Part shown: positions 1 through 64,000 of the stretch, in pieces
How the letters are laid out: every line of letters begins with the position of its first letter
How positions within the stretch are numbered: position 1 is the first letter of the stretch
Source of the DNA: Nocardia vinacea
GTDB taxonomy: Bacteria > Actinomycetota > Actinomycetes > Mycobacteriales > Mycobacteriaceae
Length of the DNA stretch: 64,000 bases
Assembly: GCF_035920345.1 (NCBI RefSeq)
Contig: NZ_CP109149.1
Coordinates: 9,362,001-9,426,000, forward strand
Reading direction: 5' to 3'
Translations under genes and position numbers: made by a program
Notes under the pieces: model-generated
What the model was told of the DNA's origin: nothing
Database searches by the model: none
The model's input: the letters and a program-made list of their open reading frames with translations, nothing else

Positions 1-2
1 TG

Positions 3-1145
3 CGCAACAACAACGACGATGTATGGAAGGGCGCCGCCGGCAATGCGTTTCGCGCCAGCTTCGATGCAACGCTGGCACAGGACCTCAACTATGCGCAGAG
101 TTCACTCGAAAAAGCGGTGGCACTGATCCAAGAGTGGCACACGAACCTCGTCACCTTGCAGGAAACCGCCAAGGGATTGGACACCGAGGCCGCGGCGGCC
201 AAGGCGCAGCACACGCAGGCTGTCGCGACATTGAGCAGTGCTCAGTCCAATCCGGACTTGTCACTGGCGAACCACACCTACACGGACGCGGAAAGTCTGC
301 GGGCCGCGCAGACACGCATCGATGCCGCAGTGGCCCAGGTGCGGACTGCGAGTGCGGCAGTAGACGATTGGCAATCGAAGATCGATGCGATCATCAAACG
401 CGCACGCGACCTGGAAACAGCGCACGACACGCTTGCCCGTCGTATCGCCCGGGAGTTGGACGCCGCCGCAAAGGATTTCGCTCCCAGCCCACCGGACAAG
501 AGCATTTGGGACAGGATCACCGACGCCGTCAAATCCTTGGGTGAATGGATCGATGAGCACCGTGAGGGGATCCATCAAGTGCTGTCGATCATCGCAGCGG
601 TCGGCAGTGTTGTCGCCGTCTGCACACCCCCACCTATCGACGCCATCGGTTTCGCGGTCGCAGCCGCTGCCACCGGCGGCTTGATAGCACTGGATCTGTC
701 TGATCCAGAAATACGACAAGGCCTCGCGAACGGCGATTTGAGTACATGGGGCAAAGTCGGACTCGACTCCTTGGGGATTGCACCGGTCGGCGGCGCTGGT
801 ATTGCTTCGGCAAAGGTCGGCTGGAGCCTGTTCAAGGGCGGGGAGGCTGTTGCGGCGGGAACGCACGCCCTACAGGGAGTCGGTGTCGGTGAACGGTTCG
901 GTGCGGCCGCGTATAACGCGGTGACACATGAGCCCTTGCTGTCGTCGAAGATCGTCGGTGCGCTCGGGGGGTCGAAAGTCGCGGAAGTCTTGAAGCTCGA
1001 TGGTGCAGCCACCAAAGTACTGCAGCTCACCGGCGTAGCCGGGCCGCATGCGTCCGTCGCCGGAGTCGAAGCGGTGGACCTGTTCGCCCGTTCGGGCAAA
1101 GCGGTTTCCAAGATTCTGGACCCATTCAGTGGAGGTGACGACTGA
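3..1145 (+). CDS. WXG-like type VII secretion cargo candidate (5' end outside window)
   Basis: The reading frame is open from the left edge, so the true start is upstream; a GTG at 117 is only internal. The first visible residues contain a W-x-G turn (VWKGAAGNAF) inside an alpha-helical stretch rich in Ala and Gln. This is the pattern of WXG100/LXG-type N-terminal domains exported by ESX systems. A coiled-coil-like segment follows to about residue 150. Then comes a hydrophobic Ala/Gly-rich segment (about 160-200) and a low-complexity Gly/Ala region, ending in DPFSGGDD. No catalytic toxin domain is recognisable. One base separates it from the next gene, so the two are co-transcribed. Assignment as a secreted cargo is inference from the N-terminal motif and length. 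Confidence 0.6.
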   Translation, partial: RNNNDDVWKGAAGNAFRASFDATLAQDLNYAQSSLEKAVALIQEWHTNLVTLQETAKGLDTEAAAAKAQHTQAVATLSSAQSNPDLSLANHTYTDAESLRAAQTRIDAAVAQVRTASAAVDDWQSKIDAIIKRARDLETAHDTLARRIARELDAAAKDFAPSPPDKSIWDRITDAVKSLGEWIDEHREGIHQVLSIIAAVGSVVAVCTPPPIDAIGFAVAAAATGGLIALDLSDPEIRQGLANGDLSTWGKVGLDSLGIAPVGGAGIASAKVGWSLFKGGEAVAAGTHALQGVGVGERFGAAAYNAVTHEPLLSSKIVGALGGSKVAEVLKLDGAATKVLQLTGVAGPHASVAGVEAVDLFARSGKAVSKILDPFSGGDD

Positions 1146-1146
1146 C

Positions 1147-1806
1147 ATGCCGACAACCGACACATCCGCAAATGTATCGATCACAGTCGAGATCCCATCG
1201 GGGTATATGGCGCTACCGCTCGACACCATTGACGATTCCATCGCACAAGCCGAATCGCTGTTCGCTTCGCTCGGCCCCGGCACAGTGAGCTCCAGTGCTC
1301 CCGCGGTCCTTCGAACACTGAGGGTGTTGCTTACTCGCCTTGCACAGCTCAACACCATGTATTGCGGCCTCGGGAGGCACGTATCAGCAGACGGCCAGGA
1401 GATCTCGTCGACGCTGACCATAACGGCGACCGAGTATGGTGACCAAAGAAACCCACGGCTGACGCTGGGCGACGTGCTCACTGCGAGGCGAGATGCCGGT
1501 GAACGATTCAATAATGCCGAATTCGTCGAGGTAGCAGGGCAACTGATGCTGTTACTCGACCGGGTGAGAACTGTTCCAACCCCCGACCTGCCCGTATACG
1601 ACACCTCCGAAACCGAGCAGTCGATCTATCAAATCGAGGCCGTTGTTTCCGCACCGGACGGATCTGCGATCGCCGTCATCGAGTTGTCTACGCCATTCGT
1701 AGAGTACGGGGAAGAGTATCTCCTGCCGGTTGCCGCGATGGCCGCATCGATAGAATTCGCGGTCACCCCGAGACAGTCGACAGGCCCATCCTCGTTGGAT
1801 CTGTGA
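1147..1806 (+). CDS. Hypothetical protein downstream of WXG-like cargo
   Basis: A 219-residue soluble protein starting at the ATG one base after the upstream stop codon. The frame is open further upstream, but that part overlaps the preceding gene. It has no signal peptide and no membrane segment. A central helix (LRTLRVLLTRLAQLNTMYCG) precedes a region rich in beta-type residues and a Pro/Ser tail. I do not recognise the family. Its tight spacing with the WXG-like gene suggests a chaperone, immunity or partner role for that cargo, which is inference only. Confidence 0.6.
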   Translation: MPTTDTSANVSITVEIPSGYMALPLDTIDDSIAQAESLFASLGPGTVSSSAPAVLRTLRVLLTRLAQLNTMYCGLGRHVSADGQEISSTLTITATEYGDQRNPRLTLGDVLTARRDAGERFNNAEFVEVAGQLMLLLDRVRTVPTPDLPVYDTSETEQSIYQIEAVVSAPDGSAIAVIELSTPFVEYGEEYLLPVAAMAASIEFAVTPRQSTGPSSLDL

Positions 1807-1816
1807 GGGTTTCGAT

Positions 1817-2980
1817 GTGAATCAGACCAGCGTAAGGGACTCACCTCCGGCGATTTCTTGCCCGGAGACCAAAGCAGCGACACGGAAGGGGATGGTCGTT
1901 CGGTGGTCGCTGCTTCTGATCGGGTTGGCGTTCCTGGTCTTGACTATGGTGCTGATCGACGTTGGCGACCGAATCGAGTCCGAGAGCCGATCGGCGGTTG
2001 TCGGTGTCGGCAGGAATGTTGCCGCGGTCGGTATGACTGTGGGGCTGATCTTCGGCGTATCTTTACTCTGGATAAACCGCAGAAGGCGCAGAGCGCTCAA
2101 ACGCTATCCGTGGGTTGCGTGGCCGATGAACTACATATCCACCGGTCGCTATGAATGGGTCGAACTGCTCGATCAGAACCGTCGACCGGTGTCAGCGCTG
2201 ATCCTCAGCACCTGGCCACACGACATCGGAAAGCTGGTGAACCACAAGACAACAGAGGTGTGGTTCGCCGGCGATCCGTCGAAGTACGGAGTGATCTCCA
2301 GGCCCGGTGGCGCAGACATTCGATATGCCTACTTCTCCAAAGGGCGCCAGCCCCCACGTCTCACTTACCGGCCGGCTGACCCGGTGGGCGCGATCGGCCG
2401 GAACGAACCGGAGCCGCCTGCCGCAGGGTACGAGTTGACCCGGGCACGCGGTGGTCGGCTGCTGATGAAGCCCACCGGCGAACATGCGGTCGAGTCGGCG
2501 CGCCATGGCTCGAAAGGGGATGTCAGGTACCCGTCACCCCGCATGCTCCGCCGAGCGTTGGCGTTCGCCTTCGACTGGACCCTGCACCTTGGCGTCGGGT
2601 TGGGCGGGGCGGTCGCTGTCAGTCCCGAATTCTCCGCCCAGGCCGCTACGCAGTTCGACTGGAAGCATGTCGGCGTCAGCCCGTTCATCGCTCTTGGTTT
2701 CTGGATGGCGGGCTCCGTGTTCGACCGTGTTGTTGTTCAGGCGGTCTTCCACACGACGGTGGGCAAGGCACTGTTCGGCTTGCGCGTTATTCGGCCCGAT
2801 AACGGCGAATATCCCGCTTTCGGAAAGCTCTTGGGCGTGTGGCTGGTCGATCTCTACCTGGCACTGGCCTTTCCGATCGCACTCGTCGCCAATTCTGATG
2901 CCCCAGGACCCGACAGGGTCGAGGACTACTTCCTGCCGGCTGTACGTAGACGAGATCTGCACCGGCGTGAGATCGGCTGA
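1817..2980 (+). CDS. RDD-family membrane protein
   Basis: A 387-residue protein with GTG start, 10 bases after the previous stop. Two predicted membrane helices lie near residues 27-47 and 68-86, followed by a soluble middle domain. The C-terminal part (about 240-370) is an RDD domain: RRALAFAFDW at the start of its first helix, two further hydrophobic helices, and the typical GKALFGLRV motif. RDD proteins are multi-pass membrane proteins of mostly unknown function. Position suggests an operon with the WXG-like cargo and the unknown gene upstream. Confidence 0.75.
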   Translation: MNQTSVRDSPPAISCPETKAATRKGMVVRWSLLLIGLAFLVLTMVLIDVGDRIESESRSAVVGVGRNVAAVGMTVGLIFGVSLLWINRRRRRALKRYPWVAWPMNYISTGRYEWVELLDQNRRPVSALILSTWPHDIGKLVNHKTTEVWFAGDPSKYGVISRPGGADIRYAYFSKGRQPPRLTYRPADPVGAIGRNEPEPPAAGYELTRARGGRLLMKPTGEHAVESARHGSKGDVRYPSPRMLRRALAFAFDWTLHLGVGLGGAVAVSPEFSAQAATQFDWKHVGVSPFIALGFWMAGSVFDRVVVQAVFHTTVGKALFGLRVIRPDNGEYPAFGKLLGVWLVDLYLALAFPIALVANSDAPGPDRVEDYFLPAVRRRDLHRREIG

Positions 2981-2999
2981 GCTCCCGTGTGGCCGCGGA

Positions 3000-3419
3000 T
3001 CGACTTCGGTGCTGATGAAGCTGCGTAGGCCGAGTTGTAGGACGCTGTTGGATTGGCGGAGAACGACTGCGGGCCAGAAGTATTCGTTCCAGGCGTTGCC
3101 GGATCTGTCCCGGACTGGCGCCGTCCACCTGTGCGGCCTCGTCGTAATCGCCGCTGATACCGGCCAATCCGGCCCACACCACCAGCACCGCGAAACCGAG
3201 TAGCTGCCAGCCGGTGATCCCGATGATGACGGCGTGCGCGGTGGCCAACGCAATCAACACCGGCAGCACAACGGTGAACGGAAGCATGCCTAGAATCAGT
3301 GCCCCCGTCCGCCCGACCGAATCCCAGAACGCCGGAAGTTCCACCAGCCGTTCGTAATTGCTGGTGCCAACCGGCTTCATCGGCGAGGTCGGCAGGAGAT
3401 TCCACGAGTAGGTGGACAA
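3000..3419 (-). pseudogene. Mosaic remnant of Ugp-type ABC permease genes
   Basis: The minus strand carries three blocks that match the intact permease genes at 7560-9303. About 3000-3098 matches the end of the MalG-type permease (about 7660-7776). 3101-3240 matches 8646-8787 of the MalF-type permease with one visible difference. 3241-3419 matches 8953-9129 with two visible differences. The piece between the last two blocks (8788-8952, 165 bp) is missing, which is 55 codons and keeps the frame. The jump between the first two blocks loses about 870 bp and joins two different genes. No start codon or complete transporter domain remains. The distal half of the first block is identical to the intact gene while its other half has about nine mismatches in 40 bases. 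Confidence 0.85.
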
Positions 3420-3500
3420 AATGCACCCGCTTCGTGCCGCGACCGATGGAGCGCCGATAACCAGGTTTGGACCGGGCCCGGTCGGTAGACGGTGATGGCC

Positions 3501-3530
3501 TTGAGAAAAACATACGACCGACCGTATGCT
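3501..3530 (+). promoter_or_regulatory. Promoter with overlapping TetR-type operator
   Basis: A -35 like hexamer TTGAGA (3501-3506) and a -10 like TATGCT (3525-3530) are 18 bp apart. Between and over them lies the inverted repeat CATACG-N6-CGTATG (3511-3528), close to operators of TetR-family efflux regulators. A repressor bound here would block the polymerase. Seven bases separate the -10 element from the ATG at 3538, so the transcript is probably leaderless. Confidence 0.6.
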
Positions 3531-3537
3531 CTCCCGT

Positions 3538-4233
3538 ATGGAGCAACAAACCTTCACCGAGGCGACCGACCCGTTCTGTCTAGACCAGGCGGATGCCGCG
3601 GCATTACTGACTGAGGCCCCGTGGGGCAGGTATGCCGTTGTCGGCGACAGCCTTTCGGCGGGAACCGGCGATCTCACCCCGGGCTACCAGGATCAGGGCT
3701 GGTCAGACCGGGTTGCTGGAGTCTTGCGGTCGGTCCGGCCGGATCTGGAATACCTCAATGTCTCCGAGATCGGGGCAACAACAGCCCAGACGCTCGAGAA
3801 CCAGGCGCCTCGCATGCTCGAGTTCTCTCCTGACCTGCTCCATGTGCCATGCGGGGCCAACGACATAGCGCGGCGCAGGCCGGACTTCGGTGCGATAGAG
3901 CGAACGCTTCGGCAGATGTACGACCTGGCGAAGGGGACCGGCGCCTTGCTGACCACTTTCACGCTCGGCAGGGCGTATGTCGTCCCGGTCTTCCCCGACT
4001 GGGCGGAGCGGATTGCCGCGGTCAACGAGATCGTGCGCGGGCTGGCTTCCGAATACGACGCCATCGTGGTGGACATGTGGGATCACCCGGTCAACGACCG
4101 CGACAACCTGCTCAGTGCGGATCGTATCCACTTCTCTACCTCGGGCCAGGCTGTCATGGCGGCCGAGGTGGTCAAGAAGCTGGCCAATTCCCTTGGGCGC
4201 ACGAATAAAGAGGTCTCTTACCGTGGCAAGTAG
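3538..4233 (+). CDS. SGNH/GDSL-type hydrolase
   Basis: A 231-residue SGNH-hydrolase, which cleaves ester or acyl bonds. Visible motifs: block I GDSLSAG with nucleophile Ser38, Gly in block II, block III GAND (106-109), and block V DRIH with Asp195 and His198. No signal peptide is seen, so it is probably cytoplasmic. An ATG at 3526 is in frame but lies inside the -10 element and operator, so I chose the ATG at 3538, which fits a leaderless message. It overlaps the following MFS gene by 11 bases and shares its regulated promoter. The pairing suggests that hydrolase and exporter deal with one ester-type compound; that is inference. Confidence 0.8.
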   Translation: MEQQTFTEATDPFCLDQADAAALLTEAPWGRYAVVGDSLSAGTGDLTPGYQDQGWSDRVAGVLRSVRPDLEYLNVSEIGATTAQTLENQAPRMLEFSPDLLHVPCGANDIARRRPDFGAIERTLRQMYDLAKGTGALLTTFTLGRAYVVPVFPDWAERIAAVNEIVRGLASEYDAIVVDMWDHPVNDRDNLLSADRIHFSTSGQAVMAAEVVKKLANSLGRTNKEVSYRGK

Positions 4234-5677
4234 TCAGCAATCAGTTGGCCAGCCGGTGGTGGCCGCGAAGGCTGACGCCATTCCGTGGATGACGATGTCG
4301 GTTGTCTTGACCGCGCTGTTCATGGCGGTCCTCGACTCGTTCATCGTCGTGGTCGCCGACCCCTCGATCGTGGCGGACTTGCATGCCTCCGCCGGCGATG
4401 TCCAGTGGGTTCTGGCGGGTTATCAGCTCAGTTACGCGGTCTTCATCATTACCGCTACTCGCCTGGCCGACCTGCACGGCCGCAAGCGGATTTTCCTGCT
4501 CGGGGTTGCCCTGTTCACGCTGTCTTCAGTCGCTTGCGCACTATCACCGAACGCAGGCAGCCTTATCGCCGCGCGTGTCATCCAGGGCCTCGGAGCCGCC
4601 CTAATGGTTCCTCAGGTGTTCGCGTACGTCACGGTGCTGGTGCCGGAGGCGAGGCGGCACAGCGTATACGGCGTAGTCGGCATCGTCCTCGGTATGGCCA
4701 CCATCGGCGGACAGGTCATCGGCGGACTGCTGATCGGCGCCGATCTGTTCGATTCCGGCTGGCGCCTGGTGTTCTGGGTGAACGTGCCGATCGGAATTGT
4801 CATGTTCCTGCTCGCCGTGCGATCCGTGCCGCAGACAGGCTCGGCCGCCACCCGCAAGCTGGACATGCCCGGCGTCCTGACGCTCAGCGCGGCACTCTTC
4901 CTCCTGGTGCTGCCGCTGATCCAGGGGCAGCAGACAGGCTGGCCATGGTGGGTGTGGGCTTGCTTCGTGGGCAGCGCGGTCGCGTTCGGCTTGTTCGTCG
5001 CGATCGAGCGGGGCCTGGAACGGGGGGGTGAGGATCCGCTGGTACCGCTGACGCTGTTCGGACAGCGCTCGTTCTCGCTCGGGCTCATTCTCGTCCTCGC
5101 CCTGTACGCGCTGATCTACTCGTATTACCTGGCCTTGTCGGTAACGTTGCAGCAAGGCCTCGATATGTCGGCGCTCGGCGCGGGCCTGGTCTACACGCCG
5201 GCAGCAACCGCATTCTTCGTGTTCAGCATGGTCGCGAGCCGGATCATCCCGAAATATGGACGACGTGTCCTCGAGGTCGGGGCGATCATCCTGGCGAGCG
5301 GTTACCTGGCGACCGGCCTATTGCTGGTGTCGGGCCCGCGGATCACTCCGCTGCTCTTGATCCCCACCCTCATTGTGCAGAGCGTCGGTGGCGGACTGGT
5401 TATCACGCCGGCGCTCAACACGGTGCTGAGCCGCGTCGAGCCTGAGTCGGTCGGTGTCGCGTCAGGGGCGTTGTCCACGGCCCAGCAGTGTGGCGGAGCG
5501 CTAGGCGTTGCCGCTATCGGAGCGGTCTACTTCAGCTCCTTCCATCCCGCGGAAGTCGGCAGGGTTGCCGCCGCCGGCCACGCCTTTGCCTTCGCGTCCT
5601 TCGGCACGTTCGTAATCGCTGTCATAGCGGGCATTGTCGTCTTCCTTCTGCCGAAGCGGCCGGCGGCCCAGGCCTGA
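4223..5677 (+). CDS. MFS drug exporter, DHA2 (EmrB/QacA) family
   Basis: A 484-residue, about 14-helix transporter. The first helix ends in AVLDSFIVVVADP, typical of the DHA2 14-TMS family. Motif A is LADLHGRKRIF between helices 2 and 3. A motif-C-like GMATIGGQVIGG lies in helix 5. The family exports drugs and other hydrophobic compounds with proton antiport. I chose the GTG at 4223, preceded by AAAGAGG. The frame is open far upstream, but that part is only the overlap with the hydrolase gene. Regulated with the hydrolase through the operator at 3511-3528. No TetR gene is adjacent. Confidence 0.88.
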   Translation: MASSQQSVGQPVVAAKADAIPWMTMSVVLTALFMAVLDSFIVVVADPSIVADLHASAGDVQWVLAGYQLSYAVFIITATRLADLHGRKRIFLLGVALFTLSSVACALSPNAGSLIAARVIQGLGAALMVPQVFAYVTVLVPEARRHSVYGVVGIVLGMATIGGQVIGGLLIGADLFDSGWRLVFWVNVPIGIVMFLLAVRSVPQTGSAATRKLDMPGVLTLSAALFLLVLPLIQGQQTGWPWWVWACFVGSAVAFGLFVAIERGLERGGEDPLVPLTLFGQRSFSLGLILVLALYALIYSYYLALSVTLQQGLDMSALGAGLVYTPAATAFFVFSMVASRIIPKYGRRVLEVGAIILASGYLATGLLLVSGPRITPLLLIPTLIVQSVGGGLVITPALNTVLSRVEPESVGVASGALSTAQQCGGALGVAAIGAVYFSSFHPAEVGRVAAAGHAFAFASFGTFVIAVIAGIVVFLLPKRPAAQA

Positions 5678-5940
5678 ATGCGAGGATCACCAGTCATGGA
5701 ACGCGCGGCCGAGCCACTCGCCCGGAACGAACGCCCGCGCCTCGAGGCCAAGACCGATCGCGTCATTCCTTCGAGCTCACGCGCACCGATCCGTAGGGAT
5801 GCGGCCTGTCAGGGCGGTGATAGGCACAGCATGCGCCTTTCGGCAATGACCCACCGTGCAGAGATGTTGGCGGCCAACCAAATTGCGGCTTGTCGAGCAC
5901 TTCTGCCAGCGGGCTCGGCTACATGTGTTGATGTCGTCGA
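5678..5940 (+). other. Intergenic stretch, no supported gene
   Basis: A 91-residue open frame begins directly after the exporter stop. It has no recognisable domain and unconvincing composition (many Arg, Pro and Ala with no regular pattern). It could be the decayed start of a former gene. I see no terminator hairpin of convincing strength. Confidence 0.35.
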
Positions 5941-6300
5941 TCACTGCCCGTAGGAGTACCGGAGATCGGCGAAGAGGAGTTGATTGAGGCGGTGGCGGAG
6001 GTGTCCGATCTTGCTCTGGTCGGGCGGCGGTCCGTATGCCAGCAGCGTGAACCGCAGCGATGTGCACCCACCGTCGACAGCCGTAAGGTCTAAGCGCACC
6101 TGATCGCCGGGCCTGCTGGGCCACAACGACGACCACACCACCATGGCGGGCTCGTCGGCGTTCAAGACTGTCGGTTCTACCTCGTCCGGCAGCAGGTCGA
6201 GCCAAGGCCGAGCGCCTGGGCGCTGGGGCTCGGTCAGCGATTTCCAGACGGTGCGGGGCGGTGCAGGCAAAATTCGTGCCCTGGAACCGATCTCCCTCAT
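5941..6300 (-). CDS. SRPBCC (START-like) domain protein
   Basis: A 119-residue protein beginning MREIGSRARILPAPPRTVW, the first strand and helix of the SRPBCC/polyketide-cyclase fold (hydrophobic-ligand cavity). Later strands include AMVVWSSLWP and a long C-terminal helix. It is shorter than many family members (140-160). Such proteins bind lipids or polyketides, or act as AHSA1-like proteins. It is divergent from the SDR gene at 6577, with two dyad elements between them. No ArsR gene, a frequent partner, is adjacent. Substrate unknown. Confidence 0.65.
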   Translation of the reverse strand: MREIGSRARILPAPPRTVWKSLTEPQRPGARPWLDLLPDEVEPTVLNADEPAMVVWSSLWPSRPGDQVRLDLTAVDGGCTSLRFTLLAYGPPPDQSKIGHLRHRLNQLLFADLRYSYGQ

Positions 6301-6385
6301 TCGAGCAGCGTATGCCGTCCGGCGCCGACGCCACTGTCTGCAAGTGTTCGATCGTGCGGTGGACCTTGTCAGAGCCGGAACTATT

Positions 6386-6447
6386 GCGCAACAAAAGGTT
6401 GCGCGTTTCTGATACTCGTGAAAGAGTGATACGCAACCAATGGTTGC
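6386..6447. promoter_or_regulatory. Two related dyad operators
   Basis: Two inverted repeats with the same half-site lie between divergent genes: GCGCAAC-N5-GTTGCGC (6386-6404) and GCAACC-N3-GGTTGC (6433-6447). Their centres are about 45 bp apart, four helical turns or slightly more. Shared GCAAC/GTTGC arms suggest one dimeric regulator binding twice and controlling both the SRPBCC gene and the SDR gene. The cognate regulator is not identifiable here. Confidence 0.55.
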
Positions 6448-6576
6448 TTATTGGAGGTCTGGAGTGGAGTCCGGCGTCAGCCACCACGACTGCTGGAAGA
6501 AATCTCTGGTGACCTCCTCGACCGACGTCGGCGCCCCTGTCGACGTCGCACTTGATGAAACGGAGTCTGATCGGAT

Positions 6577-7389
6577 ATGAGTGGATTGCTGCTCGAGGAT
6601 AAGAGCGCTGTGATCTATGGCGGCGGGGGTGCTATCGGCGGCGCTATCGCACGGGTATTCGCCCGGGAAGGCGCGAGGGTCTTCATCGCCGGGCGGACGC
6701 AGGCGAAGCTCGACGCCGTGGCGCGTGATATCGCCGCCACGGGCGGAACAGTCGAGACCGCACAAGTTGACGTTCTCGATCAACAGGCGGTCGAAAAGCA
6801 CGCCGATGCGGTCGCGGCGACGGCCGGCAGCATCGACATCGCCCTCAACGCCGTGAGCGTCATGCACGACCAGGGGACTTTGCTGGCGGACCTCTCGCTG
6901 GAGGAGTTCATGCGGCCGATTGACGGCTTTCTGCGGACGCTGTTCATCACGAGCAAGGCTGTGGCACGGCACATGGGTCGAGAGCGTCCTGGCGTCATCC
7001 TGACTTTGTCCGAGCCGGGTTCCAAACTGGCTGTAGCCGGCATATTGGGGCACAGCGTGAGCGCGGCAGGCAAGGAGGCCTTCTCGCGGAACCTGGCCGC
7101 GGAGCTGGCGCCCAGCAACACCCGGGTCATCGGCATCCGTCCACACGCTGTCGTCGATGCGCCGGCAGCGGGTTCCTATACCAAGGACCTCTTCGAGCAA
7201 ATCGCGGCAGCGGCCGGGCAGTCGGTCCAGGAATTGCTCGAAGGCGGGGCGATGGCGCAGGGGACGCTGCTGAAAAGGCTTCCTACGTTGTCTGAAATAG
7301 CGGAGACGGCCGCGTTCCTGGCTTCGGATCGAGCTGGATCCATGACGGGAGCAATCGCCAATCTGTCCGGCGGCGCACTCGTCGACTGA
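6577..7389 (+). CDS. SDR-family protein lacking the canonical catalytic Tyr/Lys
   Basis: A 270-residue Rossmann-fold short-chain dehydrogenase. The nucleotide-binding loop GGGGAIG is near residues 15-21, and the C-terminal part SMTGAIANLSGGALVD is typical. At the place of the usual YxxxK motif the sequence reads GHSVSAAGKEAF, so neither the catalytic Tyr nor the Lys aligns in register. The start ATG fits the family N-terminus. It may have altered chemistry or be a binding protein. Divergent from the SRPBCC gene, with shared operators upstream. Confidence 0.75.
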   Translation: MSGLLLEDKSAVIYGGGGAIGGAIARVFAREGARVFIAGRTQAKLDAVARDIAATGGTVETAQVDVLDQQAVEKHADAVAATAGSIDIALNAVSVMHDQGTLLADLSLEEFMRPIDGFLRTLFITSKAVARHMGRERPGVILTLSEPGSKLAVAGILGHSVSAAGKEAFSRNLAAELAPSNTRVIGIRPHAVVDAPAAGSYTKDLFEQIAAAAGQSVQELLEGGAMAQGTLLKRLPTLSEIAETAAFLASDRAGSMTGAIANLSGGALVD

Positions 7390-7462
7390 GTTCATGCTCG
7401 TCATCGATCAACTATCTGCAGATCATTCAGTTTGTGCAGCCGCCGCACTAACCGGTTGTCGC

Positions 7463-7501
7463 GGAGGGCCGGAACACGCACCTACAGCTTCTCGGCCCTC
7501 C
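7463..7501. terminator. Hairpin between convergent genes
   Basis: Nine-base stem GGAGGGCCG / CGGCCCTCC with a 21-base loop lies between the SDR and the permease operon, which converge here. There is no U-run, as is common for high-GC actinobacterial terminators. Confidence 0.5.
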
Positions 7502-7559
7502 ACGACCCCTGTACATGGACCGATCGGCCGCCTGCAGTGAACCAGCAGTCAACGCCCTG

Positions 7560-8372
7560 TTATTTCAACCCCGACCGCACGAACGCGTTCACAATATGCC
7601 GCTGTAGCAGCAGGTACATCACCAACACCGGCAGGCAGGCCAGACTTGCCAGCGCCATCATCGGCCCCCACTGATCACCTTCGGTGCCCATAAAACTGCG
7701 TAGACCCAGCTGGAGCACGCTATTGGATTGGCGGAGAACGACTGCGGGCCAGAAGTATTCGTTCCAGGCGTTGATGAACAGCAGAATAGCCAGCGCGGCG
7801 AGTGCCGGGCGGAGGTTGGGGACGACGACGGTCCAGAGGATGGACCAGGAGGAGCGGCCGTCGATTTTGGCGGCGGCGACGAGTTCCTTCGGAAAGCCGG
7901 CCATGTGCTGGCGCAGTAGCAGTACCGCGAGTGCCGAGCACAGGGTCGGCAGGACCACGCCGATCAGGGAGTTGATCAGTCCGAGCCGGGTGAGTAGCAC
8001 GTAGTTCGGCAGCATCGTCACCTGGAAGGGAACCAGCCAGGTGCCGACGAACGCGAGGTACAGGATCCGCTGGAACGGGAAGGTGTACATCGCGAACGCG
8101 TAGGAGGCGAGCAGCGCCACCAGCAGCTGTCCGGCCGCGGACAGTGCCGCCACGAAGAAGGTATTGCCGATCAAGCCGACTACATCGACCTTTTCGGCGG
8201 CATCGGTGTAGTTGGCGAAGGAGATCGGCCACGGGACGGGCGAGAGTGAGGTGACATCCTCGGGGCGCCGCAGCGAGGTGGCGAACAGCCAATAGATCGG
8301 GAATACGCACACGACGGCGGTGACCGCGAGCAGCAGATGGCTGCTCGCGGTTCGCAGACGGTCAATCATCAT
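7560..8372 (-). CDS. Carbohydrate/glycerophospho-compound ABC permease, MalG/UgpE type
   Basis: Inner-membrane permease of a CUT1-family importer, about 270 residues with six hydrophobic helices. The EAA loop that contacts the ATPase is visible as ELVAAAKIDGRSSWSILW. The C-terminus NAWNEYFWPAVVL is characteristic of UgpE/MalG proteins. I chose the ATG at 8372; a TTG at 8381 is in frame. Either start overlaps the end of the upstream permease gene, indicating translational coupling. Last gene of a long minus-strand operon. Part of it is duplicated at about 3000-3098. Confidence 0.85.
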   Translation of the reverse strand: MMIDRLRTASSHLLLAVTAVVCVFPIYWLFATSLRRPEDVTSLSPVPWPISFANYTDAAEKVDVVGLIGNTFFVAALSAAGQLLVALLASYAFAMYTFPFQRILYLAFVGTWLVPFQVTMLPNYVLLTRLGLINSLIGVVLPTLCSALAVLLLRQHMAGFPKELVAAAKIDGRSSWSILWTVVVPNLRPALAALAILLFINAWNEYFWPAVVLRQSNSVLQLGLRSFMGTEGDQWGPMMALASLACLPVLVMYLLLQRHIVNAFVRSGLK

Positions 8373-9303
8373 GGAAGGCAACCCTTTCCGAGATCCACAC
8401 CAGAATCCCGGCGATCACACCGAATCCGGCGAACAGCAGCACGCCGGCCGCGGCGCTGAGTCCGGCATCGAAGCTGTGGAAGGCATAGTCCCACAGCAGG
8501 TAATAGATATTTGTGGTGGCCTGCGCGGGCCCGCCCTGTGTCATCGAGTCGATGAGCGGAAAGGTCAGTGTGGGACTGAGCAGCACGGTGGTCAGCACCA
8601 GGAATAGCAGCGTGGGGGAGAGCAGCGGCAGGGTGATCCAGCGCTGGATCTGTCCCGGACTGGCGCCGTCCACCTGTGCGGCCTCGTCGTAATCGCCGCT
8701 GATACCGGCCAATCCGGCCCACACCACCAGCACCGCGAAACCGAGCAGCTGCCAGCCGGTGATCCCGATGATGACGGCGTGCGCGGTACCCGCGTCGTAT
8801 ACCCAGTTGCGATCCGAGCCGAGCGCCTGGTCGACGAAGCCACTGCCGGGATGCAACAGCCACCGCCAAACTGCGGCTGCCGCAACAGGAGCCACCAGGA
8901 AGGGCACGAATATGAAGGCGTGATAGATAGTCCGGCCCCGCACCTGCCTGCTGGCCAACGCAATCAACACCGGCAGCACAACGGTGAACGGAAGCATGCC
9001 TAGGATCAGTGCCCCCGTCCGCCCGACCGAATCCCAGAACGCCGGAAGTTCCACCAGCCGTTCGTAATTGCCGGTGCCAACCGGCTTCATCGGCGAGGTC
9101 GGCAGGAGATTCCACGAGTAGGTGGACAACTCGAACGCCTGCACCAGCGGCCGATAAATCCACACCACCAGCAGGAACAGCGCGGGTGCGAGATACAGGT
9201 AGGGCACCACGAACCGCCCCGCCCGGCGGATCCGGGCGAGGCGGCGGGTCTGCGGCACCGGCACGATGTCCGGTGCCGCAGTGGGTATTTCGACTACGAA
9301 CAT
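8362..9303 (-). CDS. ABC permease, MalF/UgpA type
   Basis: A 313-residue permease partner of the previous gene. It has a first helix at about residues 30-52, six helices overall and the EAA loop DYDEAAQVDGASPGQI. It starts on the base next to the stop codon of the phosphoesterase gene upstream. Two blocks of this gene are repeated, with a 165-bp in-frame deletion, in the remnant at 3101-3419. The substrate is probably a sugar or glycerophospho-compound as for UgpABCE; sequence alone does not decide. Confidence 0.85.
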   Translation of the reverse strand: MFVVEIPTAAPDIVPVPQTRRLARIRRAGRFVVPYLYLAPALFLLVVWIYRPLVQAFELSTYSWNLLPTSPMKPVGTGNYERLVELPAFWDSVGRTGALILGMLPFTVVLPVLIALASRQVRGRTIYHAFIFVPFLVAPVAAAAVWRWLLHPGSGFVDQALGSDRNWVYDAGTAHAVIIGITGWQLLGFAVLVVWAGLAGISGDYDEAAQVDGASPGQIQRWITLPLLSPTLLFLVLTTVLLSPTLTFPLIDSMTQGGPAQATTNIYYLLWDYAFHSFDAGLSAAAGVLLFAGFGVIAGILVWISERVAFHDD

Positions 9304-10155
9304 CTACCTGGCCTCGGCGGCCAGTGCGGCCAACTGCTCGAGCACATCGGATTCGGCCCGGTCGTAGACGGTTTCGGCGGGTGTCGCCTCGATCGCGGTG
9401 GCCACCAGTGTCGTACCGAGCAGATCGATCCGGCTGTAACCGAATCCGGTCAGACCCCGGTGCCGTCCGAGCGGTGCGATCGTATCGATTCGGTACGCCA
9501 GCGCGGGCCCTATCCACACCGGAATGCCGCCGAGCGCGGCCGCGCCCGTCAGGTGGTTGTGCCCGCAGATGATCAGTCGCACATCCGATCCGTCCAGCAC
9601 CTCGCCGAGTAGCTCCGGCTGCTCGAGCCGCAGATATTCGGTAGCGGCGACCGGTGACGGAATCGGCGGATGGTGCAGCACCAGCAGTGTGCCGTGCGGT
9701 GCGGGTTCGCGCAGTTGATCGGTCAGCCAGTCCAGCTGTTCGGGTTCGAGCCGCCCGTCGTGCCTGCGCGGTGTGCTGCTGTCCAGTGCGATGATCCGCA
9801 GTCCGGCGATGTCGAACACCTGGTCGTGGGTGACGTCCGGGTCGACCGAATCCAGACCGAGCAACTCGATGCCGAATGCCGTGCGCTCGTCGTGATTGCC
9901 CATCGTGTACACCGTCCGCGCACCGAGTTCGGCGGCCACCGGCTCCACCGCATCACGCAGCCGCCGATATGCCTCCGGTGACCCGTCATCGGTCAGATCC
10001 CCGGATAGCACCAGCGCGTCGATGCGCTGCTGCGAGGCCCGCAGCTGCTGCAGCACCTGGGTGAGGTTGGCGTAGGTGTCGATCATGCCGTGTACCCGTT
10101 CCCCGGTGGCCCGGATGTGGGTATCGGTCAGCTGAACGACGGTCACCGTGCTCAT
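9304..10155 (-). CDS. Metallophosphoesterase, Rv0805/GpdQ-like
   Basis: A 283-residue class of calcineurin-like phosphoesterase with the full metal-site motif set: DTH near residue 11, GDLTDDG, GNHDE, HHPP and GHNH. The family includes 3',5'-cyclic nucleotide phosphodiesterases (CpdA, Rv0805) and the glycerophosphodiesterase GpdQ. Its gene overlaps the binding-protein gene by four bases and abuts the permease gene, so it is translated with the importer. That placement favours a role in hydrolysing the imported phosphodiester, for example glycerophosphocholine. This is an inference from context. Confidence 0.8.
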   Translation of the reverse strand: MSTVTVVQLTDTHIRATGERVHGMIDTYANLTQVLQQLRASQQRIDALVLSGDLTDDGSPEAYRRLRDAVEPVAAELGARTVYTMGNHDERTAFGIELLGLDSVDPDVTHDQVFDIAGLRIIALDSSTPRRHDGRLEPEQLDWLTDQLREPAPHGTLLVLHHPPIPSPVAATEYLRLEQPELLGEVLDGSDVRLIICGHNHLTGAAALGGIPVWIGPALAYRIDTIAPLGRHRGLTGFGYSRIDLLGTTLVATAIEATPAETVYDRAESDVLEQLAALAAEAR

Positions 10156-11540
10156 GACGCGGGCAGGAGTTTGGCGCCCTGTTCCCGGGCGGTGGTCAAC
10201 GTGGACTGGGGATCCTTGCCCTGGAACACGATCGACTCGACCGCGTCCATCATGCCGTCACGGATCTGCAGATAGTTGGTGCCCGGCATGGAGATCCACG
10301 GCTCCATATTCGCCAGCTGCGCGACATTCGGCTTCAGCAAGGGATTCTGCTCCGACCAGGTCTTCAGCCCATTCGGATCGTCCATCAAACCGGTACGCAG
10401 CGGCAGATATCCGATGCCCTGCGAGATCTTCGTGTACGCCTCCTCACTGGTGAGAAATTTGATGAGCTCCCACGACGCCCGCTGCTTGGCCGGGTCATTG
10501 GACAGAATGTGCAGCGACGCACCGGAATTCGTCGGCACGGTCGGCTTACCGGCGAAGCTCGGCATGGGTGCCGCGCGCAGATCCCACTTGTCCTTGGCGC
10601 CGGTGACGAAGGTGCCCTGGATGGCGCTGGTCTCCAGGATCATGCCGATTTCACCGCGCGCGAACGCTTCATAACCCTGCTTCTGGTTCAGCTTCGGCAT
10701 GCTGCCCGAATCGACCAGTTGCTTGCTCATCTGGGTGACCTCGACCGCGGGCGCGTCCGCGAACGACAGCGACTTGCGGTCCTCGGAGATGACCCGGCCG
10801 CCATTGGAGCGCACCATCGACTGGAAGCACCAGTCCTTGGCGGTCTTGGTCAGGCAATCGATGTACACACCGCCCTTGCCGGTCTTCCCGGTGATTGCGG
10901 CGGCCGCATCGGAGACCTGCTGCCAGGTGGCCGGCGGCTTGGCCGGATCGAGTCCGGCCTCGTTGAACAGTGAGGCATTGAAATACAGGACGGGCGTGGA
11001 GAATACGAACGGAACACCGTAGGTGTGGCCGTCCCAATCCGCGAGCGTGCGCGCCTTCGGGGCGAACGGGTATTTGGCCCCGTCGAAGTTGTGCTGCACT
11101 TCCTGCTTGGAAACCAGCGTGTCCAGCGGCTTGGCGCCGAGCTGGTGGATGGTGTAGTCCAGATCGCTGAAGCCGAGCTGCGCGACATCCGGCGGGGTGC
11201 CCGCGACCATCTGGTTCTGAATGCTGGAGATGGTGTCGGTGGCCGGGTTCGGGCTATTGCCCTGCGGCTTCTGCGCGGTCACCTTGATATTCGGGTACTT
11301 CTTGCCGAAATCGGCGATCAGCGCATTGAAGGTGTCGGTCCACGCGCCGGCGAGTCCGTAGTTGTAGGACTCGAACACGATGGACACCTGCTGATCCGGC
11401 TTCAGTTCCGGGATCTGGGCGGTGTCGGCATTCGAGTCGGTGGTGGTGCTCCCGAGGCCGCCGCAGGCGCTGAGCGCGACGGTGGTTGCGAACACCAGGC
11501 CCAGTGCGGGCACGGTGCGTTTCACGGTGGTTCTCCTCAT
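10152..11540 (-). CDS. ABC substrate-binding lipoprotein, UgpB-like (family 1)
   Basis: A 462-residue extracellular solute-binding protein. N-terminal basic stretch, hydrophobic helix and lipobox LSAC near residue 25 indicate a lipid-anchored exported protein. The body has the cluster-B fold pattern with FESYNYG, VAQLGFSDLDY and the conserved GEIGMILE segment. It delivers the substrate to the adjacent permeases. Aromatic residues NYG and the operon partners fit a UgpB-like ligand, but the ligand is not proven. Confidence 0.82.
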   Translation of the reverse strand: MRRTTVKRTVPALGLVFATTVALSACGGLGSTTTDSNADTAQIPELKPDQQVSIVFESYNYGLAGAWTDTFNALIADFGKKYPNIKVTAQKPQGNSPNPATDTISSIQNQMVAGTPPDVAQLGFSDLDYTIHQLGAKPLDTLVSKQEVQHNFDGAKYPFAPKARTLADWDGHTYGVPFVFSTPVLYFNASLFNEAGLDPAKPPATWQQVSDAAAAITGKTGKGGVYIDCLTKTAKDWCFQSMVRSNGGRVISEDRKSLSFADAPAVEVTQMSKQLVDSGSMPKLNQKQGYEAFARGEIGMILETSAIQGTFVTGAKDKWDLRAAPMPSFAGKPTVPTNSGASLHILSNDPAKQRASWELIKFLTSEEAYTKISQGIGYLPLRTGLMDDPNGLKTWSEQNPLLKPNVAQLANMEPWISMPGTNYLQIRDGMMDAVESIVFQGKDPQSTLTTAREQGAKLLPAS

Positions 11541-11564
11541 CGATGAAGGGGTGGTTGCTACGAA

Positions 11565-12692
11565 TCAGGCGACGGCGACGACGGCGCTATCGTTGACCGA
11601 ATCCTGGTGCGGCTCTTGCCAAGTCAGGCGCAGTCCGGATTCGGGGTCGAACAGGTGCAGGTGTGCGGGATCGACGCGCAGCCCGATCGGTTCGTCGGCG
11701 CGCACTCCGGCCGGGCGCGGTGCACGGGCGCACAGCGCCTGCTCGCCGGTGCTGAAGTGGATCAGTTCCTCACTGCCCAGGTTCTCGACCATCGTCACGT
11801 GGCCGCGGATAGCGGCGTCGGCCGAGTCGATGCGCAGTTGTTCGGGGCGGATTCCGGCGATGACCGCGATGTCGGCATCGAAATCCACTGCGGTTATGGC
11901 CAATTCGGTGTCTATGCCATCGGCCACCAGGAACAGGCGGCCGTCGCGCTGGGTGACGACCGCGGGAAACAGATTCATCGGCGGGGCGCCGAGGAAACCG
12001 GCGACGAAGGTCGAGCGCGGACGGTCGTAGAGTTCGGTCGGGGTACCGACCTGCTCCACCTGACCGTCATTGAGCAGTGCGATCCGGTCCGCCATGGTCA
12101 TCGCTTCGACCTGGTCGTGAGTGACGTAGAGGAACGTCGCTCCCAACCCGCGATGCAGCGAAATCAGTTCGGCCCGAGTAGCACTGCGCAATTTTGCATC
12201 CAGATTGGACAACGGTTCGTCCATCAGGAACGCACCCGGATCGCGAACCATGGCGCGGGCCAGGGCAACTCGCTGTCGTTGCCCGCCGGACAGCGCGGCG
12301 GGCTTGCGCCGCAACAACTCGTCCAACCCCAGCGCTGCCGCCACCTCTGCAACCCGCGCGGCGATCTTCGCACGTGGTGTGCGCCGCGCCCGTAGTGGGA
12401 AACCGATATTCTTCGCCACCGTCAGATGCGGATACAGCGCGTAACTCTGGAACACCATGGCCAGGTCCCGCTGCTGCGGTGCCCGATGGGTGATATCGGT
12501 GTCGTCCAACAGGATTCGGCCGTCGGTCGGATCCTCCAGACCCGCGATCATCCGCAGCAGGGTGGATTTCCCGCAGCCGCTCGGTCCGAGCAACACCATG
12601 AACTCACCGTCGGCGATATCCAGGCTCACCTCCCGCACCGCATAGGTCGTGCCGAAGTGCTTGGATATCTTCTCGATGCGCAGTTGTGCCAC
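11565..12692 (-). CDS. ABC transporter ATPase, UgpC/MsmK type
   Basis: A 375-residue ATPase of a CUT1 importer. Walker A GPSGCGKS (36-43), Q-loop FQSYALYPH, signature LSGGQ (134-138), Walker B LMDEP (156-160), and a C-terminal TOBE/MalK-type regulatory domain. I chose the GTG at 12692, preceded by AGGAG five bases upstream. The open frame continues upstream but into the next gene and lacks family similarity there. It energises the permeases at 7560-9303. Confidence 0.88.
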   Translation of the reverse strand: MAQLRIEKISKHFGTTYAVREVSLDIADGEFMVLLGPSGCGKSTLLRMIAGLEDPTDGRILLDDTDITHRAPQQRDLAMVFQSYALYPHLTVAKNIGFPLRARRTPRAKIAARVAEVAAALGLDELLRRKPAALSGGQRQRVALARAMVRDPGAFLMDEPLSNLDAKLRSATRAELISLHRGLGATFLYVTHDQVEAMTMADRIALLNDGQVEQVGTPTELYDRPRSTFVAGFLGAPPMNLFPAVVTQRDGRLFLVADGIDTELAITAVDFDADIAVIAGIRPEQLRIDSADAAIRGHVTMVENLGSEELIHFSTGEQALCARAPRPAGVRADEPIGLRVDPAHLHLFDPESGLRLTWQEPHQDSVNDSAVVAVA

Positions 12693-12700
12693 CAGATCTC

Positions 12701-13594
12701 CTAGACCGGCAGCTCGCCCGCGACGACCCAGGTCGCCACCCGGGCCGCGATCGCCGGTGCATCCTTGACCCACTGGAAGTGGTCGCGGTGGTCGACCGGC
12801 GCATTCTCGTCGATATGCCACTGGGTGACCCGGGCGTTCGGCATCCGGGAGACCAGGAAGTCGACATTGGACTTCGGGCCGAGCACATCCTCGGACAGCG
12901 AGATGACCAGCACCGGCAGTGTCATCCGGCGCAGCAGCGTGTTGTATTGCCGCGCTGTGCCTTTCGGGCGGTAGTAGCTGGTCAGCGAGTGCATCGACCA
13001 GTCCCGCATTACGCGGCCGGGCATCGGCGCGGGGATCAGCACGCCGCCGGGCCAGTGCCCCTTCCAGCGCGATACCAAGCCGATCCACTGGATCTGGCTC
13101 AGTGCCTCGTACCAGCGGCGCGGTCCGAACGCCCACCAGAACACGGTGCCGGTCCCGATGACGGTCACACCGGCGACCTGGTCGGGTTCGGCGGCGGCGA
13201 ACAGCAGCGCGAGCTGGCCGCCGAGGCTGTGTCCGAACAGGTGGATCGGTGCCTCCGGAAAACGCGCACGCACCGCGGAAACTATCGCCGGCAGATCGAT
13301 TTCCAACATCTCGCGATAGCCGAAATCGCTGTGCAGCCCGAATTCCGGCTTCGCCTCACCGTGCGCGCGCAGATCGCAGGTGGCGACCGAAAGCCCCTGG
13401 GCGTTCAGCTCTTTGGCGAGGGGCAGATAGTTCTTCGCCTTCATCGCCATGGCGGGCAGGATCAGCACCACCGGCGCACCGGACTTCTTGGCGGGCAGGA
13501 AGCGAACGGTGAATTCGACGCCATCGGCGGTCGATACGGTGGTCGACTCCAAACTGCGGAATTCCGAACTCTTCTGGGGTGCAGCGCTGGTCAC
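12701..13594 (-). CDS. Alpha/beta hydrolase
   Basis: A 297-residue alpha/beta hydrolase with nucleophile elbow GHSLGG and late acid and His motifs (SEDVLGP; HRDHFQW). It resembles serine-aminopeptidase/monoacylglycerol lipase-like hydrolases (ILPAMAMKAKNYLPLA). It starts at GTG, with its first bases overlapping the upstream thioesterase stop. No signal peptide. It probably cleaves an ester or acyl group inside the cell. Sits between acyl-CoA enzymes and a Ugp-type importer, which points to lipid-derived substrates. Confidence 0.75.
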   Translation of the reverse strand: MTSAAPQKSSEFRSLESTTVSTADGVEFTVRFLPAKKSGAPVVLILPAMAMKAKNYLPLAKELNAQGLSVATCDLRAHGEAKPEFGLHSDFGYREMLEIDLPAIVSAVRARFPEAPIHLFGHSLGGQLALLFAAAEPDQVAGVTVIGTGTVFWWAFGPRRWYEALSQIQWIGLVSRWKGHWPGGVLIPAPMPGRVMRDWSMHSLTSYYRPKGTARQYNTLLRRMTLPVLVISLSEDVLGPKSNVDFLVSRMPNARVTQWHIDENAPVDHRDHFQWVKDAPAIAARVATWVVAGELPV

Positions 13595-14169
13595 TGGTCA
13601 GCCTCCGTGATCGCGATATCGCAGACGTAGTCGAAGGTGAACTTCGCGACGACCACATCGGCGTCGTCGAGCAGCACCGCCTTGCCGGACAATTCGAACC
13701 GGTTCGAGGCGGTGGCGGCCAGCACCTCGGCGAGTTCACGCTGATCGACGGTGGCGATGGCGCGGATCCGCCCGACCGCCGGTTTGCGATAGGACGCCGT
13801 GCCCGCGCGCAGCACCAGTCGCTCGACGGTGTCCAAGCGGGTGGCGGCCGCACCGACGAAGGCCGCCGCGCCACCGATATCGGCGGCGGTGAACAGCGCA
13901 CCGGCGTGCACGGTGCCCATGTGGTTGCGCACGGTGTCCACGGCGGGAATCTCCACGACCGCCTGTTCCGGCGAGATCTCGGTGATCAGAGTGCCGACGT
14001 GTCGTCCGAACGGCACCATATCCTGCGATACCGCGCGCAGATATTCGTAATCGACCGCATCGCAATCGAGTTCGGGATATGCGGCCGCGAAGCCAACGAT
14101 TTCACGCGTTGGCCCACCCGTCACCCGGCCGTCACGCCTCATGGAGTCGCTTCGCGATACTGTATTCAT
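13591..14169 (-). CDS. PaaI-type hotdog thioesterase
   Basis: A 192-residue single hotdog domain. The signature NHMGTVHAGALFTAADIGG holds the catalytic region of PaaI/DUF4442 thioesterases (HGG-like turn followed by acidic residue on the central helix). It hydrolyses acyl-CoA esters in the cytosol. Ten bases downstream of the acyl-CoA dehydrogenase gene and overlapping the hydrolase gene by four bases. Confidence 0.78.
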   Translation of the reverse strand: MNTVSRSDSMRRDGRVTGGPTREIVGFAAAYPELDCDAVDYEYLRAVSQDMVPFGRHVGTLITEISPEQAVVEIPAVDTVRNHMGTVHAGALFTAADIGGAAAFVGAAATRLDTVERLVLRAGTASYRKPAVGRIRAIATVDQRELAEVLAATASNRFELSGKAVLLDDADVVVAKFTFDYVCDIAITEADQ

Positions 14170-14178
14170 TTCTCTCCT

Positions 14179-15336
14179 TCAGCGATTGCGCAGTGCGCGA
14201 CGGGCGATGGACCAGCGCAGCACCTCGGATGGCCCCTCATAGATGCGGAAGGCCCTCGCCTCCACCAGGAATCGGGCGACCAGATAGTCCTCGCAGACTC
14301 CGAGTCCGCCGTGCAGCTGCACCGCCCGGTCGAGCACCCGCCAGACCGCTTCGGAGACAAAGGTTTTCGCGATCGACGCATCGTGGCGCGCCTGCGAGGA
14401 TGTCGGCCCCTGCTCGTCGATGGTCTCGGCCGCCGTGCGGATCACGCCGCGGGCCGCGGCGATATCGATCTCGTTGTCGGCGACGAGTCCCTGCGCCAGA
14501 CCATGATCGGCGATCGGCACACCGAAAGCCTTGCGGGTGCTGATGTGTTCGATGGCGAGGTGGTGCGCGCGCACGGCCAGCCCGAGCCAGTTCATGCAGA
14601 ACACCAGGCGCGAGGGCGCGAGCCGAACCTGGGCCAGTACCAGTCCCTGACCGACCGCGCCGAGTACGGCGGAATCCGGTACCGCACAGTCGACGAAGGC
14701 GATCTCGCAGTGTCCGCCCGGCGCACTGGAATGGTCGAGCGTCGGCATCCGACGACCCACCTTCAGGCCCGGATTGTCCTGGTCCACCAGGAACATGGTG
14801 GGTCCGTCAGTGGTTTGCGCGACACAGATGGTGAACGCGGCACCCTGGGCGCCGGTGGTGAAATGTTTGGCGCCGTTGATGATCCAGCCGTCGTCGGTCT
14901 CCTCGGCGACGGTCTGCAGCATGCCGGGATCGGAACCCGCGCCCGGAGCTGGTTCGGTCATCGCAATGGCCGAGCGCACCTCACCGGCGGCCAGCGGCGC
15001 GAGATAGCGCTGCTGCTGTTCGGCATCGGCCACATGGGCGAGCAGGTGGATATTCCCGTCATCGGGCGCCCAGGCGTTCACCGCGATCGGGCCGAGCAGA
15101 CTGGCTCCGGCCGCTTCCAGCACCCGCGCCTGGGCCCTGGTGTCCAGGCCGAGTCCGCCATATTCCGGGGCGGACAGCGGGCCGAATACGCCCGCCTCCT
15201 TCGCCTTCTTCTGTAATTCGAGCCGCAGCGCGTCGTCCATGACGCGCCCGTCGACGACGACCTCGCGTTCCACCGGAATTACCTGGTCACGTATGAACTG
15301 GGTGGTCTTGTCCACCAAATGCGCCACAGTGTTCAT
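14179..15336 (-). CDS. Acyl-CoA dehydrogenase
   Basis: A 385-residue FAD enzyme for alpha-beta dehydrogenation of acyl-CoA. Recognisable elements: FGPLSAPEYGGLG, FAD-contact IAMTEPAPGAGSD, GAKHFTTGA, HGGLGVCEDY, and the C-terminal YEGPSEVLR, whose Glu is the usual position of the catalytic base in this subfamily. First gene of the minus-strand operon that includes thioesterase, hydrolase and Ugp-type importer. It diverges from the PDR-type reductase at 15481 with 144 bp between. Confidence 0.88.
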   Translation of the reverse strand: MNTVAHLVDKTTQFIRDQVIPVEREVVVDGRVMDDALRLELQKKAKEAGVFGPLSAPEYGGLGLDTRAQARVLEAAGASLLGPIAVNAWAPDDGNIHLLAHVADAEQQQRYLAPLAAGEVRSAIAMTEPAPGAGSDPGMLQTVAEETDDGWIINGAKHFTTGAQGAAFTICVAQTTDGPTMFLVDQDNPGLKVGRRMPTLDHSSAPGGHCEIAFVDCAVPDSAVLGAVGQGLVLAQVRLAPSRLVFCMNWLGLAVRAHHLAIEHISTRKAFGVPIADHGLAQGLVADNEIDIAAARGVIRTAAETIDEQGPTSSQARHDASIAKTFVSEAVWRVLDRAVQLHGGLGVCEDYLVARFLVEARAFRIYEGPSEVLRWSIARRALRNR

Positions 15337-15480
15337 GGCGTCAGTTTCGGTGGGCGGGCGGCGTCTGAGTCGGGTCGATAGTCAACGTCGATTGTGCGAA
15401 TCGACTGCGCATTCGTCCGGTGCGGATCGGCGGTCTCTCGGCGACGGTAGTCGCGAAGACGAGATAGCCGAGGGGACCAG

Positions 15481-16410
15481 ATGACGGACATTCCGGTACG
15501 GGTGTCGGCCCGCCGTGACGAGGCCGAGGGTGTGTTCTCGCTCGAGCTGACCCCGGTTGCGGGCGGGCAGCTGCCGTCGTGGGAGCCGGGCGCACATATC
15601 GACGTGGCGGTCGGCGCCGCGGGGGTGCGGCAGTACTCGCTCTGCGGTGATCCGGCGGATCGGCCGCACTGGCGGATTGCGGTGCTGCGCGAGCCGGAGG
15701 GGCGCGGTGGGTCCGAATATCTGTACCGGACGGCGCTCGAGGACTCGGAGCTGCGTATTTCGGCTCCCCGCAACAATTTCGAGCTCGTCGAGCGTGCAAG
15801 TTACGTGTTCATCGCGGGTGGTATCGGAATCACTCCGATCCTGCCGATGGTGGCCGCCGCGCAGGCCGGTGGCGCTGAGTGGGAGCTGTACTACGGCGGA
15901 CGGACCCTGGCGCATATGGCCTTCGCCGAGGACATCGTTCGCTACCCGCAGGCACGACTGCTGCCACAGGACGAGCACGGACTGCTGCCGATCACCGACA
16001 TCCTCGCCGAGCACTCCGATGCCGCGATCTATTGCTGCGGACCAGAACCGCTGCTGGTCGCCGTGGAAACCGAGGGGGAGCGGCGCAATTCGGACGTGCA
16101 TGTCGAACGGTTTGTGCCGCGGTCGGTGGTATCCGTGGCGCGCGGCTGCTTCGAGGTCCAATTAGCGGGCAGTGGAAGAACTTTCCGCGTCGGCGCGACT
16201 CAGTCCATCGTCGACGTCCTCGATGCCGCGGGGATCGAGATCATCACCTCCTGCCGCGAGGGCACCTGCGGCAGCTGCGAAACCACCGTGCTCGCAGGCG
16301 ATATCGACCACCGCGATTCAGTGCTCACTGCCGAAGAGCAGGCACGCGGCGACACGATGATGCTGTGCGTCTCCCGGGCGGGGTCGGGGGTGCTCGTCCT
16401 CGACCTGTGA
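15481..16410 (+). CDS. PDR/VanB-type oxidoreductase with C-terminal 2Fe-2S domain
   Basis: A 309-residue phthalate-dioxygenase-reductase type protein. Flavin motif RQYSLCGDP, NAD motif GGIGITPILPM, CCGPEPL, and a plant-type ferredoxin domain with CREGTCGSC and a distal Cys in MMLCVSR. It carries electrons from NAD(P)H to an oxygenase. No oxygenase is adjacent on this strand. A paralogue of similar layout is at 48217, where it lies next to a possible di-iron protein. Divergent from the acyl-CoA dehydrogenase operon. Confidence 0.85.
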   Translation: MTDIPVRVSARRDEAEGVFSLELTPVAGGQLPSWEPGAHIDVAVGAAGVRQYSLCGDPADRPHWRIAVLREPEGRGGSEYLYRTALEDSELRISAPRNNFELVERASYVFIAGGIGITPILPMVAAAQAGGAEWELYYGGRTLAHMAFAEDIVRYPQARLLPQDEHGLLPITDILAEHSDAAIYCCGPEPLLVAVETEGERRNSDVHVERFVPRSVVSVARGCFEVQLAGSGRTFRVGATQSIVDVLDAAGIEIITSCREGTCGSCETTVLAGDIDHRDSVLTAEEQARGDTMMLCVSRAGSGVLVLDL

Positions 16411-16577
16411 CCGAGCGCAGCGAGGGAACCATCAACACAGCACCTGACAGGTTGCAGCGGAGCCGAGCGCCAGCGAGGCGGAGCTGTGACCTCTGAACCT
16501 GTCGGCGCGATCCGCGACCGGCATGCGGCGCGCTCGCGCGCCGACGTCCCCGAAAATCCGAGAGGAAAGTAGTAACG

Positions 16578-17276
16578 ATGAGGAAAATCGTTGCGGTGGC
16601 CGCCGGACTGGTCGCCGCAGTCGGGATCGCCGCCGGTACTGCCGGTGCGCAGACCGACGGTGACGAAGCGGTCGGATTCACCGCCTCCGCCACCGATACC
16701 CAGACCATCATCAAGACCGACGCGGGCGCCATGGTTGTCGAGGACGGTGTCTTCAAGATCAAGGCGAGCAACGGCACCGTACTCACCGGCATGCCGCTGA
16801 AGTTCCGCGTCGACGACTTCGAATTCCCGATCGTCGCCGATATCGCCGACCACTCCGCCACCCTGACGCCGCAGTTCGACATGGGGCACGCGACCTACAA
16901 GCCGGTCGCGCTGCCCTTCGAGGACAAGGCACCTTGGAAGAACGAGTACGACCGTGAGCAGGCCGCCTGGTCCCGCATGACCAGCACCATCACCATGGGC
17001 GCCACCATCGGCACCCTGGTCGGCGGCCTCAGCGGCGGCGCCATCGGCTGTGTCCTCGGCGGTATCGCCGGCGCCACGGTCGCCTCGGCCGCCATCATCG
17101 GCCTGTTCGGCGCGTTCATCCCGGCTGCCGCCATCGGCTGCCTCGGTGGCATCGTCGCGGTCGGCGCCCTCGGCACCCTGGCCGGTCAGATCTTCATCAC
17201 AGCCCCGGTCGCCATCGGCGCGGCCATCCAATACTTCTCCACTATCAACCAGCCGCCGTTCCCGCCGGCAAAGTAG
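16578..17276 (+). CDS. Secreted protein with glycine-zipper hydrophobic C-terminus
   Basis: A 232-residue protein with a clear Sec signal peptide (MRKIVAVAAGLVAAVG, cleavage after TAGAQ-like Ala residues). A soluble beta-type region follows to about residue 130. The last third is a long stretch of Gly/Ala helices such as GTLVGGLSGGAIGC, a glycine-zipper pattern that could insert in or associate with membrane. Family not recognised beyond similarity to exported actinobacterial proteins of unknown function. Followed by two strong hairpins, so it is a single-gene unit. The upstream 167 bp contains paired GAGCGCAGCGAG-like motifs. Confidence 0.65.
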   Translation: MRKIVAVAAGLVAAVGIAAGTAGAQTDGDEAVGFTASATDTQTIIKTDAGAMVVEDGVFKIKASNGTVLTGMPLKFRVDDFEFPIVADIADHSATLTPQFDMGHATYKPVALPFEDKAPWKNEYDREQAAWSRMTSTITMGATIGTLVGGLSGGAIGCVLGGIAGATVASAAIIGLFGAFIPAAAIGCLGGIVAVGALGTLAGQIFITAPVAIGAAIQYFSTINQPPFPPAK

Positions 17277-17290
17277 ATAGCGAAGAAGAT

Positions 17291-17350
17291 CCCAACGGCG
17301 TTCGTTGGGGGACACCCGACCCCGCCCGGTTCCTCACCCCGGGCGGGGTC
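17291..17350 (+). terminator. Tandem hairpin terminator
   Basis: Two hairpins follow the secreted-protein gene: CCCAACG / CGTTGGG (17291-17309), then a perfect 12-bp GC stem with arms 17318-17329 and 17339-17350. Only a short T-poor tail follows, the usual form in high-GC genomes. Confidence 0.7.
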
Positions 17351-17368
17351 TTCCCCCTGTTGGTCGCC

Positions 17369-17431
17369 TGATCACGTGGTACTGGTGGCGGTATCGGTCG
17401 AGAGAGTGCCTCAACCAGTTCCACGTGATCA
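17369..17431. repeat. Long inverted repeat (18-bp arms) of unknown role
   Basis: Arms 17369-17386 and 17414-17431 pair at 17 of 18 positions, with the outer 11 bases (TGATCACGTGG / CCACGTGATCA) perfect. The loop is 27 bases. It lies between the tandem terminator and the end of the ROK gene, so it could terminate the ROK message or be a small mobile-element remnant. Confidence 0.6.
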
Positions 17432-17462
17432 CTTGTCCAGTAGTGCATCTCGGAGGTGTCGG

Positions 17463-18686
17463 CTAGGTACTCGTGGAGCGGATGGCGCGGCGGGCGGCTA
17501 TGGAACCGAAGGTTTCGCGGTCGGCGAGGAAGCCTTCGAGGGCGAAGGTGGCGGCGCCGAGGCTGACGGGGTTGTGGGGGAGGGTGCAGAGTTGCAGGGT
17601 TACCGCGGTGAAGGGGTCGGACATGGCGTGGTGGGCGGCTACGCGGCGGGTTGCGTCGAGGAGGCGGTCGCCGAGGACGTTCGCGACGAGGTCGCCGAAG
17701 ACCATGGTGCGGGGGTTGAAAAGGTTCACCAGGTTCGCGACGGCGACACCCAGGTAATTGCCGGTCTTTTCGATGACGTCGCTCGCGATGGGGTCGTCGC
17801 TGGCGCCTATGGCCGCAATGGTGGCGGCATCGTCGGCCGCGAGTAGCGGACTGGCCGGGGCGATTTCGCGCAGGGTTTGCACGATGCCGCGCGCGCTCAC
17901 GTATGCCTCGACGCAGCCGTGACGTCCGCAGCGGCATTCGCGTCCGTCGATGACGAGGTTGGTGTGCCCCCATTCGCCCGCACTATTGGTCACGCCGCGA
18001 TAGAGCGTGCCGTCGATGACGACACCGATGCCGACTCCGGCACGTAGCGTGACGACGATCAGATCGTCCACATCCCGCCCGGCGCCGAACCAAAGATGCG
18101 CTGCGGTACTGGCTTTCAGCGGATTGTCGAGATACAGCGGGTGCGGCACCCGCGGTTGCAGCAGTGATTTCAACGACACGTCGTGCCAGTCCCAGTACGG
18201 CGAGAACACCGAAACGCCGCCCTCGGGTTCCACCAATCCCGGCACGCTCAACCCGACCCCGAGTACCCGTTCCGCATCGTCGGCGGTCAGCTCGCCGATG
18301 CCGCGAACGATCAGCTCGGTGACATCCTCGGGCCGGGTGGCCGCGGGATCCACCGGAATCTCGACCGACCGCAGCACCGTCATGGCCAGGTCGAAAAGGT
18401 CGAAGTGGATGCTGGTTTCGGCGATATCGACTCCGACGAGCATCCCGCGCGCCGGATTTATCGCCAGCTGTGCACGCGGCCGCCCGATGCCGGGCGCGTC
18501 GTAGCCGAGTTCGGCGAGCACCCCGACATCGAGTAGTTCGGCGATCATATTGCCCACCGTCGCGAACGAGAGCCCGGTGGCGCGGGCGATCTCCTGACGG
18601 CTGGTGTGGCCCTCGGCGGCATAGACCGCCTGCAGTACATAGAACCGATTCCGGCGTCGGATATCGCGCGCGGTCAGCTGGTACAC
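17463..18686 (-). CDS. ROK-family transcriptional regulator
   Basis: A 407-residue XylR/NagC-type repressor. N-terminal winged helix with SRQEIARATGLSFATVGN as recognition part, followed by a sugar-kinase-like ROK domain starting near residue 80 (GVDIAETS). The zinc motif is CRCGRHGCVEAY. GTG start. Divergent from the sugar importer and pathway genes from 18834 on, with a 147-bp gap, so it is the likely sugar-responsive regulator of that operon. An operator is not obvious in the gap. Confidence 0.85.
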   Translation of the reverse strand: MYQLTARDIRRRNRFYVLQAVYAAEGHTSRQEIARATGLSFATVGNMIAELLDVGVLAELGYDAPGIGRPRAQLAINPARGMLVGVDIAETSIHFDLFDLAMTVLRSVEIPVDPAATRPEDVTELIVRGIGELTADDAERVLGVGLSVPGLVEPEGGVSVFSPYWDWHDVSLKSLLQPRVPHPLYLDNPLKASTAAHLWFGAGRDVDDLIVVTLRAGVGIGVVIDGTLYRGVTNSAGEWGHTNLVIDGRECRCGRHGCVEAYVSARGIVQTLREIAPASPLLAADDAATIAAIGASDDPIASDVIEKTGNYLGVAVANLVNLFNPRTMVFGDLVANVLGDRLLDATRRVAAHHAMSDPFTAVTLQLCTLPHNPVSLGAATFALEGFLADRETFGSIAARRAIRSTST

Positions 18687-18833
18687 GGTCGGGCCATCTC
18701 CTTCCGATTGATATTCGCAGACGCTACCCGAGCACTTCTGACAACACTATTTACAACGGTTATCCGAAGTCCTACTGTAACCCAGGTCACTACAAGACGC
18801 CGAGTGCCCGGCGCAGCATCAGAGGAGCACCCC

Positions 18834-19880
18834 ATGTCCTGGACCCGCCGAAGCCGTTGGACCAGAGCCGTTTTCTGCGGGGTATCGGTCGCGCTGGCCG
18901 TGTCGGCCTGCTCATCGGGCAAGGACGATTCCCAGGCGACCGGACCGCAGCACACCACCGGCGCGATCAGCCTGGTCTACGCCCAGAAGCAGGGCGATCA
19001 GGAGTACTTCATCGGCGAGGCCGAGGGGGCCAAGGCCAAGGCCAAGGAACTGGGCATCGATCTGAAGGTGGTGAATCTCGGCAATGACGCGAACAAAGCG
19101 GTCACCGAGGTGCAGAACGCGGTGAACCAGAAGGCAAGCGGTGTAATCGTCGTGGTGCCCGATCCGTCGGTCGGTCCGCAGGTCGCCCAGCTCGCGAAGG
19201 CCGGTGGTGTCGCATTGCTGACCTCCGATGACCAGGTCTGCACGAACGGGCCGGATCCATCGTCCTGCGCGAAAGACAATCTCGTGCCACGGGTCGGCTT
19301 CAGCGGCACCCAGATGGGCACCGAGGTCGGCACCCGCGCCGGTCAGGACTTCAAGAAGGCCGGGTGGAAGCCGGAGGAGACCGCGATCATCGACGCCTGG
19401 AAACAGGACGTGACCGTGTGCACCGACCGGGTCAAGGCCAATCAGAAGGCCTTCAAGGAGGCCGCCGGTGTGGACGTCAAGGTGATCGAGGTCGGCACCG
19501 ACAACACTCCATCGGATGCGCAGAACAAGATCTCGGCGACGGTGTCGGGCAATCGGTCGGTGAAGAACTGGATTGTCATGGGCTGCAACGACGAGAACGT
19601 CAGCGGCGGCGTCGCGGCGATCCAGAACGCCGGATACTCCGCCGACAATGTGCTCGGCGTCGGCCTCGGCGCCTACCTGGCCTGCAAAGAATGGCGCGGC
19701 GGCAAGCCGACCGGCTTCAAGGCAGCACTGTTCATCAATGGCAAAGACGTTGGCGCACTGTCGGTTCAGACGATCTACGACTACCTGAAGAACGGCAAGC
19801 AGATGCCGCCCGAGGCCTATGCGCCGACCAAGATGGTCGACTCGACCAACTGGCAGCAGGCGGGCGTCACATGCGGCTGA
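18834..19880 (+). CDS. Sugar ABC substrate-binding lipoprotein, AraF-like
   Basis: A 348-residue periplasmic-binding-protein-family lipoprotein. Signal peptide with lipobox VSAC near residue 25. The body is type I sugar-binding fold resembling L-arabinose/D-galactose-binding AraF: PDPSVGPQVA, TSDDQVC, the WIVMGCNDENVSGG segment. AraF of enterobacteria binds L-arabinose, D-fucose and D-galactose. ATG at 18834 is preceded by AGAGGAG. It overlaps the ATPase gene by ten bases. Confidence 0.85.
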   Translation: MSWTRRSRWTRAVFCGVSVALAVSACSSGKDDSQATGPQHTTGAISLVYAQKQGDQEYFIGEAEGAKAKAKELGIDLKVVNLGNDANKAVTEVQNAVNQKASGVIVVVPDPSVGPQVAQLAKAGGVALLTSDDQVCTNGPDPSSCAKDNLVPRVGFSGTQMGTEVGTRAGQDFKKAGWKPEETAIIDAWKQDVTVCTDRVKANQKAFKEAAGVDVKVIEVGTDNTPSDAQNKISATVSGNRSVKNWIVMGCNDENVSGGVAAIQNAGYSADNVLGVGLGAYLACKEWRGGKPTGFKAALFINGKDVGALSVQTIYDYLKNGKQMPPEAYAPTKMVDSTNWQQAGVTCG

Positions 19881-21391
19881 CCGGACTGCGGGTATCCGGG
19901 CTGAGCAAGAGCTTCGCCGGGGTGCCGGCCCTGCGCGAAGTGAGCCTGGATTTTCCCGCTGGTGCGGTGACCGCCCTGATGGGTGAGAACGGGGCGGGTA
20001 AATCCACCCTGATCCGCATCCTCGGTGGCGATCACCGCCCGGATGGTGGCCGGCTCGAGTTGGATGGTGTGCGACTCGAGCTGGCCACCCCCGCCGACGC
20101 GCGGTCGGCCGGAATACGGGTGATCGGCCAGGAGCCGGAGATCGTGCCGCATGTTTCCGTCGCCGAGAACGTCTATCTCGGATCGCTGCCGCGGCGCTCG
20201 GGCCGGCTGCTCGATCGGGCCGCCCTGCGCGAACGGATGCGCGCCGACCTCACCCGACTCGGCTTCGACCGTGACCTCGACCCGGACACCATCGGATCGA
20301 AACTCACGGCGGCGCAACGGCAATTGGTGGAGATCATGCGCGCGTTGACCACCGATGCCAAGGTGATCGCCTTCGACGAGCCGACGTCATCGCTGTCGGA
20401 CCATGAGACCGAATCGCTGTTCGCGCTCATCGGTCGATTGCGTGCGCAGGGCCTCGCGGTGATCTATGTATCGCATCGGATGCGGGAGATCTTCCGGCTG
20501 GCCGATCGGGTCGCGGTGCTGCGCGATGGCGCGCTCGTCGGTGAGCGCGCGATCGCCGCCGCCACCGATCGCGAGATCGTCCGGATGATGGTCGGCCGGG
20601 ATCTGTCGACGTTGTTCGCGCGCAAGCACAATACGCCGGGCCGGGTGGTGCTCGACGCGGATGCGGTGACCACCGACGACGTTACGGACGTGAGTCTGCA
20701 GGTGCGCGCCGGTGAGGTGGTCGCGCTGGCCGGTCTGGTCGGCGCGGGTCGCTCGGAACTGGCCGGTGCGCTGGCCGGTGATCTGCCGATCCGTTCCGGC
20801 GAGGTGCGGGTGGACGGTAAGAAACTGCGTCTGCGGCAACCGCGTGACGCGGTGCGGGCCGGAATGGGGTACGCGCCCGAGGAGCGCAAGGCGCAAGCCC
20901 TGCTGCTGCATCGCGGTGTGCGCGACAATATTTCGCTCGCGATGCTCGACCGTTTACGGCGGCTACGGTTCGTCCGGGGCGGCGAGGAACGGCGGCTCGC
21001 GCGTCAGTACGTCGAATCACTCAGGGTGCGAACACCTTCCATCGAGCAGGAGGTGCGCAAGCTCTCCGGCGGCAATCAGCAGAAGGTGGTACTGGCCCGC
21101 TGGCTCGCCCGGAAACCCAAGGTGCTCATCCTGGATGAGCCCACCCGTGGCGTCGATGTCGGCGCCAAAATCGAGATCTATCACATCATCGAGGAACTGG
21201 CCGAATCCGGTGTCGCGGTGCTGGTGATCTCCTCGGAGCTGCCCGAAGTGCTCGGCCTGGCCGACCGGATCGTGGTCATGCAGCACGGCCGGGTCACCGG
21301 CGAACTGGACCGCGAAGAGGCCAGCGAGGAGGCGATTCTCGCGCTGGCCATGGCCGCCGACCTGTCGCATACATCGCAAGGAAACCCATGA
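19871..21391 (+). CDS. Sugar ABC transporter ATPase with two nucleotide-binding domains (AraG/RbsA type)
   Basis: A 506-residue duplicated ATPase. The first domain has Walker A GENGAGKS (38-45) and Walker B VIAFDEPTSSLS. The second has the typical degenerate loop GLVGAGRSE and signature LSGGNQQK with VLILDEPTRGVD. It drives uptake through the permease that overlaps it by four bases. The start ATG at 19871 lies in the end of the binding-protein gene. Confidence 0.88.
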   Translation: MRLTGLRVSGLSKSFAGVPALREVSLDFPAGAVTALMGENGAGKSTLIRILGGDHRPDGGRLELDGVRLELATPADARSAGIRVIGQEPEIVPHVSVAENVYLGSLPRRSGRLLDRAALRERMRADLTRLGFDRDLDPDTIGSKLTAAQRQLVEIMRALTTDAKVIAFDEPTSSLSDHETESLFALIGRLRAQGLAVIYVSHRMREIFRLADRVAVLRDGALVGERAIAAATDREIVRMMVGRDLSTLFARKHNTPGRVVLDADAVTTDDVTDVSLQVRAGEVVALAGLVGAGRSELAGALAGDLPIRSGEVRVDGKKLRLRQPRDAVRAGMGYAPEERKAQALLLHRGVRDNISLAMLDRLRRLRFVRGGEERRLARQYVESLRVRTPSIEQEVRKLSGGNQQKVVLARWLARKPKVLILDEPTRGVDVGAKIEIYHIIEELAESGVAVLVISSELPEVLGLADRIVVMQHGRVTGELDREEASEEAILALAMAADLSHTSQGNP

Positions 21392-22428
21392 CAGACCAAC
21401 AACTTTCGATACCGGTGGAGACCACCGCGCCCTCGGTGTCGGCTCCCGGCGCGGCCACGCGTCGGCTGGTGCAAGCGATCGGCACCGGCAATCTCAGCCT
21501 CATCGGCGCACTCGCGGTGGTGGTCGCGATCTTCGCCTGGCTCAACGACGGCTATCTGGATCCGGCGAATCTGGCCGGAATCGGTGAAGCGGTAACGGTT
21601 TTCGGTCTGCTCGCCGTGGTCCAGACGGTCGTGATCATCTGTGGTGCGCTGGATATTTCGGTCGGCTCGCAGGCCGGTGTCGCCTCGGTGATCAGCGCGA
21701 TGGCATTTACTGCGACCTCTGACAATGCCTGGTTGGGCATTCTGGCCGCGATCGGTGTCGGGCTGGTGCTCGGGGCGATCAACGGGTTGATCATCGTCTA
21801 CGGACGCGTCAATCCGGTGATCGCGACACTGGCCACCCTGGCCGCATTCAAGGGCCTCGCGCAGTTGATATCTGGCGGTAAGGCACAGGGTTTCGTGCTC
21901 GGCGACGATGTATTCATCTTCATCGCTCGCGGCAAGATCCTGGGTCTGCCGGTGCCGGTGGTCATTCTCGCGGTGGTCGCGATCGGTATGCATGTGCTGC
22001 TGAAGTACACCGATATCGGCCGCAATATCTACGCCATCGGCGGAAACGACACGGCCGCAAGGCTTTCCGGCATCAATATCAACAAATACCTGATCGCGGT
22101 GTTTGTGCTCGCGGGCGCGGTAGCGGCGATCGCCGGGATCATCCTGACCGCGCGGACCGGCTCCGGGCAGCCGGTCTCGGGCAGTGAGGGGCTCGAGCTG
22201 AAGGCGATTACCGCGGCGGCGTTGGGTGGGTGTGCGCTAAAGGGTGGTAAGGGCACGATCGGCGGCACACTGCTGGCCGTCGTGCTGCTCGGTGCGCTGG
22301 ACAACGGGCTGAACGTTGTTGGTGTGAATACGTTCTGGCAGAACGTTGCGCAAGGGTCGTTGCTGGTGGCGGCGGTTGTTATTCAGCAGCGGCGCAGCGG
22401 GGAACGTGCGGTCGGGTTGCCGACCTAG
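21388..22428 (+). CDS. Sugar ABC permease (AraH/RbsC type)
   Basis: A 346-residue membrane permease with about eight to ten hydrophobic helices. Family features are the ALDISVGSQAG segment, the NGLIIVYGRVNPVIATLAT segment and AIGGNDTAARLSGI. It forms the channel of the AraFGH-like importer. Overlaps the ATPase gene by four bases (ATGA). Confidence 0.87.
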   Translation: MTDQQLSIPVETTAPSVSAPGAATRRLVQAIGTGNLSLIGALAVVVAIFAWLNDGYLDPANLAGIGEAVTVFGLLAVVQTVVIICGALDISVGSQAGVASVISAMAFTATSDNAWLGILAAIGVGLVLGAINGLIIVYGRVNPVIATLATLAAFKGLAQLISGGKAQGFVLGDDVFIFIARGKILGLPVPVVILAVVAIGMHVLLKYTDIGRNIYAIGGNDTAARLSGININKYLIAVFVLAGAVAAIAGIILTARTGSGQPVSGSEGLELKAITAAALGGCALKGGKGTIGGTLLAVVLLGALDNGLNVVGVNTFWQNVAQGSLLVAAVVIQQRRSGERAVGLPT

Positions 22429-22444
22429 AACCCGTCAGGAGCGA

Positions 22445-23332
22445 ATGATGATCGAACTGAAAGCCGACCGGTGCTCGCCGAGGCCGGGCAGGTTGTGCGA
22501 GGGACCGGTCTGGGATGACCGCACCGATGAGGTGCTGTGGGTGGACATTCCGGCGGGCCGTATCCACCGCGCGACGCTGCGCGACGGTGACCTCGTCCAG
22601 CGGTCCACCGTGGCGCTGGGGAAGCGAGTCAGCGCGGTGGTGCCGTGCGCATCGGGCGGGCTGATCGCGACTGCCGTCGACACCTTCCTGCATATCGCTG
22701 ACGGCGCAATGACCGAGGTCGCGGCGCTGTCGCTGCCCGATGACGGGGTTCGGCGGCGCATGAACGATGCCAAGGCCGACCCGTGGGGGAGACTGTTCGC
22801 CGGGACCATGTCGGAAGACGAAATCCAGGGCACCGCAGCGCTTTATCGACTCGATCCCGATGGCGAGCTGAGCATCGTGCGGCGGCAGGTGACGATCTCC
22901 AACGGACTCGGCTGGAGCCCGGACGGTGCCACCGTGTATTACGCGGACAGCCCGACCCGCCGAGTCGACGCCTTCGATTATGACTCGGCCATAGGCACTT
23001 TCAGCGGCGGACGCATCTTTGCGGAATTCCCGGACGGTCTGCCCGATGGATTGACCGTGGACGCACGGGGTTTCGTCTGGGTCGCGGTGTGGGGTGCCGG
23101 GCAGGTTCGCGCATTCGATCCCTCGGGTCGGCCGCATGCGGTGATCGATGTCGGTCCTGCGCAGGTCTCCAGTTGTGCCTTTGCTGGACCGGACCTGGAT
23201 GTCCTCGTAATCACCACGGCCGCTGAAGGTTCCGCCGATCCGGATGCCGGGCGGCTGTTCACCTGTAGGCCGGGCGTGACCGGTCTTCCGACGAATACCT
23301 ACTCCGACGCGAGGTTGGTGAGCAACCCATGA
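22445..23332 (+). CDS. SMP-30/gluconolactonase-family sugar lactonase
   Basis: A 295-residue six-bladed propeller lactonase. Metal-ligand motifs: CEGPVWD with Glu19, SNGLGWSPDG (Asn), and PDGLTVD (Asp). It opens the sugar lactone made by the dehydrogenase to the aldonic acid. Start is one of two consecutive ATG codons; I chose the first. Overlaps the aldolase gene by four bases. In this operon the expected substrate is galactono- or fucono-lactone. Confidence 0.83.
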   Translation: MMIELKADRCSPRPGRLCEGPVWDDRTDEVLWVDIPAGRIHRATLRDGDLVQRSTVALGKRVSAVVPCASGGLIATAVDTFLHIADGAMTEVAALSLPDDGVRRRMNDAKADPWGRLFAGTMSEDEIQGTAALYRLDPDGELSIVRRQVTISNGLGWSPDGATVYYADSPTRRVDAFDYDSAIGTFSGGRIFAEFPDGLPDGLTVDARGFVWVAVWGAGQVRAFDPSGRPHAVIDVGPAQVSSCAFAGPDLDVLVITTAAEGSADPDAGRLFTCRPGVTGLPTNTYSDARLVSNP

Positions 23333-23940
23333 CTGACCATGGCCTGATCCTGGATCCGCCGGTAATCGCAATCCTGCGCGCCCCGACGGCCGCTCGGTTC
23401 GCCGAGGTGGCCGCCGTACTGCACGAGTCGGGTATCACCGCGGTGGAGTTCACCCTCAACTCGCCGGGTGCACTGGAGGCATTGCGCGACTGCGCCGGAT
23501 CGGTCCACCCGGTCGGTGCGGGCACGGTGCTCACCGCGGTCGATGCCGCACGAGCCGTGGATGCCGGTGCGGCATATCTGATCACCCCGACGGTGTGCCG
23601 CGAGGTGATCACGGAGGGCCTCCGCATGGGTGTCCCGGTGATCTGCGGCGCGTTCACACCCACCGAGATCTACAGTGCGTGGCAGGCGGGCGCGACCATG
23701 GTCAAGATCTTTCCGGCCTCGGTCGGCGGTCCCGGCTATCTGAAGGCGATTCAGGGTCCGCTGAACGAGATCCCACTGGTGCCGACGGGCGGCATCGGGC
23801 TCGCAGATGCCAGAGCATATTTGGATGCGGGTGCCAAGGCGCTCGGCATGGGTTCGCCGCTTGTCGGTGATGCGTGCATCGGCGGTGATCTGGACGCGCT
23901 GCGGGAACGCGTATCTGCGGTGCGGAAGGCACTGCTGTGA
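23329..23940 (+). CDS. KDPG/KDPGal aldolase
   Basis: A 203-residue class I aldolase of the Eda/DgoA family. Glu40 in AVEFTLNS and Schiff-base Lys126 in MVKIFPA are present, as is the phosphate-site GTVL and GGIG. It splits 2-keto-3-deoxy-6-phospho-sugar acid to pyruvate and glyceraldehyde 3-phosphate. Context with a galactonate dehydratase points to the galactonate branch (KDPGal). Confidence 0.85.
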   Translation: MTDHGLILDPPVIAILRAPTAARFAEVAAVLHESGITAVEFTLNSPGALEALRDCAGSVHPVGAGTVLTAVDAARAVDAGAAYLITPTVCREVITEGLRMGVPVICGAFTPTEIYSAWQAGATMVKIFPASVGGPGYLKAIQGPLNEIPLVPTGGIGLADARAYLDAGAKALGMGSPLVGDACIGGDLDALRERVSAVRKALL

Positions 23941-23998
23941 GGGCTGTTTCGCACGGGCCGATTGGGGTTGCGGCTCTCGGCGCGCGAAGGTCGCTGCT

Positions 23999-24943
23999 AT
24001 GACCGGTGGATTGGTCACCCTGGGCGAAGCGCTCGGTGTTGTCGCCGCCACCGAGCCCGGTCCGCTGGCTCCCGGTGCGGCAATGCGCATGGATTTCGCG
24101 GGTGCGGAAGCGACGGTCGCCATCGGCGTCCGCAGACTGGGGCACGAGAGTGCGTGGGTGGGCAGCGTCGGTGCCGATGCCGTCGGCACGATGGTGCTCG
24201 ATCGGCTCCGCGCCGAACGGGTCGATATTTCGCGGTGCCGAATCGATCCGGAACTGCCGAGCGGGCTGATGGTGCGCGAGCGACGAACTGCCGACCACAT
24301 GCGAGTTATCTACTACCGTAAGGGTTTCGCAGGATCTCGACTGTCGGCCGCCGACATCGATACCGCTCAGATCGCCGCCGCACGGGTGCTGCATCTCACC
24401 GGCATCACCCCGGCACTGAGTTCATCCGCCCGCGACGCCGTTCATACCGCACTCGACGCCGCCATCGATGCCGGGGCGATCGTCTCACTCGATATCAACT
24501 ATCGCCGCGCACTGTGGTCGGAACCCGATGCGGCCGTGGAGCTTTCGAAACTGGTGTCGCGCGCCGACATTGTCTTCGCCGGTGCGGATGAAGCCGCCAT
24601 CCTGGTACCTGCTGCGACCCCTGCCGCGATGGCGGAATCCCTGGCCGCACTAGGACCTTCGCAAGTCGTGATCAAACTCGGATCCGAAGGCGCACTCGCA
24701 CTGCACAACGGTCAGCTGATCCGACAGCCCGCAGTGGGTATCCGCAGCGTAGACCCGGTCGGAGCGGGTGATGCGTTCGTCGCGGGCTACCTCGCCGGTG
24801 TGCTCGACGACGGGTCCGTGAGACACAGCCTGCAATTGGCCACCACCTGCGGCGCATTCGCCGTATCCGTCGCCGGTGATTGGGCTGGTCTGCCGTTCCG
24901 GCACGAACTCGGCCTGCTCACCGGCGCCGACATCAACCGATGA
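23999..24943 (+). CDS. PfkB-family 2-keto-3-deoxy-sugar-acid kinase
   Basis: A 314-residue ribokinase-fold kinase. The N-terminal VTLGEALGVV, the middle SLDINYRRALW and the C-terminal DPVGAGDAFVAGY with the anion-hole Gly and catalytic Asp match KDG/KDGal kinases. It phosphorylates 2-keto-3-deoxygalactonate at C6 in this pathway. ATG at 23999 with GAAGG upstream; the 58-bp gap to the aldolase is the largest in the operon. Confidence 0.82.
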   Translation: MTGGLVTLGEALGVVAATEPGPLAPGAAMRMDFAGAEATVAIGVRRLGHESAWVGSVGADAVGTMVLDRLRAERVDISRCRIDPELPSGLMVRERRTADHMRVIYYRKGFAGSRLSAADIDTAQIAAARVLHLTGITPALSSSARDAVHTALDAAIDAGAIVSLDINYRRALWSEPDAAVELSKLVSRADIVFAGADEAAILVPAATPAAMAESLAALGPSQVVIKLGSEGALALHNGQLIRQPAVGIRSVDPVGAGDAFVAGYLAGVLDDGSVRHSLQLATTCGAFAVSVAGDWAGLPFRHELGLLTGADINR

Positions 24944-24953
24944 AGGGAACAGC

Positions 24954-25709
24954 ATGAGTCGTCTGGCAGACCGGGTCGCGGTCGTCACCGGGGGTGCATC
25001 CGGCATCGGTGCGGCAACCGCACATCGGCTCGCCGCCGATGGCGCCGCGGTCGTCATCGCCGATATCGCCGAGGCGAGTGGGCGCGAGGTCGCCTCCAAG
25101 ATTCGTGCGGCCGGTCATCGAGCCGAATTCGTCCGCTGCGATGTGTCGTCCGAGGACTCCTGGATCGAGCTGCGGAACAGTGTGAACGAGTTGTTCGGAC
25201 CGCTGGACTTCCTGTGCAGCAACGCATCCCGGCAGGCCACCATCCCGGCACACGAATTGACGAGGCAGGCATGGGATGACGGCCTCGCGGTCAACCTGAC
25301 TCCGCTGTTCCTCGGCCTGCACACCTTCATCGACGATCTACGCAACCGCAGCGGCAATGTGGTCGCGGTGTCCAGTGTGCACGCCCAATTCGGGCTATCC
25401 GGATATCCGGTTTATGCCGCCGCCAAGGGCGGGTTGACCGCATTGGTCCGGCAACTAGCCGTGGAGTACGGGCGCTCTCGCGTGCGGGTCAATGCCGTAC
25501 TGCCGGGCCCGATTCTCACCCCGGTATGGGACGACGTCGACGAGGCAGGTCGGCGGCTATCCGCCCAGGCCACCGCCCTGGACCGGATGGGTGCGCCCGA
25601 GGAGGTCGCCGCCGCGGTCGCCTTCCTCGCCTCCGACGACGCGTCCTTCATCACCGGTGCCAACCTGGTCGTCGACGGCGGCTGGAGCGTGCGAAAGGAG
25701 TCCCGGTGA
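24954..25709 (+). CDS. SDR-family sugar dehydrogenase
   Basis: A 251-residue SDR with GGASGIG (14-20), the catalytic Ser in VVAVSSVHA, YAAAK for Tyr/Lys, and the C-terminal FITGANLVVDGGWS. All catalytic residues are present. In this operon it most likely oxidises the imported aldose (galactose, fucose or arabinose) to the lactone. It overlaps the dehydratase gene by four bases. Confidence 0.82.
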   Translation: MSRLADRVAVVTGGASGIGAATAHRLAADGAAVVIADIAEASGREVASKIRAAGHRAEFVRCDVSSEDSWIELRNSVNELFGPLDFLCSNASRQATIPAHELTRQAWDDGLAVNLTPLFLGLHTFIDDLRNRSGNVVAVSSVHAQFGLSGYPVYAAAKGGLTALVRQLAVEYGRSRVRVNAVLPGPILTPVWDDVDEAGRRLSAQATALDRMGAPEEVAAAVAFLASDDASFITGANLVVDGGWSVRKESR

Positions 25710-26851
25710 AGATCACCGCACTCACCACCTACCTGGTCGCGCCGCGCTGGTGCTTCCTGAAGATCGAGACCGACGAGGGCATCACCGGCTGGGGTGAACC
25801 GGTACTCGAGGGCCGCGCCCACACCGTCGCGGCCGCGGTCGACGAACTGGCCGACTACCTCGTCGGCAAGGACCCGATGAGTATCGAAGCGCACTGGCAG
25901 GTGCTGACCAAGGGCGGTTTCTATCGGGGCGGACCGATCCTGTCGAGTGCGGTCGCGGGCATCGATCAGGCGCTGTGGGATATCACCGGAAAGGCGCTGG
26001 GCGTACCGGTTTGGCAGTTGCTCGGCGGTGCGGTGCGCGATCGTGTCCGGGTATACAGCTGGATCGGTGGCGATCGTCCCGACGATGTCGCGCGCGCGGC
26101 GGTAGAACGAAAAGAACAGGGCTTCACCGCGATCAAGATGAACGGCTCCGCCGAATTGGAGCTGATCGATACGCCGCGCGCGACCCGAGGCATCGTCGAT
26201 CGCGTCGCGGCGGTGCGCGAGGCAACCGGCGACGATTTCGATATCGCCGTCGATTTCCATGGCCGCCTGTCCATTCCGATGGCGCGACGGGTGCTGCCGC
26301 TACTCGAACCGTATCTGCCGTTCTTCGTCGAGGAACCGCTCGTTCCGGAGTGCAGCAGCCAGATCGGCGAGATCACCCGCGCGACAAGCATCCCCATCGC
26401 CACCGGTGAACGGCTCTATTCGCGTTGGGATTTCAATGCGGTGCTCGATCAGGGCATCGCCGTCGTCCAGCCCGATCTCTCGCACGCGGGTGGCATCTCC
26501 GAGGTCCGCCGCATCGCCGCCCTCGCCGAGGCTCGCGATATCGCTCTGGCCCCACACTGCCCCCTCGGCCCCATCGCCCTCGCCGCCAGCCTCCAGGTCG
26601 GCTTCGCCACCCCCAACCTGCTCATTCAGGAGCAGAGCCTCGGCATCCACTACAACACCGGCTCGGATTTGCTCGACTACCTAGCCGACCCGACGGTCTT
26701 CGCTTACCGCGACGGCTATGTCGACCTGCTCCAGGCCCCCGGCCTCGGCATCCAGATCGACGAAGCCGCGGTGACTCGCGCCGCCGAACACGGGCATCGC
26801 TGGCGAAATCCGATCTGGCACCGAAAGGACGGTTCCTTCGCCGAGTGGTGA
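25706..26851 (+). CDS. dgoD: D-galactonate dehydratase
   Basis: A 381-residue enolase-superfamily enzyme, mandelate-racemase subgroup. Metal ligands Asp183, Glu209 and Glu235, and acid/base His185 and His284, are all visible at positions essentially identical to the known galactonate dehydratase of E. coli. The AIDQALWDI and HCPLGPIALAAS segments are typical of DgoD. It converts galactonate to 2-keto-3-deoxygalactonate. Last gene of the ABC/pathway operon, GTG start in GAAAGGAG context. Confidence 0.85.
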   Translation: MKITALTTYLVAPRWCFLKIETDEGITGWGEPVLEGRAHTVAAAVDELADYLVGKDPMSIEAHWQVLTKGGFYRGGPILSSAVAGIDQALWDITGKALGVPVWQLLGGAVRDRVRVYSWIGGDRPDDVARAAVERKEQGFTAIKMNGSAELELIDTPRATRGIVDRVAAVREATGDDFDIAVDFHGRLSIPMARRVLPLLEPYLPFFVEEPLVPECSSQIGEITRATSIPIATGERLYSRWDFNAVLDQGIAVVQPDLSHAGGISEVRRIAALAEARDIALAPHCPLGPIALAASLQVGFATPNLLIQEQSLGIHYNTGSDLLDYLADPTVFAYRDGYVDLLQAPGLGIQIDEAAVTRAAEHGHRWRNPIWHRKDGSFAEW

Positions 26852-26874
26852 CGGTCCCCGAAGTTTTTCCCCCA

Positions 26875-27084
26875 TCATTGCCGCGGCTGCGTGTAATTCG
26901 TCCACTGATACCCGTCGAACCACCGCACCAGCGCCGGATTCGCATGGTCCGGATACCACCCCGGAGCCATCGCAGACGCCTGCGATCCACCCCTCGAACC
27001 GGACTTCACGATCAACACGATGACCACTGGCACCGCCACGATCACAAGCAGAATCAAGATGTGCAACAAACTGATAGCACCCAT
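26875..27084 (-). CDS. Small DUF2510 membrane protein
   Basis: A 69-residue protein. One N-terminal membrane helix (about 5-26) is followed by a short linker and a C-terminal DUF2510 motif: APGWYPDHANPALVRWFDG and a final W-x-x-YT. This small domain is common in actinobacterial membrane proteins and its function is unknown. Convergent with the dgoD gene, 23 bp away. Confidence 0.75.
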   Translation of the reverse strand: MGAISLLHILILLVIVAVPVVIVLIVKSGSRGGSQASAMAPGWYPDHANPALVRWFDGYQWTNYTQPRQ

Positions 27085-27242
27085 GCGGTCAGTATGTAGT
27101 ACACCCGACCCCCCGGCCCTCCACGGGAGTCCCTGCTGTACGGGTGATCGTTGCGTTGTTCTCTCTCGGGCGATGCCGCCAAGGATGCACGGTGATCACT
27201 AGTAGAGGAGTGCGTCGGCGCGGCTGCTCTGGTCCGAACGGA

Positions 27243-28448
27243 TCAGCATCCGTTCGGTGCCGGAACACCTGCGAACCGATCCGCCAGATACTCAGCCGCA
27301 TCCTGTTGGCGGACAAGGCCTTCCAACACATGGTCGAGCCAACCATCGCGGACGATCTGTACGTTTGCCCCGCCTGCGCACCACTGACGCGTCATATCGT
27401 CGGCTTGACTCACCGGCACGATTTCGTCGAGAACGCCGTGAAAGCTGTAGATCGGGACGCGTGGCACGAATCGGCCGAGCGTATTGCGCGCCAGGACATC
27501 AGCGACGCGTGGATCACCGAGGAGGTCCGGCACGGCCGACAGGCTACGTAGGCTGGTGAAGGCGAGACTGGTCAACGATTGTTCGGTGCACATCTGCCGA
27601 ATCCGGGAGAACACCTGCGTGCCTTGGGGATTGAGCAAAGACGCGATACCGACCTCGGGATACTCGGCATCGATACCCGCCAGCGTTGCGATCACCAGTG
27701 GACTGGCCGCACCCTCACCGTTGAATCGGCTGAGCAGCAACAGGTCCGACGGGATGCCGCCCAGGGCTGCCCCGACGATGGGGAGTTCGGGTGCATAGGA
27801 CGGCTGCAACTGGGCCGCCCACCCAGAGATGGCCGCACCACCGGAATAGCCGGTCAGTCCCCAGGGGGTTGCCGCGGTGAGATCTCCGGGCTCGAATTGC
27901 CGGGCCGCCCGAATGCCGTCGAGCACGATGTGTCCGCCGGAGTAGCCCGCCGAGAATGCCGACCTCGGTCCCTCGTGGTCCGGTACCACGACCGCCCAGC
28001 CCCGGCGCAACAACGCGACGGGAACCGAGGTTTCGTTGGCTTGCAAACCGATGCCGGAGCCACTCTGCATAGTGCGTGAGGGCGCGCATTGCTCGGATAC
28101 CGCGTCCTCGGCGAACTGGACCGAGACCGCAGGCCTCGGATCCGGACCCGGCCATGGCGTTGTGGGAACGAGAAGGGTGGTGACCCCCAGAATCGGCTGG
28201 TCGTGAGAGTCGTTGCTGCGGAAGGAGATCTGCCATGCCCGCGTGTCTGCCGGTAAGTCGGGAATGGCGAGTTCTACCGGCCTGGCTGCCACGATTGCGC
28301 CGGGTGTGAATGCCGACAGCGACGCGGGCGCTTGGTAGAACGAGTCCTGTTGCGTGGGAGCCAATTCGGATGTCGCTGGTTCCGCATGCACGGTTGGCGA
28401 GCCCGCGAGTGCGCAGATGGTCCCGACGATGAGCACCAGAAACCGCAT
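27243..28448 (-). CDS. Secreted lipase (LIP family)
   Basis: A 401-residue exported lipase. Signal peptide of about 22 residues ends in VHAEP. The catalytic Ser lies in GYSGG within WGLTGYSGGAAISGW; Asp in HGVLDEIVP and His in GWLDHV complete the triad. This matches secretory lipases of mycobacteria and fungi (PF03583-type) that cleave triacylglycerols. Stands alone, in opposite direction to the upstream sugar operon. Confidence 0.83.
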   Translation of the reverse strand: MRFLVLIVGTICALAGSPTVHAEPATSELAPTQQDSFYQAPASLSAFTPGAIVAARPVELAIPDLPADTRAWQISFRSNDSHDQPILGVTTLLVPTTPWPGPDPRPAVSVQFAEDAVSEQCAPSRTMQSGSGIGLQANETSVPVALLRRGWAVVVPDHEGPRSAFSAGYSGGHIVLDGIRAARQFEPGDLTAATPWGLTGYSGGAAISGWAAQLQPSYAPELPIVGAALGGIPSDLLLLSRFNGEGAASPLVIATLAGIDAEYPEVGIASLLNPQGTQVFSRIRQMCTEQSLTSLAFTSLRSLSAVPDLLGDPRVADVLARNTLGRFVPRVPIYSFHGVLDEIVPVSQADDMTRQWCAGGANVQIVRDGWLDHVLEGLVRQQDAAEYLADRFAGVPAPNGC

Positions 28449-28534
28449 GACACACCTTCTCGGGGAGAGGATTCAGTGCCAGCAAGGTAGTACCGGACTC
28501 GCCCGCCTGCGATTGCGCTTCCACTGATCGGGAT

Positions 28535-29065
28535 TCACTTCTTCCTGGCGCGGTAGGCGGCGACAGCGTTGCGATTTCCGCAGGCCGTGCTGCAGTAGCG
28601 GCGCGATCTATTGCGGGACAGGTCGAGAACCAGGCCCTCGCAGTCCTCGTCGGCGCAGAGGGATAGCCGACTCAGCTCGTCGGAGCGGACCAGATCGATC
28701 ATTGCCATAGCGGTCTCGACGGCGATGCGAACGGGGAGCGGAGCCTGCGCGGGCACCGCATGGATGTGGTAGTCGACATCGCCGTGCCTGACCAATTGCG
28801 GCAGGGCTCGATGCTTCGACAGCGTCTCGTTGATCAGCCGTACCGTTGTCTCGCGATCGCTGGTCAGCATTCGGCGTAGCGGCGTGCGCAGGGCGCGCAC
28901 GGCCGCGAGCTCGGCGGCGTCGCCGGAGTGCACGCCGGTGTAGACGTGCTTGACGAAAAACTCGTCGAGCTGGCCGATCTCGGTCAACGTATCCGGCTCC
29001 TCCGCCGAATTCACCAGCTCCACCGCAGCAACCAGCGCCGCCTCGGTGTCATGAGCAAAGATCAT
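28535..29065 (-). CDS. CGNR zinc-finger regulator (ABATE type)
   Basis: A 176-residue protein with an N-terminal ABATE-like domain (VELVNS near residue 15) and a C-terminal CGNR zinc finger: LCADEDC, then RYCSTACGNRNAVAAYR. The cysteine tetrad and CGNR motif are intact. Such proteins are thought to bind DNA and regulate a neighbouring gene, here probably the divergent EamA transporter, 38 bp away. Confidence 0.82.
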   Translation of the reverse strand: MIFAHDTEAALVAAVELVNSAEEPDTLTEIGQLDEFFVKHVYTGVHSGDAAELAAVRALRTPLRRMLTSDRETTVRLINETLSKHRALPQLVRHGDVDYHIHAVPAQAPLPVRIAVETAMAMIDLVRSDELSRLSLCADEDCEGLVLDLSRNRSRRYCSTACGNRNAVAAYRARKK

Positions 29066-29066
29066 G

Positions 29067-29095
29067 TTGACATATTACCCGACCGACCTTAGCGT
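29067..29095 (+). promoter_or_regulatory. Promoter of the EamA transporter gene
   Basis: TTGACA (29067-29072) and TAGCGT (29090-29095) are 17 bp apart, and the ATG follows eight bases after the -10 element. The message is therefore probably leaderless. The spacer contains the direct repeat GACCGACC, a possible regulator site for the divergent CGNR protein. Confidence 0.5.
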
Positions 29096-29103
29096 CATTA
29101 GTC

Positions 29104-30081
29104 ATGGTTGCGATGGCTCATGACAACACTGCGCAGCGGCTGCGGACCGGACTGCTCTGCGCGGTGGTGTCCGCGTCCTCGTTCGGGCTGTCGGGATCAC
29201 TGGCTCGCGGCTTGATGAATGCGGGCTGGAGCTCCGCATCCGTGGTGGCGGTCCGTGTGCTGGTCGCCGCTGCGGTTCTGGTGCCGATTGCGTTGGTCCA
29301 ATTGCGCGGTGACTGGGATCTGTTGCGCCGCAACGCATCGTTGATCACCGCGTACGGACTGCTCGCCGTGGCAGGCACCCAACTCGCCTACTTCAACGCC
29401 GTCGCCCATATGCAGGTCGGCGTGGCACTGCTCATCGAATACACCGCGCCGGTCGCCGTGGTGGGTTGGCTATGGCTGCGTCATAGCCAACGACCCAGCG
29501 CGGCAACGGTTCTCGGCGCACTACTCGGAATGACCGGCCTGGTCCTGGTCATCGACCTGCGCTCCGGCCTGGCCGCCAGCGGCATCGGCATCGCCTGGGC
29601 CCTCGCCGCCATGATCGGAGCCGCCGCCTACTTCCTGCTCTCCGCCCACGGCGACGGCACTCTGCCGGGCACCGTACTCGCCGCCGGAGGCCTCCTCCTC
29701 GGCGGACTCGCCCTCCTCGCAGCGGGCGCGATCGGCATCGTTCCGCTCCGTGCCACCACCGATCCCGTTGTCTTCCAACACCTCACCGTCTCCTGGTGGC
29801 TCCCCGTCCTCGCGCTCGGCACGATAACCGCCGCCCTCGCCTACGTCTCCGGCATCGCCGCCACCCGCCTCCTGGGCTCCCGCCTCGCCTCCTTCGTAGC
29901 CCTCTTCGAAGTCCTGGCCGCCCTGGCCTTCGCCTGGGTCCTCCTCGGCGAATCTCCCCGCCCGCTCCAACTCCTCGGCGGCGCCCTGATCCTCATAGGC
30001 GTAATCACCGTCCGCCGAGGCGAAACCACCCCCGCCCTGCAGACCCCCGAATCAAGCCGACAGCTTCGCCTGGAACGGTGA
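29104..30081 (+). CDS. EamA/RhaT-family exporter
   Basis: A 325-residue membrane protein with ten hydrophobic helices in two EamA repeats (about 15-135 and 165-300). Family features include the start SSFGLSGSLARG, IEYTAPV and the second repeat ending FAWVLLGESP. The family exports amino acids and metabolites. Divergent from the CGNR regulator. The C-terminal tail of about 25 residues is hydrophilic. Confidence 0.82.
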   Translation: MVAMAHDNTAQRLRTGLLCAVVSASSFGLSGSLARGLMNAGWSSASVVAVRVLVAAAVLVPIALVQLRGDWDLLRRNASLITAYGLLAVAGTQLAYFNAVAHMQVGVALLIEYTAPVAVVGWLWLRHSQRPSAATVLGALLGMTGLVLVIDLRSGLAASGIGIAWALAAMIGAAAYFLLSAHGDGTLPGTVLAAGGLLLGGLALLAAGAIGIVPLRATTDPVVFQHLTVSWWLPVLALGTITAALAYVSGIAATRLLGSRLASFVALFEVLAALAFAWVLLGESPRPLQLLGGALILIGVITVRRGETTPALQTPESSRQLRLER

Positions 30082-30167
30082 CACGGCGCATTGGGTGGCC
30101 GCACAGGCTCGATCTGTGACCGGGACCACATCGGCGGCAACCGGCGAGGCCAACCCAAGGGCGCGGC

Positions 30168-30199
30168 TTGACCTTCACGTATACGTCAATCCGTAGCGT
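30168..30199 (+). promoter_or_regulatory. MerR-type promoter
   Basis: TTGACC (30168-30173) and TAGCGT (30194-30199) are 20 bp apart, longer than normal and typical of MerR-family controlled promoters. The spacer is a dyad: TTGAC ... GTCAA arms (30168-30172 / 30185-30189) around the perfect palindrome ACGTATACGT. The ATG at 30207 is seven bases after the -10 element, so the message is probably leaderless. No MerR gene is adjacent. Confidence 0.55.
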
Positions 30200-30206
30200 C
30201 GCTCCC

Positions 30207-31172
30207 ATGACTGTTATGACGCGAACCGCACGGGCTGTCCAGCTTTCCGCGCGACCGGACGGATTTCCGGAACTGTCCGACTTCCGACTGGTCGAGCAGC
30301 CGGTGTCCGATCCGGCGCCGGGGCAGGTGCTGGTACGGAATCTGTACATGTCGGTCGATCCCGGGATGCTCATGCAGATCGGCGCCTATCCGGGAATTCC
30401 CATGCCGTCGTTCGCTGTTGGCGCCACAATGTCCGGCGACGCGATCGGTGAGGTCGTCGCCTCCGCGGATCCGGATGTTCCGGAGGGCGCGCTGGTGCTG
30501 CATCGGCTCGGTTGGCGGGAGTACGCGATGGCCGAGGCGAGCGCGATACGGGTCGTGGATCCGGGTGCGTACCCATCGCCGTCCAGCTATCTCGGATTCG
30601 GGCTGGTCGCCTACGCGGGCCTGACGGCCGTGGCGGGTCTGCGTGCCGGCGATACCGTTTTCATTTCCAGCGCGGCGGGCGCCACCGGTGGCATGGCCGG
30701 CCAGATCGCGCGGCTGCTCGGCGCGGGTCGGGTCGTCGGTAGCGCTGGCTCGGCGCGAAAGGTACGCCATGTCATCGACGAACTCGGCTTCGACGCGGCC
30801 TTCGATTACCACGACGCGCCCCTGGCCGAGCAGTTGCGAGCAGTCGCGCCGGATGGCATCGACGTGTATTTCGACAATGTGGGTGGTGCTCAGTTGCGGG
30901 CGGCGATCGAGGTGATGAACGTGGGCGGACGCATCGCGCTCTGCGGTGCTCTCACTCGGCAGCGGTCCGGCGGTCTGCCCGCCGTATTTCCCTTCGAACC
31001 GCGCTGCGCCACCGGATACGCGGCCGTCGGACCGCCACGGGTTGCCGAGTTGAACGAGCGCATCACTCGGTTGACGGAACTGCGGGACCGGCTGCTCGAC
31101 CGCATGCCCTGGCTCGCACCCGACGCCCCAACCGCTCAGCGCGACGAAATCCCGTCCACCGACCAGGAATAG
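30207..31172 (+). CDS. Zinc-free MDR-family NADP-dependent oxidoreductase
   Basis: A 321-residue enzyme of the prostaglandin-reductase/curA type of medium-chain dehydrogenases. N-terminal NLYMSVDPGM, nucleotide-binding SAAGATGGMAGQIA and DVYFDNVGG are characteristic. It reduces alpha,beta-unsaturated carbonyls with NADPH. An upstream in-frame start at 30168 lies in the promoter, so I chose ATG 30207. Control by a MerR-type activator fits a detoxification role. Confidence 0.83.
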   Translation: MTVMTRTARAVQLSARPDGFPELSDFRLVEQPVSDPAPGQVLVRNLYMSVDPGMLMQIGAYPGIPMPSFAVGATMSGDAIGEVVASADPDVPEGALVLHRLGWREYAMAEASAIRVVDPGAYPSPSSYLGFGLVAYAGLTAVAGLRAGDTVFISSAAGATGGMAGQIARLLGAGRVVGSAGSARKVRHVIDELGFDAAFDYHDAPLAEQLRAVAPDGIDVYFDNVGGAQLRAAIEVMNVGGRIALCGALTRQRSGGLPAVFPFEPRCATGYAAVGPPRVAELNERITRLTELRDRLLDRMPWLAPDAPTAQRDEIPSTDQE

Positions 31173-31222
31173 GGCGGGGCCTCCACCGCGCACTGGCCGC
31201 CCTTCCCGTGACATTCCCCAAG

Positions 31223-32116
31223 TCACCGACGTGGACCATCTGACAGCGCCTCAGCCGCGGCAGCCGCAATGGCACCCGCGACGCCACTGAGCGCAGGCGA
31301 ATCGACCTTCCACTGCTGCCAATAGAGCGGCACATCGATATACGAATCCCCATCGATGGGCACGAGGTCCCGACCACCCCGAGTCTGCAGATCCGGCAGC
31401 ATTCCCCACCCCAGCCCGATCCGAATCGCCTCCGCGAATCCGGCCGACGACGGCACATAATGCCGCGGCGGATCCACCGGCTGCCCACATCGCCGCCGTA
31501 GATGCCGATCCTGCAGATCATCCTTGCGATCGAAAAGTACAACGGGTGCAATGGAATACGCCTCGGCGCTCGGCCCATCCGCGAACCAGGTCCGCGCGAA
31601 CCGCGGATTCGCCATGGGCCGATAACGCATGGCACCCAGCCGCTTTACCCGACACCCCTGCACTGCCGACGAGGTGGCTGTGATGGCCGCCATCACCGTC
31701 CCGTCGCGCAGCAATCGAGTCGTATGTTCCTCATCCTCGCGATGTATCTCGAAACACACACCGGCGGGCGCCTGCCGCAACGCGGGCATCACCCACGTTT
31801 CCAGCGAGTCGGCATTGACCGCGATCGGTACCCGGATCGGCCGACCCGGGGGCCGATCGACATCACCGAGTTCGCGTGCGGCATCCCCGGCGAGCAACTC
31901 GATCTGTCGCGCCAAACGCAGCACCGCGAGCCCGGATTCGGTGGGCCGCACCGGTTTTGTGCGTTGTAGCAGGATGCGACCGGCCGCATCCTCGAGCGCC
32001 TTGATGCGTTGACTGATCGCCGACGGCGTCACGCGCAGACTGCGGGCGGCCGCATCGAAGGTGCCCTCGGTGACCGCCGCGTTGAGCGCGCGGAGCTGAT
32101 CGAGCTGCAGGTCCAT
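31223..32116 (-). CDS. lysG: LysR-family regulator of lysine/arginine export (LysG/ArgP type)
   Basis: A 297-residue LysR-type regulator. The N-terminal helix-turn-helix (AARSLRVTPSAISQRIKALE) is typical of ArgP/LysG proteins. The effector domain follows. Divergent from the lysE gene with 65 bp between, the classical arrangement. It activates the exporter when lysine or arginine accumulates. Confidence 0.86.
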   Translation of the reverse strand: MDLQLDQLRALNAAVTEGTFDAAARSLRVTPSAISQRIKALEDAAGRILLQRTKPVRPTESGLAVLRLARQIELLAGDAARELGDVDRPPGRPIRVPIAVNADSLETWVMPALRQAPAGVCFEIHREDEEHTTRLLRDGTVMAAITATSSAVQGCRVKRLGAMRYRPMANPRFARTWFADGPSAEAYSIAPVVLFDRKDDLQDRHLRRRCGQPVDPPRHYVPSSAGFAEAIRIGLGWGMLPDLQTRGGRDLVPIDGDSYIDVPLYWQQWKVDSPALSGVAGAIAAAAAEALSDGPRR

Positions 32117-32181
32117 TAAGAAATCGTAAAGGTACTTCAGAATCTTTAGCTGGTCTGGTCAGAGCTGCGGATCTAGCGTCG

Positions 32182-32811
32182 ATGCATGTGACGGCATCAT
32201 CGGCGGCCCTGGCGGCCATCTCGGGACTCGGCTTCGGACTCTCCTTGATCGTGGCGATCGGCGCGCAGAACGCTTTCGTCCTGCGACAAGGTCTGCGCGG
32301 TCAGCATGTGCTCGCGGTGGTCGCGGTCTGCACCGTGTCGGACATCGTGCTGATCGCCGCGGGAGTCGGCGGGTTGGGCGTCGTGGTCGAATCCGCACCC
32401 GTGCTGCTGACGGTGATCCGCTACGCCGGAGCCGCATTTCTGCTCGGCTACGGCATTCTCGCCGCCCGCCGCGCCTTCGCGTCATCGAGCCTGACCGCCG
32501 AGTCCACCGGCGCCACCGTCGCACTCGGCGCGACCGTCCTCACCAGCCTGGCCCTGACCTGGCTCAACCCGCACGTCTACCTGGACACGGTGCTGCTGCT
32601 CGGCTCCTTCGCCAATACCTACACCAGTCCGGACCGCTGGTTCCTCGGCGCCGGCGCGATGGTCGCCAGCATCATCTGGTTCGCCTCGCTCGGCTACGGC
32701 GCCCGCAAACTCGGCCCGCTGTTCGCCCGCCCTATCGCCTGGCGCGTGCTCGATTCGGTGATCGCGGCCGTGATGTTCTGCCTTGCGCTGGGCCTATTGC
32801 TCACCGGCTAG
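32182..32811 (+). CDS. lysE: LysE-family basic amino acid exporter
   Basis: A 209-residue membrane protein with five to six helices. The N-terminal motif VAIGAQNAFVLRQGLRG and the later TWLNPHVYLDT are diagnostic for LysE/ArgO exporters of lysine and arginine. Controlled by the divergent LysG. ATG start; TAGCGT occurs just upstream. Confidence 0.9.
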   Translation: MHVTASSAALAAISGLGFGLSLIVAIGAQNAFVLRQGLRGQHVLAVVAVCTVSDIVLIAAGVGGLGVVVESAPVLLTVIRYAGAAFLLGYGILAARRAFASSSLTAESTGATVALGATVLTSLALTWLNPHVYLDTVLLLGSFANTYTSPDRWFLGAGAMVASIIWFASLGYGARKLGPLFARPIAWRVLDSVIAAVMFCLALGLLLTG

Positions 32812-32916
32812 GCTGGCATAACTGCAACGCCGGGGGATCGGCTCGCGATCAGTACCTGACTGGTTCGGCCGAAGCAGGGCGGGGGTCGCCGCCCCGGCGG
32901 GAGAGGTGGGCAGGCA

Positions 32917-33729
32917 GTGAATTATCCGTATGGCTATGGGGAGCAGCCGCGGCAGGATCCGGCGTCGTGGGGACAGCCGGTGGACTATCCGGCGCAGCAG
33001 GGCTGGGCGCAGACGGGCTACCCGATGGGGTATCCCAGCGCGCCGCCGCCGGGCCCGCCGCCGCCGAAATCGAAGACCGGTGTGATCGTCGCGGTGGTGC
33101 TCGGGCTTGTCGCGGTACTCGCCGTGGTAGGCGTCGGCCTGGTCGCGATCACCGCGCGAGATAACGACCAACCGCAGGCATCGGACGCCACCGCCACCGT
33201 CGTTCCGGCGACGAGCACCCCGCGAACGAGCACCCCGCGAACGACCACGACAACGCCGCGCCCGGGGCAGCCGTCATCGGGCAAGCTCACCTACAACGAC
33301 TTCGCCGGCGACTGGAATTTCAAGTTCGACAGCGTGGAACTGCACGCCGACTGGGTCGAGGGCCGCGACCACGCCAACTGCCGCGATTTCGAGGTGGACG
33401 GCAAGCTCAGCGGACTGGGCTGCAAGTACGCCGCCGAAATGGTGTACCGAGCCGAGGGCGGCGGGCTGAAGATCACCCAATTCGTCATTGCCATGTCGAG
33501 CGAGAGCCAGGCCACCGCCGCGCTCGGCAAGTTCACCGACGAGGACCTGCACCTGCGACCGGGCACCTACATCGACAATTTCGTCACCGGCAAATGGCGC
33601 GACGGGACCGAGAAGGAGTTCGTCGTGGTCACGGTGGCCACCGCGAATGCTGCCGTTGCCGCGGACACGGTCAAGAAGTATCTGCAGTACCGGCACGCGG
33701 ATACGCTCGGCGCACTGGCCTTCCGTTAG
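32917..33729 (+). CDS. Membrane-anchored protein with Pro-rich cytoplasmic tail
   Basis: A 270-residue protein. The N-terminal about 50 residues are Tyr/Gln/Pro-rich, followed by one membrane helix (about 53-77). A Thr/Pro linker (about 95-118) leads to an extracytoplasmic domain of 150 residues with two Cys. GTG start with GAGAGGTGGG upstream. Layout is common for actinobacterial cell-envelope proteins, but the outer domain is not recognised. Confidence 0.65.
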   Translation: MNYPYGYGEQPRQDPASWGQPVDYPAQQGWAQTGYPMGYPSAPPPGPPPPKSKTGVIVAVVLGLVAVLAVVGVGLVAITARDNDQPQASDATATVVPATSTPRTSTPRTTTTTPRPGQPSSGKLTYNDFAGDWNFKFDSVELHADWVEGRDHANCRDFEVDGKLSGLGCKYAAEMVYRAEGGGLKITQFVIAMSSESQATAALGKFTDEDLHLRPGTYIDNFVTGKWRDGTEKEFVVVTVATANAAVAADTVKKYLQYRHADTLGALAFR

Positions 33730-33779
33730 CCATCACCGTGTCGATGAACCGGCCGCAAGCTTGTGGCAGGGTCGATGTC

Positions 33780-34577
33780 ATGCGATTGCGAAGCTGGAAG
33801 ACAACCGCCGCGATCTGCGCATGGGGCATGTTGCTCGGCGGATGCGCGCACAACGCATCGGGTTCACCGGCGCGTACCACCGCGCCGCGGATCGGCGACG
33901 AACCGGCGACAGCCCCGCCGCATTTCATCGCCGATGACCGCGTCGTTGTGATCGACCCCGGACACAATGGTGGCAATGCCGCACAGCCCGGCGAGATCAA
34001 CCGTCAGGTGCCGGACGGTCGCGGAAAAACCAAGGCGTGCAACACCACCGGCACGTCGGCCACCGACGGCTACACCGAGCACGAATTCACCTGGGACGTT
34101 GCAATCCGTGTCCGAGATGCCTTGGCTGCCCATGGAATTCGCGTCGTGTTGACTCGCGACGACGATGCGGGCGTCGGTCCGTGCGTGGACGAACGCGCCG
34201 CCATCGGAAACCGTAGTGGCGCAGCGGCTGTCGTCTCGATCCACGCCGATGGCGTCGCCGCGGGCGCACATGGCTTCCACGTCGCGTACTCGTCGCCGCC
34301 ACTGAACCCGGCGCAGCACGAGCCGTCGCAGCGACTGGCAACGACCTTGCGCGACACTATGATCGGGTCCGGCTTCGTGCCGTCGACCTATGTCGGCTCC
34401 GACGGCATGAACCCGCGCGCGGATCTGGCGGGTCTCAACCTGTCCGAACGTCCGGTCGCATTGGTCGAGTGTGGAAATATGCGCGATCCGGGTGACGCCG
34501 CGCTGATCGAATCGCCCGACGGTCGGGCGAGGTACGCGGACGCCATCGCCAATGCGATCGTCGCCTTCCTCGGCTAG
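33780..34577 (+). CDS. N-acetylmuramoyl-L-alanine amidase (Amidase_3), lipoprotein
   Basis: A 265-residue zinc amidase that cleaves the lactyl-amide bond in peptidoglycan. Lipobox LLGGC (18-22) suggests lipid anchoring. Zinc and catalytic motifs: DPGHNGG with His62, TEHEF (Glu), SIHADG (His) and VECGNM (catalytic Glu). Resembles the Rv3717 amidase of mycobacteria. ATG 33780 gives a normal signal sequence; the open frame extends upstream without one. Confidence 0.85.
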   Translation: MRLRSWKTTAAICAWGMLLGGCAHNASGSPARTTAPRIGDEPATAPPHFIADDRVVVIDPGHNGGNAAQPGEINRQVPDGRGKTKACNTTGTSATDGYTEHEFTWDVAIRVRDALAAHGIRVVLTRDDDAGVGPCVDERAAIGNRSGAAAVVSIHADGVAAGAHGFHVAYSSPPLNPAQHEPSQRLATTLRDTMIGSGFVPSTYVGSDGMNPRADLAGLNLSERPVALVECGNMRDPGDAALIESPDGRARYADAIANAIVAFLG

Positions 34578-34588
34578 TCGCCTCCATC

Positions 34589-34602
34589 GTGATCGGGATC
34601 AC
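34589..34602. promoter_or_regulatory. CRP-like palindrome
   Basis: GTGATCGGGATCAC fits the GTGA-N6-TCAC half-site pattern of CRP-family regulators and is a near-perfect dyad. It lies 12 bp after the amidase stop and 92 bp before mmpL. Confidence 0.4.
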
Positions 34603-34642
34603 TATTTGTTAGCTAGATCCCCCTGTCGTCACTGAGTTAACG

Positions 34643-34657
34643 GCGTTACGCTAACGC
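34643..34657. promoter_or_regulatory. Candidate operator of the TetR/MmpL pair
   Basis: GCGTTA-CGC-TAACGC is a perfect dyad within a longer imperfect one (GTTAAC ... GTTAC). It lies 37 bp before the mmpL start. A TetR gene is co-transcribed downstream, so autoregulation through this site is plausible. Confidence 0.5.
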
Positions 34658-34693
34658 TGTTACCCGGGGTTAGTCGAACTAGGGGAGTCGCTC

Positions 34694-36955
34694 ATGCTCG
34701 TACGGATCGCACATCTGGCCACCAGGCATCCGCGGACGATCCTGCTCGCCGCCGCACTATTGGCCGTGCTCTGCGGCGCATTCGGCGCCACAGTGATCTC
34801 GCATATGAAGACCGGCGGTTTCACCCCGGCTGATGCTGAATCGTCGCAGGTCGCCAAATTGATCGCCGATAACTTCGGCGGTGCGGAACCCAACCTCATC
34901 CTGCTGGTTCGCGATGATGCCGGTGCGGACAGCCCGGCTGCCAAGGCCGCGGGCGCGAAGGTGGTCGACACCCTGCGCTCGCGCGGCGATGTGATCGGCA
35001 TCCAGTCCTATTGGAATGCTCCGCAGTCGATGTCGTCCGTGTTGCGCAGCAAGGACGGTAAGAGCGCGCTGGTGCTCGGCTACATCACCGGCGAGGAGTC
35101 CGTGGCCCAAAAGGCCGCCGGTGCGATCGCCGAAGAGGTCACCGGCACCAGCGACGGCGTCAGCGTCTATCAGGGCGGCCTCAGCTCCATTTACCACGAT
35201 TCGAACGAGCAGATCACCCACGATCTCGCGGTCGCCGAGGGCGTGGCCATCCCACTGTCGTTCATCGTGTTGATTCTGGTGTTCGGCAGCCTGGTCGCGG
35301 CCTTCCTGCCGCTGGCCGTCGGCATCTTCGCGATCTTGACCACCCTGGCGATCCTGCGCACCCTCACGGTCTTCACCGATGTGTCGATCTACGCGCTGAA
35401 CTTGACCACGGCACTCGGTCTCGCCCTCGCGATCGACTACAGCCTGTTCATTGTCAGTCGCTACCGTGAGGAACTCGGCAATGGACTCGATGTCGAGGCG
35501 GCGGTGGTGCGCGCGGTGCAGACCGCGGGACGCACGGTGCTGTACTCCGCGCTGACCGTCGCGCTGTCGGTGGCCGCGCTGGGCGTCTTCAATCTGTACT
35601 TCTTGAAATCCTTTGCCTACGCGGGCGTTGCGGTGGTCGCCGCGGCCGCCGCGGCATCGATCCTGATCCTGCCCGCGGTATTGATGGTGCTCGGACACCG
35701 AGTAAATGCCTTGGACCTGCGAAAGCCGTTGGGGCGCTTGCTCGGCCGGGACCTGCACGCCCAGCGCGCGCCCGAGCAGACCTTCTGGTACCGCACAGTC
35801 CAGTGGGTGATGCGCCATGCCGCACCGGTCGCCATCGCGATCATCGTGCTGATGCTGGCGATCGGATCCCCGTTCCTCGGCGTGAAATTCGGCTATCCGG
35901 ACGATCGAGTGCTCAATACGGGCGCCTCCACCACCAGCAGCACGGTCGGCGACGCACTGCGTTCGGACTTCCAATCCAATGCGGCGACCAGTGTCTCCGT
36001 GGTGCTCGACGACTACCACGGAAATCCGGCCGCCATCGGCGATTACGCCGCCGCGCTGTCGAAGGTGGACGGTGTGTCCGGAGTGCTCTCGGGTCCTGGC
36101 CTGTATGCAGGCGGCCTGAAGGTGGCGGCGGGATCGTCGCAGATGACGAACGACACCGGCGCATTCCTCACTGTCGCAACGACAGTCGATCCCTTCACCT
36201 CCGCGGGTAAGACGCAACTGGACCGGCTTCGCGATGTCCCGAGCCCGGGACCGGCGCTCTTCGGTGGCAGCGCCGCGATCAACCGCGACTCCCTCGACGC
36301 ATTGGGTACGCGACTGCCACTGGCCGGTGGGCTGATCCTGCTCACCTCCTTCGTTGTGCTGTTCCTGTTCACCGGCAGTGTGCTGCTGCCGCTGAAAGCT
36401 CTTGCCCTCAACACGCTTTCGCTGACCGCCGCCTTCGGTGCGATGGTCTGGATCTTCCAGGACGGACACTTGTCCAGCGTTTTCGGCAATAACGCGACCG
36501 GATATCTGGTTCCGACCATGCCGATCCTGATGTTCTGTCTCGCCTTCGGAATGTCCATGGACTACGAGGTATTCCTGCTCTCGCGCATCCGCGAGGAGTG
36601 GCTGGCCTCGGGACGCACCGCCGCGGACAACACTCGCGCGGTGGCGCTGGGTGTCGCGCGTACCGGCCGGATCTTCACCGCGGCCGCACTATTGATGGCC
36701 ATCGTGATGGCCGCCATGGTCACCTCGAAGGTATCGTTCATCCAGATGACGGGCCTGGGACTGACTTTGACAGTGCTCGCGGACGCAACGCTGATCCGCG
36801 GCCTGCTCGCGCCCGCACTCATGCGGCTGCTCGGCACCGCGAACTGGTGGGCGCCCACGCCACTCGCCCGGCTACACGCCAAGATCGGCTTGAGCGAGGG
36901 CGAAACCGTGCCGGGTGCAACCGAATCCGATAAACAATTAGCCGGACGAACGTGA
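34694..36955 (+). CDS. MmpL-family RND transporter
   Basis: A 753-residue RND-type membrane protein with twelve predicted helices in two halves. The paired motifs AIDYSLFIVSRYREE and SMDYEVFLLSRIREEW, each with the Asp-Tyr of the proton relay, are the MmpL signature. MmpL proteins export lipids of the mycolate envelope. The periplasmic loop lies at about residues 35-190 and 390-560. Overlaps a TetR gene by four bases. Confidence 0.88.
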   Translation: MLVRIAHLATRHPRTILLAAALLAVLCGAFGATVISHMKTGGFTPADAESSQVAKLIADNFGGAEPNLILLVRDDAGADSPAAKAAGAKVVDTLRSRGDVIGIQSYWNAPQSMSSVLRSKDGKSALVLGYITGEESVAQKAAGAIAEEVTGTSDGVSVYQGGLSSIYHDSNEQITHDLAVAEGVAIPLSFIVLILVFGSLVAAFLPLAVGIFAILTTLAILRTLTVFTDVSIYALNLTTALGLALAIDYSLFIVSRYREELGNGLDVEAAVVRAVQTAGRTVLYSALTVALSVAALGVFNLYFLKSFAYAGVAVVAAAAAASILILPAVLMVLGHRVNALDLRKPLGRLLGRDLHAQRAPEQTFWYRTVQWVMRHAAPVAIAIIVLMLAIGSPFLGVKFGYPDDRVLNTGASTTSSTVGDALRSDFQSNAATSVSVVLDDYHGNPAAIGDYAAALSKVDGVSGVLSGPGLYAGGLKVAAGSSQMTNDTGAFLTVATTVDPFTSAGKTQLDRLRDVPSPGPALFGGSAAINRDSLDALGTRLPLAGGLILLTSFVVLFLFTGSVLLPLKALALNTLSLTAAFGAMVWIFQDGHLSSVFGNNATGYLVPTMPILMFCLAFGMSMDYEVFLLSRIREEWLASGRTAADNTRAVALGVARTGRIFTAAALLMAIVMAAMVTSKVSFIQMTGLGLTLTVLADATLIRGLLAPALMRLLGTANWWAPTPLARLHAKIGLSEGETVPGATESDKQLAGRT

Positions 36956-37632
36956 CTTTTACTCGCAGGAAGCGTTCGGCACGTGGCTCCGGTGCGGAGT
37001 TACGCGCCGAAATCCTCGACGCCACAAAGAAACTGCTCGCTGATGCCGGTCACGTCGACGCGGTTTCCATCCGGGAGATCGCCAAGATCGTCGGTGTCAC
37101 CCCGCCGTCGATCTACCGCCATTTCGCGGATAAGGATCAGCTGATCGAGTCGGTGGTGGCCCAGGTATTCGAAGATCTGGACGCGGAAATGCTGGCCGCA
37201 TCCGATCCGAACGATTCGCCTGCGGAGCGTCTGCGTCAGCAGGGTCATGCGTATGTCCGGTTCGCCAGGGAACATCCGGAGCAGTACCGCTTGGCCATGA
37301 CGCCCGGTGAGACGGCAGGCGCGGTCGACCAGGTGCTGACGAGCAGCGCCTTCGCCCATCTCGCGGCGACCGTCACCGAGTGCATGAACCTCGGCTTGAT
37401 CACGCCGGGTGACCCGGTGCCGGTCGTCTTGGAACTGTGGTCGAGCGTGCACGGCATCGCCTCGCTGCTGATCGCCAAACCCTATCTGCCGTGGGGAGAT
37501 GCGGAGGCGTTCACCGATCGCGTACTGCGCTCGATCTGCGTCGGGCGGGTCGTCATCGATAACGTGCTCGGCGAAGACGTGTCCCCCGACGCCGTCGCCG
37601 CGTGGGCGGTGGCGAACCGGCGGGTGCCCTGA
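36952..37632 (+). CDS. TetR-family regulator (WHG-type C-terminal domain)
   Basis: A 226-residue TetR protein. HTH is near residues 33-55 (SIREIAKIVGVTPPSIYRHF). The C-terminal domain with LELWSSVHGIASLLI is the WHG type. Start GTG within the GTGA overlap with mmpL. Likely represses the mmpL operon through the dyad at 34643. Its last 151 bases overlap the antisense DUF1772-like gene. Confidence 0.85.
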   Translation: MTFTRRKRSARGSGAELRAEILDATKKLLADAGHVDAVSIREIAKIVGVTPPSIYRHFADKDQLIESVVAQVFEDLDAEMLAASDPNDSPAERLRQQGHAYVRFAREHPEQYRLAMTPGETAGAVDQVLTSSAFAHLAATVTECMNLGLITPGDPVPVVLELWSSVHGIASLLIAKPYLPWGDAEAFTDRVLRSICVGRVVIDNVLGEDVSPDAVAAWAVANRRVP

Positions 37633-38072
37633 GCCGCGCTCAGCGCCGCGAAGGCGAGGGTGGCGGCCACTGTGCGCACCGCATGGGAGAGCTGCCAATG
37701 GTCACGGATGGTTGCCCAGTCGTCGGGCGGCATGGTGACGATCCAGTCGCGTTGGTCGGCATTGATCGGCAGGTTGACGATGATCGTCAGGATCAGGACG
37801 CCCGCGAGCAGTGCGAACGCGATGATCGGGAGCCAGCGGGTCGGGCCGCGGTCACGGAAACGGGTCGCGATGATGAGAGCCGTGGCGATCAGGGCCGGCA
37901 GCAGGGTGACGGTGGCGAGGACGTCGAGCCATTCCAGTTCGATCTGCCTGACCTGGGTATAGACGGCTGCGGTTGCGTCTCGCATCGATAGTTCGAGGAC
38001 CAGGACGGCGATCAGGAATCCGGCGAAGATACCGCTGAACACCTGGGCGGCGAAATGAGCGACTGTGCGCAT
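37482..38072 (-). CDS. DUF1772-like membrane protein
   Basis: A 196-residue membrane protein with four helices, ATG at 38072 (a GTG at 38081 is also in frame). The NLPINADQRDW segment is the hallmark of the DUF1772/anthrone-oxygenase-like family. After the last helix, a 45-residue Thr/Ser-rich tail runs into the TetR gene on the opposite strand. That tail does not look conserved. Directly follows the NmrA-like gene in the same direction. Confidence 0.72.
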   Translation of the reverse strand: MRTVAHFAAQVFSGIFAGFLIAVLVLELSMRDATAAVYTQVRQIELEWLDVLATVTLLPALIATALIIATRFRDRGPTRWLPIIAFALLAGVLILTIIVNLPINADQRDWIVTMPPDDWATIRDHWQLSHAVRTVAATLAFAALSAAQGTRRFATAHAATASGDTSSPSTLSMTTRPTQIERSTRSVNASASPHGR

Positions 38073-38081
38073 GGTTCCCAC

Positions 38082-38936
38082 TCAATTCCGAAAGGCGGCA
38101 GCGTTATCGGCAGCCCACGCGGCGAAAGTTCTTGTGCGGCCGAGGATTTTCTCGACCTCGTCGGTGACAGGTGCGGGCTGGCCGACACCATCGGCGTAGC
38201 GGGTCAGCAGCGAGTCGACGAAATCCTCGGGAAAGCCGCGCGCCACCATGCCTTGCCGCACCACTGCGGCGGGGACTTCCTCATAGCGCAAGGGCCTACT
38301 GACGACCTCGCCGATGATCCGAACCATATCCGCATGGGTAAGTGATTGGGGCCCGGTCAATTCCACTCTTTGACCCAGCAGATCGTCGGTCAGGAAGGCA
38401 TGCGCCGCGACCGCCGCGATATCGTCTTCGTGCAGCGGACTCTCGGCGAATTCGGCATAGGGCCCGTGCACCACATCACCCGCGCGAATCTGGGCATTCC
38501 AGCCGCTCTGCAGCACATTGACCGCAAAGCTGCTGGCGCGCAGGCTCACCCACTCGAGACCGCTGTCGACCACCGCCTGCTCGGCCTCCCTGTTCCGGTC
38601 GCCGCGGAAGCGGGACGGCTGTGCGCCGAGCGGGTCGTCGATATTGATGGCCGAGAGGGCGACGAGTCGGCGCACGCCACGCTTACCAGCCAGTTCCGCG
38701 AACTCGAAGGCCGCATCACCCACGGCGCGCGGATGCAGGAATGCAGCGGACGCACCGTCGAGAGCATCGGTAAGGGTGTCCGGCCAGGCCGGATCCCCGG
38801 CCACCACCTCGACACCGGTGGGCAGCGCGGCACTTTCGGGAGATCTGGTGACGGCTCGTACCTGAACCCCTTGTGCGACAAGTAGTTCGACGAGCGGGCG
38901 GCCGACGGTTCCGGTGGCTCCGGTGACAACAATCAT
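38082..38936 (-). CDS. NmrA/atypical SDR NAD(P)-binding protein
   Basis: A 284-residue NAD(P)H-binding protein. The first residues MIVVTGATGTVG form the Rossmann loop, so I chose the ATG at 38936 over an earlier in-frame start. Resembles NmrA/azoreductase-like quinone or redox-sensor proteins. Probably co-transcribed with the DUF1772-like gene. Confidence 0.8.
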   Translation of the reverse strand: MIVVTGATGTVGRPLVELLVAQGVQVRAVTRSPESAALPTGVEVVAGDPAWPDTLTDALDGASAAFLHPRAVGDAAFEFAELAGKRGVRRLVALSAINIDDPLGAQPSRFRGDRNREAEQAVVDSGLEWVSLRASSFAVNVLQSGWNAQIRAGDVVHGPYAEFAESPLHEDDIAAVAAHAFLTDDLLGQRVELTGPQSLTHADMVRIIGEVVSRPLRYEEVPAAVVRQGMVARGFPEDFVDSLLTRYADGVGQPAPVTDEVEKILGRTRTFAAWAADNAAAFRN

Positions 38937-39233
38937 GACATTCCCATCTGTTCGAGAATCATATCGTATGAATCTCATATTAGATTACCTGGAGTGTCAT
39001 GAGATATGACTTCCGTAACATCTGAATAGTGGCAACCGTCCGGCGAGGTGGGCGCTACCTGAGTGGATTGCCCGCGCGGTATGCGGCTATTAGTGCGTGC
39101 CCGCTCCATGGAGCGGAGGACACCCCATCCAAAGGGCTATCGCCGCTGCGGTCGGCGGCAGAGGCGTGCTCGCTGGGTCCTACCGCTTGCTCGTCTACCG
39201 TATAGTTACCCCGGGACCTGCGGGAAGGGCGTG

Positions 39234-40322
39234 ATGGGGTTCGTATGGCGTTGTGTGCCTGCACTATTGGTGGTTGCGCTCTGTGGGTGTTCGCAGGCGC
39301 AGTCTGGTGTGCCGCGGGCGGCTGAGCCGATTCCAACGAGTGCAGCGCCCAAAACGTTCGGGGTCACGGTGTCTACCGATGATCGGCAGAAGCTCGAGGT
39401 TGCCGAGAAGATCAGGGCAGTCGATCCCTGTGCCTTCTTCGGCGAGGACACGGTCTCGGCCCACGGTGTCATCGCCACTCTCGGCCCTGAAACGTCGGTC
39501 GGGGATTGCGAGATCAGTTTCTGGCAGAACGAGCAGAGACTGCTCAGCTCGAAGATCACTGTCGACCTGGATGGTCCGGGCCTCGCGCCGAGCGCGGAGG
39601 ACACCAGCAAACAGATCGCGGGTGAGACCGTCGCGGTCGATACGCGCCGTGGCTCCAACGGTGACTGCGCTTATAAAGTGCCGCTGCGGTTTCCGGCGCA
39701 AGACAGCGGATCGGCAGGCAACCCCGGCGCGACCGTAGCGGCTCCGCTCGCCTACGCCTCGGTCAGTTCGTCATCGGTGAAGCCAGCGGCGTTGGGTTGT
39801 CAGCTAGTGGAGGCCACTGTCACCAATATCGTGACCGCTTTCCGGGACAACCGGATCCCGCGCCGCGATAACGCGATGGTCGATGTGCCTTTGGCCCGAC
39901 GCAGTCCGTGCGAGTTGATGCAACACCTGCCCTTGGGGTACGAGTTCGAGAGAATCAACGCTGAGACCGACCCCTACTCCTGCACGTCCTTCCTGGTCTC
40001 ACCCGATACCAAAGGGTTCAGCAGGGCACTCTCCGTCAAGTTCGACGTAGCCCAGGAGGACAGGGCGATGACACCGAACGAAGATTGGAAAGCCGCTCAG
40101 GTCAATGGAAAGGCTGCCCTCATCAGCCGTGATAGCGGCAAGGAACCGACCTGTACGGTGATATTCCCTGTAGGTCCAGTCGTCGACGGCTACCGTCCAG
40201 GCGCTCCGGAGGTATCCCGGATCCTTGGCCGAAAACAGGTTCTGGTGCAGGTCATGGCACTGTGTAAGTTCACAGACGATCTGGTGCCCGTCGCGATGGA
40301 TCTGTTCGGCGCCAACGGATGA
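39234..40322 (+). CDS. Lipoprotein with repeated DUF3558-like halves
   Basis: A 362-residue exported protein. The signal peptide ends in the lipobox ALCGC. Two Cys-containing halves carry the VDPCAFFGED and RRSPCELMQHLPL motifs, which resemble DUF3558 lipoproteins of mycolate actinomycetes. GTG at 39231 and ATG at 39234 are both possible; GGGAAGG lies upstream. TATAGT at 39201 could be a -10 element. Function unknown. Confidence 0.7.
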   Translation: MGFVWRCVPALLVVALCGCSQAQSGVPRAAEPIPTSAAPKTFGVTVSTDDRQKLEVAEKIRAVDPCAFFGEDTVSAHGVIATLGPETSVGDCEISFWQNEQRLLSSKITVDLDGPGLAPSAEDTSKQIAGETVAVDTRRGSNGDCAYKVPLRFPAQDSGSAGNPGATVAAPLAYASVSSSSVKPAALGCQLVEATVTNIVTAFRDNRIPRRDNAMVDVPLARRSPCELMQHLPLGYEFERINAETDPYSCTSFLVSPDTKGFSRALSVKFDVAQEDRAMTPNEDWKAAQVNGKAALISRDSGKEPTCTVIFPVGPVVDGYRPGAPEVSRILGRKQVLVQVMALCKFTDDLVPVAMDLFGANG

Positions 40323-40393
40323 CGTGTCGTCACAGGTTGTCCGCGGTCAAGGCTGCTTCCCGGTGTGCCTCCCTGCGACTCTGATGTTGCAAT

Positions 40394-40464
40394 CTGTTGT
40401 GCGGGAAAATTTTCCGCGAACAACAGCGACGGCCCCGCCACGACGTCATGGTCGCGCGGGGCCG
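40394..40464. terminator. Two hairpins between convergent genes
   Basis: The first hairpin has CTGTTG / CAACAG arms (40394-40399 / 40421-40426) and an inner palindrome with core GGAAAATTTTCC. The second is a nine-bp stem CGGCCCCGC / GCGGGGCCG (40430-40438 / 40456-40464). Both lie between the lipoprotein and DUF397 genes. Confidence 0.65.
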
Positions 40465-40490
40465 GTTCGCGGTGTTCGGTTTTGCCTGAC

Positions 40491-40700
40491 TCAGGCCGGG
40501 CGGTTGAACTCTTCGATGGTGATGCCGGCTGTGAAGGCATCCCATTCGCCGGGCGTGAAGGTCAGTGCTGGGCCGGTTGGGTTCTTCGAGTCGCGAACGC
40601 CGACGCTGCCTCCGTCGAGCCATGCCACCTCGACGCAGTCGGTCTGGCCGCCGCTGTGGCTGCTCTTGAACCAATTCACCCCGGATAGGTCAGTATTCAC
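40491..40700 (-). CDS. DUF397 protein
   Basis: A 69-residue DUF397 protein: WFKSSHSGGQTDCVEVAW, then VGVRDSKNP and TPGEWDAF. DUF397 genes nearly always sit beside DUF5753-type HTH regulators in actinomycetes, as here (four-base overlap). They are thought to modulate that regulator, in a toxin/antitoxin-like or developmental pairing. GTG start. Confidence 0.88.
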   Translation of the reverse strand: MNTDLSGVNWFKSSHSGGQTDCVEVAWLDGGSVGVRDSKNPTGPALTFTPGEWDAFTAGITIEEFNRPA

Positions 40701-41587
40701 GCTCTGTAACTCCTTGCTGCCCGCCTGAGCAGTTCTCGCGTTTGCGTCTCATCCAGTGCTGTACTCCGTATGGCCGAAGCAATGTCATGGTAGCGCCGGA
40801 AGTCATCGGTGTGTTCCAGGTACAAGTCCGGCTTCCCGTTCCCTTCGAGATAGACCAACGGGGGTTCCACTGTGCGGCCCTTGGTGTCTGTGCCGAAGTC
40901 GAGGAGCACGAACGGGCCATGCAGCACACCCAACGCGCATCCGCCGACGAACGGATGTATACGGATCGAGACGTTCGGCAGCTTGCTGATCTCGGCCAGA
41001 TGGTTCAGCTGTGCAGCCATCACCTTCGGTCCGCCGACGACCCGGTGCAGCGCCGATTCATGAAGTAGCAGTTCGAGTTTCACCGGATCGGCTTTGCGGG
41101 TGACGATCGTTTGCCTCTTCAGCCGCAGTTCGACTCGGCGTTCGATGTCTTCCGGGTCGCTGTCACGGTAGAACGCGCTGATCAGCGCCCGCGCATAGTC
41201 AGCGGTTTGTACTAGACCGAGAACGATCTCGTGGTACGCGATCAGTTCGCGTGCGGCAGCCGCCAGTTCGACGTACATGTTGAACGTCGCATCGCTGTAG
41301 AGCCCGCCGAATGCGGTGTACCACGAGGTGACTCGTGCTTGCTTGGCGAGTTCGACCGCGCGGTCGATGTCGGCCGGTTTGACTTCGTACAGTTCGCACA
41401 GCGCTTGAATGTCGCGGATGCGGGACTTCTTCACACCGCCGGTCTCGATGCGATGAAGGGCGGTCTTACTCAGCTCCACGAGGTTGGAGGCTCGCTCGAG
41501 AGATAGTCCGGTGCCTTCGCGTGACTCACGCAGGAAACGTCCCAGTTGTCGCCGGGGCAGGGTCGAGGGTTCATCGTCGCTGGTCAT
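40697..41587 (-). CDS. XRE-type HTH regulator with DUF5753 domain
   Basis: A 296-residue protein. An N-terminal XRE helix-turn-helix (LGRFLRESREGTGLSLERAS ... LSKTALHRIE) is followed by the DUF5753 domain (about 100-285) with YLEGNGKPDLYLE and the RR-rich end. Partners with DUF397. Divergent from four small genes starting at 41914, which may be its targets. Confidence 0.87.
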   Translation of the reverse strand: MTSDDEPSTLPRRQLGRFLRESREGTGLSLERASNLVELSKTALHRIETGGVKKSRIRDIQALCELYEVKPADIDRAVELAKQARVTSWYTAFGGLYSDATFNMYVELAAAARELIAYHEIVLGLVQTADYARALISAFYRDSDPEDIERRVELRLKRQTIVTRKADPVKLELLLHESALHRVVGGPKVMAAQLNHLAEISKLPNVSIRIHPFVGGCALGVLHGPFVLLDFGTDTKGRTVEPPLVYLEGNGKPDLYLEHTDDFRRYHDIASAIRSTALDETQTRELLRRAARSYRA

Positions 41588-41913
41588 GTTGTTTGCATCC
41601 TTTGCAGAAGCGGAACGAAACGAAACCCGAACGCGGGACGGACTTTACGCGGGTAGTGGACCTCTTCTTGGTGATTCGGGCCAATTGGATCCGGAACTTC
41701 CGGATTCGCGTGTTTCACTCGAGGTTCGTGGTGTGCTTGGCCCCGACGTTGGGATGACACCACAGGTTGAAGCGCCGAGAACAGCGCCGATCTGCCACAA
41801 CCACAACAACTTCAGCTATCCGCCTCGCGGCTCGAAGTTCCCGCGAGCGGAAACCGCGATCGTTGTCGCCGGACGCCCGACACCCAGCCCACCGACCAGG
41901 TTCCGGGGAAGCC
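41588..41913. other. Divergent intergenic region
   Basis: This 326-bp gap separates the HTH gene from the small-gene array. I see a GAACGAAACGAAACC direct repeat near 41612 but no clear gene. An in-frame extension of the next gene upstream to 41767 exists without protein-like features. Confidence 0.4.
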
Positions 41914-42267
41914 ATGACACATACGCAAACCACCACCAGCGCCAAACCGAAGGCCATCGGGTTCGTCCGCGATGACGTGTCCGGCCCGGATGCGCCACGC
42001 CACGCCGCCGATGTACAACGGCACGCGAACACGCTTGGCTACCAATACATTTACACCGTGCGCCCACCGGGCGATATCGACGATCCGATCGGATACGCAC
42101 TCGCGATGGCGGCCGGTCTCGAGGTCGAGGTGATCGTTGTCTTCGACCTCGAGCATGTCGGCTGTCGGCCCGCATTGATCTGCGACGCGGGCTTCGATCT
42201 GGAAACCGTATGCCCGCAAGGTATCTGGATGCGCTCCAGTCCCCGCGTCGAACGGGGAGCAGCCTGA
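41914..42267 (+). CDS. Small protein resembling the resolvase N-terminal fold
   Basis: A 117-residue protein starting at the ATG in GGGGAAGCC context. The opening AIGFVRDDVSG ... HANTLGYQY resembles the first strand and helix of serine-recombinase catalytic domains, but the nucleophile Ser motif is missing (DDVSG in its place gives at most one candidate Ser). No DNA-binding domain. Overlaps the next gene by one base. Function unknown. Confidence 0.55.
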   Translation: MTHTQTTTSAKPKAIGFVRDDVSGPDAPRHAADVQRHANTLGYQYIYTVRPPGDIDDPIGYALAMAAGLEVEVIVVFDLEHVGCRPALICDAGFDLETVCPQGIWMRSSPRVERGAA

Positions 42268-42605
42268 TGACTGACGACACGATCCTCACCCCGCCCACGA
42301 TCTGCGGCCGCGCCGAAGTCGAGTTGGCGCACCAGCAGATGCGGCAACACCGCGCGTGCCGGATCGAGCGGTGCGCTTGGAAGTGGGCGGCCTACTACAC
42401 ACTCGTGCGGCACGGCCGGATCGTGCCGCAGGCGTTGAGCCCGCGCGAGCGCGCCCACCGGCGCGGCATCGCTTTCCCAGCCGAGACCATCGAGCGCTGC
42501 CTGCCCATTGGTATGCCCGGACTCCAGACGTTCCAGCAGGTGCTCGACGGACTCACACAACTGGCACTACCGCCGACCCACCCCTGCCAGGATCGCGGGC
42601 GGTGA
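42267..42605 (+). CDS. Hypothetical protein, small-gene array member 2
   Basis: A 112-residue protein, ATG overlapping the previous stop. A Cys/Trp-rich helix (CRIERCAWKWAAYYTLVRHG) is followed by an Arg-rich turn. Not recognised. Six bases before the next gene. Confidence 0.5.
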   Translation: MTDDTILTPPTICGRAEVELAHQQMRQHRACRIERCAWKWAAYYTLVRHGRIVPQALSPRERAHRRGIAFPAETIERCLPIGMPGLQTFQQVLDGLTQLALPPTHPCQDRGR

Positions 42606-42611
42606 ACGACC

Positions 42612-42947
42612 ATGGGCGCGTGGCAAGTGGTGCATAGCGTGCTCGCGGTTATCGGGTGCGGCGCGTTCGCGATGGTCGGGGTGGCGTGTGTGTGGCCGGT
42701 CGACCGGCCGCGACGCCACCGGCGCGCCGCGATCCGCGGCGGCCTACTTCCTATCGAATGGCCGAAGGCATGGACGTGCGGTCCGCCCGACCAACCGTTC
42801 ACTCTGGCCGACGCTCATCTCGCGATGCAACTGCACCGCGACCACGACTGCGCCCGTAAGCACGCCGCGTTCGACGCGCTGGTGGCGGCCGGACGCATCC
42901 ATCCCGACTCGGCACGCCGCCACCGACTGTGGGGGAGGCCGTGGTGA
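42612..42947 (+). CDS. Hypothetical single-pass membrane protein, array member 3
   Basis: A 111-residue protein with one N-terminal membrane helix (about 5-28) and a Cys/His-rich soluble tail (TCGPPDQ, HRDHDCARKH). Not recognised. Its stop overlaps the GTG of the next gene. Confidence 0.5.
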   Translation: MGAWQVVHSVLAVIGCGAFAMVGVACVWPVDRPRRHRRAAIRGGLLPIEWPKAWTCGPPDQPFTLADAHLAMQLHRDHDCARKHAAFDALVAAGRIHPDSARRHRLWGRPW

Positions 42948-43132
42948 ACACACCGCACCCGGATTCGATTGCAACGCGAGTGCGTTTCCTCGAGGCTCGG
43001 GCCGCCCGTGCCGGATATCGACTGGTTCGTGACGAGCGGCCGCCGTACGGATGGCAACTATTGGCCATCGAGAACGGCGAACGCATTTACAGTGGCAGCC
43101 TCGATCGGATCGACGCGTGGTTGACGTCGTAG
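42944..43132 (+). CDS. Hypothetical small protein, array member 4
   Basis: A 62-residue protein. I chose the GTG at 42944 because it gives a GTGA overlap with the previous stop. The C-terminal part (GYRLVRDERPPYGWQLL ... RIDAWL) looks like a small alpha/beta domain. Not recognised. Confidence 0.5.
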   Translation: MNTPHPDSIATRVRFLEARAARAGYRLVRDERPPYGWQLLAIENGERIYSGSLDRIDAWLTS

Positions 43133-43252
43133 CGGTGCCGAAATACCAAGAAAGGCCAGTGCATTCACGCTGCGTGATTTGTCGATCCGAAGGAGCCGGA
43201 GCCGGAGGCTATCCAAGCGACGTCAGCAGGCACTGGTCGAACGCGGAGTTCC

Positions 43253-43315
43253 GCCGAGCGTAGTCGAATGGTGGTCAGCCAAGCCGCATTCGACCGCCAT
43301 ATCACTACGCTCGGC
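43253..43315. repeat. Imperfect 63-bp palindrome
   Basis: Outer arms GCCGAGCGTAGT / ACTACGCTCGGC (43253-43264 / 43304-43315) are perfect, and inner arms ATGGTGGTC / GACCGCCAT match at 8 of 9. It lies between the small-gene array and the convergent SDR gene. It could be a strong bidirectional terminator or the folded remnant of a mobile element. Confidence 0.65.
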
Positions 43316-43350
43316 GACTAGCTATCTGGACGCGGCACTGGCGGTAGCGA

Positions 43351-44094
43351 TCAGGAGAGCGTCTTGTGTGGCACTCCCACGGTCAGGCCGCCATCGATGA
43401 CGAATTCAGCGCCCGTCGAATAGGACGACTCGTCGCTGGCCAGATAGGTCACCAGGGCCGACACCTCGGACGGATCAGCGGCGCGTCCCAGTGGGATCTG
43501 CAGGAAATCCTCCGGAATACCGTCGGTCATGGGGGTGCGGATCAGCCCTGGATGGATCGAATTCACCCGAATTCCGTACTGCGCCAACTCGAGTGCGGTC
43601 GATTTGGTGAGTCCGCGGACCGCGAATTTGGTGGCGGTGTACCCGTGCAGGCCGGGGCTGCCGCGCATGCCCTCGACCGAGGAAATATTGATGACCGAAC
43701 CGCCGCCCGCCTCGATCATCGCCGGTGTGGTGGTCTGCATGCCGAGGAAGGTGCCGGTCAGATTGATATCGATGATCTTCTGCCACTCGGACAATTCGAA
43801 GTCGACGAGCAGATTGCCATTGACGATCCCGGCATTGTTCACCAGGACATTCAGCGCACCGAAGCGCTGCACTGCCTCGGCCACCGCGTCCTGCCACTGC
43901 TGCTTATCGCGCACGTCGAGATGGACATACGCGGCATCGTCGCCGATTTCCTTGGCCAGGGCCGCGCCCTCCTCGTCGAGGATGTCGCCGAGCACCACCC
44001 GCGCGTCCTCGGCCACCAGTGCCCGCGCGTGCGCGGCGCCCATGCCCCGCGCACCGCCGCTGATCAGTGCCACCTTGCCGGTCAACCGCCCCAT
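43351..44094 (-). CDS. SDR, 3-alpha/20-beta-hydroxysteroid dehydrogenase type (FabG3-like)
   Basis: A 247-residue SDR with SGGARGMG loop, NNAG, and catalytic HGYTATKFAVRG (Tyr/Lys) intact. It is close in pattern to the mycobacterial FabG3 (Rv2002) 20-beta-hydroxysteroid dehydrogenase, for example the SSYSTGAEFVIDGG end. Likely reduces steroid or fatty ketones. A KstR-like box lies 31 bp upstream of its start, in the shared gap with the MaoC gene. Confidence 0.83.
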   Translation of the reverse strand: MGRLTGKVALISGGARGMGAAHARALVAEDARVVLGDILDEEGAALAKEIGDDAAYVHLDVRDKQQWQDAVAEAVQRFGALNVLVNNAGIVNGNLLVDFELSEWQKIIDINLTGTFLGMQTTTPAMIEAGGGSVINISSVEGMRGSPGLHGYTATKFAVRGLTKSTALELAQYGIRVNSIHPGLIRTPMTDGIPEDFLQIPLGRAADPSEVSALVTYLASDESSYSTGAEFVIDGGLTVGVPHKTLS

Positions 44095-44124
44095 CGCGGC
44101 CTCCTCTCGATCCCGTCAACTTAC

Positions 44125-44138
44125 TGAAACACGTTACA
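44125..44138. promoter_or_regulatory. KstR-like box (weaker)
   Basis: TGAAACACGTTACA matches the TNNAACNNGTTNNA consensus of KstR, the cholesterol-catabolism repressor, within the divergent gap of the SDR and MaoC genes. Confidence 0.45.
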
Positions 44139-44202
44139 GATAATTGCCGGTCGAATCTCGCCTCGGTATCGACCAGCGGAACTCGGCACTACTCTGCGGT
44201 CT

Positions 44203-44661
44203 ATGGGTCAACCGACCGTATTCAGCATGGACTCACTGCGCACGGCGGCGGGTACAGATCTCGGCGTGAGCCGCTGGATCGAGGTCCCCCAGGACCGCAT
44301 CGACGCCTTCGCCGAGGCGACCGAGGACCGGCAGTGGATCCACATCGATGCCGAGCGTGCCGCCACCGGCCCGTACGGCACCACCATCGCGCACGGCTAC
44401 CTCACTCTCTCGCTGCTCCCGCCGCTGATGGCCGACCTGATCGCCATCAAGGACGCCTCGGCGCGACTCAACTACGGCCTGAACAAGGTCCGTTTCCCCG
44501 CGCCCGTGCCCGCTGGTGCCCGCATCCGCGGCCGCGCCCGGATCGTGAGTGTCGACGAGGTTCCCGGCGGCCTGCAGATCGTCATCCAGGCGACCATCGA
44601 ACGCGAAGGCGGTGATAAGCCCGCCTGCATCGCCGAATACATCGTCCGCGCCCTCGCCTGA
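44203..44661 (+). CDS. MaoC-type (R)-specific enoyl-CoA hydratase
   Basis: A 152-residue hotdog-fold hydratase. The conserved DRQWIHIDAERAA with the catalytic Asp/His and GPYGTTIAHGYLTLSLLP motif match Rv0130-type hydratases of fatty or steroid side-chain acyl-CoA. Divergent from the FabG3-like SDR. Confidence 0.86.
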   Translation: MGQPTVFSMDSLRTAAGTDLGVSRWIEVPQDRIDAFAEATEDRQWIHIDAERAATGPYGTTIAHGYLTLSLLPPLMADLIAIKDASARLNYGLNKVRFPAPVPAGARIRGRARIVSVDEVPGGLQIVIQATIEREGGDKPACIAEYIVRALA

Positions 44662-44686
44662 ATCGGGTCCTATGGCATCATCGATG

Positions 44687-44700
44687 TAGAACACGTTCTA
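44687..44700. promoter_or_regulatory. KstR box
   Basis: TAGAACACGTTCTA is a dyad of TAGAAC and GTTCTA arms, the strong form of the KstR operator. It lies 25 bp upstream of the alpha/beta hydrolase start. Confidence 0.7.
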
Positions 44701-44725
44701 ATATTTCCGCGCGAGGAGGCCGACG

Positions 44726-45691
44726 ATGACGAATCCGAATCCCGCGGTGGTGGCCATGCGGCGATTCTCCGGGCGTTCAGGGGTGCCTGATATCGCGGAG
44801 GTGCCCGGCGGACGGCTCGTCGAGCTGCCGGGACGCGGGCGCACTTACGTCGTCGATATTCCGGGCCCCGAGGGCGCACCGACCCTGATCCTGCTGCACG
44901 CCACTGCCTGCACGGGCTACCTGACCTGGTTTCCGGCGCTCGACGCGCTGGCCGAGCGTTACCGGGTGATCGTCTTCGATCAGCGCTGGCACGGCCGCGG
45001 TATCCGCTCGGAGCGGTTCTCGGTACAGGACTGTGCCGACGACGTCGTCGCGGTGGCGGACGCGCTCGGCGTCGAGCGGGCGATCCTGGCCGGATACTCC
45101 CTCGGTGGTGTCGTGGCATTGCTTGCCGCGCACCGGCATTCGGATCGGGTGAGTGGTCTGGTGCTGTGCGCGACGCCGTATCGGTTCCAGGAGAAGTTGC
45201 GCGAGCGCGCATTTCATCTGACCTTCGGCGCATTGGCCGGAGCCATCGGCCCCTATTCGTACCGCCGTGCCGCAGAGTACGTGGGTCGGTTACCCGAACT
45301 ACCGGAGCACGCCTGGGCTCCGGGAAAGCTGAATCGCTGGGCGCTCACCGAATTTCGCAGCAACAGCGGTTGGGCTATGGCGCAGGTCATCGCCGAGGTC
45401 GGCCGATTCGATGCGACCGCTTGGCTTTCCACGCTGAGGATGCCGACCGCCGTCGTGATCACGACGCGGGACCGTGCGATTCCGGTCTATCGGCAATTGG
45501 AGATGGCGACCATGATTCCCGGTGCGAGCATTCATCTGGTCAAGGCCGGTCACGCATGCTGCGTGCTCGAGGCCGACCGCTTCGTGCCGGTACTGCTGGA
45601 GGCCTGCGCCGCCGTTGCCGCAAGGCAGCAAGAGACTTCGAATGCGGCCCTGTCCGGCGGCGATGGCGAACAGGGCAGCGGTGGACATTAG
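44726..45691 (+). CDS. Alpha/beta hydrolase
   Basis: A 321-residue hydrolase. HATACTGYLTWFP oxyanion region, GYSLGG nucleophile elbow, late Asp in TTRDRAIP and His in VKAGHACC. Probably an esterase or lipase acting on a lipid or steroid ester, under KstR-type control. Its RBS GAGGAGG is strong. It converges with the WS/DGAT gene with a four-base overlap. Confidence 0.78.
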   Translation: MTNPNPAVVAMRRFSGRSGVPDIAEVPGGRLVELPGRGRTYVVDIPGPEGAPTLILLHATACTGYLTWFPALDALAERYRVIVFDQRWHGRGIRSERFSVQDCADDVVAVADALGVERAILAGYSLGGVVALLAAHRHSDRVSGLVLCATPYRFQEKLRERAFHLTFGALAGAIGPYSYRRAAEYVGRLPELPEHAWAPGKLNRWALTEFRSNSGWAMAQVIAEVGRFDATAWLSTLRMPTAVVITTRDRAIPVYRQLEMATMIPGASIHLVKAGHACCVLEADRFVPVLLEACAAVAARQQETSNAALSGGDGEQGSGGH

Positions 45692-47085
45692 CCCAGATCG
45701 CGTGCCGCGGTCAGCAATTCATCGACAACGCCGGGGACCGCATCGGCGATCGCCTGTAGGTCGGGCACCAGTTCCCGGCAGGCGATGAATCCGAAGTCCA
45801 GATCACCGTTGTTGGACAGCACGGTCACGGTCAGTCCCGCGCCGTGGAAAACCGGTCCGAACGGATACATGGCCTCGACCTGAAGGCCGAGGAAATACAA
45901 CGGCATCGGCGGGCCCGGCACATTCGACACCACCAGGTTGTGCACCACCGGATGCAGCTCGGCCAGCTTCAGCGACGAGTAGAGGCGCGCGGCCAACTGA
46001 AAGGTGTTCGGCGGAGCGTACTTCGACCAGTCCATCAAGAAATCCGCGCCGACGAATTCGTGTTCCTGCTTGGCCTCACGGTTGGCCTCGGCCACCTGCC
46101 GCAGTCGCTCCACCGGATCGGCGATATCGGTGCCGAGCTGGGAGAACAGCGAGGAGACCTTATTGATGCCCGCGGTGTGCCGGGAAGCGTCGTGCACCGA
46201 CACCGGCACCGAGGCGATCAGGGATTTGTCGGGCAGCTCGTCGTGCTTCTCCAGGTAGGTGCGCAGCACGCCCGCCACGATGGTCAGGACGACATCGTTG
46301 ACCTTCACATCGAAGGCGGTCTTGATCTCCTTGATCGCGCCGAGTTCGGTCTCGGCGCAGGCCACCACCCGGTCCGGGCTGATCGCGCCGTTGAACGGGG
46401 TTCGTGGTGCGGTCAACGGTAAAGCCATGCCCCCCTCGTTGTTTCGGCGTCGCTGCGCGAAACCGGCAACCATGCCAAGGGTTTTCGGCACCATGCCGAA
46501 CAATCCGAGCTTATTCGGCAGGTTGAGCACGGCCTCGGCCGCCAGCTTCAAATCACTCGGCTGGGCTTCGGGCTTCCACTGCTCGGCCGGTTCGGGCTCA
46601 CTGAGTCCGGGTTCCAGATCGCACAGATGCATCATCATGTTGGCGCCGGTGATGCCGTCGACGGCGGCGTGGTGGTACTTGCAGATCACCGCCACTTTGC
46701 CGTCCGTCAGGTGCTCCACCACGCTCATCTCCCACAGTGGACGGCTGCGATCCATCGGCACGCTGGCGATCTCGCCGACCAGGTCCGCGAGTTCCCGGCG
46801 TTCCAGCGGGCGCGGCGTTTCGATGCGTCGGATGTGGTGGTCCAGATCGAAATCCGGGTCTTCCACCCAGACCGGATGATCGAGGTTGAACGGCACCTCG
46901 TGGATCCGCCGCCGCATCTGCGGGATCAGCGGTAGCCTGCGGCCGAGTTCTGCTTTGAATTTTTCGAAGGTGTACTGGGTGCCCCCTGCGGTGGGATCGA
47001 GGATCAGCAGTGCGCACACGTGCAGGTGCTGGGTCCCGGTCTCGAGGTACAGGAAGCTGGCATCCAATCCGGTTAGTCGCTCCAT
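45688..47085 (-). CDS. WS/DGAT acyltransferase
   Basis: A 465-residue wax ester synthase/diacylglycerol acyltransferase. The catalytic HHAAVDG (138-144) is intact, along with PLWEM and the later NVPGPPMPLY. It makes triacylglycerol or wax esters from acyl-CoA. ATG at 47085 is preferred over a TTG six bases upstream. A perfect KstR box lies 12 bp before the start. Confidence 0.88.
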   Translation of the reverse strand: MERLTGLDASFLYLETGTQHLHVCALLILDPTAGGTQYTFEKFKAELGRRLPLIPQMRRRIHEVPFNLDHPVWVEDPDFDLDHHIRRIETPRPLERRELADLVGEIASVPMDRSRPLWEMSVVEHLTDGKVAVICKYHHAAVDGITGANMMMHLCDLEPGLSEPEPAEQWKPEAQPSDLKLAAEAVLNLPNKLGLFGMVPKTLGMVAGFAQRRRNNEGGMALPLTAPRTPFNGAISPDRVVACAETELGAIKEIKTAFDVKVNDVVLTIVAGVLRTYLEKHDELPDKSLIASVPVSVHDASRHTAGINKVSSLFSQLGTDIADPVERLRQVAEANREAKQEHEFVGADFLMDWSKYAPPNTFQLAARLYSSLKLAELHPVVHNLVVSNVPGPPMPLYFLGLQVEAMYPFGPVFHGAGLTVTVLSNNGDLDFGFIACRELVPDLQAIADAVPGVVDELLTAARDLG

Positions 47086-47096
47086 AGCCAAAGCCT

Positions 47097-47114
47097 ACTA
47101 GAACGTGTTCTAGT
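47097..47114. promoter_or_regulatory. KstR box (extended, perfect)
   Basis: ACTAGAAC-GT-GTTCTAGT is a perfect 8-bp-arm dyad, essentially the textbook KstR operator. It lies just upstream of the WS/DGAT start on the minus strand. Confidence 0.75.
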
Positions 47115-47317
47115 TTACTGCCGGAACGCGGGGATCTCGGTCACAGTGGACCGCTCTATTGTCAAGCGGGATTTCCCTGTCGCATTCACGCTGGCCAGAC
47201 ATGTATGTAACTGAGGGTTTCATATATGTGTATGATCATTGCTACGGCCATGAAGGAAGGTACGCAATGCCGCGGTCTTTCGGGCTGAGGCGCGGCGGAT
47301 GAGATCGAGGAGTATCG

Positions 47318-48220
47318 ATGAAGCTACTTCGTAGGGTGCAGCGGCGGGCGGACGTCGATCCCGGTGAGGTCGCCCTCAACGCGCGCAATGTGCGGTTCGA
47401 CTGGGCGGATACTCCCTTGCGATGGATGCCCACGGAACCCATCGCCTCGCATCTCATCAATGCGCTGAACCTGTTGCTGCCCGAGGGGGAGCGGATGTTC
47501 TGCGCCGCGTATTCCGAGGCGCTGCCCTACGTCAAGGACGAGAAACTGCGCGAGGCCATGCTCGGCTTCATCGGTCAGGAATCCATGCACGCCGAGACAC
47601 ATGACAAGGTGCTGCACGAGGTGCTCGCCGCGAACGGCATCGATCCGGAACCCTATGTGCGGCAGGCGGAATACCTGTTCCGCAAGTCGCTCGGACCCAA
47701 GGATGTCGACGGCGTCGCACAGCGGCAGGTCATGGTGGAGCGACTGGCATTCATCGCCTGCCTGGAGCATTTCTTCGCCTACCTCGGCGATTGGGTGCTC
47801 AATGCCGATCTGGAAAAGTTCGGCGCCGACCCGCGAGTGGCCGACCTGTTCCGCTGGCATGGAGCCGAGGAGGTCGAGCACCGGCACGTCGCCCACGATG
47901 TGGCCGTCTACTTCGGCGCCGGCTACGTGCGCCGGGCGGCGATCATGACGATCGTCTTCCCGATTTTCATCACGCTGGTGGTACGCGGCACCAAATTCAT
48001 GGTGCACCAGGATCCCGCACTGCCCGACCTCGGCTATCCACGCCTGATCACGCGGGTCCTCGGCTCGATGTGGCGCGGCGCGCTGCCCGGTGTGCCCTCG
48101 CTGTTGTGGAGTGCGCTGACGACGTTCAAGCCCGGCTACAACCCGGAATCCGTCGGTTCGACCGCGCAGGCGGTGGCGTATCTGGCCAAATCGCCCGCGG
48201 CCCAGGCGGTTGCGTCTTGA
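47318..48220 (+). CDS. Metal-dependent hydrolase family protein (di-iron-like)
   Basis: A 300-residue protein of the COG3687/PF10118 type. A pattern of Glu and His across four helices (FIGQESMHAETH, AFIACLEHFFAY, WHGAEEVEHRHVAHD) suggests a ferritin-like di-metal site. Annotated as metal-dependent hydrolase, but an oxygenase or desaturase-like role is possible. The following PDR-type reductase, with overlapping start, would fit the latter. Confidence 0.78.
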   Translation: MKLLRRVQRRADVDPGEVALNARNVRFDWADTPLRWMPTEPIASHLINALNLLLPEGERMFCAAYSEALPYVKDEKLREAMLGFIGQESMHAETHDKVLHEVLAANGIDPEPYVRQAEYLFRKSLGPKDVDGVAQRQVMVERLAFIACLEHFFAYLGDWVLNADLEKFGADPRVADLFRWHGAEEVEHRHVAHDVAVYFGAGYVRRAAIMTIVFPIFITLVVRGTKFMVHQDPALPDLGYPRLITRVLGSMWRGALPGVPSLLWSALTTFKPGYNPESVGSTAQAVAYLAKSPAAQAVAS

Positions 48221-49323
48221 ACTGGCGACCGATGCCGCAGCAGCGGCCGGCCGATCTGTTCGGTAAACGCGAGCAGGATCGGGCGGTGCGGGTGCTCGAC
48301 GCGGTTGCCTCGGCGCGGCTGCGGTGGACCGCGATCATCAACCGCCGGGATCTGTCACCGCGCGCCGATGATCACCGGCTTTCGCTGGTGGTGACCGGTC
48401 GACGCATCGAGGCGCACGACCAGGATGTGGTGAGCCTGCGGCTGGAATCGCCGGACGCGCGTGAACTTCCGCCGTGGCGACCGGGCGCGCATCTCGATCT
48501 GGAGTTGCCTTCGGGTCGGTTGCGGCAGTACTCGCTGTGCGGTGATCCGGCCGATACCCGCGCGTATCGGATTGCGGTGCGCCGCATTTCCGATGGCGGC
48601 GGCGGTTCGGTGGAGGTGCACGACGAGCTGCCGGTCGGATCGCGCATTGTGGTTCGTGGTCCGCGCAATGCGTTCCCGTTCGCGGTGCCCGGTCGCGGAT
48701 CGCCCGCCGCCCGTTTGCATTTCATCGCGGGCGGGATCGGGATCACGCCGATTCTGCCAATGGCGCGGTTGGCGATGCGGCTCGGGATCGACTGGTCGAT
48801 GGTGTACACCGGGCGCAATCGCGACACGATTCCGTTTCTCGACGAGATCGCTGGATTCGGGGATCGGGTCACCGTGCGCACCGATGACGAACACGGATTG
48901 CCCGACGCCGCAACGCTACTCGCTGGGGTCACCTCTGATACCGCGGTGTACTGCTGCGGCCCGGTCCCGATGACGACCGCCGTCGCGGATGCGGTACGCG
49001 AAATGCCCGGCGTCGAACTGCATTCCGAGCGATTTTCGCCACCGCCGATCGTCAACGGTGTCGCATTCGCGATCGAATTCGCCTCCACCGGTGAAGTTGT
49101 CGAGGTGGCAGCGGATGAGTCGGCGCTGGAGACGATTCTGCGGAGTCGCCCGGATCGACCGTATTCGTGTCGTCAGGGCTTCTGCCGGACCTGCAAAGTG
49201 CGGGTGCTCTCCGGTGAGCCGGAGCATCGCGAGAGCGTGCTCACCGCCGCCGAGCACGAGGCGGGAGAGATGCTCGTCTGCGTCTCGCGTTCGCGGGGTG
49301 GGCGATTGGTTTTGGACCTGTGA
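48217..49323 (+). CDS. PDR/VanB-type ferredoxin reductase
   Basis: A 368-residue reductase with an N-terminal extension of about 45 residues, then RQYSLCGDP flavin motif, GGIGITPILPM, CCGPVPM and a C-terminal 2Fe-2S domain (SCRQGFCRTC, distal Cys in MLVCVSR). I used the TTG at 48217, which overlaps the previous stop; the ATG at 48232 is the alternative. Likely electron donor of the preceding di-iron-like protein. Confidence 0.82.
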   Translation: MNWRPMPQQRPADLFGKREQDRAVRVLDAVASARLRWTAIINRRDLSPRADDHRLSLVVTGRRIEAHDQDVVSLRLESPDARELPPWRPGAHLDLELPSGRLRQYSLCGDPADTRAYRIAVRRISDGGGGSVEVHDELPVGSRIVVRGPRNAFPFAVPGRGSPAARLHFIAGGIGITPILPMARLAMRLGIDWSMVYTGRNRDTIPFLDEIAGFGDRVTVRTDDEHGLPDAATLLAGVTSDTAVYCCGPVPMTTAVADAVREMPGVELHSERFSPPPIVNGVAFAIEFASTGEVVEVAADESALETILRSRPDRPYSCRQGFCRTCKVRVLSGEPEHRESVLTAAEHEAGEMLVCVSRSRGGRLVLDL

Positions 49324-49348
49324 GTAGGAACCTCGAGGAGATACGTCA

Positions 49349-51121
49349 ATGACGACGACCGACCTGGACTCGGCCGCGACGCGGCGGATCGTGCGCAGCG
49401 GCGAATTCGATATCGCCGTCTTCGAGTACGGCGACCCGAGCGCGGAAACCATTGTGCTGGTGCATGGTTGGCCGGACACGCACCATCTCTGGAATGCGGT
49501 GGTGCCACTGCTGACCGACCGCTTCCACGTCGTCACCTACGACACCCGCGGCCACGGTGAATCCACCCGCACTCGGCGCGCCCAAGATTTCCGCCTGGAT
49601 GCGCTGGCCGGTGATTTCTTCGCCGTCGCCGACGCGGTCAGCCCGGATCGGCCGGTGCACGTCCTTGCGCACGACTGGGGTTCGGTGCAGGTGTGGGAGG
49701 CGGTGTGCGAACCGCAGGCCGCGGCCCGGGTCGCCTCGTTCACCTCGGTCTCCGGGCCGAACCTGGACCATCTCGCGAAGTGGGTGCGCGCCAGGCTGTC
49801 CCGGCCTACGCCGCGCAATCTGTGGCAGCCACTCACCCAGGCGCTGTCATCGGGATACACGGTGTTCTCCATGACACCGGGGCTCGATCAGATCTTCCGG
49901 GTTGTCGCGCACGAAAAGCGTTGGCAGCGCATCGTTTCGATCATGAACGACACCGCGCCGTCGAATATCGTGCTCGGCCCGACGTTCCGTCGCGACGCCA
50001 TAGAAGGCCTGCTCATCTACCGTGCCAATATCCTGCCGCGAATGCTCGCGCCGCGAGAGCGCCGCACCGAGGTGCCTGTGCAGTTGATCGTCGCCGGTCG
50101 CGATGTCGCGGTACGGCCCGCGGGCTATGACGATGGGCGCAAATGGGTTTCGCGGCTGTGGCGCCGCGATGTGCCCGCCGGACATTGGATGCCGTTCTCC
50201 CATCCCGAATTGCTTGCCACCGCGACCACCGAGCTCATCGACGCGGTCACTAGTGGTGTGGCGCCGCGCGGGCTGCGTCGCGCCGAAATCGGGCGCAGCC
50301 GAAAACCATTCGAGGATCAGCTCGTGGTGATCACCGGCGGCGGCAGCGGTATCGGTCGCGAGACGGGCCTGGCATTCGCGCGGCTCGGTGCGGAAATCGT
50401 GCTGTCGGATATCAATCTGGGCGCGGCCAAGGAAACGCGGGAGCTGATTGCCGCCGAAGGCGGTGTGGCGCATGCCTATCAGCTCGATGTTTCCGATGAG
50501 GAAGCGGTGCACCTGCATGCGGTCGAGGTGCTCGCCGCGCACGGCGTGCCCGACATTCTGATCAACAATGCCGGAATCGGGCAGGCCGGTGGGTTCTTCG
50601 ATACGCCGTCGGCGGAGTTCGATCGGGTCATGCGGATCAATCTCGGCGGCGTGGTCAATGGCTGCCGTGCCTTCGGTTCGCTGATGGCCGAGCGCGGACT
50701 CGGCGGACACATCGTCAACCTGTCCAGCATGGCGGCCTACAGTCCGCAGCAGGGGTTCAGCGCATACTCCACCAGTAAGTCGGCGGTATTCATGTTCTCC
50801 GACTGCCTGCGTGCGGAACTGGCCGGGCGCGGCATCTCCGTGCACACCATCTGCCCCGGCATCGTGCACACCAATATCGTTGCCACCACCAGATTTTCGG
50901 GTGTCAGCGCGGAGGAGGAGCAGCGCAAGCAGGAGCGGTACGACAAGCTGTACCAGGCGCGGCGCTACGGTCCGGAGAAGGTGGCCGCGCAGATCGTGCG
51001 CGCGGTCGAACGGGATCGCAGCATCGTGCCGGTCACCCCGGAGGCGCGGCTGCAGTACCAGCTCAACAAGTTCGCCCCGGCGGTGGTGCGGTTCTTCGCC
51101 GCACGAGTGAAGCTCACCTGA
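49349..51121 (+). CDS. ephD: Epoxide hydrolase/SDR fusion, EphD-like
   Basis: A 590-residue fusion, nearly the length of mycobacterial EphD. The first domain is an alpha/beta hydrolase with HGWPD (39-43), nucleophile Asp109 in AHDWGS and His279 in AGHWMP. The second is an SDR with TGGGSGIG (329-336) and Tyr473/Lys477 in SAYSTSK. EphD has epoxide hydrolase activity and affects mycolic acid pattern. Third gene of the metal-hydrolase/reductase operon. Confidence 0.85.
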   Translation: MTTTDLDSAATRRIVRSGEFDIAVFEYGDPSAETIVLVHGWPDTHHLWNAVVPLLTDRFHVVTYDTRGHGESTRTRRAQDFRLDALAGDFFAVADAVSPDRPVHVLAHDWGSVQVWEAVCEPQAAARVASFTSVSGPNLDHLAKWVRARLSRPTPRNLWQPLTQALSSGYTVFSMTPGLDQIFRVVAHEKRWQRIVSIMNDTAPSNIVLGPTFRRDAIEGLLIYRANILPRMLAPRERRTEVPVQLIVAGRDVAVRPAGYDDGRKWVSRLWRRDVPAGHWMPFSHPELLATATTELIDAVTSGVAPRGLRRAEIGRSRKPFEDQLVVITGGGSGIGRETGLAFARLGAEIVLSDINLGAAKETRELIAAEGGVAHAYQLDVSDEEAVHLHAVEVLAAHGVPDILINNAGIGQAGGFFDTPSAEFDRVMRINLGGVVNGCRAFGSLMAERGLGGHIVNLSSMAAYSPQQGFSAYSTSKSAVFMFSDCLRAELAGRGISVHTICPGIVHTNIVATTRFSGVSAEEEQRKQERYDKLYQARRYGPEKVAAQIVRAVERDRSIVPVTPEARLQYQLNKFAPAVVRFFAARVKLT

Positions 51122-51125
51122 GCTT

Positions 51126-51629
51126 CTAAGGTGTGCCTGCGAGGTCGGCCTCGATGGCCGCGACTCGCTCGGCGCCGATGCCCCACGGGTGCTCGACGCC
51201 CACCTTGCTGTCGAGGTCCCAGAGCACGCACGTCTCGCCGTCCATTGCGACCATCGACCACGCGACGACCGTGCGGCCGAGTTGCTCGCCCATGGACCCG
51301 TGCGAAATGCCCTTCGTTGCAACACCTTCCGGAAAGTGATGGAGGAAACGGCCGTATGCCGCGGTGCAGAATGCGGCATACATTTCCGTGCACAGAATGA
51401 ATCCGTGCCAGGCCTCGTCCACGGCATGGGACGGCATACCGATGACCTGACCGTCGCGCATGGCCGCGCCACAACAGCGCAGCCACTGGCGCAGTCCGGT
51501 TTCCACCAGTTCCCGCGGTTGCCAGGGGCTGGTTTTGAAAACCGCGTCGGGAAATTCGAGTGCGGCTACCGCCCGCTCGACATCGCTCAGGTCGATTCGG
51601 CGCTGGGGACGGTTTCGTAAGAAGGCCAC
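51126..51629 (-). CDS. Unknown protein with SHAVDEAWHGFIL motif
   Basis: A 167-residue protein. The segment MPSHAVDEAWHGFILCTEMY ... FC resembles a motif in glycine-rich-domain proteins of plants and bacteria (DEVWH-like). Several Cys and His residues (RCCGAAM, HGF, HHFPEG) could bind metal. GTG start. Divergent from two tiny Gly/Cys/His-rich membrane proteins, 89 bp away. Function unknown. Confidence 0.55.
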   Translation of the reverse strand: MAFLRNRPQRRIDLSDVERAVAALEFPDAVFKTSPWQPRELVETGLRQWLRCCGAAMRDGQVIGMPSHAVDEAWHGFILCTEMYAAFCTAAYGRFLHHFPEGVATKGISHGSMGEQLGRTVVAWSMVAMDGETCVLWDLDSKVGVEHPWGIGAERVAAIEADLAGTP

Positions 51630-51718
51630 GATTCACTCTACGGCGAAACGGTGATTGTTCGGCCAGCCGTTGCTTTTCGTGGGTTCAGTGTGGGGGAGTG
51701 TGCCTATACCATTTCGGA

Positions 51719-52081
51719 ATGGCGGTTTTCTTCGTTGTACTGCTGCTGATCATCCTCCTGGTCGGTGGTGGCATCACGGCACTGGTCGTATTTCTGATCA
51801 CGCGGTCGACCAACAGGACGGTGCAGCGTGGGCAGATGGGGTATGGGGGCTCCAGTGACTCGCCGTGGGTTTACGGGGCCGCCGGGTTCGAGTCGGGGAT
51901 GGGTTTCGATCCGGGCAGTGGTGGGGGGCATGGCCACGGTCACGGACATGATCACGGGCACGGGCATGGGCACGATGGTGGAAGCGGCAGCAGCTGTGGT
52001 GGCGGGAGTAGCAGTAGCTGCGGCGGTGGCGGGAGCAGTTGCGGTGGCGGCGGGAGCAGCTGTGGCGGTGGCGGGTCCTGA
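51719..52081 (+). CDS. Small membrane protein with His-rich and Cys/Gly-rich tail
   Basis: A 120-residue protein. One N-terminal membrane helix (about 3-28) is followed by a short linker and the alternating stretch HGHGHGHDHGHGHGHD (71-86, eight His). The tail is Gly/Ser-rich with Cys at 93, 101, 108 and 115 in CGGGGSS repeats. Not assignable to a family. The tail would be exposed and could bind metal. The next gene's ATG follows its stop immediately. Confidence 0.6.
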   Translation: MAVFFVVLLLIILLVGGGITALVVFLITRSTNRTVQRGQMGYGGSSDSPWVYGAAGFESGMGFDPGSGGGHGHGHGHDHGHGHGHDGGSGSSCGGGSSSSCGGGGSSCGGGGSSCGGGGS

Positions 52082-52351
52082 ATGCTCGCTCTGCTGCTGG
52101 TCTTCCTGATTACGGTCCTCATCATGGGTGGGATCGCCGGGTTCGTGCTGTTGGTGACCAACCTGCCGAGTCGGACGCCGCGGCGTGGGTTCGGGTGGAT
52201 CGGGGGGCCCAGTTCATCGTCCTGGGATGCCGGAGATTCAGGTGGCGGTGACTCCGGCAGTTCGGGCGGTTGCGGCGGAGGCAGTAGCGGTTGTGGCGGG
52301 GGCAGCAGCAGTGGTGGTGGCGGCGGATGTGGCGGCGGCGGCAGTTCCTGA
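52082..52351 (+). CDS. Small membrane protein with Cys/Gly-rich tail
   Basis: An 89-residue protein starting directly after the upstream TGA. N-terminal membrane helix (about 2-26), a linker with GWIGGP, then a Gly/Ser tail with Cys at 64, 71 and 83. Paralogous in layout to the previous gene but without the His stretch. Translationally coupled with it. Confidence 0.6.
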   Translation: MLALLLVFLITVLIMGGIAGFVLLVTNLPSRTPRRGFGWIGGPSSSSWDAGDSGGGDSGSSGGCGGGSSGCGGGSSSGGGGGCGGGGSS

Positions 52352-52583
52352 CTCAACAGGTTCGCCGCATGCTGTGTCGGATTCACCCCTGGTGGGCGTT
52401 GCGGATTCGGAGTAGCGGCGCGCGCTTCGATGGCAGTGCCCTGCATTTCGCGGAAGGTAAGGCGGGCGCGCGTCACTGGGTCCGCGCAACAGAACCGGTG
52501 CGGATCTCGGGCCCGGCGGCCGGTTGGCATTGCGGGTGGATTCGATTCCGAGTTCCGCGCTCAGCGTAATCCGGGCGCTCGAC

Positions 52584-52614
52584 TTGACCTCAACCCTGCT
52601 TAAGGTTCCAGGCT
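52584..52614 (+). promoter_or_regulatory. SoxR/MerR-type promoter
   Basis: TTGACC (52584-52589) and CAGGCT (52609-52614) are 19 bp apart. The spacer dyad ACCTCAA-N6-TTAAGGT (one mismatch) has the form of a SoxR box (CCTCAA ... TTGAGG). The ATG is 40 bp downstream with GGAGG at 52645. Confidence 0.6.
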
Positions 52615-52654
52615 GGTCCATGTCGGATCGAGTCAGGAATTGATGGAGGTTGTC

Positions 52655-53653
52655 ATGCGCGCTGTACACGCTGCGGAATTCGGTGGACCCGAAGTTCTTT
52701 CGGTGCGTGAAGTGCCGGAGCCGGTTGCGGGACAGGGACAGGTGGTCGTCGACGTCGCGGCCGCCGATGTCATGTTCCTGGATGTCCAGCTCCGAAGTGG
52801 TTGGGGCACCGAGTTTTTCCAGCTCGAGCCGCCGTATGTGCCAGGCGGTGCGGTCGCCGGAGTGGTCACTTCGGTCGGTGCCGATGTCGACCCGAGCTGG
52901 GTCGGAAAGCGCGTTGTCACCGATACCGCCGCGAGCGGCATCGGCAGCGGCCAGCCGATCGGTGGCTACGCGGAGCAGGCACTCGCCAAGGCCGAAACCC
53001 TGGTCGCCGTACCCGAAGGGCTGAGCTTGACGGCGGCCGTGGCGCTCGCCCACGATGGCAAGACCGCGCTGGCCATCTTCGACCGAGCCGCGATCCAACC
53101 CGGTGAGTGGGTGCTCATCACCGCGGCGGGTGGGGGATTGGGCACCTTGTTGATTCAGCTCGCCCGCGCGGCCGGAGCGAATGTCGTTGCCGCGGCGCGT
53201 GGCAGCGCCAAACTGGAGCTCGCGGCACGACTCGGCGCGAATGCGGTCGTCGACTACTCCGAGTCCGACTGGTCGGGGAAGGCGCATGCCGCGACCGGTG
53301 GCACCGGTGCGAACGTTGTATTGGACGGTGCCGGTGGCGCATTGGGTGCGGGCGCAATCGAAGCCGCCGCCAACGGCGGGCGCTTCATCGGATATGGCGC
53401 TGCCGCAGGGCAATTCGCCGACTTCGATCGAGAAGCGGCGACAGCGCGGGGAATCGACGTGCTCGGGCTGTTCGATCTGACCGGGAAAGGCGATATCGAT
53501 TGGCTCGCGTTGACCGAACGCTCGCTCGCCGAGGCGGCGGCCGGACGGCTGGAAGTCGTTATCGGCCAGTCCTTCCCGCTCGAGCAGGCCGATCGCGCAC
53601 ATGTGGCAATAGAATCGCGAACCGCCGTTGGACGCACACTTCTTACGGTCTGA
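52655..53653 (+). CDS. Quinone oxidoreductase (MDR, zinc-free)
   Basis: A 332-residue NADPH:quinone reductase-like enzyme. MRAVHAAEFGGPEVL, PYVPGGAVAGVV and the loop AAGGGLGTLLIQLA are typical. I chose ATG 52655, ten bases after GGAGG starts; earlier in-frame codons overlap the ribosome-binding site. SoxR-type control fits quinone or redox-cycling stress. Confidence 0.84.
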   Translation: MRAVHAAEFGGPEVLSVREVPEPVAGQGQVVVDVAAADVMFLDVQLRSGWGTEFFQLEPPYVPGGAVAGVVTSVGADVDPSWVGKRVVTDTAASGIGSGQPIGGYAEQALAKAETLVAVPEGLSLTAAVALAHDGKTALAIFDRAAIQPGEWVLITAAGGGLGTLLIQLARAAGANVVAAARGSAKLELAARLGANAVVDYSESDWSGKAHAATGGTGANVVLDGAGGALGAGAIEAAANGGRFIGYGAAAGQFADFDREAATARGIDVLGLFDLTGKGDIDWLALTERSLAEAAAGRLEVVIGQSFPLEQADRAHVAIESRTAVGRTLLTV

Positions 53654-53721
53654 ACGGCGTTGCGTGACAACTTGTCTCACGTACCTGCAGGTAACCCTCT
53701 TGGGGCGCTAAGGTGCCCCGC

Positions 53722-53871
53722 GTGGAAACGCTGATTGTCGTTGTCGTCGTCCTCGCCGTGCTCGGTCTCGTCGCTCTCATCGTGCAGTGGGCCAGCCGCC
53801 CGCCGCGGAGCGAGTCCCGTTGGGACCGTGGTGATGTCGACGACGACTACGAGGCCTGGGAGACCGACTGA
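53722..53871 (+). CDS. Very small single-pass membrane protein (49 residues)
   Basis: GTG start, one hydrophobic helix of about 20 residues (LIVVVVLAVLGLVALIVQW), then a strongly charged tail (RWDRGDVDDDYEAWETD). Good codon-position GC pattern supports coding. It ends two bases before the convergent Ddn-like gene. Function unknown. Confidence 0.55.
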   Translation: METLIVVVVVLAVLGLVALIVQWASRPPRSESRWDRGDVDDDYEAWETD

Positions 53872-53873
53872 AC

Positions 53874-54305
53874 TCAGCCGACCGGAGACAGCACCACCAC
53901 CGCGATCGGCCGCTTGGTCATCTTCTGGTACTCGCTGTAGCGCCCCTGATTGACCTTGTCGACGATCGCCCAGCGCCGCGCATACTCCGGATCGTCGGGC
54001 AGCGTCGCCCGCGCGATCACCGCTACCTTGCGCCGTCCGACCTGAATCTCACACTCCGGCCTAGCCTTCACATTCGCCAACCACCCCGGTGGCCGCGGCG
54101 ACCCACCATTCGACGCGGTCACCAAATAATCCGCCCCATCCCGCCCATACGTCAGCGCCGACGTCCGCGCCTGCCCCGTCTTGCGCCCCACCGTCCGCAA
54201 CAACAACGTCGGATTCCCGAACAGCACCCGATGCCCCACCACCCCGCCACTCTTCTCATAAACCCACTGATGCACCTTCAGCACATTCGCAAACAAACCA
54301 GCCAC
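53874..54305 (-). CDS. Deazaflavin (F420)-dependent nitroreductase family protein
   Basis: A 143-residue Ddn-like split-barrel protein: LLLRTVGRKTGQARTSALTY, then SNGGSPRPPGWLAN. These are the F420-binding motifs of the family, which includes the enzyme activating pretomanid. Physiological role is probably quinone reduction. The DNA upstream (54300-54450) is C-rich low complexity. Confidence 0.85.
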   Translation of the reverse strand: MAGLFANVLKVHQWVYEKSGGVVGHRVLFGNPTLLLRTVGRKTGQARTSALTYGRDGADYLVTASNGGSPRPPGWLANVKARPECEIQVGRRKVAVIARATLPDDPEYARRWAIVDKVNQGRYSEYQKMTKRPIAVVVLSPVG

Positions 54306-54454
54306 AGCCCACCCTCCAGCCCGTTCTCGGATTACGCCCCCACCCTATCCACGCCACACCCCCACCATCCGTCACCACGCCGCCCCCCATCCGAGTGGTG
54401 CCAGCCCCACCCCACCCGGTACCATCCCCAACGCTGTCGATATCCACCGCACAT

Positions 54455-54528
54455 GGGGCGGTAGCTCAGTCGGTTAGAGCCGTGGACTCATAATCCATTG
54501 GTCGCGGGTTCGAGCCCCGCCCGCCCCA
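54455..54528 (+). tRNA. tRNA-Met (CAT)
   Basis: The acceptor stem GGGGCGG / CCGCCCC is 7 bp. The D arm is GCTC ... GAGC. The anticodon loop is CTCATAA with anticodon CAT, stem GTGGA / TCCAT. The T arm is GCGGG-TTCGAGC-CCCGC. Discriminator A; no CCA encoded. Elongator Met is most likely; an Ile-decoding CAT tRNA cannot be excluded from sequence alone. It is a plausible attachment site for the integrase downstream. Confidence 0.92.
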
Positions 54529-54633
54529 CAAACCCCTGGTCAGAGGGTTGCAGTCGGTGTTTGGGCCGTGCTTTAACCGCCCAGGTCACCACTTACTCAC
54601 CTTTTTCAAATTGCGGGCACATACTGCTCCCTC

Positions 54634-54673
54634 CAGCTCCCGACACCCTGCCCGGCCAGGGCATCGGGAGCTG
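54634..54673. terminator. Strong hairpin
   Basis: CAGCTCCCGA / TCGGGAGCTG (54634-54643 / 54664-54673) plus inner CCCTG / CAGGG pairs, then GTTGTTT. It ends transcription of the tRNA region and, on the other strand, may end the integrase message. Confidence 0.65.
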
Positions 54674-54728
54674 GTTGTTTGCTAGCCAGTGATGACCGAC
54701 GCCGGGTATCGCTGGTCACTCTCGAGGG

Positions 54729-55943
54729 TCATGTTCGCCTCGTCGTGGCAGTCCCGTCTTGCTCATCCGGGAGAGCGAAGGCCGCGAAGCGATTCCGGGC
54801 GTCTGGACCTTGATGGGTGCGTTGGACGTAGTGCCTTCGTGTCACCGCTTCGGTGTTGCCGAGTTGGGCGGCCGCGACACCGATATCGGATTGCCCGCCG
54901 TCGGCGTCTTCGGCCAGATGCGTGCCGACAGTCTTGCGCGCCGCATGTGGGTTCTGGGGGATTCCCGTGACTCCGATGCGGTCGAGTGCCCGCTGTAGTT
55001 GCTTGCGGGCATTGCGAGGATCGCGCAAGGTCCCTCCTCGGGATGGGAACACGAGATCTTCGGGCTCATGCGGTATCAAGTCACGGCGGGCGGTCAGTCT
55101 CTCTACGGCCCACTCGGGCAGCAGCAGTCGGCGTTTGCCGTTCGGGCCGCCCTTGGGATGCGGTTGGATGATCATCCCGCCGCCGCGTATACGCACGACG
55201 GTCCCCTCAACGAGCACAGTGGGCTTGGTGGCGTCGAGATCGAGATGCTTCCACTTCAACGCCATCGTCTCGCCAATGCGGCATCCGGTGGCCAACAGGA
55301 GATCGACCAGATCGGCGATACCGTTCGCGACGGCGCGCTTGTCGCTACGCAGCCCGCTTCGGATGCGTTGCACCTCGTTGAGCGACCATGCCACAACCGG
55401 TTTGTCTTCGACCTGGATCGGTGCGAGCAGCTTGATGATATTTCCGGCACTGGCGCCGTATCGGCTTGCTAGCGTCCACATTCCGGACAAGCACGTCTTC
55501 GCGAGTTTCGCGGTCGGCCTGCCCACCTGATCGGCGATGTCTTCGAGCAACCCTTCCAGCACCTGAGTGGTGCACTCAGCGATGGTCAGCTTGCCGATTC
55601 TGGGGACGATGTGAAGGTCCAGTATCTCCCCGTATCGGCGTTTGGTGTTCGCAGACAGCTTGGAGCGCTCGACCTTTATCTGCCATCGCTCGACGAGGCG
55701 GTGCACGAGCGTATCCGCCGTGATTTCGGACTTCGAGGGTGCGACCCGCCGGGCCAGCTTTTCCTCGAGTGCTGCTATGGCCTTGGGCTTAGATTGTCCG
55801 ACCGCCTCCACTTGCCGCAGGGCGCCGTCGAGGTCGCGAAGTCTGGTCTTTGCTATGTGCCGGATCGGTTTTCCGGCTGCATCCCGAACGACTGTAGCGG
55901 TGATCTTCCCGTGCCGTCCGGGCTTGATTCGTTCGCGCGGCAT
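54729..55943 (-). CDS. Tyrosine site-specific integrase
   Basis: A 404-residue phage-type integrase. N-terminal SAM-like core-binding domain (about 75-165). The catalytic domain has Arg222 in GCRIGE, the HxxR pair His333/Arg336 in NPHAARKTV, and Tyr372 in RRHYV. In the usual LGH motif this enzyme has LGN (361-363). It lies 200 bp from a tRNA-Met, the classical location for integration. It probably inserted the island to the right. Confidence 0.87.
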   Translation of the reverse strand: MPRERIKPGRHGKITATVVRDAAGKPIRHIAKTRLRDLDGALRQVEAVGQSKPKAIAALEEKLARRVAPSKSEITADTLVHRLVERWQIKVERSKLSANTKRRYGEILDLHIVPRIGKLTIAECTTQVLEGLLEDIADQVGRPTAKLAKTCLSGMWTLASRYGASAGNIIKLLAPIQVEDKPVVAWSLNEVQRIRSGLRSDKRAVANGIADLVDLLLATGCRIGETMALKWKHLDLDATKPTVLVEGTVVRIRGGGMIIQPHPKGGPNGKRRLLLPEWAVERLTARRDLIPHEPEDLVFPSRGGTLRDPRNARKQLQRALDRIGVTGIPQNPHAARKTVGTHLAEDADGGQSDIGVAAAQLGNTEAVTRRHYVQRTHQGPDARNRFAAFALPDEQDGTATTRRT

Positions 55944-56777
55944 CAGGCATCCCCGCCGTCAGCGCGCGCGACAGCGCGATTATTCATTTGTACTCCCGTA
56001 GATATCAATTCCCGGTGCTAGCCGGTCTTGTGCATTCCAATTCTACTGGGCCACAGCGTTTTACGGAGAATCCGCCAGCGCGACCAAGTCATTGGATTCG
56101 GGTGGACCGTTCGGGGCGTCACCTTCGCTCGGACGGTCCTCTTCTGGACGCTGTGCTGACGGCGCGCTCATCGGCACCTGGCCCAGCCCGATTGGACAAG
56201 CCAACCTCGGATGGATCCGCGGCGGGCGCCATCTGGCCCGCGTCCTGCCATCGGCACCGCTGTGACGCAAGCCGGGCGGACGGCACCGGACAGACCAATA
56301 CTGCGGAATCGAACCCCAAGTCGGGCGATGGTCCCGAACAACCGAGTACTGCGGAAACCCCGGCTGAGTCTGCATCCGGAGCAGACGCTCGATAGTCGTG
56401 TTCGCGAGATCGACTGCTGGCCAAGGACTGTGCGCCGCCGAACGCGCGGATCGTGGTGTTCGAGATTGTCTGTTTATGGCCTGACCGATGGAATCCGCTC
56501 CCTCTGCACGGAAGCGATTGATCAGTGGTGAGTCGATGCGGTGAGGCGTCGCAGGGCCGCGATCGATGAGGGTGGGAAGGGGGATCACGATGATGGCCCT
56601 TGACGACGATACTGGGCTGGTTTCTGTTCATCAGTCGTTCAAGGACAACGCGGTCCTGTGGCTGGCACCTTTGTAGTGAGGGACACCCAGCTGGTGAAAT
56701 CGGTTGTGCCGAGTGCCGGGAATCGGCTGGGGTAGCATCCACGAGTCGGGGTGCTGTCGGGTGAGGGGCCGATCGTT
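55944..56777. other. Gene-poor 834-bp region in the island
   Basis: Open frames on both strands of 100-180 residues exist here, but none shows domain-like patterns or a clean start context. I see no excisionase-type HTH. The stretch just before 56778 may hold the promoter of the TIR gene. Confidence 0.4.
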
Positions 56778-59700
56778 GTGTCACGGGTGTTCATCAGTCA
56801 TTCCAGCCGTGACAACGCCTGGGCGATAGCGGTGAAACAGTGGTTGGTCGAACAGCAGGGGGACCTGGCCCAGGAGATCTTCCTCGACATCGATCCCGAG
56901 ACCGGAATCCATTCCGGGCAGCGCTGGAAGGACGCCCTGCGCGAGGCCAAGGAACGCTGCGAAGCCGTGGTGTGTCTGCTGTCGCGGAACTGGCTGGGCT
57001 CGCGTGAATGCGAAGCCGAGTACCGCGCCGCCGAGTACTTCGGCAAACGCATCTACTCTGCCCAGATCGAAGCGCTGCACGGTAGCGACGACATCACTCG
57101 CGAATGGCAACGCTGTGACCTCTACGGCGACGGCCCACACACCAAGGTCCACATCGGCTCTCGCCGCGAGCCGGTGATGTTGCGCACCACCGGACTGCAA
57201 CAGCTGTTGACCGGATTACGCGCCGCAGGGATCGGCACCGACCATTTTCCGTGGCCACCGGCCGACGAGCCCGACCGCGCACCCTATCGCGGGTGGGATC
57301 CGTACGAACCCGTCGACGCGGCGGTGTTTTTCGGTCGCGACAGCCAGATCCTGCGCGCCATGGACGCACTACGTGCGATGCGCACCGACGGAACCCGGCC
57401 GCTCTTCGTCGTCGTCGGCCCCTCGGGCACCGGCAAGTCGTCCTTCCTGCGGGCCGGGCTGATTCCACGGCTGCGCCGCGACGACCGGCATTTCGTCGCG
57501 CTGGACACCATGCGCCCGGAACGCGGCGCCCTCACCGGCACCCATGGTCTGGCCGTCGCAGTCCACTCCACCCGCAGACGTCTGGGGCGATCCGCTCCGG
57601 ATCTCGGTGACATCAAAACAGCACTCACCGAAAAGAACACCACATTGTTGCGGCAATGGCTGATCGACATCCAACAGGTGGTATCGCGCCGTCTAGTCGA
57701 TGCCACCGCTGAGGCTCCGACGTTGGTGCTGCCCATCGATCAGGCCGAGGAACTGCTGTCTGCGGACGCCGGACCCGAGGGTGCGCGGATGCTGGAGATG
57801 CTCGCGGATCTGCTCACCGGGCCTGTGGGTGAGCGGTTGTCGTTGATCACCGTGTTGACCATGCGCACCGACCGCTACGAACACCTGCGATCGGCCCCGC
57901 AACTGATCGACGTCGAAACGGTGATATTCGACGATCTCAAACCGATGCCGCGCGACCGGTTCCGGGACATCATTACTAGCCCCGCCCGCCGCAGCGCCCG
58001 CCACCTCGATATCGCCCCCGACCTGGTCGACCGGCTGCTGGTCGACTGCGGCGACGGCGCCGACACCCTACCGCTGCTATCACTGACTCTGGGCACCCTC
58101 CACCGCGACTACGGCGGCAGTGGTGAACTCACTCTTGCCCACTACACCAAACTCGGTGGGATCGACAAGGTCGTAGCCACCGAGATCGACAACCTGCTAT
58201 CCAACAATGCCGACACCCGTGACCGCGAACTCGCGCTGCTGCGTTCGGCGTTCATCCCGTTTCTGGCCACCATCGCACCCGACGGTGAGCAGCCGCTGCG
58301 CCGAATCGCCCGCTGGAGCGACCTGCCTCCCGACGCTCGCCCGCTGATCGACCGGTTCGTCGACAGCCGTCTGCTCGTCAAGGATCACCGAATAAACGGC
58401 GGCGACGACAGGGGCTGGGAGACCGTCGTCGAAGTGGCACTGGAAAGCTTGCTGCGGCAATGGGATGACCTTGCGGGATGGCTGCGGGAGGAAGCCGACG
58501 ACCTGCGCACAGCCGAGAACCTGGAACGGGCCGCTGCCGACTGGAGCCGCAACAACTGCGCCCCCGCCTGGCTACTGAGCGGCCCACGCCTGACCGCCGC
58601 CGAGACTCTCGCCCAACGACCCGGCTTCCTCGAACGCCTCGCCACCGTGCGCGACTACCTGACCGCCTCCCGAGAACACGACGATGCTCGCCACGCCGAC
58701 GAACTACGCGAAGCCAAAGCCCACGCCGACGCGTTGCGCAAACGTGCCCGAACACTGATCGCGCTCGCGACCGTCGCCATGCTAGTGGCCGTCACGGCAG
58801 GCTTCTACTACCTCAGCGCCAATGCCGCCAAACGCCACGCCACAAACCTCGCCGCCACAAACCTCGCCGCGCGCCTGGTCCAAGACGCCCAACAGCAACT
58901 CACCACCGGCCACGACGAGCGCCGCGGCGTGTTGGAAACCCTCGCCGCACAAGCCCTCTCACCCGCCACCACCATGACCGCACTGCTCGCCGCGCAGTAC
59001 CAGATCCAGAACATCCCAAAGATCGTTGATGTCCGCCCCAAACCCGACACTCTGGCGGTCAGCCCGGACGGACGCTGGATGGTCGCGGGCTATTCCACGG
59101 GCGTTGTGCGGGTTTGGGACATGAGCTCCGCCGCCGGGCCGCGCGTGCTCACCGGCACCGACGCCAAATGGGTCGCGGCTGTGGCGGTCAGCCCGGACGG
59201 ACGCTGGGTGATCGCCAGCGACGGCCCGGGTGTTGTGCGGGTTTGGGACATGAACTCCGCCGCCGGGCCGCGCGTGCTCACCGGCACCGGCAACAAACCA
59301 GTCGATACTGTGGCGCTCAGTCCGGACGGGCGCTGGGTCGTCGCAGGCGATCGCGCAGGTGTCGTGCGGGTTTGGGACACGAGCTCCGCCGCCGGGCCGC
59401 GCGCCCTCACCGGCACCGGCAACGACCGGGTCGCGTCTGTGGCGGTTAGTCCGGACGGGCGCTGGGTGGTCGCAGGCGATGGCGCGCCAGATGGTGGTGC
59501 GGGCGTGGTGCGGGCTTGGGACCTGGACTCCGCCGCCGGGCCGCGCGTGCTAACCGACACTGACACCAAATGGGTCACAGCTGTAGCGGTCAGCCCGGAC
59601 GGACGCTGGGTGATCGCCGGCGGTACCGGGGGTGCGGTGCGGGTTTGGGACACCTACTCCACTACCGGCCCAAGGCTCCTCGCCGGCACCGAGCGTCTTA

Positions 59701-60944
59701 CGTCTTTCACAGTCGATGCTGTGGCGGTCAGTCCGGACGGGCGCTGGGTGGTCGGTGGCGGGGGGCTCGGTGTGATACACGTCTGGGACATGAGCTCCTC
59801 CGCTGGGCCGCGCGTCCTCACCCGCACGGGCAGGGACCAGGTTGCGGCTGTGGCGGTTAGTCCGGACGGGCGTTGGGTGGTCGCCGGCAATGTCGCGGGC
59901 GTGGTGCGGGTTTGGGACATGAGTTCCATCATCAGCGGGCGACGCGCCCTCCCCGAGGGCATCGGATCTTTCGACGCTGCGGTCAGTCCGGACGGGCGCT
60001 GGGTGGTCGCCCGCGATGGCACGGGCATCCTGCGGGTTTGGGACACAAGTTCCGCCGCCGGGCCGCGTGTGCTCACCGACACCAAGTGGCTCGGCACTGT
60101 GGCGCTCAGTCCGGGCGGGCGCTGGGTGGTCGCGGGAGACAACGAGGGCGGTGTACGGGTTTGGGACATGAGTTCCGCCGTTGGGCCGCGTGCCCTCCCT
60201 GGCACCGGTACCGAGCCGGTCAACGCCGCAGTGGTCAGCCTCGACGGGTACCGAGTGGTCACCGACGATGATGTGGGCGTGGTGCGGGTGTGGGACACGC
60301 GTTCCGCCGCTGGGCCGCGTGTCCTCCCCGACATCGAGCACCGCGGCCCTTTGGCGCTCAGTCCGGACGGGCGTTGGCTGGTTGCCGGCGATCTCGACGG
60401 TGCGGTGCGGGTTTGGGACTTGAGTTCGGCCACCATCGGACAACGTAACCTCCCCGGGGTCGGCACCGATTCGGTAGATGCGGTGGCGGTCAGTCCGGAC
60501 GGGCGCTGGGTGGTCGCAGGCGATAGTAAGGGCGCGGTGCGGGTTTGGGACTTGAGTTCGGCCACCATCGGACAACGTAACCTCCCCGGGGTCGGCACCG
60601 GTTCAGCAGATGCGGTGGCGGTCAGTGCGGACGGGCGCTGGGTGGCCGCTGCCGATTTGGAGGCGATCCGGGTCTGGAGCACTGACTCGAACCAGAACGG
60701 GGTCGCTGTGGCAGACCAGAACATGGGCAGTATCAAAGGGCTCGCGTTCGATCCCCGAAATCCGTCGATCAGCGCCGTGTCAAGGGATGGCCTCGTCGCG
60801 GTGTACCCGCTCGCTCCGGACCCGAAGATCTTGTGTTCCAGGCTGACAACGACGATGAGCAAAACCGAATGGGACGATTGGGTGACACCGGACCTGCCGC
60901 CCGCCCGGCTGTGCGACGGCCTGGAACCACCGACCCGCAACTGA
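56778..60944 (+). CDS. TIR / STAND NTPase / TM / WD40 NLR-like protein
   Basis: A 1388-residue protein. Residues 1-140 are a TIR domain: RVFISHSSRDN, FLDIDPETG, VVCLLSRNWLGS and Glu79/Glu81 in ECEAEY at the place of the catalytic Glu of NADase TIRs. A STAND NTPase follows: FFGRDSQ near 184, Walker A GPSGTGKS (214-221), Walker B PIDQAEE with Asp321, and a helical arm region to about 600. A charged helix and one membrane helix (about 657-680) come next. From about 752 on there are 13 clear and one weak WD40 repeat, enough for two seven-bladed propellers. The GTG at 56778 has GAGGGG nine bases upstream; GTG 56751 adds nine residues. It is in an island after a tRNA integrase and 43 bp before a SLATT-type gene. 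Likely an NLR-type sensor with TIR effector. Function is inferred. Confidence 0.85.
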   Translation: MSRVFISHSSRDNAWAIAVKQWLVEQQGDLAQEIFLDIDPETGIHSGQRWKDALREAKERCEAVVCLLSRNWLGSRECEAEYRAAEYFGKRIYSAQIEALHGSDDITREWQRCDLYGDGPHTKVHIGSRREPVMLRTTGLQQLLTGLRAAGIGTDHFPWPPADEPDRAPYRGWDPYEPVDAAVFFGRDSQILRAMDALRAMRTDGTRPLFVVVGPSGTGKSSFLRAGLIPRLRRDDRHFVALDTMRPERGALTGTHGLAVAVHSTRRRLGRSAPDLGDIKTALTEKNTTLLRQWLIDIQQVVSRRLVDATAEAPTLVLPIDQAEELLSADAGPEGARMLEMLADLLTGPVGERLSLITVLTMRTDRYEHLRSAPQLIDVETVIFDDLKPMPRDRFRDIITSPARRSARHLDIAPDLVDRLLVDCGDGADTLPLLSLTLGTLHRDYGGSGELTLAHYTKLGGIDKVVATEIDNLLSNNADTRDRELALLRSAFIPFLATIAPDGEQPLRRIARWSDLPPDARPLIDRFVDSRLLVKDHRINGGDDRGWETVVEVALESLLRQWDDLAGWLREEADDLRTAENLERAAADWSRNNCAPAWLLSGPRLTAAETLAQRPGFLERLATVRDYLTASREHDDARHADELREAKAHADALRKRARTLIALATVAMLVAVTAGFYYLSANAAKRHATNLAATNLAARLVQDAQQQLTTGHDERRGVLETLAAQALSPATTMTALLAAQYQIQNIPKIVDVRPKPDTLAVSPDGRWMVAGYSTGVVRVWDMSSAAGPRVLTGTDAKWVAAVAVSPDGRWVIASDGPGVVRVWDMNSAAGPRVLTGTGNKPVDTVALSPDGRWVVAGDRAGVVRVWDTSSAAGPRALTGTGNDRVASVAVSPDGRWVVAGDGAPDGGAGVVRAWDLDSAAGPRVLTDTDTKWVTAVAVSPDGRWVIAGGTGGAVRVWDTYSTTGPRLLAGTERLTSFTVDAVAVSPDGRWVVGGGGLGVIHVWDMSSSAGPRVLTRTGRDQVAAVAVSPDGRWVVAGNVAGVVRVWDMSSIISGRRALPEGIGSFDAAVSPDGRWVVARDGTGILRVWDTSSAAGPRVLTDTKWLGTVALSPGGRWVVAGDNEGGVRVWDMSSAVGPRALPGTGTEPVNAAVVSLDGYRVVTDDDVGVVRVWDTRSAAGPRVLPDIEHRGPLALSPDGRWLVAGDLDGAVRVWDLSSATIGQRNLPGVGTDSVDAVAVSPDGRWVVAGDSKGAVRVWDLSSATIGQRNLPGVGTGSADAVAVSADGRWVAAADLEAIRVWSTDSNQNGVAVADQNMGSIKGLAFDPRNPSISAVSRDGLVAVYPLAPDPKILCSRLTTTMSKTEWDDWVTPDLPPARLCDGLEPPTRN
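59061..60760 (+). repeat. Near-identical WD40-coding repeats
   Basis: Start points of the (A/L)SPDGRW codons fall at 59061, 59190, 59319, 59448, 59592, 59730, 59859, 59985, 60108, 60237, 60360, 60492 and 60624, with a degenerate 14th unit near 60747. Spacing is mostly 129 bp (123-144). Neighbouring units are strongly similar in DNA, and the linkers at about 60420 and 60549 are identical over 50 bases. Indicates recent unit duplication or recombination inside the gene. Confidence 0.85.
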
Positions 60945-60987
60945 GGAAAACCGAACCCGCCCCATAAAGCCATGAGAAAGGCACAGC

Positions 60988-61431
60988 GTGGTAGTGCAAA
61001 CCGAGGCCACGACTACCGACCCAGTGTGGCAGCGGCTGACCGATCAGATCGCCTGGTACAGCACTCGGAGCCGATCGGCACAACGGGCATACAAGCTGGT
61101 CAAACTCGCTCAGGTCGTCATCGGTGCCACCGTCCCCGTCATCGCAGCTTTGCAGGCCCCCGCAGCCGTGACGGCATCGGTAGCCGCAGTCGTGGTGGCA
61201 GCCGAAGGAGTTCAACAACTGTTCCAGTGGCACGAGAACTGGCTGAACTACCGCTCCACAGCAGAAGCGTTGAAGCACGAACGGCTCATGTACCTGGCCG
61301 AATCGGGTCCGTATACAAGACCCAACCGGAGGAAGATCCTTGTGCAACGGATAGAAAGCATTGCAGCACAAGAGAATACAGAGTGGAAGTCGGTGCACGC
61401 CGAAAGCGACAAAGACACAGACAATTCGTAG
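60988..61431 (+). CDS. SLATT/DUF4231-type two-helix membrane protein
   Basis: A 147-residue protein. The N-terminal WQRLTDQIAWYSTRSRSAQR is the pattern of the DUF4231/SLATT group (Trp, then WY pair before a basic helix). Two hydrophobic helices follow (about 38-58 and 60-78). A conserved QWHENWLNYRSTAEALKHE leads into a polar tail. SLATT proteins are predicted pore-forming effectors in nucleotide-signal immune systems. GTG start with AGAAAGG upstream. 43 bp after the TIR gene and in the same direction, so they form an operon. Confidence 0.78.
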   Translation: MVVQTEATTTDPVWQRLTDQIAWYSTRSRSAQRAYKLVKLAQVVIGATVPVIAALQAPAAVTASVAAVVVAAEGVQQLFQWHENWLNYRSTAEALKHERLMYLAESGPYTRPNRRKILVQRIESIAAQENTEWKSVHAESDKDTDNS

Positions 61432-61860
61432 CAGACAAGAACGGTCGAGAGGCAGACCGTTATTCCCGTTCGCGTGATGATGGTCGCTTCCGGAATGCGT
61501 ATGAGGCACTACAGGGCAATCCGAAGGCAGGTCGCATTGCTTGCACGGCTCAAGGGAGTTGTGTCGTCGCACGCAGCCAGCCCTTCCAGCTGAGCCGCTC
61601 AACGGGCCATGACCGTCATCCGGTAATCGGCTACCGCGTGTTCCGGATGGCAGCATCGGTGTCGGTTCATGACCTCGTATCGCTTTCCTTTGATGAGTGA
61701 GGCTGCCGCCGCCCCAGTTCCGTTTCCGTGGGCCTGCCGCACGGATCGTCGGAGAAGCATCGGCTCGTTGTCTTCGTGAGTGTCGTGACTCGAGTGAGAT
61801 AGGTTTTCTGGGCTGGAGTGGTGAGGTTTCCGCTCGCCAGTTGGACCAGGAGGGGACAGC
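61432..61860. other. 429-bp region without a supported gene
   Basis: Short frames on both strands lack domain features. A clean RBS AGGAGGGG directly before 61861 belongs to the TPR gene. I cannot tell whether the TPR gene has its own promoter here. Confidence 0.4.
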
Positions 61861-62628
61861 GTGTTGGAACCGTTCAAACGGGCAGCGGCCGCTCTGAGCC
61901 GGCGCTTTAAGGGCACGGCGAGCGGGACCGCGGCCAGTTCTGGTGAGGCCGATCCCGTCTCGCTGATGGAAGAACTTCTGCCACTGCAGGAGCAAAGCCT
62001 CGGTCACGACCACCCGGACACCAACGAGACGCGCGATCGTCTCGCCGACGCTTATCATCGGGCAGGGCGGGGGGATGACGAAGTTCCGCTTTTGAAGCAG
62101 CTTCTGGCGTACCGGGAGCGGGTCCTCGGTCACGATCACCACGACACCAACGCCGTTCACAATCGACTCGGCGGCACCTATATGTCGCTGAGTCGATGGG
62201 ACGAAGCCATTCCGCACTTCGAACAACTTCTCGCGTATCGCGAGAAAATGTTCGGGCCCGAGGTGTATTCCGTGGTGGGCGCTCGCCGCGTGCTTGGCGT
62301 GGCGTGCTACCGGGCGTGCCGATATGCCGAGGCCGTCGCGTTGTTCGAACGGAACCTGACGTACGTCGACAGAGGCGGCGCCGAGACCTACGAAGATCGT
62401 TGCAATCTCGCTGCCGCCTATGAGGCTGCGGGTCGCTGGGATCAGGCGATCCCGTTGTATGAAGAGCTCCTGACTTACCGGGAACAGCTTGTCGGGCACA
62501 ATGATCCCTTCGCGCAGCGCGCCCGCGACGACCTCGTTCGCGTGTACCGGTCGGCGGACCGACCCGACGAGGCTGCCGCCTTGTCCGAAGCAGGACCGCA
62601 CCGACGGCCCTCGTCGACACAGGAGTGA
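61861..62628 (+). CDS. TPR-repeat protein
   Basis: A 255-residue protein. From about residue 33 it has five tandem TPR-like units of about 43 residues in the kinesin-light-chain style (HDHPDTNETRDRLADAYHRAGR, then equivalents ending in RWDEAI and RWDQAIPLYEELL). It lacks membrane segments and enzymatic domains. Such arrays bind partner proteins. Position in the island suggests an adaptor or regulator of the TIR/STAND system; that is inference. Confidence 0.72.
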   Translation: MLEPFKRAAAALSRRFKGTASGTAASSGEADPVSLMEELLPLQEQSLGHDHPDTNETRDRLADAYHRAGRGDDEVPLLKQLLAYRERVLGHDHHDTNAVHNRLGGTYMSLSRWDEAIPHFEQLLAYREKMFGPEVYSVVGARRVLGVACYRACRYAEAVALFERNLTYVDRGGAETYEDRCNLAAAYEAAGRWDQAIPLYEELLTYREQLVGHNDPFAQRARDDLVRVYRSADRPDEAAALSEAGPHRRPSSTQE

Positions 62629-63227
62629 CGGCATCTCGAACTTGCACGGGGGCGGTGCGGCACGTCGAGACTTTCCGCACTACGTGCACGTCCGGAGTGT
62701 TCGTCGTTGGCGCATGCGAAAACCTGGAATCGGCATGTGGGCGCGTTCGGCCACAGGTCGAGTTCCGTTGCGGGACAATAGTTCAGAAACCTCTCACCGA
62801 CCGCTCAACGGCATGGCCGTGCATTCTCTCGGGGCTAGTACTGCAACGGCACTCGGTTCGGTAGTGTGCTGGGGGCGGTGTTGGATGTTATTGCGGCGGA
62901 GTTGGATTCGCTGTGTGGGAGGATCGGTGGCCGTTCGCGCGGTCGAAGCCGCGGGGCCGGGCGCGGGGTAGATGGCCGGGTTGGATCGGAAAGGTCCAAG
63001 TGTCGTGTCCCGGCGTGTTCCTCTTGGCCACGCCCGCAGATTTCCCGGCTACGCAATCGCACGGCAACCCATCAGGCGCGACTGCCTCGCACTCGATGGG
63101 TTGCCCGTCAGTACCGGCGTCATCAGCCACGTTCACCAGCATTCGATGCCTGGCAGTTGGCCGGCGATGCTCAGCGATTCGGCGATCTCGGCATGGGCTT
63201 GTCTGGGGGAGCGACCGAAAACGGGCC
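62629..63227. other. Gene-poor right part of the island
   Basis: No intact gene is supported over 599 bp. The segment around 62837 (TACTGCAACGGCA) and the next 160 bp resemble the left end of an IS701-type element. The rest has short frames only. No copy of the tRNA 3' end was seen here. Confidence 0.4.
62878..62994 (+). pseudogene. Remnant of an IS701-type transposase N-terminus
   Basis: Read with two frame changes, this stretch gives VLDVIAAELDSLCGRIGGR, then FARSKPRGRARG, a stop, then MAGLDRKG. That follows the N-terminal pattern of IS701-family transposases (LCARIGHRFARAEPRRRA ... LLGLLSPVERKN). No catalytic domain follows. Confidence 0.5.
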
Positions 63228-64000
63228 TTATGCGGCCGTTCCGCGCGCGGAGTGAGCGCGCGGCTTGGCGCGCGACTGACCATGCGCCGCGTTGCGACGA
63301 CCGCTGCCTTGGCGCGGTCCGCCGCTGCCCCTGCGCGCTCCGCCACTGCTACGGTACGGTCCGCTGCTGCTGCGGCGGTCGTCTTCACGTGCCGCCCGCT
63401 CGCTGTAGGAGGGCGCGACGAATGGGGCAATCGTGCCGACGAGTTCGGCCACCACGGGCGAATCGGCGGTGACCCGTTGCGGGGTCACAGTGATCTTGGC
63501 CTTGCGCATGATGTCGGCCAGGTCGCGTCGTTCGCCGGGCAGCACCAGGGTGATCACTTCACCGGAGTTGCCAGCTCGCGCGGTACGGCCCGAACGGTGC
63601 AGGTACGCCTTGTGTTCGGCGGGCGGATCAACGTGCACGACCAGCTCGACACCGTCGACGTGCACGCCGCGCGCGGCCACATCGGTCGCCACCAGCACCA
63701 GGGCATCACCGGCGGCGAAGACCGCGAGGTTGCGGTCGCGGGCGCCCTGCGAGAGGTTGCCGTGCAGATCGACGGCCGGAATTCCGGCGAGGGTCAGTTG
63801 CTTGGCCAGTTTGCGAGCCTGATGTTTGGTGCGCATGAACAGGATTCGCCGACCCGAGCCGGAGGCGAGCCGGTGTACGACCTCGCGCTTGGCTTCGACG
63901 CTCGCGGTTTCGAAAACGTGATGGGTCATGGCGGCGACCGGGGAGTTCGCCTCATCGACGGAATGCAGCTTGGCATCCGGCAGGAAGCGGCTGACCAGCT
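63228..64000 (-). CDS. DEAD-box RNA helicase, C-terminal part (5' end outside window)
   Basis: The frame is open to the right edge. The visible part is the second RecA domain: LFMRTKHQARKLAKQL (motif IV region), VATDVAARGVHVDGV (motif V) and HRSGRTARAG (motif VI). A basic Gly/Ser/Arg-rich tail of about 65 residues follows, typical of cold-shock or ribosome-assembly helicases (RhlE/DeaD-like). Probably core genome and the right neighbour of the island. Confidence 0.88.
   Translation of the reverse strand, partial: LVSRFLPDAKLHSVDEANSPVAAMTHHVFETASVEAKREVVHRLASGSGRRILFMRTKHQARKLAKQLTLAGIPAVDLHGNLSQGARDRNLAVFAAGDALVLVATDVAARGVHVDGVELVVHVDPPAEHKAYLHRSGRTARAGNSGEVITLVLPGERRDLADIMRKAKITVTPQRVTADSPVVAELVGTIAPFVAPSYSERAAREDDRRSSSGPYRSSGGARRGSGGPRQGSGRRNAAHGQSRAKPRAHSARGTAA

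Follow-up and report, generated by a model that had tools for sequence, protein, structure and literature searches.

What does the large TIR-STAND-WD40 protein encoded near a tRNA-Met gene of Nocardia vinacea do, and with which of its neighbors does it work? A sequence-only reading of the window analyzed here (the whole stretch of 64,000 nucleotides at positions 9,362,001 to 9,426,000 of contig NZ_CP109149.1) had proposed a three-gene defense operon, possibly of an undescribed type, in which TIR and SLATT act as two linked effectors and a TPR protein is their partner. We consider somewhat better than even the case for a two-gene, NLR-like defense module, in which the TIR domain would make an ADP-ribose-type signal read by the separate SLATT protein as its receiver, and judge this arrangement of signal maker plus receiver likelier than that of two linked effectors.

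The receptor-SLATT pair is carried on a mobile element (Table 1). The earlier claim of a tRNA-Met island was borne out by ARAGORN for the tRNA, by a minus-strand profile match for the integrase, and by an exact 50-bp repeat 25,786 bp downstream (attR, window coordinate 80273-80322, outside the window; G000:C1:9442273-9442322). Because of this repeat and the integrase, we assign the pair to an island of ~25.8 kb whose end lies beyond the window. In a near relative (G637) the DNA next to this tRNA includes a stretch 72% identical to the integrase region, and the tRNA-Met lies near an F420-dependent reductase gene in nine of 10 relatives' regions, the tenth being cut at a contig end. No clean empty site was found among the relatives, which keep the left flank (reductase and tRNA-Met) and whose matches right of attR are confined to the repeat and just beyond. 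A promoter scan found none, and terminator-like sites numbered four against 3.0 expected, with none between the receptor and SLATT genes. Elsewhere on the island, a caspase-like N-terminus guessed by eye for the other NTPase-TPR protein was dropped, as Pfam did not confirm it.

Table 1. Features of the island in the window (window coordinates).
Feature	Position	Strand	Basis
tRNA-Met, island integration site	54455..54529	+	ARAGORN
attL, 50-bp exact direct repeat	54487..54536	+	repeat of tRNA 3' half
Tyrosine integrase of island	54729..55943	-	Pfam Phage_integrase E 3.2e-11
TIR-nSTAND1-TM-WD40 receptor, 1388 aa from GTG 56778	56778..60944	+	ORF, Pfam
TIR domain, residues 1-150	56778..57227	+	invariant Glu81
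nSTAND1 NTPase, residues 169-594	57282..58559	+	Pfam E 6.5e-71
Single predicted transmembrane helix, residues 659-677	58752..58808	+	hydropathy
14 WD40 units	59010..60812	+	Pfam WD40 E 4.3e-55; repeat period 41-48 aa
SLATT_1 two-TM protein, 147 aa	60988..61431	+	Pfam DUF4231 E 5.2e-26; NCBIfam SLATT_1
TPR protein, judged outside the module	61861..62628	+	429-bp gap; no homologue at other receptor loci

The description of the receptor as a single protein with TIR, STAND, transmembrane (TM) and 14 WD40 units held under Pfam and hydropathy analysis, with 13 clear SPDGRW-type units and one degenerate unit recognized by eye; an alternative upstream start at 56751 is possible. Profile searches returned the proposed TIR (TIR_2, residues 4-87, E 2.7e-12; numbering from 56778) and STAND domains, the latter as nSTAND1 (240 bits against a cut-off of 27.1), and a Walker A motif (GPSGTGKSS, residues 214-222), a Walker B-like DQAEEL from residue 321 and key motif residues invariant in 16/16 point to a STAND NTPase of the nSTAND1 family. 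Two glutamates had been named as candidates for mutation, Glu79 and Glu81; of these, Glu81 alone is conserved in all 30 aligned sequences, and we take it to be the catalytic-type residue. The AlphaFold model of the domain matches the TIRs of SPARTA, SARM1 and SpbK, with SPARTA and SARM1 closest and SpbK ranked first by Foldseek. Because profile matches to solved TIRs were weak (best E 0.005, MyD88), the fold assignment depends on the Pfam match and the AF2 prediction, which with the conserved glutamate argue for membership in the TIR superfamily; a sequence search with TIR and STAND against the PDB gave zero matches. Homologues at E<=1e-10 occur in 87 of 301 family genomes, and in 13 genomes the match includes the TIR, at 42-57% identity (window's own copy excluded). 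A comparable TM stretch is found in 71 of 72 homologues of at least 1100 aa, its N side being the more positive in 64 of the 71, and the tail after the WD40 units holds Cys1353 and Cys1379; in 65 of the 72 the final 60 residues contain exactly two Cys.

The next gene, which follows after the 43 bp originally reported, encodes the two-helix SLATT-type protein: the DUF4231 and SLATT_1 profiles (120.7 bits for the latter, cut-off 41) and two hydrophobic stretches, predicted to be TM helices, mark it as a SLATT_1 member, and its AF2 model is a helical hairpin with long helices at 12-54 and 58-104 (pLDDT 84.5). Beyond these helices no sensor domain is visible, and a structure search against the PDB gave no matches at E<1. 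In this region DNA conservation extends to 61449 with L298 and to 61423 with L299. Passages of the literature describe SLATT as a predicted signal-gated pore (PMC7159879, PMC9503650), and as a predicted effector regulated by ADPr derivatives that is paired with TIR in phages (PMC9503650). The TPR protein is a real gene, and it is its place in the module that we reject. It starts 429 bp past the SLATT stop and has no homologue at E<=1e-20 at any of 98 further loci in the six-frame set, nor any in the DNA flanking the pair in its two nearest relatives, Nocardia donostiensis (L299, L300) and G672 (L298). The 19 other TPR matches at E<=1e-25 in 118 Nocardia genomes share no contig with any listed receptor or SLATT match, and with a single exception they lie in frames of at least 693 aa. 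At the loci searched the receptor-SLATT pair recurs and the TPR gene does not, and we reject the proposed trio.

Linkage between TIR and SLATT in Nocardia is strong, and the coupling of receptor and SLATT recurs across many genomes in several orientations. SLATT matches were ranked by similarity to a SLATT whose TIR linkage was known beforehand. Of the 19 close ones in 118 Nocardia genomes (>=52% identity), 14 lie within 5 kb of a TIR_2 domain against 0.05 expected, two looser cases included (G652, 4.8 kb; G644:C46, 2.7 kb), and no TIR_2 lies within that distance of the other five or of nine of the 11 distant matches. In G709 the locus is split over contigs and a WD40 tail immediately precedes an 83% identical SLATT; in G706 a SLATT directly adjoins an LSDAT/SLOG gene that neighbors a TPR-S gene; and a second SLATT in G672 precedes a DUF4062-NB-ARC-WD40 protein, DUF4062 being termed a TIR-like NADase in part of PMC13174449. 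Nothing comparable lies near the SLATT genes of G635 and G640. SLATT also adjoins stand-alone TIR genes (L044, L187, L314) and may lie downstream of, upstream of or divergent from the TIR gene; because orientation varies, adjacency was either retained or regained.

Among receptor relatives the neighbor changes: those of Nocardia have SLATT beside them, those of mycobacteria, Arthrobacter and Proteobacteria have patatin, and others have RyR or SLOG/LSDAT proteins. Within 1.5 kb of 90 receptor genes we counted SLATT at 14, patatin at 23, both at none and neither at 53, the last including some loci cut by contig ends, seven with RyR or LSDAT genes within 2.4 kb and many with no visible partner. 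This count followed removal of seven duplicate records (L092, L099, L102, L118, L121, L132, L133) and of short or broken copies (L057, L059, L142, second piece of L137); it retains L056, whose N-terminus is not TIR, places L124, whose match is weak (E 3.4e-5) and 864 bp distant, with the SLATT loci, and scores L070 as neither as its contig ends, with L299 of the same genome showing SLATT. None of 20 control nSTAND1 loci, classed as TIR-less by the extent of the match, has SLATT, patatin, RyR or LSDAT nearby. Several partner changes are required by the receptor tree (87 sequences, also minus L056, L135 and the second gene of L096, with L124 set apart), and clustering of SLATT taken singly was not clear (38 of 500 shuffles as low). 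Because the 90 loci are interrelated and the SLATT ranking used a TIR-linked query, neither locus set is independent or unbiased. The RyR partner protein appears membrane-bound by eye, and part of PMC13232231 describes RyR domains of phage proteins that bind and cleave 2'/3'cADPR.

Pairing and partner swaps together suggest a two-part cell-suicide alarm against invaders. In the mechanism we infer, the WD40 propellers would bind a sign of invasion, ATP-dependent opening and oligomerization of nSTAND1 would bring the TIR domains together, and their NADase activity would convert NAD+ to an ADP-ribose-type signal; on binding it, the SLATT receiver would permeabilize the membrane, presumably as a pore, and the cell would be stopped or killed. 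In relatives a patatin phospholipase, an RyR-domain protein or a SLOG/LSDAT protein would take the place of SLATT as receiver. A wider version, a class of membrane-anchored NLRs with propeller sensor outside, TIR-STAND engine inside, an ADPR-type messenger and an exchangeable receiver (SLATT pore, patatin, RyR or SLOG), seems to us doubtful.

An unlikely alternative is that TIR is itself the effector, draining NAD+ as in TIR-STAND-TPR proteins and SPARTA, with SLATT a second effector that works in parallel and is activated by touching the oligomer rather than by a nucleotide. The likeness of the model to SPARTA and SARM1 TIRs, the Foldseek rank of SpbK and the 53 of 90 receptor genes lacking SLATT or patatin within 1.5 kb all fit such a drain, and the receptor may act alone since many copies have no visible partner; contact with SLATT is likewise possible because TM helices are predicted in both proteins. 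Yet the RyR and LSDAT/SLOG partners found elsewhere are domains tied to ADPR-type nucleotides, and SLATT also stands beside TIR genes that encode no such receptor. We give rather little weight to the proposal that external propellers sense envelope damage, kin or development, not phage, and set off the programmed death of a filamentous bacterium: the charge bias of the TM stretch and the paired C-terminal Cys, as in an exported disulfide domain, favor external propellers, and such conflict systems are reported in part of PMC7159879 as preponderant in multicellular prokaryotes, but the module sits on a mobile island. That SLATT keeps the receptor inactive, as its brake or immunity partner, is highly improbable: adjacency in varying orientation would also fit such a role, but patatin, a phospholipase-type enzyme, occupies the adjacent place elsewhere, and G672 has an intact receptor frame beside a broken SLATT, which a brake would rule out if the receptor is lethal.

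If the wider version is right, with the sensor constant and the killer swapped, one signaling language would link domains also present in the SARM1, TRPM channels and ryanodine receptors of animals. RyR and TRPM-type SLOG beside a TIR receptor would bear on the origin of animal calcium-channel ligand sites. SLATT as a nucleotide-responsive pore is, in the sources cited above, a prediction from genomic context, for which this receptor family provides matched partner sets; a comparison of the SLATT, patatin, RyR and SLOG sets would reveal if a single TIR product acts on every receiver. Plant TIR-NLRs signal through a messenger, and the same sets would test such signaling by a bacterial TIR-NLR.

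How far the module is new depends on the part considered. Passages of three papers already describe TIR-NLR proteins, TIR-SLATT pairs and the idea of SLATT as an effector under ADPr control (PMC9503650, PMC9122126, PMC7159879), so the suggestion of an undescribed defense type survives only for the NLR-fused form with interchangeable partners: TIR-nSTAND1-WD40 with SLATT, patatin, RyR or LSDAT was not found among the open-licence papers that word searches listed, and the paper that introduced SLATT may cover some contexts. PADLOC-DB 2.0.0 gave weak or repeat-driven matches (spbK, E 0.004 on the TIR; mad8, E 0.0086; HEAT-ARM_XIII, E 1e-21 on the WD40 repeats) and none for SLATT. The TIR-SLATT pairs of Firmicute phages and GAP1-N1 systems likewise set TIR beside a 2TM SLATT gene, with the same predicted wiring of a nucleotide signal acting on SLATT, as far as passages of PMC9503650 and PMC7159879 describe them; there TIR belongs to the phage pair or to a GTPase-centered system, whereas here it is fused to nSTAND1, TM and 14 WD40 units. 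The P4-satellite TIR-NLR shares the N-terminal TIR, central STAND and C-terminal repeats within one protein, and part of PMC9122126 reports single-gene phage protection in E. coli with direct NAD+ degradation proposed; its repeats are TPR, unlike the WD40 of the Nocardia receptor (Pfam), which is linked to a separate membrane partner gene. The nSTAND1 clade, which part of PMC8195603 places among several NTPases central to EAD10-type systems, includes the Nocardia NTPase by Pfam; a term count of that text found no mention of SLATT or patatin. Thoeris (ThsB TIR plus ThsA) has an ADPR-type TIR signal read by a second protein, the wiring proposed for the Nocardia module, according to parts of PMC13232231 and PMC11204291. 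Here, in contrast, sensor, switch and TIR form one polypeptide, the proposed receivers are SLATT, patatin, RyR or SLOG, and no ThsA effector (SIR2-SLOG or Macro-TM) was seen among the genes profiled around the pair, nor was a CD-NTase. In CBASS, the CapV patatin is a signal-activated membrane effector, the role we propose for the patatin of receptor relatives; the CBASS signal maker is a CD-NTase, whereas in the Nocardia module it would be the TIR domain.

From the tRNA-Met to its right end, the window, in a genome of 10.36 Mb on a single contig, carries genes for an integrase, the receptor, SLATT, a TPR protein and a helicase, the last truncated by the window's end. Pfam assigned TIR_2, nSTAND1 and WD40 domains to the receptor; it also has a single TM helix, and of its propeller units 13 are clear and one more, degenerate, was recognized by eye. 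The SLATT exceeded the curated cut-offs of both NCBIfam and Pfam, and its structure model is a two-helix hairpin plus a C-terminal helix. Because the 3' half of the tRNA is repeated exactly farther along the contig, we estimate an island of ~25.8 kb, extending 16 kb beyond the window. The tRNA lies near the same reductase gene in nine of ten regions fetched from relatives, the remaining region ending at a contig edge; alignment of the right flank with these regions was not found past the repeat, and we therefore do not claim a clean empty site.

Coordinates of features in the window and in fetched loci (L numbers)
Feature	Location	Remark
alpha/beta hydrolase + short-chain dehydrogenase fusion, 590 aa	window 49349-51121	left of island
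tRNA-Met 3' half, 50 bp	window 54487-54536	exact repeat at window coordinate 80273
receptor, 1388 aa	window 56778..60944 (+)	
SLATT	window 60988..61431 (+)	43 bp past receptor
TPR gene	window 61861..62628 (+)	
DNA similarity to genome G672	window 56745-60939, 60972-61449	first part in pieces
SLATT in two pieces	L298:10271-10701	G672, next to intact receptor frame
1059-aa NPHP3/AAA-type NTPase with TPR repeats, N-terminus unassigned	L251:11782-14961	window's contig (G000:C1), same island, outside window; second NLR-like gene there, WXG100-type genes close by
SLATT, then DUF4062-NB-ARC-WD40	L313:7133-11427	another NLR class with TIR-like domain
LSDAT (SLOG) + TPR-S genes beside SLATT	L308:7134-9665	TIR_2 absent within 5 kb
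stand-alone TIR (~421 aa), PfkB-family kinase, SLATT in row	L044:9480-12111; L314:6648-9283	two Nocardia genomes; PfkB assigned by Pfam in L044
SLATT between divergent TIR gene and patatin-like gene	L188:206-4285	patatin-like by eye only
CHAT-domain, DUF7379 and TPR-looking genes in row	L043:14502-19501	downstream of Nocardia aurantia receptor
patatin, LSDAT, TM protein, two tandem TIR-nSTAND1-WD40 genes	L053:3218-18489	clustered with third, shorter WD40 protein, N-terminus TIR-like by eye

The analysis showed the parts of this system, its fold and conserved residues, the linkage of TIR to SLATT and the swapping of partners among receptor relatives. Across 118 Nocardia genomes we recovered 31 SLATT rows (two pieces of one broken SLATT scored as one gene, one row set aside), 19 of them close, at 52% identity or more. 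TIR_2 lay within 5 kb of 14 of the 19 close SLATTs, the window's own (the query) included, against 0.05 expected by chance. The five close SLATTs with no TIR_2 in that range include one in G709, unbroken and 83% identical to the window's, with WD40 sequence 73 bp ahead of it at a contig end; one in G672 with a DUF4062-NB-ARC-WD40 protein nearby; and one in G706 near LSDAT and TPR-S genes. By eye, nothing was recognized around the SLATTs of G635 and G640. A TIR was near 2 of 11 distant SLATT rows in the Nocardia genomes (G634:C126, and G174, below the cut-off). In an order-wide sample of 397 genomes, a TIR lay within 5 kb of 2 of 4 close SLATTs outside the family (G376 and G624; not found at G319 or at G429, whose contig is short) and of 3 of 12 distant ones (G474, G572 and G380). 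At locus L188 the patatin profile gave no match to the patatin-like gene; if real, it would place both partner types, SLATT and patatin, beside one TIR.

The sequence-only reading had joined receptor, SLATT and TPR gene in one possible three-gene defence system. In G672, whose TIR is 85% identical, DNA similarity to the window has the extent of receptor plus SLATT and then ends, and a TPR homologue was not found in the stretches fetched from G672 and G709; on these two grounds we take the conserved unit to be two genes. The coupling of receptor and SLATT is supported, the trio is not; of the co-occurrence proposed as a check, TIR near SLATT held in Nocardia, and TPR did not hold at the loci searched.

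Viewed from the receptor, the TIR-STAND query matched in 87 of 301 family genomes, the match including TIR in only 13 (42-57% identity, the window's own copy excepted), and eight SLATT matches occurred in six of the 301. Of the four closest SLATTs in this search, three adjoin a TIR-including receptor, with divergent transcription in two cases; at the fourth, in G184, the neighbours in the row are a PfkB kinase and a stand-alone TIR. From 423 confirmed stretches in a scan of named genomes the best 80 were listed as loci, and removal of duplicates and broken copies left 90 receptor genes among the matches listed (L056 included though it lacks TIR). Within 1.5 kb of these 90, SLATT was present at 14, patatin at 23, neither at 53 and both together at none; the 20 assigned to Nocardia by species name or genus code had SLATT at 13 and patatin at none. 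The SLATT is single-domain in the window, L042, L043, L109 and L123, a tandem DUF4231+SLATT_1 in L051, L052, L083, L090, L094, L117, L119 and L120 (Pfam run on seven of the eight), and a weak match in L124, the fourteenth locus. Pfam confirmed patatin at L049, L072, L076 and L081 of the 23 loci, and at L053, 2.7 kb from the receptor. In the proteobacterial loci L141, L146 and L149 a protein of ~660 aa (TPR-S by Pfam in L149) precedes the receptor, and in L141 and L149 patatin follows it.

Further partners were found at other receptors. In L046, L053 and L145 Pfam detected LSDAT_prok (the SLOG in TRPM) at a distance of 0.1 to 2.3 kb from the receptor, and in L077 and L104 a RyR domain in a partner protein of 768 to 780 aa. 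Profile matching showed that at L048 and L085 the receptor adjoins a relative of this RyR protein, and that at ten mycobacterial loci (L076, L079, L081, L082, L084, L087, L088, L089, L093 and L147) such a relative accompanies patatin within 1.2 kb of the receptor; weaker matches to the RyR profile (E 1e-10 to 1e-15) were seen in L050, L072, L073, L078, L091, L095 and L134. As controls we took, from the family search described above, 20 nSTAND1 genes for which the match excluded TIR; SLATT, patatin, RyR and LSDAT were absent from all 20 within the 12 to 16.6 kb examined for each. SLATT or patatin at 37 of 90 receptors among the matches listed, versus none of 20 TIR-less controls, gives a Fisher p of 1.3e-4, which overstates independence because the receptor loci are related. 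On a tree of 87 receptors among these matches, five partner labels required 17 changes versus 33.2 in shuffles, and the starred branches alone demand at least six changes for patatin, three for double SLATT and four for single SLATT.

We propose that the TIR may make an ADPR-type messenger received by these partners. CapV, in another system, is a patatin switched on by a signal. The partners would suit such a messenger: 2'/3'cADPR is bound and cleaved by RyR domains (PMC13232231), cADPR isomers activate the SLOG-containing ThsA (PMC11204291), and regulation by ADPr is predicted for SLATT (PMC9503650). Hydropathy placed a hydrophobic stretch past STAND in 71 of 72 receptors of at least 1100 aa, its N side the more positive in 64 of the 71; exactly two Cys fall within the final 60 residues in 65 of the 72, and in 45 receptors these are the sole Cys after the TM helix. 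Hydropathy and counts fit, and do not prove, a topology in which the propellers would lie outside the membrane.

We found no union of TIR-SLATT and TIR-NLR with exchangeable receivers in the literature searched, which did not extend to the original SLATT description. TIR with SLATT and the TIR-NLR have each already been described, separately.
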